64,000 bases of DNA from Glandiceps talaboti (lineage: Eukaryota > Hemichordata > Enteropneusta > Spengelidae). The notes beneath the pieces are model-generated. The model was given only the letters and a program-made list of their open reading frames with translations. It was not told the origin of the DNA and did not search any database. Position numbers and translations under genes: made by a program. Every line of letters starts with the position of its first letter. Positions within the stretch are counted from its first letter, which is position 1. Below, in pieces: positions 1 to 64,000 of this stretch. Where the stretch lies: contig NC_135552.1 of the NCBI RefSeq assembly GCF_964340395.1, positions 19,073,681 through 19,137,680 of the forward strand, written 5' to 3'.

Positions 1-299
1 TTTGATGTAAAAGTCTGGAAGTGTACTGTTTTGACTCCCTGAGACCCACACGAATTGTCCTCTGTACAATTGACTGTGAGGGCGCTGTTCTTCCTGTCTG
101 TGGGACCCTGGGGGTATTACCTTTGCTATGCCGAGTCTCTCATTATGGTGCTATCCATAGCATAGAAATTATTATGCTACATGCCCACTTCAGATTACGT
201 TAAAATTTAGGTGAAAAACAGTTGACTGACAGAGCTATAGAAAAAAGTTGGTTCTGAACAAAAGAATAATACTATGTAAACTATTATTTACAACATTAC

Positions 300-636
300 C
301 TTTTCCTGATGGTAGGAAATCTTGCACTTTTTGGAAAGTTTTCTTGATACTATCTGTATTAGTGACATCCATTTGTAAAGTAACAACTCTGCTGGATGTG
401 TCTTCATCTAATGCCTTGCAACCTTGTTGTGAGAGACAGGTAGCAAACACATGGAAACCAGTTTTATCTAACCGTTTAGTCAACATGTTACCAAAGCCAC
501 GATCACAACCAGTGATTAGAACATACTTGTCAGGTATACCCCGGATTGTTGGTTTTCTAACTAACCATTGCAGTAACTGGTAGACAGTGATAAATACTAT
601 CAAATAAACTATGTAGTATAAAATTGTGAGGAACAT
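300..636 (-). CDS. Short-chain dehydrogenase (retinol/17-beta-steroid type), copy A, exon 1 only
   Basis: First coding exon of a membrane-anchored SDR, nearly identical to exon 1 of the complete copy at 6864-7200. It starts at the ATG at 636 with a hydrophobic N-terminal anchor (about residues 5-25), then the Rossmann glycine motif TGCDRGFG that binds NAD(P)H, and ends at a donor (GTAATG on the minus strand) leaving one base of a split Gly codon. About six residues differ from copy B, mostly at the extreme N-terminus. The remaining exons must lie left of the window; 1-299 looks like intron. The TGCDxGFG form is typical of the RDH5/HSD17B6/DHRS9 branch, which oxidises retinol or hydroxysteroids at the ER membrane. 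The exact substrate cannot be read from sequence. I see no gene in 637-1060. Confidence 0.85.
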
Positions 637-1069
637 GGTAGTCTGGATGCTAACGTGATCTCTAACTGAACCTGTGAGTGGAGGTGTAAATCGTAACGAT
701 ACCGTATTCGAACTAGACTAGGAATATGATCGAGTAGTGTACATATGGAATTTGACATGAGGTCAATTAAGGTGTACTTTGAATAGTAGAAAGGGTCAAA
801 GGTCAACAGTGTGGGGACCATGAAAAATTCTTTGTTTTATGTTTCAATAAATCACCTTTTATTCTGGATCAACTTTGTTTTTAGTTCTGCTAAACTGTTT
901 TTTTCAACACTTAGATTTTAATCTTAATCCAAATTGGGCCACTGTCCTATGTATACAATATGATTTAGTAATGATAAACTACCCCTTGGTGTATACACAA
1001 GGTTTTGACAGTTGGCAACACATGTATGGGGTGACTGCATGGGTGAGTGTATGTAGAAGTTACAAGTCA

Positions 1070-1581
1070 AAACTAGTCAGATCTGGCATGAAGATATTGA
1101 AACATCTCCTAGGCTTCGTTCCTACCACACTTTCAAATCAATGCTTGAACCAGAGAGATAAGTGTTAAAATGTGTAAATTTAGAACAGCACTGTCAAGAT
1201 TTCGCTGCTCTTCGCATCCTTTGCAAATTGAGAGGGGACGACATGAAAACATTCCTGCTGGCCAAAGATTTTGCAAATACTGTATTACACATGATTTGTA
1301 CTGTATTGAGGACGAGTATCATTTCTTAGCAATTTGTCCGTTCTACAAGGACCTTCGTAAAGAAATGTTACCAAGGTGGTTTTGTTTAAACCCTTCCTAT
1401 GATAAGTTCATTTCACTTTTGAATTCAGATAATATAACTTATCTAAATAATTCAGCTTCATTTATTTATTTTGCAATGAAAAATAGAGAGGAATTTCCCT
1501 CTATGAACTGAAATGTTTGTAACATTATTTACTCTTTGGGCCTGTGGCCTTATTGTTCTCAAATAAACTGATTGAAGTATG
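1070..1581 (+). mobile_element. Non-LTR retrotransposon 3' fragment (reverse-transcriptase C-terminal tail)
   Basis: The plus strand encodes a typical LINE C-terminal tail. From 1084 one frame reads WHEDIETSPRLRSYHTFKSM, then stops; after a frame shift another frame gives ALSRFRCSSHPLQIERGRH, a CxxC pair and EDEYHFLAICPFY before a stop at 1509-1511. This is the zinc-knuckle-like tail found after the RT domain of many invertebrate LINEs. The in-frame stop and shift show it is a dead, 5'-truncated copy. It lies between SDR copy A and copy B. A terminal AATAAACTGATTG stretch follows at about 1562. No gene is seen in 1582-2129. Confidence 0.75.
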
Positions 1582-2129
1582 GTTACACAAGTTAATCTGT
1601 GTATAAGTTCTTGAGATTCTGTACTAATTGGAGTTGCAGATTATAACAAAAAATACTGACCACTCATCCAACTTTCATAATGTAGTAGGTCATAGTGACA
1701 GGTATTTTAACGTTGTGCCAAGTTTGAATGAAACTGGCAAGTGCTGGGCTACTTACAGACACAATCTCCAGCAGTGACACCTAGCTTCTTTGCAGTTCCA
1801 AATATTTGTTACAAATTATTTTCAGTTATAGATGCAATTGGACAAATAAGTACTAATAATCATATGTCAAAATTGTACAAGAAATAGCACATAAACATTC
1901 AACCACTAGAAGTACAAGAAAAATTTTGTTTTCAAAAAGTTTAGGATTTTTATTAACACATCTGTAAGTGTAATTTTTGTGATGATATGACAATGTTTCT
2001 ACTCAGTTGAGAGTTGATGAAGAAAGATGTAGAAACACTTTAAAATATCATCAACTTTGTTCTCAGCTGACACACACCAAATCTGGTTGCACTGTGCTTG
2101 ATATTGGGCAATTTAGATTCAATCATGGT

Positions 2130-2372
2130 TTAGAACATGATGTATCTTACAGTGGTTTCAAAGTCTGATAGGGCTGAACAACAAGATATATCCTACAGTG
2201 GTTTAGAAGCCTGATAGGGCTGAACAACACGACGTATCTTACAGTGGTCTAATAGCCTGATAGGGCTGACAACACAATGTATGTAACAATGGTTTAGAAG
2301 TCTGATAGGGCTGAACAACATGATGTATCTTACTGTTGTCTAGAACCCTGATATAGGGCTGAACTATACTTA
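2130..2372. repeat. 46-bp minisatellite, about five units
   Basis: The core GATAGGGCTGAACAAC recurs at 2167, 2213, 2259 and 2304, with a diverged fifth copy near 2350, so the period is 45-46 bp. It lies just beyond the stop codon of SDR copy B (2617), probably in its 3' UTR or 3' flank. No coding potential is evident. Confidence 0.8.
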
Positions 2373-2616
2373 TCTAACAATCTAAATTGACTTATAAACA
2401 CTGAAGCAAATTTTATGTAGTTTCTTCCATAACAGATTTTAAGACTAAAAACTTGAAGGCTACAATGACATTGTAATAAGGAATATTTGATATATAATCA
2501 GACTGAGATAATTATAGCTGTGCATTGCTTCACTGTCAAAAACTGATCGCTTTTAATAAAGTTTGTAACGTTTGCAACTATCCAAATATTAATTACGGTA
2601 ACTAGTAGATATCGAC

Positions 2617-5600
2617 TTATTTGCACGATTCTGGGATTGGAGGGTTGGTAAATGCTCTGTGAATGAAATCTGAGATTACAGCTGGTAGGAATGTTGTAGG
2701 AAGTATAAAGAAGTGGGCGTCTAGACCAATGACGTATCGTGTACGAGGCCACCATGATGTTAATGCATGCTCCAAAGAATCGACCACTTTATCAAGTCTT
2801 GGTGATGCTATTTTGTCAATATCCTCCATTGTTCTTGCAACCACTGTGAAAGAAATAATATAGACAGTGAACTCTTTAGGTGCCCATCATAGAGCCTAGA
2901 ACTAGTAAAAGGGTTGACCTATGCATAAGGGTGGCCCCATTGTTTTTCTGTTTCTCATTACCCAACCGACCTAAATTTTCTGCTCCAACATCAAAATTTT
3001 AAACAATTATTTTCACCCGCCCTTAATATTTTGTGGAACAGCACCCTCTCTGGCAAGAATAAGCAAGTATCTGGACTGTTGACATCATCTACAGTCATGG
3101 CAGCAACGTCGACACTTGTTCAAGACAAGTTATTCAAGTGGGGGGGGGGGGGGAGCTGAAAACATACCAATTGTGTAGAGAAGCTGGGAAAGGGCTTGTT
3201 ACCAGAAATCCAATAAAAAGGAAGATAGAGAGGAGGAAAAGGAGGGGCAGAGAAACATGAAAGAAGGTGATTTTTTATTTTTTTAACTTTCTTTTTAAAT
3301 CAACCGACCACCCATAGTTGCTATGAAAAAGTAATGAGAAACATATCAAAAACTATGGTCACCCTAAGGGAGCCCCTACATGACGTACCATACACACTAC
3401 ATGACGTACCATACACACTACATGACATACCATACACACTACATGACGTACCATACACACTACATGACATACCATACACACTACATGACGTACCATACAC
3501 ACTACATGACGTACCATACACACTACATGACGTACCATACACACTACATGACATACCATACACACTACATGACGTACCATACACACTACATGACATACCA
3601 TACACACTACATGACGTACCATACACACTACATGACGTACCATACACACTACATGACGTACCATACACACTACATGACGTACCATACACACTACATGACG
3701 TACCATACACACTACATGACGTACCATACACACTACATGACTTACCATACACACTACATGACGTACCATACACACTACATGACGTACCATACACACTACA
3801 TGACGTACCATACACACCACATGACGTACCATACACACCACATGACGTACCATACACACCACATGACGTACCATACACACTACATGACGTACCATACACA
3901 CCACATGACGTACCATACACACCACATGACGTACCATACACACCACATGACGTACCATACACACCACATGACGTACCATACACACTACATGACGTACCAT
4001 ACACACTACATGACGTACCATACACACTACATGACGTACCATACACACTACATGACGTACCATACACACTACATGACGTACCATACACACTACATGACGT
4101 ACCATACACACTACATGACGTACCATACACACTACATGACGTACCATACACACTACATGACGTACCATACACACTACATGACGTACCATACACACTACAT
4201 GACGTACCATACACACTACATGACGTACCATACACACTACATGACGTACCATACACACTACATGACGTACCATACACACTACATGACGTACCATACACAC
4301 TACATGACGTACCATACACACTACATGACGTACCATACACACTACATGACGTACCATACACACTACATGACGTACCATACACACTACATGACGTACCATA
4401 CACACTACATGACGTACCATACACACTACATGACGTACCATACACACTACATGACGTACCATACACACTACATGACGTACCATACACACTACATGACGTA
4501 CCATACACACTACATGACGTACCATACACAGTACATGACTTACCATACACACTACATGACGTACCATACACACTACATGACATACCATACACACCACATG
4601 ACATACCATACACACCACATGACGTACCATACACACCACATGACGTACCATACACACCACATGACGTACCATACACACTACATGACGTACCATACACACT
4701 ACATGACGTACCATACACACTACATGACGTACCATACACACTACATGACGTACCATACACACTACATGACGTACCATACACACTACATGACGTACCATAC
4801 ACACTACATGACGTACCATACACACTACATGACGTACCATACACACTACATGACGTACCATACACACTAGACATGGGTCAACGACTGGAAAGTATGTAAA
4901 TGTGAATTAATAAATTATTAAATTAATATTCCATTTTTGAAAAGTAAAGTACAACTTACATTCTGTCACATACTCCTTTCCATAATCATCTTTGATATTC
5001 TTGGGTTGTTTATCGTATATTGCCCCAAGACGTCCAGTCAGGTAGTCCTCATCCAAGATATTTGTTCTGAAAAATCCAGGTTCAATGATTTGAACACGGA
5101 TTCCAAATGGATGCAGCATTATCCTGGAAAACGGAGTAAAAAGAATGATAAGGAAAATCTAAAATTTTGAAAGTGGCGATATGGATGAGAGAATGGCATT
5201 TGTTTTTGAGTTTTAATCAAGAAACAACTTTACTATATATGTTTTTGTACTTGAAAAAGAAGTGTTAAATAACACATAGACCAAGTCCATGATTGTTACA
5301 AAATAAATTGCAACAAGTTTTTAAAATGAGAGTAAAAAGTTTGTTATGGTAAAATATAGGAAGTGATTTATAAACAAACTGAGTAAATACAAGTGATCAA
5401 TTGTCAAGATCACAAGTAAACACACACATAATCAAACTGTTCATGCATGGTGACATTTCAGTACATTAGAAAGTGACCTATATGTATGTGTGGACTGGAC
5501 ATGGCAGAGTGTTTACAGGTTTAATCCAATACAAAGTATATCTAGAATAACAACAAATTTCAAAGAATTAGAATCAGACACTTCTTACTGATGGGACTAT

Positions 5601-6064
5601 GAAATGAAGATGAAATTCAACACCTTCGTCCTACACCATTTTGATTATACTGTGAATATGTGGTGTAATACAAATCAAAAGTATTAGAAACACCTTCATA
5701 AAAGGGCTGGTTTAATGCTGTTTGAAGTTCCATGTGATACCAATACTGTGTGTATATGAACACTTATGTTGGGTCAGTCCTCACATTAGATGGAAACGCC
5801 AGCTGGCAACACTTGTTTACAAATCCATAACAGGTGATGTCCCTAGTTACCTCACTGAAATGTTCAGTTGTTCAAATCAGATTCATTCCCATAACATGAG
5901 ACAGTATAATGGTAGCATAAAGTCAAAACTGAATATGGCAAACAGATGTTTGATTACAATGGTGCTGTTCTGTGGAACAGACTGTCCCCGTTTATGAGAT
6001 CAGCTCCAAGTTGAACTACATTTACAAGATAACTTAAGAATTTACATGGTGTTTGCTAATGTTC

Positions 6065-6103
<39 letters not shown>

Positions 6104-7200
6104 AAAAGATGAAAATGGTGGCAGTATGCTAAGTCATCTTGTAATGTAGTTGTGTCCGTACCTCAAGCCATCAGAGTATGCCTCAACTCCAGCCTTAGAA
6201 ATGGAATAGCATCCTCCAGGAATAACAGCTCTGCCCATAATACTGGCTATGTTGACAATTCTGCCTTTAGACTTCTTGATGAGGGGTAGGAATACATTGG
6301 TTACATCAATCATACCTAGTAAATTCACATCAATAACTTGTTGAAAGTCTTCTTTAGTTAGCCATTCATAGGGACAAGTCAAGCCTGGTATTCCAGCATT
6401 ATTTACAAGACCCCATAAACCTGTACAATGAATTGGGGAAAAGAATGAAAAATGTTGAGTATACTGTGATTTTATTGACATACAGTCAGTCACACATCAC
6501 CTAGTCTCCGGATGACAAAATCTGATGTGCATCAAATTCATTTCTCTTGTACCAACTTATCTATGAAACAAGAATGCCAGTGTGAGTACTCAGAGGTATT
6601 TGCACCAGTCATGAAAGTATGAGCACAGAGAACTCTGCAAGCACTCCTGCAAGTACCGTGAGTACATGTACGGCATACTTGCACTCACCCGTCATGGAGT
6701 TCTGGCATAGTATCATATTCCATAAAGCTCATCTGTCTTTGTTCAAATGAGATTATATTTTGACATTAACATTACAACGCACAAAACTAAATTTGATATA
6801 AGAGAGATGAAGGAAATGAAAGCATTGTATAGTGACTTTTGTATAGTTTATTTTACTCCTCACCTTTGCCTGATGGTAGGGAATCTTGCACTTTTTGGAA
6901 AGTTTTCTTGATACTGTCTGTATTAGTGACATCCATTTGTAAAGTAACAACTCTGCTGGAAGTGTCTTCATCTAATGCCTTGCAACCTTGTTGTGAGAAA
7001 CAGGTAGCAAACACATGGAAACCAGTCTTATCTAACTGTTTAGTCAACATGTTACCAAAGCCACGGTCACAACCAGTGATTAGAACATACTTGTCAGGTA
7101 TACCCCGGATTGTTGGTTTTCTAACTAACCATTGCAGTAACTGGTAGACAGTGATAAACACTATTAAATAAACTATGTAGTATAACATTGTGAACAACAT
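2617..7200 (-). CDS. Membrane short-chain dehydrogenase/reductase, retinol or 17-beta-hydroxysteroid dehydrogenase type, copy B (complete)
   Basis: Four exons join in frame: 7200-6864, 6420-6162, 5123-4960 and 2843-2617, each bounded by GT-AG, giving 987 nt and 328 residues, the usual length of the RDH/HSD17B6 family. The protein has an N-terminal membrane anchor (residues ~5-25), TGCDRGFG (42-49, nucleotide binding), NNAG (119-122), catalytic Ser172 and the YSISK box (Tyr184, Lys188) at correct spacing, and the family signature ALTSWWPRTRY in the last exon. Expected role: NAD(P)-dependent oxidation of retinol or 3-alpha/17-beta hydroxysteroids at the ER. Intron 2 holds a LINE fragment and intron 3 a 21-bp minisatellite. 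RDH5-, DHRS9- and HSD17B6-like proteins cannot be separated here. Confidence 0.9.
3141..3155 (+). repeat. Poly-G tract
   Basis: An uninterrupted run of about 14 G in AT-rich intron DNA. Similar G or C runs occur near 29881, 41820, 44967, 51440 and 54682. Confidence 0.8.
3376..4868. repeat. 21-bp minisatellite, about 71 units, in SDR intron 3
   Basis: About 1.49 kb of a 21-bp unit, consensus ACATGACGTACCATACACACT. Because 21 is divisible by three and the unit has no stop in several frames, it creates open frames of about 500 codons on both strands; these are artefacts of the repeat, not genes. Three variant positions (GACG/GACA/GACT and CTACATG/CCACATG) are clustered, not random. Each unit contains TGACGTA, a CRE-like half site, and the palindrome GTAC. 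It lies between exons 3 and 4 of the complete SDR. Confidence 0.97.
5600..6107 (+). mobile_element. Non-LTR retrotransposon 3' fragment with (AAAT)n tail
   Basis: The plus strand resembles the LINE tail at 40002-42609: WVSPHIRWKRQLATLVYKSI and a second-frame remnant of the YNGAVLWNRL box near 5955-5990. Stops and shifts show decay. The 3' end is an (AAAT)n microsatellite at 6061-6107, typical of CR1/L2/Jockey-like tails. It sits in intron 2 of SDR copy B, opposite to the host gene. Confidence 0.8.
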
Positions 7201-8001
7201 TGTTATGTATACATTGAGTCTGTCCTAACTATGACACAGGTGCCCAGGTGCACTTTTGACATTTTGTGTCTATGGACTCAAGGCAGGTCAAAGGTCACTT
7301 CAGTTTGTTGCCCCAGTCATGATACCTTCAGTGCATTGCGACTAGCACCCTCATCAATTCATCGCAGGTGTTCTCTTTGTTTTTATAACTCCAACATACT
7401 GTAAACCTACATATTTTCACGACTACAAAATTTTGCGATTTTACAGTCTTCATGTAGTTCACAAAGATTAATTTTCACTAATAACCATACTGGTACATTG
7501 CATTATACAGAAATATATATTTTCGCTACTACTTATTTTCGTGTTTTTGTTTTGTAGCGAAATTAGCGAAAATAAATCTTACGCGAACATTTCCAGGTTT
7601 ACAGTATATTTGTTCACCACTAAGCAAGTAATATAAGATTTTTCTATATTTATGATATTTAGATGTCATGCAAAGCTTGTTTGTTCTACAACTTTATTTT
7701 GTTGATGGTTAAATTGAAAACAAAACAAAACTAGGTTTTTCTTGTGAGTCACCACAAAGTAAAGGATAGGATTTTGGTGTCACAAGAAATTGTTGAGCAT
7801 AAGAAAGCTGCGTATCAAACTGGCTTACACAACACACTGCAAAGCAACATGTCTTTGTGACTTTAAAAAAAACATGACTGTCTGACTTAAATGGCCTGCC
7901 AGGAAAATATGACAACAAGTTTGAAGTGAGTCTTTGTGGAGGGTGATGAAACCTTTGGATTTTGGAGTTAACATTGATGTCTATTTCTGTTTTCATTTCA
8001 G
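7201..8001. other. Gene-free spacer between SDR copy B and the first visible BARD1 exon
   Basis: I searched both strands for the missing N-terminal RING exon of BARD1 and found no CxxC...CxHxxC encoding stretch. The segment probably holds the promoter and 5' UTR of the minus-strand SDR and part of a BARD1 intron, ending in the acceptor tttcatttcag at 7991-8001. Around 7500-7600 there are a few copies of a TTTTCG/CGAAAAT-like motif, including an inverted pair. Confidence 0.4.
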
Positions 8002-8951
8002 TACATGTGTTGGTAATCACCTCGGCAATACTTGTCCATTATGCAGCGCTCCAGCATGGGTCAAAGACTTACAACCCAACAGACAACTAACCAATGTTGT
8101 ACACCTGTGTAAGAAGTTACGTAAAGTAGTGGAAGGCAAATATGTTCAGAAGTTGGAATCTCAAACTAACGGTGAGAATTTTAATACAGACTTCTTTTTT
8201 TTATTAAGTATTTATATTACAGTGTTTATATTTCTTCATAGCCTTCTCTCAAATCAGTGTATAGTAAAAGCAATTCAGTAAGTTTATAGTATTTACATAA
8301 TATATATTTCTTTATAGCCTTCTCTCAAATAAAATATACAGTACAAATATATAGGATTCATTTGGCTTTATCTTCACTCCTTGTTAACCAAATTTATCAT
8401 CAAGTATTATCCAATAGAAAAAATATCTATCATTATACTAGGCCGCTTCCTCTATTAAATCATGGAATTAAAATTTTAATCCATAAATGGGATAAAAACT
8501 GAAGAATAATATTTTAATACTAAGGTCATGGATTAAGTATCGAAGAGATTTTTTATTAGAAAAATCATCTCATTTAATTTGTTTATTTTGGGCAAGTGAC
8601 GTACTGTTATATTTATCAACATTTCATCCATATGATGGGTGTTTAAAAGTACTATGTATTTTTTGTATCTCTATCAAAGGAGAAATTGATTCACAGGTAG
8701 AAGAGTGTGTACCTACAGTGCAGTCAGAATCACCATTGGTCATCAGTAACCTACTAGACAAAGAGAATGAAACTGAAAGACCAGACAAGAGACAGGGAAG
8801 AGGAGCTTCAAAAGGTGTGACATACAAAGAAGATAGTAGTGATGATGATGATGATGACGACGACGATGATGATGGCGATGACGACGACGATGGTGGTGGT
8901 GGTGGTGGTGGTGGTGGTGGTGGTGGTGGTGGTGGTGATGATGACGGTGAC

Positions 8952-8984
<33 letters not shown>

Positions 8985-11900
8985 AATGATGAGGACTTTG
9001 ATCCATGCCCAGAGAAAAAGAAGACACTATCAAAGAGACAAAAAGTCAAAGAGAAATGTGTAATGGTTCTGAAATCAAATAAGAGAAATATTGAGACTAA
9101 ATTTTCACCTAAAAACAGTATTCTGAGATATACAGTGAATCTCAGAGGAAGGAAGATGAAAGGAAGCCAACAGATGACAGACAAGAGAGGTAGAAGAATT
9201 GGCATTCGTAGAAATAACGCTGATTCTACATCCAGTGATGAAAATAAACAGAACAATGGTGATAATCCTGTGGATGTCTTTGACTTTGTTGCATCACCAC
9301 ATCGTCCAAAACAAACCAAGCGACAGAAACAGTCAAAATCAAAACCAATGCTGAAGAAGAAAATAGCAACATACAACAAACAGTGGAATCTGAGAAAGAA
9401 GTCAACTCGGACAACATCTCACTTGGAGGAAGATTCAGCCCCTGCAAGAATTGGCCAGAGTGTGTCAGTTAGTGATGCAGATGCAGGTGTATCCAGGCAA
9501 CAAGATGATGGAGATAGTGTACATGAAAATGGAAGGGGAAGTCGAGTATCTAGAAGGAAAAAGTTGGAAGCATCGGAAAAAGGAAAAACAGAAAAACATT
9601 CGAGAGATATGGATAAAGAGGACAGTATGACTCGGAATAAAGATGGTGACATTGAAAGAAGGGTGACAAGAAAGAGACGAAGTGCTGACAAAGAAGAAAA
9701 AGAGGAACAAGTGAAAACAAGAAAAGTTAAAGTTACAGAAGATAGGGCTGTTAAAATGACCAGAAGCAAAAGTATACATGACACCAAAACACCAATAAAG
9801 AAATTAACATCATCAACAGGAAGAAAGTCTTTGTCTTCACCTAAAGTCCACTGTTCTCCCATTGTGAGTGGCCCTTCCACACCAAATGCCACCAGATCAC
9901 CATCAGGACAACAGAACTCACCATATGGTAGTCTTAACAAGAGAAATCATAAAGGCGAGACACTGTTACATAAAGCAACTGTCAAGGTAATAGTTATTAT
10001 TATCGAGATGTACAGCTCAATGTATCATGGTGTTCATTGTATGACAGATATTGTTATTAAAGATTTATGATTGTACAAAGTATGCATTACTAGTTTAATA
10101 TTTTGTGTGTTTCTGAAATATGACAGTCTTCAATTATGCATACAAGTAATGAAATGTGCTGTTCAGTATAGTTATATAATTGGATTTTGTTATACTTAAG
10201 TTAGTGCAGCAATAGAGAAGTTTCACTCAAAACAATAATGTTAATCTTTCTCACACTGTGCTCAAGGCACTTACAGTAATTACCCCTTGTTTGGACCCAT
10301 AATGGCACAACAGCCCTTTATATACTTCAATTCCCTGGGGAACATACAATTCAATGCAACATTAACGCATAGGATTAAAACATTCACATTGCGACCTCTA
10401 TCCTACCAGGTCCCCAAGTATACAGCTCGGTTGACTGGGGCTCAATCATGGTTCAAATCTTGCCCAAGGACTTAGCCGTTCAGAAGCAGAAGTACCACAT
10501 GTATTTGGGCAAAAGCACTTAGAGTACATTGCCACATTGCAATATTTTAAAATGAATGTTTTGTTGCTCTTACAGGGAAACATTGAAACCGTTAAAACGT
10601 TACTTGATGCTGGGGCTGACCCAAATACAAAGGATTATGCTGGATGGACTCCACTGGTAAATTTATGTTTTGGGGGCTACTCATAGTTTGGTTGACTGTT
10701 AGATGGATTGTTGGTTGTTGGGGTAGATAGATGGTTGGATGACTTGACTGTCTAGTTGTGGTAGATAGCTTGGGTAAAATTGGTTGAAAGGATATATAGC
10801 ATGGGGTTGTATGACTTGGCTGTCTGGTTGTGGAAGATAGTTTGGGTAAAATTGATTGCTGGGATGAAAAGTGGTTGCTGGGATAGATAGTAGGATGGTT
10901 GTATGACTTGGTTGGTTGGTTGGTTGGTTGATAGAAGGTTGATAGTCGGTTGATGGTTTCTTGAAAGGATAAGAAGAAATAGGTGCTTGGTTAACTTTAC
11001 AGTTGACTTGACTGTCTCTTTGATAATTTCTTTGGAAATTCAATGTTTATCAAATAGAATGATATAATGTTTATTTGTGTTTTTGTTATTTTCCCTTTCA
11101 AACAAATTGTAATTGTTGAATGGATGTGATAGCAGAAATGTTTATATTCTTTCTTTATTTTAGCAAGAGGCATGCAATTATGGATATGTTGAGATGGTAA
11201 CATTGCTGTTAAACAACGGTGCCTTTATCAATACACCAGGTTTTGAGAACAACTCTGCACTTCATGATGCCGTCTCTAATTACAAGATAGACATTGTTAA
11301 GTTATTGGTCCAGAGAGGTGCTTCTCTCAATGTTAGGTGAGTACCAATAGTCTGTTAGAAATCTTTGCCTTTACAACTAATCGAAATAATAACTTTGAAA
11401 TGAAGTTTGCTGGCAGTGACTGGATATGATAGATTGATAGTTTTATTTCTTTTTTGGAGAAAACAATAAAAAGTTCTCTGTAATTCTCATAGTATTCTTG
11501 ACTAGAGGGACGTCACTTTTGTGTAACTCTTTATGTTCATACAGGGTCATGGCAAGTTAATAAAGCTCAACATATATATGGATAAAATGCCACCGCTACA
11601 AATTTCTTTGAAATAGTTCTACATTTGGTAACAGTTAACAAATTGATTCATTTCCAGAAACAATCATGGTTTGACTCCACAAGACTTGGCATGCAATGAT
11701 GCTATGAAAGAAGCCTTGAACACTGAACCATTGGTACAACCAACACCACATGACAACTCCCCAAAGGTTAGTTTGTTTTACGTGAACACAGAACCACCAC
11801 ATAACAGCTCCCCAAAGGTTAGTTTTTTTTTAAAACACAGAAAGATTGGTACAACTATCACCACATAACAAATCCTCAAAGGGTTAGTCTTTTGTAATTT

Positions 11901-12493
11901 ATTTGATGCACAATGTAGCATATTTTGTCAGAAAATTGATGGTATCAACAAAATTCACTCAAAATTTGTCAAAACTTTGACTAGCTTTTGCACTGTACAA
12001 AGATCATCATCTGGTCTACAATTGATCTGTCGTTCACTTCAACTTTGCAATAGTGTGTGATTATAACTCTATTTTGTTCTTGTTAGTTTGATCCAGAGAT
12101 CAAACGACAGATCACAGACATCGTTGTGATTGGAACTGGTTTAAAGAGAGAGCAGAGAGTCAAACTAGAGCAATTTGCTAAATTACTAAATGGCCGAGTA
12201 GTTGAAGAGTTTGATGGGTCTGTTACTCATGTTGTAACTGTTTGTAATGATGATGGTCAGTGTCCAAGAACTATGAAGTTTTTACAAGGAGTACTCAATG
12301 GCAAATGGATCATCAGCTATGAATGTAAGTATAGACACCAAATTTCATGTCATGTCATATCATATATATCTCATCACATATCTTACTATATATTACACAT
12401 CTCACCATATTATATCATCACATATCTTACTACCCCCCCCCATATCATATCTTACTATATCATATATCATATCACATATATAGATATATCGTA

Positions 12494-12531
<38 letters not shown>

Positions 12532-13531
12532 CACATATCTTACTACCCCACCCCAATATCATATATCTTACTATGTCATATATCATACTACATATATACA
12601 TCTGCATGATTGAAGGCCTTTTTAGGTACATACACTTTGCTCATAAGCCGGGTATACCTTATCAGTGAGACATGTCAAAAGTTACTCACACACACTCACA
12701 TGGCATATATATGTGTTTCTTCCTCATCATAGGGGTAAAAACTTGTATAGAGAAGAAGAAACATGAAGAGGAGCAATATTTTGAAGTGACTGGTACAACC
12801 ATACATCCATTTACCCTTGGGCCAAGAAAAGCAAGACTGAACTATGACCAGCAGGTACTAGTTACACTATACTGTGATGCAGTGTTATGTAGTGTGATGT
12901 TCTTCAGTTTAGTTTTTAATTCTTTTATCTCAATTTCTCTCAAATCTTCTGCAGTAAGTAAGTGCTAATGGTTTTTCAAAGTTTGACAGTAACAGTGACA
13001 GTCATTTCATGGCTTATTTAATGCACATGTATAAAGATAAGTGAGTACAAATTGCATCCTCTTGGTCTGGCATTAAGTTGTCTGTACATGTACGTTTGTT
13101 TATGGTGTTTGGTGTTTTTTTTTTATTTGTTCTGTTTCTCTAAAATGATATTTCATAGTAAATACTTCTTGGCTAAACTTTTTTATGTTTTGCAGTTCCC
13201 AGGCCTCTTCAACGGCTGCCACTTTTATTTCCATGGTAACTTCAGTGCATCAGCACCAACCAAAGCAGAGTTTGCAGATTTGGTGAAAGCGGGAGACGGT
13301 GTTGTACTGACGAGGGAACCTAAATCAGCTGACTGCAATCAACCAGGGAGTGTTGTACCATACCATTCTCAAGCCAATGTTCCACAGACAGAATGCACCC
13401 ACTATATTGTGTATGACCAGTTCACTAAGAATCCACCTACAAAAATTCAAAGTCCAAAACTCTGCACTGTGTCATCCCTATGGCTGATGAGTTGTATATC
13501 ACAGTTTGCATTACTTGAACAGCTGGAATAA
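8002..13531 (+). CDS. BARD1: BRCA1-associated RING domain protein 1 (5' partial)
   Basis: Partner of BRCA1 in the nuclear H2A ubiquitin ligase used in homologous recombination. Exons: 8002-8171, 8680-9986, 10576-10656, 11164-11336, 11658-11766, 12087-12324, 12733-12854 and 13196-13531; all phases agree and give about 844 residues to the stop. Exon 1 here encodes the second half of the RING (NTCPLC, then APAWVKDLQPNRQL, the helix that contacts BRCA1). The 1.3-kb exon is a basic Ser/Lys-rich linker with an Asp/Gly tract and a QKWNL-like motif (YNKQWNLRKKS). Three short exons give ankyrin repeats (KGETLLHKATVKGNIETV, DYAGWTPLQEACNYG, NNSALHDAVSNYKIDIVKLL). The last three give two BRCT domains (DIVVIGTGL, THVV, LNGKWIISYEW; FNGCHFYFHGNF, SSLWLMSC). 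The first RING half is not found in the window. A hexamer AATAAA overlaps the stop codon. Confidence 0.95.
8836..8991 (+). repeat. (GAT/GAC)n-(GGT)n-(GAT)n trinucleotide tract in BARD1 linker
   Basis: In the coding frame this gives an Asp run, then about 15 Gly, then Asp again, ending ENDEDFDP. The frame stays open and the tract is flanked by real BARD1 coding sequence, so it is translated low complexity in the linker between RING and ankyrin domains. On the opposite strand it reads as His/Pro runs, which I treat as a shadow. Confidence 0.9.
11735..11885 (+). repeat. Threefold repeat of the end of a BARD1 exon with its splice donor
   Basis: The exon end ...CACATGACAACTCCCCAAAG/GTTAGT (donor at 11767) is followed by two more diverged copies, ending CTCCCCAAAG/GTTAGT (donor about 11818) and CCTCAAAGGGTTAGT (about 11876). 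The second donor is in the same frame, so its use would add a short in-frame peptide repeating the PHNSSPK motif. Confidence 0.7.
12340..12605 (+). repeat. ATATC-rich and (CA)n simple repeats in a BARD1 intron
   Basis: Degenerate CATATC/TCACATATC repeats flank a (CA)n run at about 12495-12530. The whole block lies between the two exons of the first BRCT domain (12324 and 12733) and has no coding function. Confidence 0.85.
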
Positions 13532-13625
13532 AAACCTTCACAGAGACTTGTGGAACATCTGGAGTAAAAATCTCCACAGAAACTTGTTGAACATCTGGAG
13601 TAAAAACCTCCACAGAGACTGGATG
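13517..13625 (+). repeat. 36-bp tandem repeat spanning the BARD1 stop codon
   Basis: Three units of about 36 bp share the core GAACATCTGGAGTAAAAACC. The first unit contains the real stop (CTG GAA TAA). Each later unit repeats the same end codons and a TAA in the same frame, so the array began by duplication of the gene's last codons. Confidence 0.75.
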
Positions 13626-13924
13626 ATGGAGAACAGATTTTTTTTTCACCTAATAACATTTGATTTGTTTATATATGCTGGAAAATATGTAAACATCAAT
13701 GGTATTAACACGATGGTAGATAGATAGATAGGATTATGTATGTGACGGAACATAGTATATAAGTATGTATTATCTATCTGTATCTGGTAAATACAATGTG
13801 CAAACATTGCAAACACCAAAATGGATTTATTTTTCCTATACACAGATATGTAACCCACTGTTGAGGTAGCTGGTAGCAACTTAATAATAATGAGCTTGTT
13901 GGAAAATTCTCAGTACCTGTTATA

Positions 13925-14110
13925 GTATTTTAGTTATTGCCAGATGGTCCAAATAGAACAAGGCAATCACCTTATTTTCATGTGTGCCTATAGTGAAACA
14001 TACGCAGCTCGGGGAGCAGAAGTTAAGTCGGCGACCAAAAAATTGTATAGTTGTTATTTTTATGACATGCCTAGGTGATAGAATTCTATTGCAGGTACTA
14101 AGAATTGACA
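13925..14110. repeat. Dispersed repeat related to 26345-26565
   Basis: Shares TTATTTTCATGTGTGCYTATAGT and, about 90 bp on, TTGTTATTTTTATG and ATAATTCTAT with the inverse complement of 26345-26565. No terminal repeats or open frame can be fixed, so the class is unknown. Confidence 0.5.
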
Positions 14111-14494
14111 TGAAATTCAAGGTTTGTAGATACTGATATTTAGTCATTATATCACTGCCTAGACAATAACAATTACAAACAGAATATGACAACCCACATG
14201 ACTGGCAAGTGTTAAATACTCTGGGTATTTGCATGTTGCAGTGTTTTTTGCAGCCGTACTTTCATAAGCATAGCGAGTAAAAGTGCAGTAGAAAACACTG
14301 CAAGTATGAGTTCAAATATTGAATATGGCCCACACTGGAACTCATGTGGCATGGGGTTCTGTTATTATTACATATGGTTTATCTGAAGCAGCAAATTTCC
14401 ATAAAAGTGATTCAACAAATGATCTTGACCTCATTTGCATATCGTTTGCATGCAGCTATGCAATAATGTTTTTGGTATTGCACTGCAGTGCAAA

Positions 14495-14604
14495 TACCAC
14501 TAGTAGGCACATGCACCGGTGAAAGTAATCTCTGGTACATATGTAATAATACCACTAGTATGCACACACACCAGTGCAAGTAATCTCTGGTACATATGTA
14601 ATAA
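14495..14604. repeat. 55-bp direct tandem duplication
   Basis: Two copies begin with TACCACTAGTA at 14495 and 14550 and end with TCTGGTACATATGTAATA. A few substitutions separate them. It lies in the spacer after BARD1. No gene is seen in 13626-15943 apart from these repeats. Confidence 0.8.
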
Positions 14605-15116
14605 TATATGTGATGAACTGTTGAACTGGGTGTTACTTTCCTTTCTTTAATGAGAGATACCCTTCCAAGACGTTGAAAGGTTCATCTACAGTATTTTTAT
14701 TAAAAGCATGGCAATTGGAAACCAAACTATTACTTACAGCTAAACACTTTACTACTCTCTCAGATAAACCAAGCTTCTATAAATATCACAATTTAGATGC
14801 AGATGTTACCAAGTTTGAATTATAATTTTAAATGTTTGTTTTGAATGGAATATTGTGATGTTCAATTCTCAATATCTGTGATTAAAAATCACCAACCTTT
14901 AATCTAATTCTTTGGAATAGGATAGCGTTTATAAATATTGTGATAAAATATACAGTACATAGATAATATACAGATTTCATTCAAATCTTTGTATGAATAA
15001 ATCTAGTATGTAAATCATTCAGTCTCAGTGGTGAAGTATGTGTGTTTATGTAGCCTGTCTGCATTGTGTGATCAGTGATTCCCCACTAACCACTTGTAAT
15101 GTCATTATTTTTCATG

Positions 15117-15230
15117 AATTATGCTTGAGGAGGTATAATTATATTAATCCCCAATTTTTTCTTCATTCAGCCAGAAAATACTTGTGACATACAGGTTTTC
15201 TAGTGATTCTTAGTGACGCCCCGCCCCCAA
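15117..15230. repeat. Family D dispersed repeat fragment
   Basis: TTATGCTTGAGGAGGTATAA, CCCCAATTTTTTCTTCATTC and AGAAAATACTTGTGACATA match the left arm of the palindromic copy at 46255-46402. Confidence 0.5.
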
Positions 15231-15943
15231 ACATGTGTTACATCTCAGATGTATTTCTTGCAACTTCCTGGACAATGACCCAATCCTAGAGTGTCTTTGT
15301 GCACTTAATGAATGTAAATACAGAAAAACGCGAACTCGTATATGATCCTCAGACTACTATAGATAGTGGTACTGGTCTGAGATATGATTTAAATGTAAAT
15401 GTAGACATGTTCATGCATGTTTTTCTAAGCAGTTATAAGGGTCACTGTTGTTCAAGCACATAGGTGCAGGTGGGGAGGGGGTGGCAATTTTTGTGCTGGG
15501 TCTTTCGTAGTCCTGCTTGTATACTATACGAAGTAAGTCAGTGTTGAGCGAAGGGTGGGCACCATCTGCAAGCATGTAGGACTAGATCTTTGGAAGAGTC
15601 AATTTTTCCATGCAATGAACTTCTGAAATTGTAGCGTTAGGTGCGGGTTAAACACAAAAACTTAAAAAGTCACCAAAACAGACGAAAAAAACCACAAAAC
15701 CGCAACAAGACGCTACAATTATTGCAGCTAATCTGTGCCGTGTCCCGTAGTTTAGTCTGTGCATGCCTTTGACTGACCTTTTCACGTCTCGCAGTCTAGT
15801 CTACATGTGCATGTGACAAGGGCACCGTGACGCGTATGACGTTTCACAATCGAATAGTAATCGCAATGCGAGGGGAGCTCATTTGCATGCATAATAATGC
15901 CTCCGTTGATACAAATCCCATGATTCATCTCACTTGCATAACT

Positions 15944-16017
15944 GGCGCTGTGGCTTAGTTGGTTAAAGCGCCTGTCTAGTAAACAGGAGATCCTGGGTTC
16001 AAATCCCAGCAGTGCCT
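15944..16017 (+). tRNA. tRNA-Thr (anticodon AGT)
   Basis: A 74-base cloverleaf without introns. The acceptor stem GGCGCTG pairs with CAGTGCC (one G-T), the anticodon stem CCTGT/ACAGG encloses loop CTAGTAA with anticodon AGT at 15978-15980, and the T arm is CTGGG-TTCAAAT-CCCAG. The internal A box (TGGCTTAGTTGG) and B box (GGTTCAAATCC) are intact, and TTTT at 16019-16022 can end RNA polymerase III transcription. The discriminator is T; CCA is not encoded. The body is almost the same as vertebrate tRNA-Thr(AGT), so it is very probably functional. Confidence 0.97.
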
Positions 16018-17956
16018 CTTTTGTTCCTCCGACTATTTTTCCCACTTTCAGGATTTGCTGGCCTCCTTTTTTTAAAAATCCTATAGTATCGTAAAATACA
16101 TCTTTTTTTTCCACTCAAAATACGTGCAAGATAAAAAAAACCCAACAACATGTAAACACCAAATTATACAGTAACAATTTATTTACATAATGACAAAAAC
16201 TGAATAATGCAAAATAGGTTGTATATAATTTCCGTGCCTAAAAAGTTCACCATTTAACCAAAAGAATGTCGTCAACTTTCATTTGGGAAGGGGAGCCCAC
16301 AATATAAAACGTTACTATGTTATGATGTGTGGGCATTTTACACTACAGCTTCAAATGTATGCATGTGTCAACAGGCAACCTGTTACAGTTGCTTGATTTG
16401 GAGCTATTAATATTTTTCAAAATTGTGCAAACCCCAGAACGATACCATTATATAGTTGCAGCTAAAAGCCTGTTTTATCAGTAGTTCTTCACAAAACCAA
16501 ATGATAGTGGTTTGCGTATGGTTAATTTGAAATTGTATTTGGTAGTGGAGTTAACTGAAGGTAAGGAGGTAGCAATTACTTATTCACTGTAGAAAGGACA
16601 GCTTTAGAAAAAATGTGTAGAACACAAATAAAGAAGTCTGTGGTTAGAAGAAGTAGCAAAGGTAATGAAAAGTAGCAAGGGTAGAAAAGACATTTTGTAG
16701 TGGGTATATATTTAGTAGCAGATAGAATGAACAGAAAGGAAACGAGGTAGCAATGGCTTTTCACCATAGAAGGGAATGTTTTGGTACTGAAGATAACGAG
16801 CAGGGTAGAAATGACTTATTTTCTAGAGGGTATGTGTTTGGTAGTTAACAGAAGGTAACGAACTACTACAGACAAGGAGAGTCCATACCTACGTCACTAC
16901 ACAGAACAATAACTTAGTCTCAAAGAAACATAGACATTCTTTGAATTAACACAGTTCTAACAACTTATTGTGTATAAAGTAATTTTTATTGAAAATAATG
17001 AAGTAGTCAGTCTTACAACTTGTCTTTCCAACTCATAAAAATCGACTGAGACCATTCATGATTGAAGTGTGATTGATTAGCCAACCAGAGCTATACATCC
17101 AATGTCAGATACACCTCCTATGGTAGTGTGGAGTGCAAAAGTACCAAGTAAATACACATCACTAAATACAATCCTTGACGCTTCACATTAATATTCATTC
17201 ACAAAAGGGCTAAGGTATGTGATGTAATTAACATATACTATGGTAATGTATGTTTAGGATAAAAAATGCATCATATATGCTCAAATGGAGAACAAGTTCA
17301 TGTCAGTTTCATGAGAACCTCCCAGTCTTGTAAGTTAGACAGTTTCATAATCTTCAAGATTTCAGAATATGTTACCATTTACATGGATGTAAAATTGAAG
17401 ATAATACTGATACTTTGGAGGGCTTTCATTTGATTCAACATAATCATAGAGTCAGAAACCATCTGAACTCAACATGAGGTTGGAGTTGGGAGAGTTAGGT
17501 GTCTGTCTCTGTATACTGGGTTTAATAAAGACATATTTGTTTTACTTGGAATACAGTGCATAAAAACACATTTCTAAAGACTGCTGAGATTTCTGCTAGC
17601 ATATACAGTAAAACTGTAATAATTTTTGGGACTCTGGTGAATAGAATAACATATGTAACTATACATACATTACTGATACCACCATCAAGATAACTCATAG
17701 AAACTAACAAATAAATCCACAGAAAAAATACAATATCTCGCAGTAAGTGGCATTACTTACTATATAATAGGATCATATCATATCATATCAACTGAGAGCA
17801 GTATCAGTAAAACACTATCAGTGTAAAAGTCTACAAGTTTACCCATTTGGAATGTTTCATCTCTTTCACTTTAATGTACATGACATCAAAATTACAACAA
17901 AGCAAAATTGTATTAATTTAAATGACAAGCAAAAAATACAAAAATAGTTTGACATC
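16018..17956. other. Gene-free spacer between tRNA-Thr and the 3' end of EFTUD2
   Basis: No exon with supporting splice sites or family motifs is visible. At about 16540-16870 a degenerate ~90-bp repeat recurs (motifs GGTAGCAAT, TTTGGTAGT, GAAGGTAACGA). Nothing else is recognised. Confidence 0.5.
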
Positions 17957-17962
17957 TTTATT
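17957..17962 (-). terminator. Candidate poly(A) signal of EFTUD2
   Basis: TTTATT on the plus strand is AATAAA on the transcript strand, about 240 bases after the EFTUD2 stop at 18204. It lies just beyond the 56-bp repeats that would fill the 3' UTR. Confidence 0.5.
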
Positions 17963-17977
17963 GACTTTTAGGATGAC

Positions 17978-18185
17978 TTTGTTGTGGTGGTCATATGACA
18001 ATGGCATCCTCTAAACATATAGTTCTGGTTGTCACTGTTGTGGTGGTCAGCTGAACAAGGCATCCACTGAACATGAAGTTCTGGTTGTCATTCTTGTGGT
18101 GGTCAGCTGAACAAGGCATCCACTAAACTTGTAGTTTTGGTTGTCACTGTGGTAGTCTAATTTATGAGGCATTCTGTCAACATGT
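17978..18185. repeat. 56-bp minisatellite in the EFTUD2 3' UTR
   Basis: The motif TTGTGGTGGTCAGCTGAACA begins near 17981, 18037, 18093 and, diverged, about 18146, so the period is 56 bp with nearly four copies. The array ends about 20 bases from the EFTUD2 stop codon and would be inside the mature transcript if the signal at 17957 is used. Confidence 0.85.
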
Positions 18186-18203
18186 ACTGGTAGTTTCCAT
18201 TAA

Positions 18204-33595
<15,392 letters not shown>

Positions 33596-33830
33596 CTTTT
33601 ACAGCTCAAAATGTCGTGAAACACCACTCGCTGAACTACTGTGGATGTAAGGAAACGAGTCTTTTCCTTGAAGTTTCTCTTCTACACACGATGACAGAGT
33701 CGGTATATCGTAGCGATCACTTAGATCTGCAGGCAAATGAATGTTCTTGTGTATTTTTCAGCACATTACGAAAACAAAACAGCACGCTTTCGCATCCAAG
33801 ATGGCAGCGACCATACGAAGCGTGAACGTT
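33596..33830 (-). promoter_or_regulatory. Candidate EFTUD2 promoter region
   Basis: Upstream of the ATG at 33595 the DNA becomes richer in CpG than its surroundings. The minus strand contains CGCTGCCATCTTGGATGC (about 33795-33812), close to the YY1 motif common at start sites of housekeeping genes. The start site itself cannot be read. Confidence 0.35.
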
Positions 33831-34286
33831 TACTTATCCTGCCATTGGTGGCGCTAGTATATGACACCGTCATGACACCGTTCGCTAGCTCTCCCTTTAT
33901 TGATATGAACATTTTGTTCTGTAGAGTATGTTCTCAATACAAACCATAACCGATATTGCAATTTTGTTATGTAAATTTACACACTTCTATCATTAATTTG
34001 TTGGGGGACTCTGTTTTTATTCCTGTCAGTTGTACAGTGATTATTTTTAAGGTAATGCGCTTCATAAGAAATACTTTGTTTTCATTAGTCTTTTTTCGAT
34101 GTTTTTGCAATGGAAAAAGTTGGTTAAACAAGTATAAGAACAAATTTATTGTTGCATGTAAAACAATAACAATACGACAACATATCTGAAAATTGAATAA
34201 AGATTTTATGAACAACTTACTTGGCCAGAAAGTCACATGCGAACATTCAGTAAAATATAATACAGAAATTGAAGCCTGAACATTAT

Positions 34287-34426
<140 letters not shown>

Positions 34427-34916
34427 ATTTGAAAAGTACATGGTACTTTGCTGCCGTCAGACCTAACATTTCTAAGGTATATTCAACATCATCACAGATT
34501 CAAAACACTTTCAGCATGCTCCACTGACTTCTAGCAATGATCCTTATTCATGAAAACTTTCAGACCAGAAAAGAAAACACTGAAAAAAATGAAAAGGGTA
34601 GCTTTGCTAATTTGTTTCATTTATTTTGGAAAAATGTTGTTTATTTGTAGAATATTCAAATAACATGTCATTGTTTCTAGCAGAATTGCAATCAGCTGTT
34701 GATACGATAAGCTTTCCAAATTGCAAAATTTGAACACAAACAATATTTACAATATTTGAATATTTCAAGTTCACAGGATGATAAATTATGGGGAAAACCA
34801 TATATTTATCAAGAAGGGTTTTTAAGTATTGGCCAATGGACAGTGAATGATAGTGCTGTACTTGTACAGAGTTCAGCATCATCAAAGTTATCATTTTCTG
34901 AAATAGCATGGATATA

Positions 34917-34975
34917 GGATGGGGTTGGGGTGAGAGGGTGGGATCAGGGTGGGGGAAGGGGTGGGGGAGGGGAAT
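34917..34975 (+). other. G-quadruplex-like G-rich tract
   Basis: At least eight G runs of 3-5 separated by 1-4 bases (GGGGTTGGGGTGAGAGGGTG onward). It stands out in AT-rich intergenic DNA. Confidence 0.65.
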
Positions 34976-36689
34976 TAAAGATACATACAGAAGCAAACCT
35001 CGGTCATCTTTCAGGTCTAAAGATCTGTTCTTTTATTTAGTCATTGTTAGCATTTGCAGCAAATTTCATCAACACGGTCCATGAGTAATTTCACAAGTCA
35101 CAAAAAAAAGTCAAAAATAACTTGGGAGAAGCAACAGTTTACCAGCAATGAACATTTACCCTGTACACCTTTCAGTTCTTTTTTGTTGTTGCAAAAATCT
35201 TTATATGAAACTAGTAATTTATACATTACAAAAATCAAAAAGGTAAATCATATTAATAATAGAACAATGATGACAAGTTTACTGTTGTACGACAGTATAC
35301 AGTAAAATTTATTTCATCTCAATGCAGGGACAATTTACCATGTTGTAAGAATCCTTGTCTGCAAATGTTCTTTTCAAACACAAAACAGTGGTGGTTAATC
35401 TCAAACCATGATTAGTGTGAGGTCAAATGTGAAAGACTTCAACATTTCATCAACAATAAAATGATAATTGCAAAATTCACTCTGCATTTCTTTCATCTTA
35501 TAGGAAAGTACAAAATAATTACTTTGGAACTATAAATTGGAAAGGAACGCAATGTTTTGATCAGTCTACTATGGACCTTGATCACGCAATGATTTAATTA
35601 TTCAGCGTGAACGTTTCTCTCTGAACTGGCTCATCTTATATAGTTTTTTTTTTCAAAGTCATTTGTAACAGCTATAGAGGGATAAATCCTGTTCTGTATT
35701 AGTTTCATAACTTTGACTGGACATTGTTTTGTTTTTCCATAAGAAGTCAAAATCCACAGTAGAGTACAGTTTAGATTTTGCCATCTTTTTGTAAAAACAA
35801 AACCATGTCCAAACATTTTTAACAGAAGATCAATATCAAACATGCTCCATACATACACTCCCCACTGTATAATATACATTCCAAGTGGACAATAGTTTTA
35901 CACTGTATGTACTAAAAGAGCAGACAACAATTGAAGCTAACATTACACTTTATCCTATTAATCTAGAAAAAAAACTTTGAAGTCAATTTCTGTTGATCTC
36001 GATATATTGATCAATAGAATTCAATTTCTGCATGATCAACACGGAATTGCAACCCTGTATGAAAGCTGAATAGCGGAGTGTAAAAACAATAAACTTGCTT
36101 ATGAAAACTTTCTCATTTTGAATTTTACCCTGTTGCCTTAAATTTTGAAAACCAATCAAGTAGATACATTGTATCAATGTAAAAAAGGTGATTTGATAAA
36201 ACTTGACTATATTACTGGTTTGTCTGTATTCACATTAATATCACTGGTTTGTCTGTATTTATATCATATAATTTTGTAAGCCACAGATATGAATATTTTC
36301 ATCATGCAACATAATCTTCACCTGAAAAGATTACCAATGTAATGTGTTGTTGTCATAATTGTAAATAACACTGCTCTGCAACAAACAATATCTGGCAGTG
36401 GGGTAAACAATCTGGCAGCTGAAGGGGACCCTGTGAAAATTGCATCAATTTGTTGCAAGGAATTGGGAAATGAAGGAATTAAAAGACCAATCTCTCTAAA
36501 TTTGGAGTCTCTCTTTATATTCATCTCTGCTGTCACATCCTTCCTCCCAAAGTCTAATCTTTGATTAGAAGAATTTTATAATATCTTAATTAAATAAAAT
36601 TATCACGCAGTTTATTCAATTTATCATAAATGGGTGATTCAGGATTCTTGACATAGCCATTAACACTTTGAATAGACTGCAGCTTGGAG

Positions 36690-36800
36690 TTCTTTATACA
36701 ACCATATATGGACAATGACTTGGAATCTTCACACATCCATATATGGACAATGACTTGAGAATTCTTCACATAGCCATATATGGACGATGACTTAGAATTC
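36690..36800. repeat. Three tandem ~36-bp units, each with a perfect CArG box
   Basis: CCATATATGG occurs at 36702-36711, 36737-36746 and 36774-36783, each followed by ACAATGACTT or ACGATGACTT. CC(A/T)6GG is the SRF binding consensus. The array is about 270-380 bp beyond the stop codon of the zinc-finger gene. Confidence 0.8.
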
Positions 36801-37070
36801 TTAATCTACACTGCAGGATAATACAGTTAGCCGAGTACTACTTTCACAGAAAACATTTCAAGCAATATCTAAAATTCTATTTTTCAACAATGTACATACA
36901 CTATGCAAAATACCTCATGAAAAATGCTCTAATTTGCTCTAGCACTTGGAACAGTGAAGAAATTTGAAATTAAAGAAAGTATTAACAGCATATCAAAATA
37001 CAGTAAACAACATGGCCAGAAAGAAGCACTTATTTATAAACTATTTCTTATATTTTTCCCGACAAAGGCA

Positions 37071-39355
37071 TCAGTCTTTTTCTGACTCAATTTCACCATT
37101 TTCTTCTTGTTTTTCATTCTGCTGAGATATGACTTGAAAATTATCCTTATCCAATTTGAAGGTAATTAAAGTTGTTTTCTGAAAGCTAACCAGTTCTTGG
37201 GGAATAACTAACTTCATATCATCACTTTTGTTGGCATCACTGCTATCCTCTTGATGTTGCTGGCTTTCATTTGTATGTCTGTTATTATTGTTAGCTTCAT
37301 TTGACAGGATATAATCATTATTAAGAAAGTCGTTTTCACTTATTTCTTGCCTCTTCCCATCATCATTTTCCTGTGGGGAGTTTGTGGTCATTTCTGGAGC
37401 TGACTGTGTTGTGTTTTTGTACATTGATATCCTGCGCATGTATCGTGGGGGCTCACTTTGAGGGTAGTCGATGCCATGGATGTCAATCTCATGTTTTCGT
37501 AATTCATATTTTCTTTGAAATTTTTCTTGGCACACATGACATGATAAAGGTTTTGCATCCCCATGAGCTTGCTGTAGATGGAATGACAGGTTTGATAGTT
37601 GATTGAATCTTCGTTCACAATGAGGACACTTATATGGTTTAGCATCTGTGTGTGTATAGGTGTGGTTTTTAAGATTCCCCTTCTGATGAAAACACTTGCC
37701 ACAAACGTCACACTCAAACATTTTGACATTATTGTGAGTTTTCATATGGGCAATTAATGTAGACGATCTATTGAAAGACTTCTTGCATACGGTACACTCA
37801 TGTTGGCGTTCATCTGTATGGATAACTTTATGTCTACACAGAGTACTTGCTTGTCGAAATGCCTTCCCGCAGACATTACATATAAATTTCCTCTCACCAG
37901 TATGCACAGGTACATGTCGACTGAGTGTATACTGAGCATTGAAAACTTTCTCACAAACAACACACTGAAAAGTCTTTTTCACAGTTTTAGAATTTTTCCC
38001 CTTGGCCTTGCATGCTGGTGTCTTACTTTTTACAGTGTTTTGTTCACTAACAGTCATTTTGATTGCTGGACTTTCTTCGGGACTGCCTTTGTTGGATTTG
38101 TTAGTTTCCATACATGCCTCAACATCTTTGCTATTTGTACATCCATCAAATTCTTTGGTTTTTGCACCTTTCTTAATCTCATCACTTTTTGTACACCCCT
38201 CAACTTCATCACTTTTGGCATCTCCCTCAATGTTGTCTATCATCTTCTCCTTGTCTTCCACCTCCATTTCATCCCCAATTTCATTTTCTTCTCCCTCGAC
38301 ACACTCTACAGCATCTGAAAATAACCAGGAATGCATACATAAATAAAATGTATACATAATAAAGTACGCTGGACTTGCAAAGCAGTGTTTATCACTGTTT
38401 TATTTTAGTACCTTTGTTGTTACATAAAAGCCCCATTCTACAAAAAAACTAAACTGAGAGAAATGAATTATGGAAATGCGGTGATCCAATCTGATTAAAA
38501 TCTAAAGTGGTGAATACAGCTTGATTTCTTTACTTACCTCTATTTCCTTTGTTTGTTGGCGTTTGTTTTCGTTTTGCTGTTCCGAGAGTGATCGCATGGG
38601 AAGGCGGCGATCACCTGGAACAACAAAAATCGAAAACAAACTACACTAAAGCAACAGAAATAGAGGTAAATAAAGAAATCTAGCCACTCTCACCACATCA
38701 TATTTTATTGATTGCACAGTGATCATGCACTCAGCCATCCAACCATCGATCCATTCATTCAGTCTGTCAGTACATGTATGGATTACATGAAAAGTTCTTG
38801 TTAAAATTAAGATATTAAGTTTTCATATCGAAGGTAAGCGCGGCGAACATGTATCACTTATGGGTGTGTCTGATTGGTCAACAGTAAATTGCATCGCTAC
38901 TGGTTGTACGCGAATGTCAACATGCCAACAAACAAAAGAGCAGCCATCTTGTTGAACATGGCAAATCAAATATTCCCCACTTTCTCTACGATTGTACGAG
39001 GTACAACCCTCAGTTTGGCTGCATTTTAATCAGTAATTTTGGTGGTATTTACTGACATTTGGCGACTTTTGTTTCTTTCAAAAATGACCATTTGGATCGA
39101 TCTGTTTAGCAAAGTGATGACTGAGAACGATGTGTGAAAGTGACTGGATCGGAGCATGCGAGTCCATTGCAGACTGGGTCAAACCACTCTATGCGGTATA
39201 CGGTACACTCGAATGATTGTCCACCACAGTGCACATATAATATAGTAAAATCGCTCGAGTTCTATTTGAAGTGGCAACTAATTTTACATACCACTGCATT
39301 CTTGCTCCGAAGCATCGTCGTTTTTCTTCTTCTTGACTAGAAATGAACGCGGCAT
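37071..39355 (-). CDS. SNAG-domain C2H2 zinc-finger protein with six fingers (Fez/Gfi-like)
   Basis: Two exons, 39355-39292 and 38314-37071, join in phase 1 to give 435 residues. Exon 1 encodes MPRSFLVKK, the SNAG motif that recruits LSD1/CoREST in Gfi, Snail and INSM proteins. Next come an acidic region with short internal repeats (AKSDEVEGC, TKSDEIKKG, TKEFDGC) and a Lys-rich stretch. Six C2H2 fingers span about 137-308: finger 1 VFNAQYTLSRH and finger 2 AFRQASTLCRHKVIHT are Fez-like, finger 3 SFNRSSTL and finger 4 CFHQKGNLKNH fit Fez and Gfi, and finger 6 KFQRKYELRKHEIDIHG is like the last Gfi finger. The C-terminal ~120 residues are Asn/Ser/Gln-rich. The role is probably nuclear DNA binding and repression; the orthologue is not settled. 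A foldback repeat lies in the intron. Confidence 0.85.
38487..38714. mobile_element. Foldback MITE, family C, in the zinc-finger gene intron
   Basis: Two inverted arms of about 100 bp: GATTTCTTTACTTACCTCTA at the left and TAGAGGTAAATAAAGAAATC at the right, extending outward to GTGGTGA/TCACCAC. The centre (CCGAGAGTGATCGCATGGGA) is not repeated. The left arm mimics a splice donor (GAG/GTAAGT on the minus strand) and creates a false 77-nt exon. Confidence 0.8.
38830..39355 (-). promoter_or_regulatory. Spacer and candidate promoter around the zinc-finger first exon
   Basis: The plus strand holds GCAGCCATCTTGTTGAAC near 38940, a YY1-like element, in the intron of the zinc-finger gene, and exon 1 lies in moderately CpG-containing DNA. 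No other exon is recognised between 39356 and 39990. Confidence 0.25.
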
Positions 39356-39997
39356 ATTTCATCGAAGTGTACGCCATTCGCTGATGTTGTTGTACTTGTC
39401 AAAAGTCTGTGATAGCTGAGGTCACTGGCACGAAAACCACTTTTGTTGCTTGTTCTTGGATGACAATCCTCATCAGTTACTACAGTTGAAACCCTTTGTA
39501 CGCTATTTCCCCGGGGAATACAAAAATAATTCGATGACTGCGATTTTTCACATATTTTTCTGTGACTGAAATTATGGAGCACACTCGCTTTCTGTACCGT
39601 AACGTACCATGTGAAGTGATTTGCATTATTCGGACGATACTATATGCAATTATGAGGGGTGATATTTTTCCACATTTATAAATTGCTCCATGAGTCTAAA
39701 TGTTATCAAATATCTAAATGACTCCCAATTTAATAGATAAAGTTACGCCTGAAAAAACTGTAGCTTTCATTTTTACGAAAACACCTATGTGTGAATAATT
39801 ATCCGTGGGGTGAGGCCATCCTCAAAATGAATGGTTAGTTCCGATATTCGATATGCCTGTGGAGTAGACCCAACCCTACCCGAACGTGCGAACATAAACA
39901 CAGCATACATTTGTTGCCCTGTATCTTTTTATAAATTTAATAAAAACTATACGTTTTATATGCAAATAAACATAAAAATACTAAAATAACTGAAAAG

Positions 39998-42609
39998 AGG
40001 AATGAAAATAGAACAAATATTTCAACACATACTATGTATTCCCCATTTCGATTATGCTGCGAATGTATGGTGTAATACGAATCAAAAGTATTTGAAGACA
40101 CTTGAGCTCCTCCATAAACGAGCTGGTCGACTGCTCCTCGAAGTTCCCCGTGATACTAGTACGGGTTGGGTATATGAAAATTTGGGTTGGGTCAGCCCTC
40201 GAATTAGATGGAAGCGCCAACTGACAACACTCGTCTACAAATCCGTAACGGGCAATGCACCTAGTTACCTCACTGAAATGTTCAATCTTTCCAACCAAAT
40301 TCATCTTCATAACACAAGACAGGCCAGTAAAGGTAACATATACATCCCTACAGTTAAAATGGAATATGGGAAACGGGCATTTCAGGTCCGTGTATATACC
40401 GTCCATTTGTTTTTCGTTTGTCTATTGCAAACAAGAAAAACGAAAAACCATTGACTGCTTCGTTTTTCGTTTTTCGTTTTCTCAATCGGAAAACGAAAAA
40501 CGAAAAACAATTTCTTTTTCGTTTTTCGTGTCATCGATCGGAAAACAGAACAAGGAAAACTAATTGTTTTTCCATTGCCGTTTCGTTTTATGGATAATAA
40601 AAAAACGGTAAACAAACCCTGTTCCTTTTTTCGTTTTTCTTTTAACACAATTAATCAATGAAAACGAAAAACCTACCCGTGTTCAGTTTTCATTTTTCGC
40701 TTTGATGGTGAGAAAAGGAATCAAGAAAAACGACTCATTCTCTATCACCGTATACTCAATCGATAGAAAACAAACTGTCTGTGTCCGTTTTTCGTTTTTC
40801 GTTTTATAGTCGGAACAAAAGAAAACGAAAGGCGCCATCTGTGTTCATTTTCAATTACTCGCGATCGTTCTGTCGATCATATATAACGATAAATCAAAAC
40901 CTGTACTATTCAGCTGTTTTCCTAGGCCCTTTATCTCCTTTTTGTGACATGGTAGAATAAACAGATCATACACGTAATAAGTAAATGTCTATCATGCGCT
41001 CGCTAACTTTATATGTGTAAAAAGTGACAACACTGATAAAAATATGAATGATAGTGTCACACATTCAGCTTTTTGAAAATTGAGCATAAAAATTAACAAT
41101 GATATGTGCATATAGTATCAAAGGTTTAAACCAATTTGGACCGTGTACAGTATGATATGACCATTACATGTGCGCTGGTTTTTCCTACGTTTCTAAATAT
41201 TATATAGCCGGTGCAGTAGGTCGTTCATGACCCCGGCTCGCCCGCGCGCTCCATGGATTGACTGGGAAATTTGCATATCGTTGTGTAACATTGTAGCTAA
41301 TGAGATCTATCTATGGTCTGCACCCCGGCCGGCCCCACTGAAAGTTGAATGAACACCTAAAACATGCCATGTATATGATGTACGTGCAGGCGTGTGTAGC
41401 ATGATGTAAATTTCAACTGTCAGTTAACAATAAACTTTATGAAATGTCAAAGAAAGCCATAACTGTGTGGTCTGGCCGGTCCTCCACTAAAATACGTGAT
41501 CACTGGTGAGATACATAATAACCATGTGTGTATGCGTGTACATGAACTATGACATTATTATTCGCTACTCTCCTATTCAATGGCACCCTGAACAGCATCA
41601 TCTAGCTGTCTGTCAGAGACTCTAGCTCTACCGCCGGTTTTGATGTGATAGACTGCACACAGTCTCCTCACGCTTCTTTCTGAAAAGCCTTTACTATCTC
41701 CATGTTGTGCTTTTATGCCACTTGCAAATGCGTTCTCCCCTCATTTACTATGAGGTGCTCTACCGTATTAACGTGTGCTTCTAGCGAAGCCATTCTTTTC
41801 AAATGTTTGGGTCAAGCCGGGGGGGGGGGGGGTTGGGGTTGGGCAAGATTTGCAATATCACGAGTATTTAAATAAAGACAAAAGAAAAGCAGGTTTTGAT
41901 TTATGAATTGGAAAATGAACGCAAATGGCGCTTTTCGTTTTCTTTTGTTCCCACTATAAAACGAAAAACGAAAAACGAAAAACGGACACACAGAGTTTGT
42001 TTTCTATCGATTGAGTATACGGTGATAGAGAATGAGTCGTTTTTCTTGATTCCTTTTCTCACCATCAAAGCGAAAAATGAAAACTGAACACGGGTAGGTT
42101 TTCCGTTTTCATTGATTAATTGTGTTAAATGAAAAACGAAAAAAGGAACAGGGTTTGTTTACCGTTTTTTTATTATCATAATTCGAAACGGCAATGGAAA
42201 AACAATTAGTTTTCCTTGTTGTTTTCCGATCGATGATTGAGAAAACGAAAAACGAAAAACGAAGCAGTCACTGGTTTTTCGTTTTTCTTGTTTGCAATAG
42301 ACAAACGAAAAACAAATGGACGGTATATACACGGACCATTTCACTATAGTGGTGTTGTTCTATGGAACTATCCATAAGATCAACTCCGAACTCATCGATA
42401 TTTAAAAGACATCTTAAGATAATGTGGGTGGATATCTTTTAAAGTGCACTCTGCGTCTGTAACTTTTTGTCCTGGTTTGTCCCTTTTGTTTGTTTGTTTT
42501 GTTTGTTTTCTGTGTACGTAATCTTGCAACAGGTTCCATTGGGAGAAGAGTGTTAATGCACTGAAATGGTGTCTGTATATGAAAGATTAATAAATAAAAA
42601 TAAATAAAT
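39998..42609 (+). mobile_element. Non-LTR retrotransposon 3' fragment, interrupted by a foldback element
   Basis: The LINE tail reads on the plus strand through LCIPHFDYAANVWCNTNQKY, LLHKRAGRLLLEVPRDTST, WVSPRIRWKRQLTTLVYKSV and MEYGKRAF up to 40384, and resumes after the insertion as HYSGVVLWN from 42342. It ends in an AT-rich (AAATA)n tail near 42590-42609. RAFHYSGVVLWN is the widely conserved box near the end of CR1/Jockey-type ORF2. The outer sequence is still open over about 125 codons, so the copy was young when hit. The related copy at 5600-6107 is more decayed. Confidence 0.85.
40385..42337. mobile_element. 1,953-bp foldback DNA transposon with long inverted arms and 6-bp target duplication
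   Basis: Terminal repeats start GGTCCGTGTATATACCGTCC and end with the exact inverse. The direct repeat ATTTCA flanks both ends (40379-40384 and 42338-42343). The arms run about 40385-40904 and 41889-42337; they are collinear, with scattered substitutions and one ~45-bp gap in the right arm. They carry many copies of the heptamer CGAAAAA or its inverse in tandem. The ~1-kb centre has higher GC in part (about 41210-41340) and no credible open frame, so the element is non-autonomous. Removing element and one ATTTCA restores the LINE frame exactly. Confidence 0.92.
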
Positions 42610-43883
42610 GTAACTTACCACTCCTTCTAGTCATGAGCAACTAGCTGAACTTCAAGCAACAGAACAATATATCAATACTTTTTCAGTATAGGTCGAGATG
42701 TTACACGTATTTCAAATTAATTCAGTGTTCAGTGAAACAAAATTCAAAGAAGTATTATGGCATAATAAACAATGGAATTTTTTGAAAAAGTTATCATTCT
42801 GCAACGTCAAAATCTCTTAAAACTGAGTTAGCTTTGTTGATTGCTGATAAGTGAATTACTAGTATTTTTGAATTTTGTTCATTCTGGGGATCCCCTGGAG
42901 CCTTCAGTGTTTACAAGGGGAGGGCCAGGGTCACTTTTTTACAAATTGGCTCTCGGGAGAGGGCCATATTTTAGAATGGGATTAAGGGAGGGTCAGATTT
43001 TACTTTGACACATTGCAATGTCTAACTTTGCCATTCCATCGCTGCCACTGGTTCCAAATCCCATTGTTGCCACTTGGGTTAGGGTTAGAGTAAGGGTTAC
43101 AGTTAGGTTAGGTACCATAATATCAGCCCATATCAGTGAAATCGCTGCTGACAACCATGTAGTCAATGAACTCTCAGTTATGATGTCATGTGAGGAGAGA
43201 AGTTCGTCTCAAAGGGAGTAAAACGTGAACAGTTGGATAAGATACTGGGGATAATGTTGTGGTGATGTTTACCTCGGTCCCGTCAATGTTGGGAGTGTGC
43301 CAGTGCCATTATAATCTTTGGGAGTTTGAGGTCTCCAGCTCAGCGAATGAGTTCCAAAAACAGGTACACATTCACATGGTGGTAGTAATGGGAAATAACC
43401 AATGCTGTGAAAACTTTCAACATGGTGGCAGCGGTGGGATTAGGTCCTTACTATTGATTCTGGGAGGCATGCCCTATTCCATTCTGACAACAATTACTTT
43501 AACAGGGGAGGGTCATGATTTAGAGAATTAAAGTTGAGGGAGGGCCACAAATATATATCTATATATTTATATACACACATGCACATATATATTTATATGG
43601 ATACATATATACCCTAGGATAATATTCACTTCACTGAGAAACAACCTGAGCGCATACTTTGTGTAACTTGTGAATTTCTGGTCGATTTTAATAAATGAAA
43701 TGCAAAGGCTGTACAATTGCATCTACAGTGTTCATAAAGGAGATGATTGAAACACTTATATAAACGTGTTCATATTGTGACACACGATACTCACAAAAAT
43801 GATTCATCACAAAAACAAACTTCTCGTTGCCAACTGAATATTCATGTGCGAAGTTATGAGATTTTCACCTGCAGAGGGCAGGC
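42610..43883. other. Gene-free spacer upstream of RPL36A
   Basis: No supported exon. It contains G-rich GGGAGGGCCA/GGGAGGGTCA motifs at 42900-43000 and 43500-43550, and a short degenerate GGGTTA stretch at about 43074-43113. Confidence 0.5.
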
Positions 43884-43921
43884 TTTAAAAGTATACGCAT
43901 GCGTCCTGTACGACCTTTCCC
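43884..43921 (+). promoter_or_regulatory. RPL36A core promoter with TATA-like box and TOP start
   Basis: TTTAAAA at 43884-43890 lies about 30 bp before CCTTTCCC (43914-43921), a C-led oligopyrimidine tract of the kind that starts ribosomal protein mRNAs (TOP). The inferred 5' UTR is then about 22 nt to the ATG at 43936. Confidence 0.6.
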
Positions 43922-43935
43922 GATAGCGATTCAAA

Positions 43936-46900
43936 ATGGTGGGTACCATGTACGATGGAGATAAATAAATATCGGTCCAATCGTTCACACTTGAGCGTGC
44001 ATATCGGTAGTTTTGTATTAATCTTCGAAGAAAAATAACCATCCTTTCAGTTTGTATGGCTATTTGTGGGAGATGATGCAGACATTACGATAAAACGTAT
44101 ATGTTTTCTTAGATGGTGCTCATGTATACGACTTCCGTATTTCAAGCCGAGTGTTGAGTAAAATGCAACGAAAGATACAGCAAAATATTGTCTGAATCCT
44201 TCCTCATAGCACGACAAACAGTTGTGCTTGTCACTGTTAGGGGACCCAGTAATTCAATACCTAGTTGTTTTAGTTTTGGTGGTTGTTTAGGTAATATGAA
44301 TTACGTTACAGATCATCTGTTCGCCTGTCTTGTCGATGTCAATGTCATATTATTATCAGTTCTACAGGAGTACCAGAACTTGTATATTGCTCTTAAAGCA
44401 CCTCTGTCGTTTCCCACAGTGTTTAATACAGGTTAAAGAAATGTTTAGAGAAAGACTGTACATCATGATTTGACAAGTATATACACTATATTTATATTAT
44501 ATACCTAAATATTCAGTTACCAAGTGGCTTCTTTGCCATGATGGCGCCAGAAGGGATAGAAATAAGTTGAAAGCAAGCTTCTATCTTCAACGAAATCATT
44601 CTGAAAGATAATTGAATAATGACTTCCTATATGTGAGGGGAGGAATTTGGAAAGACATGGCTACATCAGTCAAAAATACCCTTGTAAATGTATCTGAAAT
44701 AACATAATTTTGATTGTCCAGACATAAACAATTGCTGAATGTGATGTTATAATCAATAAGTGTTTACACAAAATATGCTTTACTGATTGAGATTGAATGA
44801 GCCATGATACCTCTATTGTGACATGCATTCACTGAATGACATGTTATAGAAATATCAATCTTGCATGGAGTTTGATTTCAGCTTGCATAAAACATGCTAT
44901 ATGTTTGTAAACAGAATTTTAGTATGTATCAGATATTCTACATAACATAATACAGATTTTTGTGCCCCCCCCCCCCCCCAAGTTAGTATGGATTATGCCC
45001 ATCCTGTTTCAACTGTTGGGATGTAATTATTTAGTGTTATACATTTTACGTTCAGTGTTACTTTAAAATGTTGTTGTCAAATCAGTGATAACAACAAATT
45101 ACTATAGTTCTCTTGAATGTCTGTTTTGGTTCAGAAAACTTGCCTTACTTATGAATATTTATACATTTGCAGGTGAATGTGCCGAAGACTCGTCGCACGT
45201 ACTGCAAGAAATGCAGAAAACACCAGAATTTCAAGGTTACCCAGTACAAGAAGGGTAGAGAATCTGCTTATGCCCAAGGTATGTACCAGTGTGTTGTATA
45301 ATCTAGGCCTGTTCACCATTATTGGTAGTGTGGTTATGAAATTTAATAAAGAGTAACATACTCAAAAGTAAAAACAAGTGAATTAGTTATAGTGTTATCC
45401 TAGTCTTGTAGAGGAACTTAAACTACACCTCAGAAGGTTGATGAACAAAGGAGAAGGATAGTAGTACTGCTGTCTGGACTCAACTACAATGAGTAACACT
45501 GAAGTAAAGCACATTCTCTATGTGCTACACTCATTATACCATTCATATCAAGTGTAAAAATATACTGTTTCAGTTGCTTTATATACAAGTCCAGCATATG
45601 ACCTTTCTAATGTGGTCAATTAGCAAATGAAACAGTATACTTTTACACTTGATATGGATGCTACAAACGATTGTGGTACACACAGAAAATGCTTTACTTT
45701 GGTGTTATGGGTTAAAGAGTATTTCAAGTCCACATATCACAGTAAACATAGACACATATGATGAAAAAGTCCATTGATGCTCAGAGAAAAAAGGGAGATA
45801 TTTTTCTGCTAAGAAGGGCTTCTAAAATTAAACCATCAAGAAAGTTCATCTGGATATCTCATGTCCTTTTATACATGTTTTCGCTTTGACAATCATTTCT
45901 AACTCTTCATGAATTGTTGAATGTTATCAATGGTTTGTGATAAGTACACATACTGCTAATAATTTAACTTGCTGCAAATTAGTGTCATATGAGAAGATTG
46001 AGGCGTAACCCTGAAATGAGTATTCAGGCTTTATCTGGGAAGAGAAGTAATCAATAGTTGGTTTATTTTGTCCTTGCAGGTAGAAGGAGATACGATCGTA
46101 AACAGAGTGGTTATGGGGGTCAGACAAAACCCATTTTCCACAAAAAAGTAAGTTATAAACATTGTGGGATATAATCCCAGATGATAAGGAACTACAGCAG
46201 GTGTGGGTCATGTCATTGTGAAGACAAGTACATGTTATGCACAAGTCTTTTTTCATAGATTATGCTTGAAGAAGTTAATTATGGTATTCGCCAATATCCT
46301 TTGTTCATTTGAAAAATACTTGTTACTTAAGGGTCTCGTAACTCGTGGTGACAATACTCCTTAGGTTACTTGTATTTTCCTTGGGCGAATGAAGAAAAGC
46401 TGATTTAGTGGTACAGACTCTAGATTCACATGGTTCATATTTGTCTTGGTGTATTTTACAGAGCATTGCTGTGATCAATGGTAATGCATGTGGAGAGATT
46501 CACAGGGTATTTAGTTTGTCAGTGTTAATGCTGATGGGGGGATGCACAGAAGGGCCATTCCAAATGAAATATTTGATAAAAGTAAGGTTAATTCAGGGCT
46601 TGAAATCAATTTCTGGGCTTGGTAGTCAAATTTATGCAAGTGAACTGTTTCAGCTACAGTTTTCCAGTGATTGCTCTAACAGACTACCACATTGTAAATC
46701 TCGTAGTTTAGATACAATGTTTGGTAGTCTGTATGCCCTGGACTACTGCTAATTTGGAGCTCTGCAATTGATGCTATAGTGTGATTTGACCTGTCTTGTC
46801 TTGTAGGCAAAAACCACCAAGAAGATTGTACTGAGGTTGGAATGCTCTCAATGTAAAGTCCGTAAACAGATACCAATCAAAAGATGTAAGCATTTTGAAT

Positions 46901-47287
46901 TGGGTGGTGATAAGAAGAGAAAGGTGAGATATCCTTCAAATTTATACATCAGAAACAGTGATACAAATCTATATCTTGCTCTGTAGTTAGTGTGCCCATG
47001 AGTTTCACAAATTTATGAAGCCAGTATGTAAAGTATTATGTAGTATTGTAAATCAGCGAAGGTGGAAATAATTTTTGATGTATATTTTGATAAAATTCAT
47101 ATGGTACAGAAATATATTTTGTTAACAAATTATTTCTAACAAACTGACAATCATACTTCCAAAATGAATTGTTGGTTTCAAAAACCTTGCTTTCATCTTA
47201 GTTGTCATATCCACCTGGCTATCCATCACAGAGTAAATTGTAACCTGGTTTCTTTTCTCTCCACAGGGACAAATGATCCAGTTTTAA
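43936..47287 (+). CDS. RPL36A: 60S ribosomal protein eL42 (L36a/L44), complete
   Basis: Component of the 60S subunit near the E site. Exons: 43936-43938 (only the ATG, as in other animals), 45173-45278, 46080-46147, 46807-46923 and 47267-47287; phases agree and give 104 residues, normal for the family. The protein begins [14 protein letters not shown], contains [13 protein letters not shown] and ends KKRKGQMIQF. The zinc ribbon cysteines are Cys12, Cys15, Cys72 (LECSQC) and Cys75. Pro54 is kept, the residue whose change to Gln gives cycloheximide resistance in some yeasts. The first exon choice rests on the TOP-like start and the ATG/GTGGGT donor; exons 2-5 are certain. Intron 2 holds a foldback MITE and intron 3 a family D element. 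Confidence 0.95.
45490..45714. mobile_element. Foldback MITE, family B, copy 2
   Basis: Arms of about 95 bp: TAACACTGAAGTAAAGCACA ... ATATCAAGTGTAAAAATATA at the left, inverse TATACTTTTACACTTGATAT ... GCTTTACTTTGGTGTTATGG at the right, around a short spacer. Related to 22205-22497. It lies in RPL36A intron 2. Confidence 0.85.
46255..46402. mobile_element. Palindromic family D element in RPL36A intron 3
   Basis: The left part ATATCCTTTGTTCATTTGAA...ACTTGTTACTTAAGGG is matched by the inverse of CCTTAGGTTACTTGTATTTTCCTTGGGCGAATGAAGAAAA at the right. Single-armed relatives occur at 15117-15230 and 20470-20575. Confidence 0.65.
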
Positions 47288-47318
47288 ACACCAGGCTGTG
47301 TGTAACAAGAAGCAAGTG

Positions 47319-47324
47319 AATAAA
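47319..47324 (+). terminator. RPL36A poly(A) signal
   Basis: AATAAA 32 bases after the stop codon, in GTGAATAAAGTC; the short 3' UTR is usual for a ribosomal protein gene. Confidence 0.8.
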
Positions 47325-47557
47325 GTCAATAGCAGTTGTTCCTTTATCAACATATCTTGTGTGTGTGTGTCATTTTGTGTGTGATCATGTGTACTTTGAA
47401 TAGAATAAACTGCTGTCTTTGACCCTGTCACTTCAGATTTTGCATCCTAGTATTTTCCATTGGTATGAAATCACCATATAATTCTGGTTTATAACTTAGA
47501 CTGATAGATCAGCCGTTGTGGGTGTGGTCTAATCTCCCTTTCCCCAAATATTAGGGG

Positions 47558-47622
47558 AGGCAGATAAGCCTGGACTGATGATGTCATTGAGGCAGATAAG
47601 CCTGGACTGATGACGTCATTAC
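47558..47622. repeat. Direct duplication of ~32 bp
   Basis: GAGGCAGATAAGCCTGGACT followed by GATGATGTCATT, then the same with GATGACGTCATT. The second copy contains TGACGTCA, a full CRE palindrome. Confidence 0.85.
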
Positions 47623-50600
47623 AGTCTGTTTCTGAATTTCTCTGTAATGCTTGGTGCAATGGATCTTTGGTCATCAACTTCTCAGGCAAGCAAAGTTAAT
47701 AATCACAGTTGCTGGGAATTTTGTCATACCAACAGGAATACATGGAATGAAATCAGGGGTCACATGAGGAGACGCTAATATGTGATGGTGAAGCCATTGT
47801 ATTGACTAGAAGTAGAATTGATAGTTCAGAGTGGCATAATTCCAAACAAGAAATCCTATTTTTACATCATAGCAAGTCCTGAATGTTTTCCTTGCATAAC
47901 ATCAGTATACTAGTAACTGTAGAATGCATGCACTTGGATCTTTACTGTTTATTAGCAGTTTGCTGATTTTGAACAATATGGCAGCTAATAACCAAAAGTG
48001 TGGGAGTTTTTCAAAATACTGTCAGTTGATGTATCTGATAACAGTAATCCTTTGTGATTTGAAACCAAACCACCAATATATTATAGAACTGTGTTCAAGT
48101 GTGGAGGCCTGATGGTTAGAGTGAGCAGCGTGGAATCTACAGGTTCAAGCCTCACTGTAGCCATTTCTTTCTCAATGGCTGAAGTCCTGGGGCAAGATTT
48201 GAACCACGATTTACCCCAGCTGACCTGGTAGGATAGAGGTTGCAATGTGAATGCTGTAACCCCATGCTCTTATAGAGGCTGCAATGCTCCCTGGGAAATC
48301 GTATGAAGGGTCATTGCAACGTGTCTGTGTGGGAGGTAAATAACTTTAAGCACAGGTTGGGAAAGTTTATAAAAACTAAACATTATTTAATATTATGTAT
48401 ACTAACACTATTCAGATAAAAACAGAATTGTTTGTAGCCATGATGTAATTTTCGTATAATGTACATATTGGTGAAATACATCCATGGTATTATTGACATT
48501 GTCCAGACGTACTTAGTAGGAGAAACCATGGCAACGTTGTCTGGTGCTGTTGGCACAATGCAAGGCGTTCAACCATAGATCTTGGAGGGGACCCCACCAA
48601 CATCTATGGTTCAACCTGGCCTGAACGTGTGTGGTATAATAGCTAGAACTGACTGCCTCTTCATAATGAAACATACCATCAAATGATTTAAAACCGTGTT
48701 TTAATAATCTAAAATTCCCCTGCACAGTGATTATAGAATTCTTTTAAGCCGGTTAAAAGGGACAATCAGGTCCACGAAAAAAATATATTTTTCAGAAGGT
48801 CTAATTAATTTGTAATCAAGCAGAAAATTCTGCTGCGTCTTTCTATTTCGTTTGGACAAACAAGATTATCAAGTCAGGTTTCACGTCATTCTCCAGATAA
48901 ATGTGGAAACTTCAGCAAATATAAATCAATATGCCACAGGGCCAATCATCAAAACAATACTGTGTACATTGTCATTTAATTTTAACATTTTTTGTTTGTT
49001 TTAGGGAAGAAGATATCCATATTTTGGATTGATTATAGTTTCGTTGAAAGTTTAATAAAATATTGTTTAACTCAAACAATGTTCTGTTTTGCATTGAATG
49101 AATTCTAATCGACTAAGCCTCAAATTCTTTAGTTCGGGGACGAGCAGAATTGATGGCGGGGGGGGGGAGAAAACCATTTTGGTTAAAAGAAATTCGCAGC
49201 TCCCCTGGCAAGCTCAAAAAAATGAAACCAAGAATGTTCGTAGCCCCAATCCCGAAGGCTATATAGATGTTTTCAAATTTGGCAGCTCAAAGAATCGCCA
49301 ATTTCACTTTAAATGTCCAATTAGTGGAGAAATAATTGGTATTAGTATGTGTCTACCATGTATTAACACCACAGTGACTTCTAAACCAATCAATCGTTTA
49401 CATACCACACCACCCCCAGGTCAATGACGTCACACTATCCCCACGCCAATGACGTGAAAAGACTGAGTATGGGAAAATATTATTTCAATATTTAAAGGCT
49501 ATTTATCAGGTCTGCGAGGTCGATTTACAGTCCATGACATGAGGAATGCGAGTCAAAACATATGGAATCATGGTATCCACGTCTCTTTCTGCATGTCATA
49601 AAGATTAATGCTAGTATTATTAAGGTCAAGTACATGTTTAACCTCTAAACCTCGTCTGTATGCGAAACCACAATCTGTATGGAATTTGTTTTTTAAATTG
49701 TGTACAAATCCATGATTCTGAGTACGTGTTCAAGTGTTTTGGTTTAATATATGGTAAATATTTCTCATTGAAAGAACAATGGTATACATATTTGACTTGG
49801 TAAGCCTGATGAAGGTCCCTTTAAATATACAAGTGGCAATCACGTGATATTCCACATATGAACAACAGTCTGAGTTTCTTGACACACCCGAGTCTAGCTG
49901 ACATACTGGATGGGCTTGCGAACGTTATTATCATGATTATCAGATAACTAAATCTGTGGGCTCCTTAAAATTCAGTGGAAGTAGCTTATCTCAGAATAAT
50001 ACGTGCGATTTCGTAGTTTGACGTAAGAAGTCAAAGAAAACCAAGTGATTCAATTTCCTAGAGATGATGAAAGACTAAGATATAAAATACGTCACATGTC
50101 AGTACTACCGTCTTCAATTCCGCATAGCTCCAAACTTGAGATGCTTCAGCGAATCACGCATCATATCATGTGGGTGGATGACCAAGGCAGCAGCATATCT
50201 CCCGCTGTGAATAACTAAAGTTACAGCAGTGGCAAACTAACTGTGGTGTTTGCTATGTAGATGTAGGCAACTGTTAGATCTTTAAAGCAAAGAAAACACA
50301 GTTACATCTGTGATTATTGTTGATTGTAGAAAGTACCCAAAAGAGTTCATTATGTCTTTTGATGTTCACACACCATTTTTACATCAGACACTCACCCCCT
50401 TACTAATTAGCTACAGTTATAGATTACAAACTGTCAGTGAGATGCAAGTGTCACATGTAAGGTAATCACCAGGGAAAGCATTTGTAATGTATTTCATTGT
50501 TTCAGTTACATGTACATCGACTGAACGATGACAGGCATTAGCCTATAGGGATGCAGGCTACAGCCAACAATAATTTACATGTAATGATGTACATGTATAA

Positions 50601-50721
50601 TCAGATGTGAAAAGTTATTGTATAGTAATGCTGTGTGGCTAACATAAAAGACATAAGAAACTCAATATCATATGTTGCTTACATGTACAATCAACAACAA
50701 AACAACAACAATAATAAATGA
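47623..50721. other. Gene-poor region downstream of RPL36A
   Basis: No gene is supported. One open stretch at 49098-49427 (109 codons, plus strand) includes a Gly run from a poly-G tract and matches no family I know; I do not call it a gene. A poly-G tract sits at about 49159. Confidence 0.4.
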
Positions 50722-52097
50722 TTAATTAGTCAATAATAATTGAGAAGCGGTGCCCTTGTTTTGCTTGAAGACGTAAAACTTGTCTATGTCTACAGAGCAA
50801 ATACAACGCTTAGCTTTCCCGTACTGTAACAATTTTTTCTTCAAGGCATTGCATGTAACTGGAGACACTTCACATTTAACCAACTGTGTACATCTAAACA
50901 CATAGAGGATAGTATAAACAGGAAGAATGATGACCTTCACGTCCAGTTTGTACCAGTTACGATAAATAGCATCGTGTAGACAGTCACAGCTCAGTGTTAC
51001 ACAGATCTCCAGTTGCTTCGTACGCCGTAGCTTCGGGTTACTACGTTCATTTGAAAGACCAGTTATAAATATATAGGTGAGTTATTATCTTTGATGTACA
51101 AAACTTTTTTCAGGAATTGGTAAGGGAAAGGAACAGGCAGTGAGCATAACGTTGATTTAGAAACCATATGTGCCAATGCGATGTGTCAAGGTTGTGGTAG
51201 ACATACAAATAACTCCAAACTTTGATTTCGAATGTCCGATTTACATATCATATCAGGATATTAGGGACTTACAAAATACGTCATTGAGATGTGTGGTGCA
51301 GATCTAGAATCACAACTAGTCTATCTGAAAACCTGTATTTTGGACAAAATTAATCCAAAGTTAATATGGTTGGAACGTATAAAGAGAAGGAAGGGTGATT
51401 AAACTTACTGTTGAACAGAAATGAGGAAAAAAGGCAACGGGGGGGGGGGGGGGGTAATGGGGTTACTTTGTCCATCCTAAAGAGCAGAAACCAAAGATGT
51501 CAAATCGAGCTACGACATCGAATGTGTGAGGGTAAATGTCATTGACCCTTGGTAACATAAAACGCCTTCAGTTATCGTGATAATATTTCAAACGAAAAAC
51601 ATAATATTTTTCTTCCACGAGAACTAAAGTCTGTGCCAAGGAAAAATCCGAGACATAGAAACTTTCTAGTTAAACACAATCAATGTCATCTCGTTTGTAA
51701 TTTACATTACTATGTCTATGTGGGGGCGCTGTACAATTTATAGCGACCAAGTCTATATTCATACGATCAACAACCCTCTCATCCATGGCCAGTCGGTGAC
51801 AGAATTTATGTTACAGGAATAGAGAGTAAAAATATCCAATAAACCATTCTTATTAACTTCTTTAGGTACCAAAGAAGAGATTTTCCATTATTTCACCTCA
51901 ACTTATTTCACTATTTCTCGTCTTTGTCCTCCCAAGTCCACTATTTTTACCAAGATAACATACTGATTAGTGTATTTCAAACCCACTGCTACACATGAAA
52001 TGACCGTGTGGTTTTGTGCAAATCTAAGCATATTTCCATTATTTTGATACGTATTATTCAGGCACAATTTCAGGGTTAGACAATATACATTGTACAA
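50722..52097 (-). CDS. Possible Cys-rich secreted protein, two candidate exons (uncertain, NTR/TIMP-like at best)
   Basis: The frame ending at the stop at 50722 is open back to about 51081 (some 120 codons), unusually long for AT-rich DNA here. It is Cys-rich (EICVTLSCDCLHD, FRCTQLVKCEVSPVTC, KRCICSVDID). A second open stretch upstream, 52097-51951, ends at a possible donor (TTG/GTAAAA) and reads HTVISCVAVGLKYTNQYVIL. Joining it to an in-phase acceptor near 51033 or 51018 gives Cys...Tyr-Val-Ile-Leu...Cys...Trp, faintly like the end of a netrin-like (NTR/TIMP) module. No signal peptide exon is found. The call rests on open-frame length and cysteine pattern only, and may be wrong. Confidence 0.25.
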
Positions 52098-52227
52098 GAT
52101 AAAATATTATGGTATAATATTGCATGTTACGTGTATATGTTGTTTGTGACTGTTGTAAAAATAGTGTCATTTACTCATCATATATAATTATTATTTGTTT
52201 GTTTATAGAGCATAGTCGTAAAACAAA

Positions 52228-53831
52228 ATGGCACACCTCAAGTCTTTGTTGATTGGTATATTTGTATACTGCTGCATGATGTCAGGTACAGTCAAATCGT
52301 GTTCTCGTGGGTCATCTAAAGGAGAAGACAGCAGCAGCAAAGGGTATGATAATTGAGTTCCCTACACTATTTAGTCTGACTCTCTTGTTTGCAGTAGCGC
52401 TTTTTGCATGGTAATTTAAAGTCAAAAAGTCACAGCCAAATGCATTGATACATGTATGTATGTATGTATGTATGTATGTATGTATGTATGTATGTATGTA
52501 TGTATGTATCATTTCGGTGTCTATGTATCATTTCGGTGTCTATGTTAGACAAATTAGAGCATGTATAGGCAAATTAGGTCAAAATAGTGATTTTTGGTCA
52601 AAAGCCTTAAACTCAATAATGTCTGTGACGACAATAGTTGACGGAGGGAGCCTAAAGTTCAAGCTAAGAGTAAGATAATCTGACTGGCATGTTTTTCACC
52701 GAAAGTGTTTTAATCTGTTAATGAAACGTTGTTTCCTGTAGGGCAACACCTCCTCCCCCAACTGTAACTCCAGGTTGTTGTAATAATCTATTGACCCGTC
52801 TACGACAAGATGCACTGATTGCTGATGGTACTCAACATGCCATGTGTGTATATTATCGTGATAGTGGCTGTTTAGCTTGCAAACGGTAATAATCCAACAA
52901 GATGATCATTTATACTTCATGTAATTTATGGCTTGTGTCCTTAACTATCGTCTTTACCCGTCTGTAATTCGAGTCTAGATTTTCACTTTTTATGTTATTG
53001 TTTTTTATACATCTCTTTGTCCTACTTTTTTTACGTTGACGTTAGGGGCGCTCTTGAATAGTCACATTCCAATGTTTTTTTTTATACATATGGCAATAAA
53101 ATATCTGAATCTAAATCAAATTGATGAAATATGAATCAACATTCTGTGACAAAATGTGTTCCACCGTATTGGTTTTGCTTTACCATTCATACAATGAAGT
53201 TTGCATGGTGAAAAATATTAAGAACTGTTTATGAGGATTCATATATGACCATGCTCCTCAACGACAATGCACTCCATGTGGAGTTTTTCAAAGATTATGT
53301 TCATACCCTTTCTTCAAGCAACAGGTATTTTTAGATACCATTCATCCAAGGTAACATGCAAAACGTACACTCGTACCACCTGGCAATATCAAACTAGGGC
53401 AAATGGACATATTACACCAATAATTAATGGTATATATTTTTTTTATTTTCAGTCCTTCAATGTCTTCTCAATGTTGTACAGTTGCCAGCAGTATTCATGA
53501 CGACACACTTCCTTCTGGTCCCGTACCGCGGGGAGAGTATTTAATGAGTGAAGTGACCAAACACTCCATGCTAAATGTTGAATGGATAAAACTACTTCCT
53601 AAGAAATCAGATGGCACGGGTTACTGGCCGTATGAAGTGCCTGCAGAAAATGGTCGATCCTACATGTCTATCAATGCAGGCTGTATTTCCTTGGCTTCTG
53701 TCACCGTAGATACCTGTGAAGTCGAGTCGAAAAATGCTGAGGATTGCTGGAGTCAAACACTGCTTGTATTACAGGGAGGTACCATGTTATATGAAGGAGG
53801 GTTCTATAGTGGCATATTGCAGGTTGTTTAA
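52228..53831 (+). CDS. Secreted cysteine-rich protein, possibly IL-17-like
   Basis: Three exons, 52228-52343, 52742-52885 and 53453-53831, join in phase to give 212 residues. A signal peptide is clear (MAHLKSLLIGIFVYC..., likely cleaved around residue 23). The mature protein has a Ser/Pro-rich start, CC-N-N-L-L, a GCLACK segment, then QCCTVASS and a C-terminal region GYWPYEVPAENGRSYMSINA followed by GCISLASV and DCWSQTLLVLQ. The order Trp-x-Tyr, Arg, then Ala-x-Cys is reminiscent of the IL-17 core, and such short secreted proteins are often multiplied in invertebrates. The cysteine spacing is not diagnostic. The last exon has no intron and ends LQVV. A TTTATAG acceptor just before the ATG suggests a non-coding first exon. 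Confidence 0.7.
52450..52510 (+). repeat. (GTAT)n tetranucleotide repeat
   Basis: About 15 units of GTAT in the first coding intron of the secreted protein gene, followed by a short direct duplication of ATCATTTCGGTGTCTATGT. Confidence 0.95.
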
Positions 53832-56134
53832 GATAAGCAATCGAAGACTGAACCATCTGGAATTTGAAATACATATATATGTATATACAAAATGTCTTGC
53901 TATTGAAGTCACTGTGATTATAGAACTTCAATATCTAAGCTTTAAGCTTTACTATACTGCTCAGTGTTTTTCCAATCAAACTCATTAAATTCATTATGTA
54001 ACTGTTGTTTGTGTGAGGCAAATTAATGATGACGAATACTTAGTTAATCTGAGTTTGCCACATAGGATCAGTTACATTGATGATATGGCTATTGAGAGCA
54101 CATGAATTAATTGGACTTTTTGTCACTGGAAACGAATTTGAATGCGAACGGATAATGTTTCTTAAAAGTCATTTTGAAACTCTGCCCTCTTTCGGATGTA
54201 TTACCGATTTCTTTGGGTTTTTTTTTTATATATATATTATAATATTTGTTCAAAGTCAAAACCCTGTGTTTGTGTATTTTCTTTCGACGTCACTCTTTGA
54301 TATTAGCACACATTGCTTGCCACATGCTGTTAAGGTCTACATTCATGTGACATGCATTTATATACGCGTAACAACTTTACGAAAAGATTAAATGATTTAA
54401 GTAAAAATATTGCAATCAGTTGTAAATCAATTTTCAGTGTTGGATTCACACTGTTGACTTATTCTGTTGATGATACAACGGTCTCCAGAAATTGATATAT
54501 CTACCATTTGTAATGGCGACTAGTCTTCCAAAACATTGACATCTATTTTTTGTCTGATGTGCTCTTTCTGGAAACAGAATTTGAGCCCATTGTAGTAACA
54601 ATCGTGTCTTCTACGAAGATTTGTATCTTTTTACATAATGGCCTGGGTTGTGTAATTACTACGATCGAGGGAATATGCCGACCCCCCCCCCCCCCCGAGT
54701 AATTTGAAGCAGGTGGTTTCATTTTGTTTTCTGCACAAGCCTAAAGCTGAATATCTTGGAAATGTTGGTGACTAGTACATTAGACATGTACACCGGTGGT
54801 ATTCAATCTTAACATTTCCAACATTTGGATAGTATCATTGCTACACATCTGTCAGTGGAAAAATTGTGATAAATAGTAATATACAGATTTTAATCTTCGA
54901 AACTCAGTTTACTAAAGATATGTACGTGCCAAAAAACATGAAAAGAACATTAAAAAAGCTGCCCAGTTTGGAAGCTCGATGACCTACACCGTTATATATT
55001 CACGCTGTTTTGGATATCTTTGTGAAATGCACATTTTATTCTATGCCGCCGATGCCCTTTATTGACCCTGTAATGAATTATTTGTTTGTGAATTTGCAAA
55101 GGTGCCTAGTCTATACGTCACACAAATGCAGAATCTATAACTATATGTACAGTCACATGAACAACTGATTGGGGACGAGGTAGGAGAATATTCAGTACAT
55201 TATGTTGATGTCTATAGTCTTGCAAGTCTGCATGTGTCCTGAAATAATATGAAGTATAAACTTACCCTTTACTGTATTGATGACATAAAAAAATATGTCG
55301 TCCTTTTAGGAGGATACGCTGTTTTGAACATGGCATTGGTTATGATTTCATGTGATTTCTGGAATGTAATGGATTTCTAATAACCATATAAACACTTACA
55401 ATGTAGTGAAGCATGTGGATTTCTTACAGTACTAAGACTTTTTACATGAATCCTTTAACCGTAGGAAAACCTTTTTTTACAACTAAGATGTATGTGATAT
55501 TTATTTATTTATGTATTTAATTCGATATTGTTTGTGTCCTACAAGCCAGAGGACTGGATGTGGCTCTTTTTTGTATTTTGTAAATTGTATTTATGTATAA
55601 TTTGTCCACATAGGACACTTTGATAAACAATAACCTAACCTAACCTAACCAGACCAGACCTGACTGACCAGACCTGACCTGACTTAACCAGACGAGACCT
55701 GACCTGACCTGACCTGACCTGACCCGGCATGACATGCCATGGCCTGGCCTGGCCTGACGTGACATGACATGACATGACATGACGTGACATGACATGACAT
55801 GGCCTGACCTGACATGACATGACATGACATGACATGACATGACATGACATGACGTGACATAACTGAGATGCTATAAATGTGGCTTTTGCTTCAATAAGAA
55901 ATCATCCCATGGCTAGGTCTGTTGATAATTCTAATTAGAAATATTCGACATTGTGTAATTTCGTGAGATGATGGCAAACCAAATGCTCTCGAATTGTATA
56001 ATATAGACAACCTTGTCCATAACAATAGTACACAGACAAATAAAACCCTTATATTATCCGTTATCTGTTAACAGTATGAATCTAAAATGAATAAAATATG
56101 GTATTTGAACTAAAAATGGCCCTTTCATCACAGG
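53832..56134. other. Spacer between secreted protein gene and amylase copy 1
   Basis: No exon supported. A poly-C tract lies at about 54682 and a pentanucleotide array at 55628-55862. Confidence 0.5.
55628..55862. repeat. Pentanucleotide array, (CCTAA)n grading to (CCTGA)n and (CATGA)n
   Basis: Starts with four copies of CCTAA, passes through CCAGA and CCTGA units and ends in CATGA units with CGTGA variants. Each change is a single base, so the array records stepwise spread of new variants. The apparent Cys-His-Val-Met frames on the minus strand are artefacts. Confidence 0.95.
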
Positions 56135-57434
56135 ATGAAGTTCGTTGCATTTTGTTTGTTGCTATTGGCAACCACTGCTTGGAGTCAGTGGGGTGAGAAC
56201 ATGAAGAACAACCGTTCTGCTCTTATTCAACTGTTTGAATGGAAATGGTCTGACGTTGCCAAAGAATGTGAAAAGTTAGTTATATTTTGTATATTTGTAT
56301 CATTTCTTACTACCCAATAAAGGGCCTGTCATTTTTAACTGTCTGGGGCCATATTTTCGAGTTGAACATAGGTTTTCTCAAACGGTCCCCACCCACCCCT
56401 ACCCACCCACCCCACCTGCCCCAATGACCAAAGCCAAAGTGACACCTCGGAAAATACCACGTTTGGCAAAATGAGCAAAAACACCGCTTCTTTCCACCCC
56501 CAAGTCAGTTTAAAATGACCATCCCCTAAAGCCCCAAAATTAGGCTGACAGTATTTACGAACCCAAAAGTATTCTGCATTTTCACATGCTATATATTCCA
56601 ATTCATAAAGAAGGACAGTGCATTTTCATATTTTTTATACAATCGCAGTTTTCTCGATCGATGGGAATATGGTGGTGTGCAGGTGTCTCCTCCAAATGAA
56701 CATCGTGAAACACCAGGTCGTCCGTGGTGGGAGAGATATCAACCAGTTGGCTATCAACTCGTCAGTAGAAGTGGTGATAGGAATGCATTTATTGATATGG
56801 TGAACAGATGTAATGATAAAGGAGTTAATATCTACACAGATGTGGTCTTAAATCATATGGTAGTTGACGGGGTACGTATCTGGGTATTTGTTCGGTGTAT
56901 GTTTTCACTTTGGCTGTGACAAGAGTGTTGAAAGTCGGTCACTTTCTTTTCAGTTTCAATCTGTGTATTATTGTTCATAACCAGGAACTCGACAATGCAG
57001 GTGAAAGGTCAACCACATGTCTAAAATGACACTTTTCTTACCAAGTCTATCTTTATTGTTCGTAAATTTCGAAACGTGAAAGGTACTTTACAGAAGCAAA
57101 CAGACACTAGCTTAGAATGAAAACATGGAAGTTACTTTTGCCAAATCCACAGCAAAGTCGATATTCAACACTTATTCATAACGTACGCTGAACCACACGC
57201 TTCGTGAATATAATATGATATCCCAAAATGTAATAAGACATCTAAGTATAACTTATCAAACAAGAGACGTCATCATAAACAAACAGTGCAGAGTAGTTTT
57301 GAAAAGGCCTTCATTTGCCCTGGAGTCGGTGTTTGAGGTCCAATTCTCATGTAAAAGGACAGATGGGGTACACTTAGTGCTACATAAAAACGTACTTGTA
57401 GTATTGTACCCAGTAACGCATATTTAACCACCAC

Positions 57435-57481
<47 letters not shown>

Positions 57482-58918
57482 GGATAATCTGGCATTTAGG
57501 CATTACACATAGTCTGAGAGTTGTATTTTTCAACCCTAGTAGAAAGCTTCATAAATTCATCTTGTACCGCTTTCGAAGATTTATGAAATAATGATAGCAA
57601 TAGTTTTAATGGTGTTCACGAAGGGAGGAGAATATCAGTATCGTTAGCATTAACAATTGATGTTCATGTAGCAAGTACCCAAACATAGCTCATATGTGTC
57701 TATTTTCTGAGGTTCTTAAAGATGCACTTTTGGTCAGTTTACAAAAGTAATCGAAACATTCTCTCTTCCAACGCTTTGTCTACAGTTAGTGGTTATGGTA
57801 TAGCAGGCACCTGGTATGATACAACCTTTGGTGGACGTACTTTCCCAGCCGTACCATATGCAGACCATGATTTTAATGATGACATTTGTAACAAGAGTAT
57901 TCAAAATATGTGGGACCCTTCAGAGGTCCGAAACTGTCGACTGGTCGGTCTTGTTGACCTCAAATTGTCCAGAAGCCATGTTCGCAACAAACTTATTAAT
58001 TTCATGAATGACCTGATAGACATTGGTGTGGCTGGATTTCGTATTGATGTAAGTAAATATGTGTGGCCTGATGATTTAGAAGCTATATATAATGAACTGA
58101 ATAATCTGGTCACACCAACATTTCCAGCTGGGAGCAGAGCTTACATTTACCAAGAAGTCGTCGATTATGGAGGAGAACCAATTAAAGCCACTGACTACAC
58201 ACATCTTGGACGTGTGACTGAGTTCAAATATGGGCAAGAGCTGAGTCTTTGTTTCCGTGGTAAAAATGACCTTCGGTGGTTGGGTAACTGGGGAGAAGAA
58301 CGGGGATTTCTACGAAGTGGCGATTCATTAGCGTTTGTTGACGACCATGATACTCAGCGTTATGGCATGCCGTTGACGCACAAAGAATCAAGGAATTACA
58401 GAATGGCGGTTGCATTCATGTTGGCTCACGATTATGGCTCTACTCGTGTTATGAGCAGTTACTATTTTGATTTAAAAACCGAACAAGGTGCACCAGCAGA
58501 TGATAATGGCAATACCAGAGATGTCGAATGCACCGAAGAAGGTGGATGGGTCTGTGAACACCGTTGGCCACAAATCTACCACATGGTCTGGTTTCGTCAA
58601 GTGGTCCATGGAACAAGTGTCCAGCACTGGTGGGATAACGGTAGCAACCAAATAGCATTTTCCAGAGGAAACAAAGGTTGGATAGTCTTCAACACTGATT
58701 CCTTTGACTTGGAAACTACAATCTACACTGGTTTGCCTGCCGGCACGTATTGTAATTTGTACGTGGCAGATTATGATAGCAACACCAAGTCATGTAATGA
58801 TAGAGTCGGAAGTGATACTCCAGTCATGGTTACGGTAAAGAAAAACGGCAAGGCTTCACTAATGATACCCCCAAATAGTGATCCCGTTGTTGCCATTCAC
58901 GTTGAAGCCAAGGTATAA
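56135..58918 (+). CDS. Alpha-amylase, divergent copy 1 (complete)
   Basis: Secreted GH13 endo-amylase. Exons 56135-56274, 56649-56875 and 57786-58918 give 1,500 nt, 499 residues; the donor at 56876 is needed for frame, the GT at 56872 would break it. Signal peptide [17 protein letters not shown], then [20 protein letters not shown]. Family blocks: [63 protein letters not shown], and the C-terminal domain C ending AIHVEAKV. The catalytic triad is kept: Asp210, Glu246, Asp311, as is His310. Unusual changes: Asn to Asp at 309 (chloride ligand N298 in pancreatic amylase), Ala to Val 211, His to Tyr 214, and loss of the GHGAGG loop after DHD. The base before the ATG follows CAG, so a non-coding 5' exon is likely. 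Confidence 0.95.
57434..57482 (+). repeat. (TTG)n microsatellite in amylase intron 2
   Basis: About 16 TTG units, 300 bp before the third exon of amylase copy 1. Confidence 0.95.
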
Positions 58919-61900
58919 TGCTACGGCTCTAAATGCAAAAAAAACCCACAACGGATATATAAACTTAGTCTGTATTCTATCAAAACTATTATCAATTTTG
59001 TTGATGACTTATAAATGAGATTGTATTCATCGGACTACTAAAATTGTTCACAAGTAATTCATTGTCATTTCTTCTTTGAATTATATTTCAAGTGTCAAAT
59101 AAATCATAATTATAAAAATCAGCCTTAGGTGAGCTGTTTCAACAGGGGAATAATTAAAAAGAGAAGGGAATTTGACTTTTTGGGGCAAATTACATTGTCA
59201 TTTTGTGGTCATGTTTATACTTTTCTGAGCTTCATATTTTTGTTTACAACAAGATCTAACAGGTTAAAACAACTACTTGGTATATGCCTTCATGTATACG
59301 TGTCTAACTGAAAATCGCTTGGTGTTCGTGTCAATATAAATGGTTGTGCCGCGGCATACGCTTCCAAGTGAAAGTCATTTTGTATACGAGCTCAACGAAT
59401 GAAAGTCTATCGGTATATATACGTATGTAAGGGGTCGTTACTTGGATGTGTGTTTCAGTGGTAGTGACTCAGTATAAGTGCTCATTTAGTGGTGCCACTT
59501 GTATCACTTTCATCATATTTTTAAATTAGTAAGGTCTGTTATTTCAAAGGTCCAATGGAAAGTTTTTCGGATAGAATCGTTCAAAGGATGAATTTTGCAG
59601 GACAAATAACCACTACAGAGTTGTATCTTTCTAATTGCCTGTTTGATATTTATCATAATCTAGTGATTTGCCATCTAAATCAATATAAACTAAAAGACAG
59701 TGAGAACGGCGGATTAACTTTAGATAATAGCGCCATTACTTTTTTATTCCAAAAGTATGGCTGGTGTAGGGCAAAACGTCTCTTTGGTCAAGATTTTTTC
59801 GGCCTTCCATTAACCATGTAATGGAATACATAAGCAAACTGTAGATGGGGATAACAGACAAGTGGGATAGCAGATGTAATAGCAAGGCTGTCTTAGAATG
59901 AAGAAGACACACACAGTGCAATTCGTAGTATTTCACCCCTTGTAGCATTCTAACCCTTAAAAGGTTTAGTTTCTCTATGATATTCATCAGTTATTAACAT
60001 TAGATAAGCGCAAGGTGTATTGCACAGTATCAAGCAGAAGTGTGATGAAAATATTGTTTTTTCTGCACAGCAGATATACTGACACTGTAACTGTTACAAT
60101 ATCACGATTACGTTACTACGATAGTCAGTATCACGCCTTCCCCGTTTAGGACTAAATATCAAAACTCGGTGTGCGTGCGCTGCTAGAAATAGGTGAAACT
60201 TTATGGAACGATTTTGTGGTCATCAGTATATCTATAAATTATTATATATTGACCTTGGATAGGAAAAGGGCAGAACATACATTTTACGTTCGTTCAAAAC
60301 AAAAGTTGACGTTCCTCACTGTATAGTGGGGACCATTTCCATCAACAGCTGTTTACGGACGTACACGGAGAGGTCATCATTTTGTCATATAAACGCAGTG
60401 ACGTCGCACGTTCAAGTTACTAGTATAGATGAACTTACAGACATTGGTACATATCAGAAGAGAAAAGCAGCACGTATAGTATACCACTAGTCTTTGCTAG
60501 TATATTCTAGAAGTTGCAAAGGACATGCTCAAGCGACGACGTCACAAACGGGTACAGTATTTTAGATATCACTTATCAATTGTGTATCCGGCTGCTTATA
60601 AAAGATGATAAACTATGAGAATTGACCATATTGAGTGGGGACAATTTGACATTTAAATGAAACTCCATACGTATTTTCACCCAATTTGTTTTCATGCCTG
60701 GTCCAGCAGCAGTATGGATGACATCACACATACACTACTGGACATGCAACACATTATTAGCAATTGATGTTAGTCTCATACGTATTCTTTTCGCCAAGCT
60801 TCTTCTAATCAATCCATACTTCTTAATATTCTAACTAACTAACAAACAAACAAACAAACAAACAAACAAACAAACGTACACATAGACAAAAAGAGGTATA
60901 AAGAACTACATTCTTTGGACAGTATTGCGAAATATAGCGAAATTAGCAATACACTAGTGGGTAAATATGTAGTAGCCTTGAAAGCTAGAAAATTGAAATA
61001 GAATCTGTTTCCCATATAACCGCTAATGAAAACATTTAATTATGGATTCATCATATGGCCTGATAGCGATTTAAATAATAGTCCCATTACGACTTTGTCT
61101 CTGTCCTTGTGTATTCGACCAATCAGATTCTCTGGAGGAATGGCATGGAATTACTGACGGTTTTGAAAACCCTCAGTAGACGTGACGGAAGAGAGAAAAT
61201 TCAAAAATGAGAAGGTCAGTTGGAATTGTGGAAATATGTTAGTAGCGTTATTCCTTTAAGTCTACAGTTAGGCTATGATGATACAAAACGTTAATCAAAA
61301 TTTGCACGGCAATGTCTGAAAGTTGTCTTTCTAGGACACCTACTCACTCTAGTTTGAAATCAGTTGTGGATAATGTCAGTACATGGTCAGCCAATTAAAT
61401 GATATACTTCCCAAAACAGTTCGGGAATATAAATCGCAAAACTGGTTATCAGATGGAATTGGAATATTTGTATACGTATGTACCCATCGTTTCTGTATTC
61501 AATTTGTGTAATGTAGTTTTGATAGATAGTGTTAGGATGAGTACAACTGACAGGGCAAAAAAGAGCATTGACCTTGCCCACACTTGAAACAGTTGTTTTG
61601 AGCCCATGATTTATATCTCCGGATCGTATAGATGAAGAAAATACATTCAAATATTGGCGTATATTTTGCAAGACAAATTATACAAAATTTCTTATCGTTC
61701 GATATATTTATAGGCATTTTTAACCTACAAACGTCGACCAGCCCCTCGTCAAGGTATAACATGTGGAGTTATCCCATGGCGTTATCTCTGTGACATGTAT
61801 AAATGAATAACTGACGTTACAGTTTTGCCATGTTATTCCTGTTTTTGCTTTGCATGGTAGACAAGGTAGGTGAATATTGATCACATATTTGCAATCATAA

Positions 61901-62419
61901 CGTAGGAATAGAGTTTATTTGTGTTTTGAAACGACATGTTTGTTAGTGTGAAACTCTCACTGAATATCAACGGCTATGAGTGGCGGTATGTAGTCTGTGG
62001 TTATCGTACTCAAAGAAGAAATACGAAAGAAATATGATTTGGAGAATGATAGACACACAATCGACAGTCGCACTACAAATGGTAAATTACCTGACGTTGG
62101 AAAAGTGTAGTTGATATTGTCAAGCTGCCCGAACTGCAACTGAAAAGGTTTTTGTAAAATATAAATGACTTATTCGTAATGTCGTACATCCTGAGCAATA
62201 CGGATCATCTGTGGGTAAATATCCAATTATTGGTATTTTAACAATTTTCAGTTCATATATTGCTGGTTACTAGACGGGAATATAAACTCTAGATACAGCT
62301 AGTGCAGGTTAAATGACTACATTTGTTTCAATAAACCCATGATGAAACACTTGACAGAAGACGTGATTTGACTGAATAAATCATATCAGTACCATACTAT
62401 TCGTTCCCCGATTTTAGGA
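58919..62419. other. Spacer between the two amylase genes
   Basis: Holds the 3' UTR of copy 1 (candidate AATAAA at about 59099) and the promoter of copy 2. No other exon is supported. An (AACA)n run lies at 60838-60875. Confidence 0.5.
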
Positions 62420-63174
62420 TGAAGTTACTCGCATTTTGTGTGTTGCTATTGGCAACCACTGCATGGGGTCAATGGAATGAGAACATGAAAAACAATCGTG
62501 CTGCTCTTGTACATTTATTTGAATGGAAATGGTCTGACGTTGCAAAAGAATGTGAAAAGTAAGTTAAATCTCCCAATATACTACATGTAACAACTAAAAA
62601 GATGGAGATTCAGCAGATCTCGCGAGAACTAGACAACAATAAACCGTTTGTTTGCTTAATCATAAATGAGTCTATTAAATGTATTGTCGTTTTCTAATGG
62701 CTGTGAATGGTTGTGGGTTCGTACAATATAATATCACCATATATTTGTTGATATATACCCCAATGATAGTCATGAAAGACTTAAGCAAGATTATAGAAGT
62801 TCTTCACGTTTACATGATCACTGACACACTTAGGAACTTGGCACATTAATCCGGCAAAAGTGTTTCGTCTCAGTAAGATACACATTTGCAAACAAAAACA
62901 AAATTGGCAATTTGATGTTAATTTTCATATTTTCGTATGACAATAATTAGCGTTCTCGGTCCATGGGAATATGGTGGTGTGCAGGTGTCTCCTCCAAATG
63001 AACATCGTGAAGTACCAGGTCGTCCGTGGTGGGAGAGATATCAACCAGTTGGCTATCAACTCGTCAGTAGAAGTGGTGATAGGAATGCATTTATTGATAT
63101 GGTGAACAGATGTAATGATAAAGGTGTTAATATCTACACGGACATAGTTATCAATCATATGTGTGGCACTGGAG
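62420..63174 (+). CDS. Alpha-amylase, copy 2 (first two exons; truncated by window end)
   Basis: Exon 1 (62420-62558) encodes signal peptide [17 protein letters not shown] and [20 protein letters not shown]; exon 2 (62951-63174) encodes [34 protein letters not shown] and [14 protein letters not shown], the last closer to canonical amylases than copy 1 (NHMCG kept). Donors GTAAGT and GTAGGT are strong, and the phase-1 end of exon 2 matches the phase of exon 3 in copy 1. TTTTAG precedes the ATG by one base, again suggesting a non-coding 5' exon. The catalytic exons lie beyond 64000, so activity cannot be judged. Confidence 0.93.
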
Positions 63175-63499
63175 GTAGGTTATCACCAACTATGACATCA
63201 GTTTTAGACCCCTCCCCCACCAGAACTATTACAATGGGTTCTTCCGTCGGTGCGTGCGTCCGCAATACACCATTTCTCTGACATGCAACATTCGATTTCA
63301 TTCAAATTTGGCACACAAGTGACATATTACATTGTATATGGGATAAAGTCACGTCACTTTATAAACGTGTTGAGGAAAAATGTACACTCAGTCTCTGTCC
63401 TATAAAATTATAAGTAGTTGTCATTTTAGGAGTCACCCTTCCAAGAGCTAAACTCCTCACACTACTGAAAGTGTAGAAAAATCCATGATGTTGCACTTC

Positions 63500-64000
63500 A
63501 TTTGTTTTGTGATATGCAAATCCCACTAAATGGCGGCCATATTTGTTGTCAAAATATCAATATTTACTGCATAACTCAAAAACAATAACACAGAGACTCC
63601 GTTTAAGTGACACGCCCTATAGTATCAATTGCACACTTTCTTTTAAAAACATTGAACTTTGACCTTGACCTTCGGGTTCAATTATCAAAATCGATCTAAT
63701 TCTTGGAGAAGCTTTGCGAATTTTAAATGTGGCTAATTTCTTTTTAATCGTGTGCACTTTTTACTGCAAAACTCAAAAACTATAATACATATATATTTCA
63801 TTCAAGTCTCTACACTACCCTTATTATCAAGTGCAAACTCTATGTCAAGACTTTGACCTTGATCTTCAGGATAAATTATCAAAATTGTAATCTTTGACCT
63901 TCAGGGTCAATTACATTTTAGAAATGGTCATTATGTGTATATTTGCAAAATTATCTGCACCATTAAACCTTTATTCACATACATTTAATAACTTGGTGTG
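63500..64000. repeat. Diverged ~195-bp tandem repeat with TTGACCTTGA motifs
   Basis: The order TTACTGCAWAACTCAAAAAC, a CAAGTGCAAA-like segment, then TTTGACCTTGAYCTTC and AATTATCAAAAT occurs at about 63565-63690 and again at 63755-63885, with a partial third TTTGACCTTCAGGGTCAATT at 63895. It lies in the intron after exon 2 of amylase copy 2. Confidence 0.6.

Follow-up and report, generated by a model that had tools for sequence, protein, structure and literature searches.

The 1,953 bp at positions 40385-42337 of the window (the whole 64-kb stretch of DNA that was analysed) very probably represent a DNA transposon of the foldback type, non-autonomous, whose target was a LINE fragment already resident at the site. 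Foldback elements are a structural class, recognised by long terminal inverted repeats (TIRs) that contain repeats of their own and enclose an unrelated middle, and by a flanking target duplication; both features are present here. The inverted ends, the flanking duplication, the reading of the empty site and a paralogue of the target that lacks the insert were all observed directly. An earlier note on this DNA had described a 1,953-bp element with inverted arms of ~0.5 kb between two copies of ATTTCA, and had called it a foldback element inside a LINE; we recovered the same element with arms of 472 and 432 bp, found that its long TIRs carry repeats, and could align its target with a second LINE copy. 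The features on which the argument rests are as follows.

40385-42337, 1,953 bp: foldback-type element, which starts with GGTCCGTGTATATACCGTCC and finishes with the reverse complement of GGTCCGTGTATATACCGTCC
40379-40384, no strand: left target-site duplication, ATTTCA (CATTTCA, 7 bp, if the C at 40378 is included)
42338-42343, no strand: right target-site duplication, ATTTCA
40385-40856, plus strand: left arm, 472 bp, strongest palindrome centre at 40488
40857-41905, no strand: middle domain, non-inverted, no transposase recognised in the ten frames scanned
41906-42337, minus strand: right arm, 432 bp, without 45 bp that the left arm has and with one heptamer more, palindrome centres at 42267 and 42294
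39999-40378, plus strand: LINE fragment left of the insertion, aligning with the second LINE copy from 5594; open frame 39990-40454
42344-42443, plus strand: LINE continuation right of the insertion, by alignment to the second LINE copy
~5594-6068, plus strand: second LINE copy without the insert (the empty-site paralogue), target position 5948-5953

Borders and target-site duplication

The outermost 66 bp of the element are exact inverted copies of each other (40385-40450 on the left), and the inversion stops at the borders with none further out, giving termini of the form GGTCC..GGACC in which GGTCCG are the outermost letters. Sequence identity over 6 bp at the spacing of the element occurs at just 33 of the 62,017 positions in the 64-kb window, and a duplication of ATTTCA lying exactly at the inverted ends is therefore unlikely to have arisen by chance. 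A C precedes ATTTCA on both flanks, and the direct repeat around the element is thus CATTTCA, 7 bp in length. A target duplication of 6 bp is more likely than one of 7 bp, because the longer reading strips the final C from the right end and breaks the exact 66-bp symmetry. Duplications of 8 or 9 bp, the standard lengths for hAT and Mutator, are excluded, as the direct repeat ends at 7 bp.

Joining the flanks through a single ATTTCA reads RAFHYSGVVLWN, with the LINE frame kept locally. When the joined site was compared with the second LINE copy, which has no insert, 42 of 56 columns were identical in an ungapped stretch (5921-5976) that spans the insertion point, and at the level of sequence this copy shows the LINE ordinarily continuing across that point. 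The empty site is accordingly reconstructable, as had been proposed, and the accompanying statement that the join leaves the frame unchanged is correct at the join itself; it holds locally only, because small insertions and deletions relative to the second LINE copy appear a short way downstream of the insertion site. The two LINE copies share 361 identities over 450 aligned positions, with 61 gap positions, and the second copy is decayed, carrying stops (in the tblastn match) and shifts. We take the LINE fragment at 39999-40378 to be the 3' part of a reverse-transcriptase open reading frame; a Pfam search of the LINE part at 39990-40390 gave no match.

As a control for the position of the border, the left border was displaced in eight shifts of 1-9 bp, which yielded alignment scores of 434-445 compared with 443.5 for the proposed border; the shift of minus 3 scored above the proposed border (445) and that of plus 9 tied with it. 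The comparison with the LINE paralogue thus fails to single out the border to the base, a result that tells against the proposed reading, and the position of the border rests on the symmetry of the ends and on the duplication. The earlier description of borders and duplication as certain was slightly too strong, given a length of either 6 or 7 bp and a paralogue that does not discriminate between neighbouring positions.

The alignments of the LINE copies at 5594-6109 and 39999-42443 begin at a nearly identical LINE position, and the former copy then runs into a ATAAATAA-type tail; a short, repeatedly truncated LINE subfamily is possible. A diverged stretch at 24352-24555 on the minus strand is similar to the LINE protein, at 25% across 68 aa (E 4e-4), and perhaps belongs to a second LINE lineage. 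Pattern searches for relatives of the LINE protein confirmed 0 of 44 matches in genome_contigs and 0 of 6 in viral_contigs, collections of prokaryote and viral sequence that have little bearing on animals.

Architecture of the arms

When the arms were aligned with each other, 413 positions matched and 11 did not, and the five gaps measured 45, 2, 1, 7 and 1 bp; excluding gaps, the identity is 97.4%. The two arms of one element may begin non-identical and can exchange sequence. At the 45-bp gap the right arm is without half of the best hairpin of the left arm.

The arms had been described as tandem CGAAAAA heptamers, a description that is correct for one array and for the enrichment of the motif but not for the arms as a whole. 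Within the element, Tandem Repeats Finder reported a single heptamer array of 3.9 copies (41958-41984), together with two overlapping arrays with periods of 60 and 52 and ~2 copies each. CGAAAAA/CGTTTTT is concentrated in the element, which holds 21 of its 26 occurrences in the window, as is AAAACG/CGTTTT (29 of 47). The latter motif is found at 16 sites in the left arm and 13 in the right, with both orientations present in each arm, and runs both ways from element position 53 inward. A 50-nt unit with a T-rich start and an A-rich end is present in 11 copies, six in the left arm and five in the right, ten of them being 64-78% identical to the reference copy; the unit keeps one orientation across both arms, as is expected of a palindromic unit. 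The arms are therefore composed of diverged ~50-bp units that are palindromic mainly near the ends and carry AAAACG both ways, and are not simple heptamer tandems.

The capacity of the arms for self-pairing as single-stranded DNA was computed with DNA parameters and compared with 100 shuffles, giving z scores of -5.4 for the left arm and -4.2 for the right; two 472-bp stretches of the middle gave +0.5 and -1.9 against 100 shuffles each. Self-pairing of the outer 146 bp was stronger still (z -6.1), and none of 200 shuffles was equally stable. We also scanned each position of both arms for palindrome centres, again with 200 shuffles. The left arm has centres scoring 20 at 40488 and 16 at 40512, where 0 of 200 shuffles get to 16, followed by 15 at 40456 (1 of 200 shuffles) and 14 at 40430 (3 of 200), and the right arm has centres scoring 15 at 42267 and 14 at 42294, where the top score among the 200 shuffles was 13. 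The remaining centres listed score 7-11 in the left arm (n = 8) and 7-12 in the right (n = 10), with shuffle means of 9.7 and 9.4, respectively. Palindromic character is thus limited to the outer arm, and the inner parts of the arms lie near the shuffle mean.

Middle domain and search for further copies

A Pfam scan (E up to 10) of 10 of the 36 listed frames that overlap the element recognised no transposase, in agreement with the earlier remark that none is visible. The ten frames scanned are those that lie wholly or partly within the middle, coverage of the other 26 being confined to the LINE part at 39990-40390. The sole Pfam match among the ten, to DUF4627 (E 0.23), fell under its cut-off and was judged to be chance. 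Between a 116-bp segment of the middle (41004-41119) and 39636-39745, which lies upstream of the LINE, there is a weak similarity of 65% in opposite orientations (E 1e-4 to 5e-4), scoring 24 compared with a maximum of 17 over 200 shuffles of one partner; the segment in the middle is perhaps an old dispersed repeat that the middle domain acquired.

Dispersed copies that share their ends are a further mark of the foldback class. There is no second copy of the element within the 64-kb window, and the evidence of mobility consists of one insertion because a single copy lies within it. Places that match the 12-bp terminus with up to two mismatches number six in the window, a count reached by 5 of 100 shuffles, and only the two exact ends are given weight. 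The 20-bp terminus had 0 exact matches in the prokaryote and viral contig collections and the 23-bp arm pattern had 0 matches in the viral contig collection, results that say little about animals. In a phage collection, 14 records matched the element over 2-3% of its length apiece (E 0.6) and were judged to be chance. Literature searches on terms other than the terminal sequence found no published description of these ends.

Proposed mechanism of insertion

We propose that a DDE-kind transposase encoded by another copy would have bound both ends in trans, that the donor copy would then have been excised and joined to a target cut with a stagger of 6 bp (7 at most), and that filling of the resulting gaps would have produced the duplication. 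Less surely, the arms may have acted as multivalent landing pads, in which facing AAAACG motifs within quasi-palindromes could be bound by dimers or multimers of the transposase, and multivalent binding of this kind might supply end recognition beyond the reach of one short motif. Slippage or unequal exchange between units would alter arm length and repeat number, and is suggested by arms that differ by 45 bp and 7 bp.

By analogy with characterised systems, the arm repeats are plausible candidates for transposase binding sites. The accounts cited here describe THAP binding at sites within the TIR repeats of Galileo (PMC3688188) and cooperative binding by the Ac transposase of repeated AAACGG in the terminal 200 bp (PMC3260210). 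For Hermes, a quasi-palindrome made by two subterminal repeats is reported to be occupied by a pair of BED domains, the right end being bound by none and the spacing of the repeats being rigid (PMC10368747). This rigid spacing, as reported, is unlike the loose, diverged units of the present element and counts against the landing-pad proposal, as do the restriction of palindromic character to the outer arm and the half hairpin missing from the right arm. A more far-reaching proposal is that the GGTCC..GGACC ends, the 6-bp duplication and the arrays of facing AAAACG quasi-palindromes together mark an undescribed animal cut-and-paste lineage, with a multimeric transposase that would read a palindromic array and not a single terminal site; we regard this as quite unlikely.

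Superfamily placement

We assign no superfamily, because no compared group is known to fit the duplication and the ends together, the groups having been compared by description. By analogy, hAT6 would be the best single guess on its duplication and repeat-binding habit; the GGTCC ends do not conform to the general hAT terminal consensus, 5'-YARNG, which may not hold for hAT6. Such an element would be a non-autonomous passenger of an animal-lineage hAT transposase that makes 6-bp duplications and places BED domains on the AAAACG subterminal repeats, an origin that we nevertheless consider unlikely. In its favour, hAT6 groups are described as having 6-bp duplications, the length shared by the present element, and as falling within the lineage that contains the animal hAT families (PMC12730594); moreover, the repeated AAACGG of Ac and the BED-bound quasi-palindromic pair of Hermes parallel the occurrence of AAAACG in both directions (PMC3260210, PMC10368747). 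The TIRs expected of hAT elements are, however, short, at a reported 10-25 bp (PMC3942097), compared with a perfect TIR of 66 bp here, and no transposase was recognised in the frames tested of the present element. An internally deleted Polinton/Maverick derivative moved by an integrase is a further candidate: these elements typically combine 6-bp duplications with TIRs of hundreds of base pairs (PMC8969392), as seen here, and intact vertebrate members have TIRs with a mean of 402 bp (PMC8097293). The likeness does not extend to end motif, size or gene content: the vertebrate Polinton ends reported are (AGT)2, (AG)3 or (AC)3A and here GGTCCG, intact vertebrate Polintons measure 12.7-24.6 kb compared with 1,953 bp (PMC8097293), and no gene remnant was present in the ten frames tested, which leaves this origin improbable.

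We give similarly little credence to a P/Galileo-like foldback with slightly asymmetric ends and CATTTCA as a 7-bp duplication. The direct repeat does measure 7 bp, and Galileo, of the P superfamily, is like the present element in its long, internally repetitive TIRs, for which several THAP sites and duplications of 7-8 bp are reported (PMC4168063, PMC3688188); yet this reading costs the right end its last C and with it the otherwise exact 66-bp symmetry, and CATTTCA differs from the Galileo target consensus GTANTAC, itself a preference (PMC4168063). An IS3EU/GingerRoot element would share the duplication length, which is usually 6 bp in that group, but complete IS3EU families are described as always having TA..TA ends and GingerRoot as having mostly TA..TA and occasionally TG..CA (PMC10045372), as against GG..CC here, and this placement is hardly credible. 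We hold it just as implausible that the structure is no transposon and represents an inverted duplication or an assembly artefact with chance flanking repeats: the presence of one copy only within the 64-kb window examined would suit such an origin, but exact end symmetry, flanking duplication and the empty-site reading occur in combination, and the arms differ by 11 mismatches and 5 gaps, where a simple palindromic error of assembly would have left them identical. The preferred reading is a foldback-type transposon of no assigned superfamily.

Other groups were rejected on their published descriptions. Dada, which the earlier note had offered as the 6-bp comparison while leaving hAT6, IS3EU/GingerRoot and Polinton unweighed, is not supported as a comparison: its duplication of 6-7 bp is matched by the present element, but Dada is described as having only short subterminal inverted repeats and no terminal ones, as against a perfect 66-bp TIR, and as targeting snRNA and tRNA genes, as against a LINE (PMC3706591). 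At gathering score, Rfam matches nothing in the whole window but a tRNA at 15944-16017. Tetris of Drosophila virilis and Tm1 of Meloidogyne, placed in or suggested for Mutator, have reported duplications of 8-10 bp (PMC4079207, PMC3169594), and such Mutator foldbacks were rejected against a direct repeat of 7 bp at most. Both resemble the present element in their long, internally repeated TIRs; conserved open reading frames are likewise lacking in Tetris copies, and the arms of one Tm1 element may differ in length, as they do here, although Tm1 also has transposase-encoding members (PMC4079207, PMC3169594). Ginger1 and Ginger2, with reported 4-5 bp duplications and TGTNR ends (PMC2836005), do not fit.

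Other features of the window

Pfam domains in the window are of the alpha-amylase, C2H2 zinc-finger and BRCT types and, together with the LINE, suggest that the DNA comes from an animal. A direct duplication of 300 bp (284-583 and 6848-7147, 95% identity) overlaps, in its first copy, a minus-strand frame at 235-717 that looks like a short-chain dehydrogenase exon. A dispersed inverted repeat (22273-22449 and 45537-45713, 90% complementary) has in its latter copy internal hairpin arms of its own (45534-45578 and 45622-45666) and is perhaps a MITE-type family. Tandem arrays comprise a long 21-bp minisatellite at ~3208-4870, in which 73 registers reach at least 60% and each strand has open frames, a four-register repeat at 26892-27429 with spacings of 116, 127 and 115 bp, whose copies 1 and 4 are 88% alike, and a ~240-bp array of 5-bp steps of the TGACC/TGACA type at 55640-55883.

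Implications

The element is a real, well-delimited and apparently non-autonomous foldback-type transposon, of an ordinary kind; the length of its duplication and the structure of its arms are somewhat unusual. The insert-free LINE copy in the same window makes it a clean example of nested insertion. A foldback with a duplication of 6 bp, and not of 8-10 bp, would add to the case that more than one superfamily has given rise to foldback structure, for which Galileo already provides a precedent. An autonomous partner sharing these ends would allow the element to be placed and would give a concrete system for studying whether repeats in long arms serve as binding sites.
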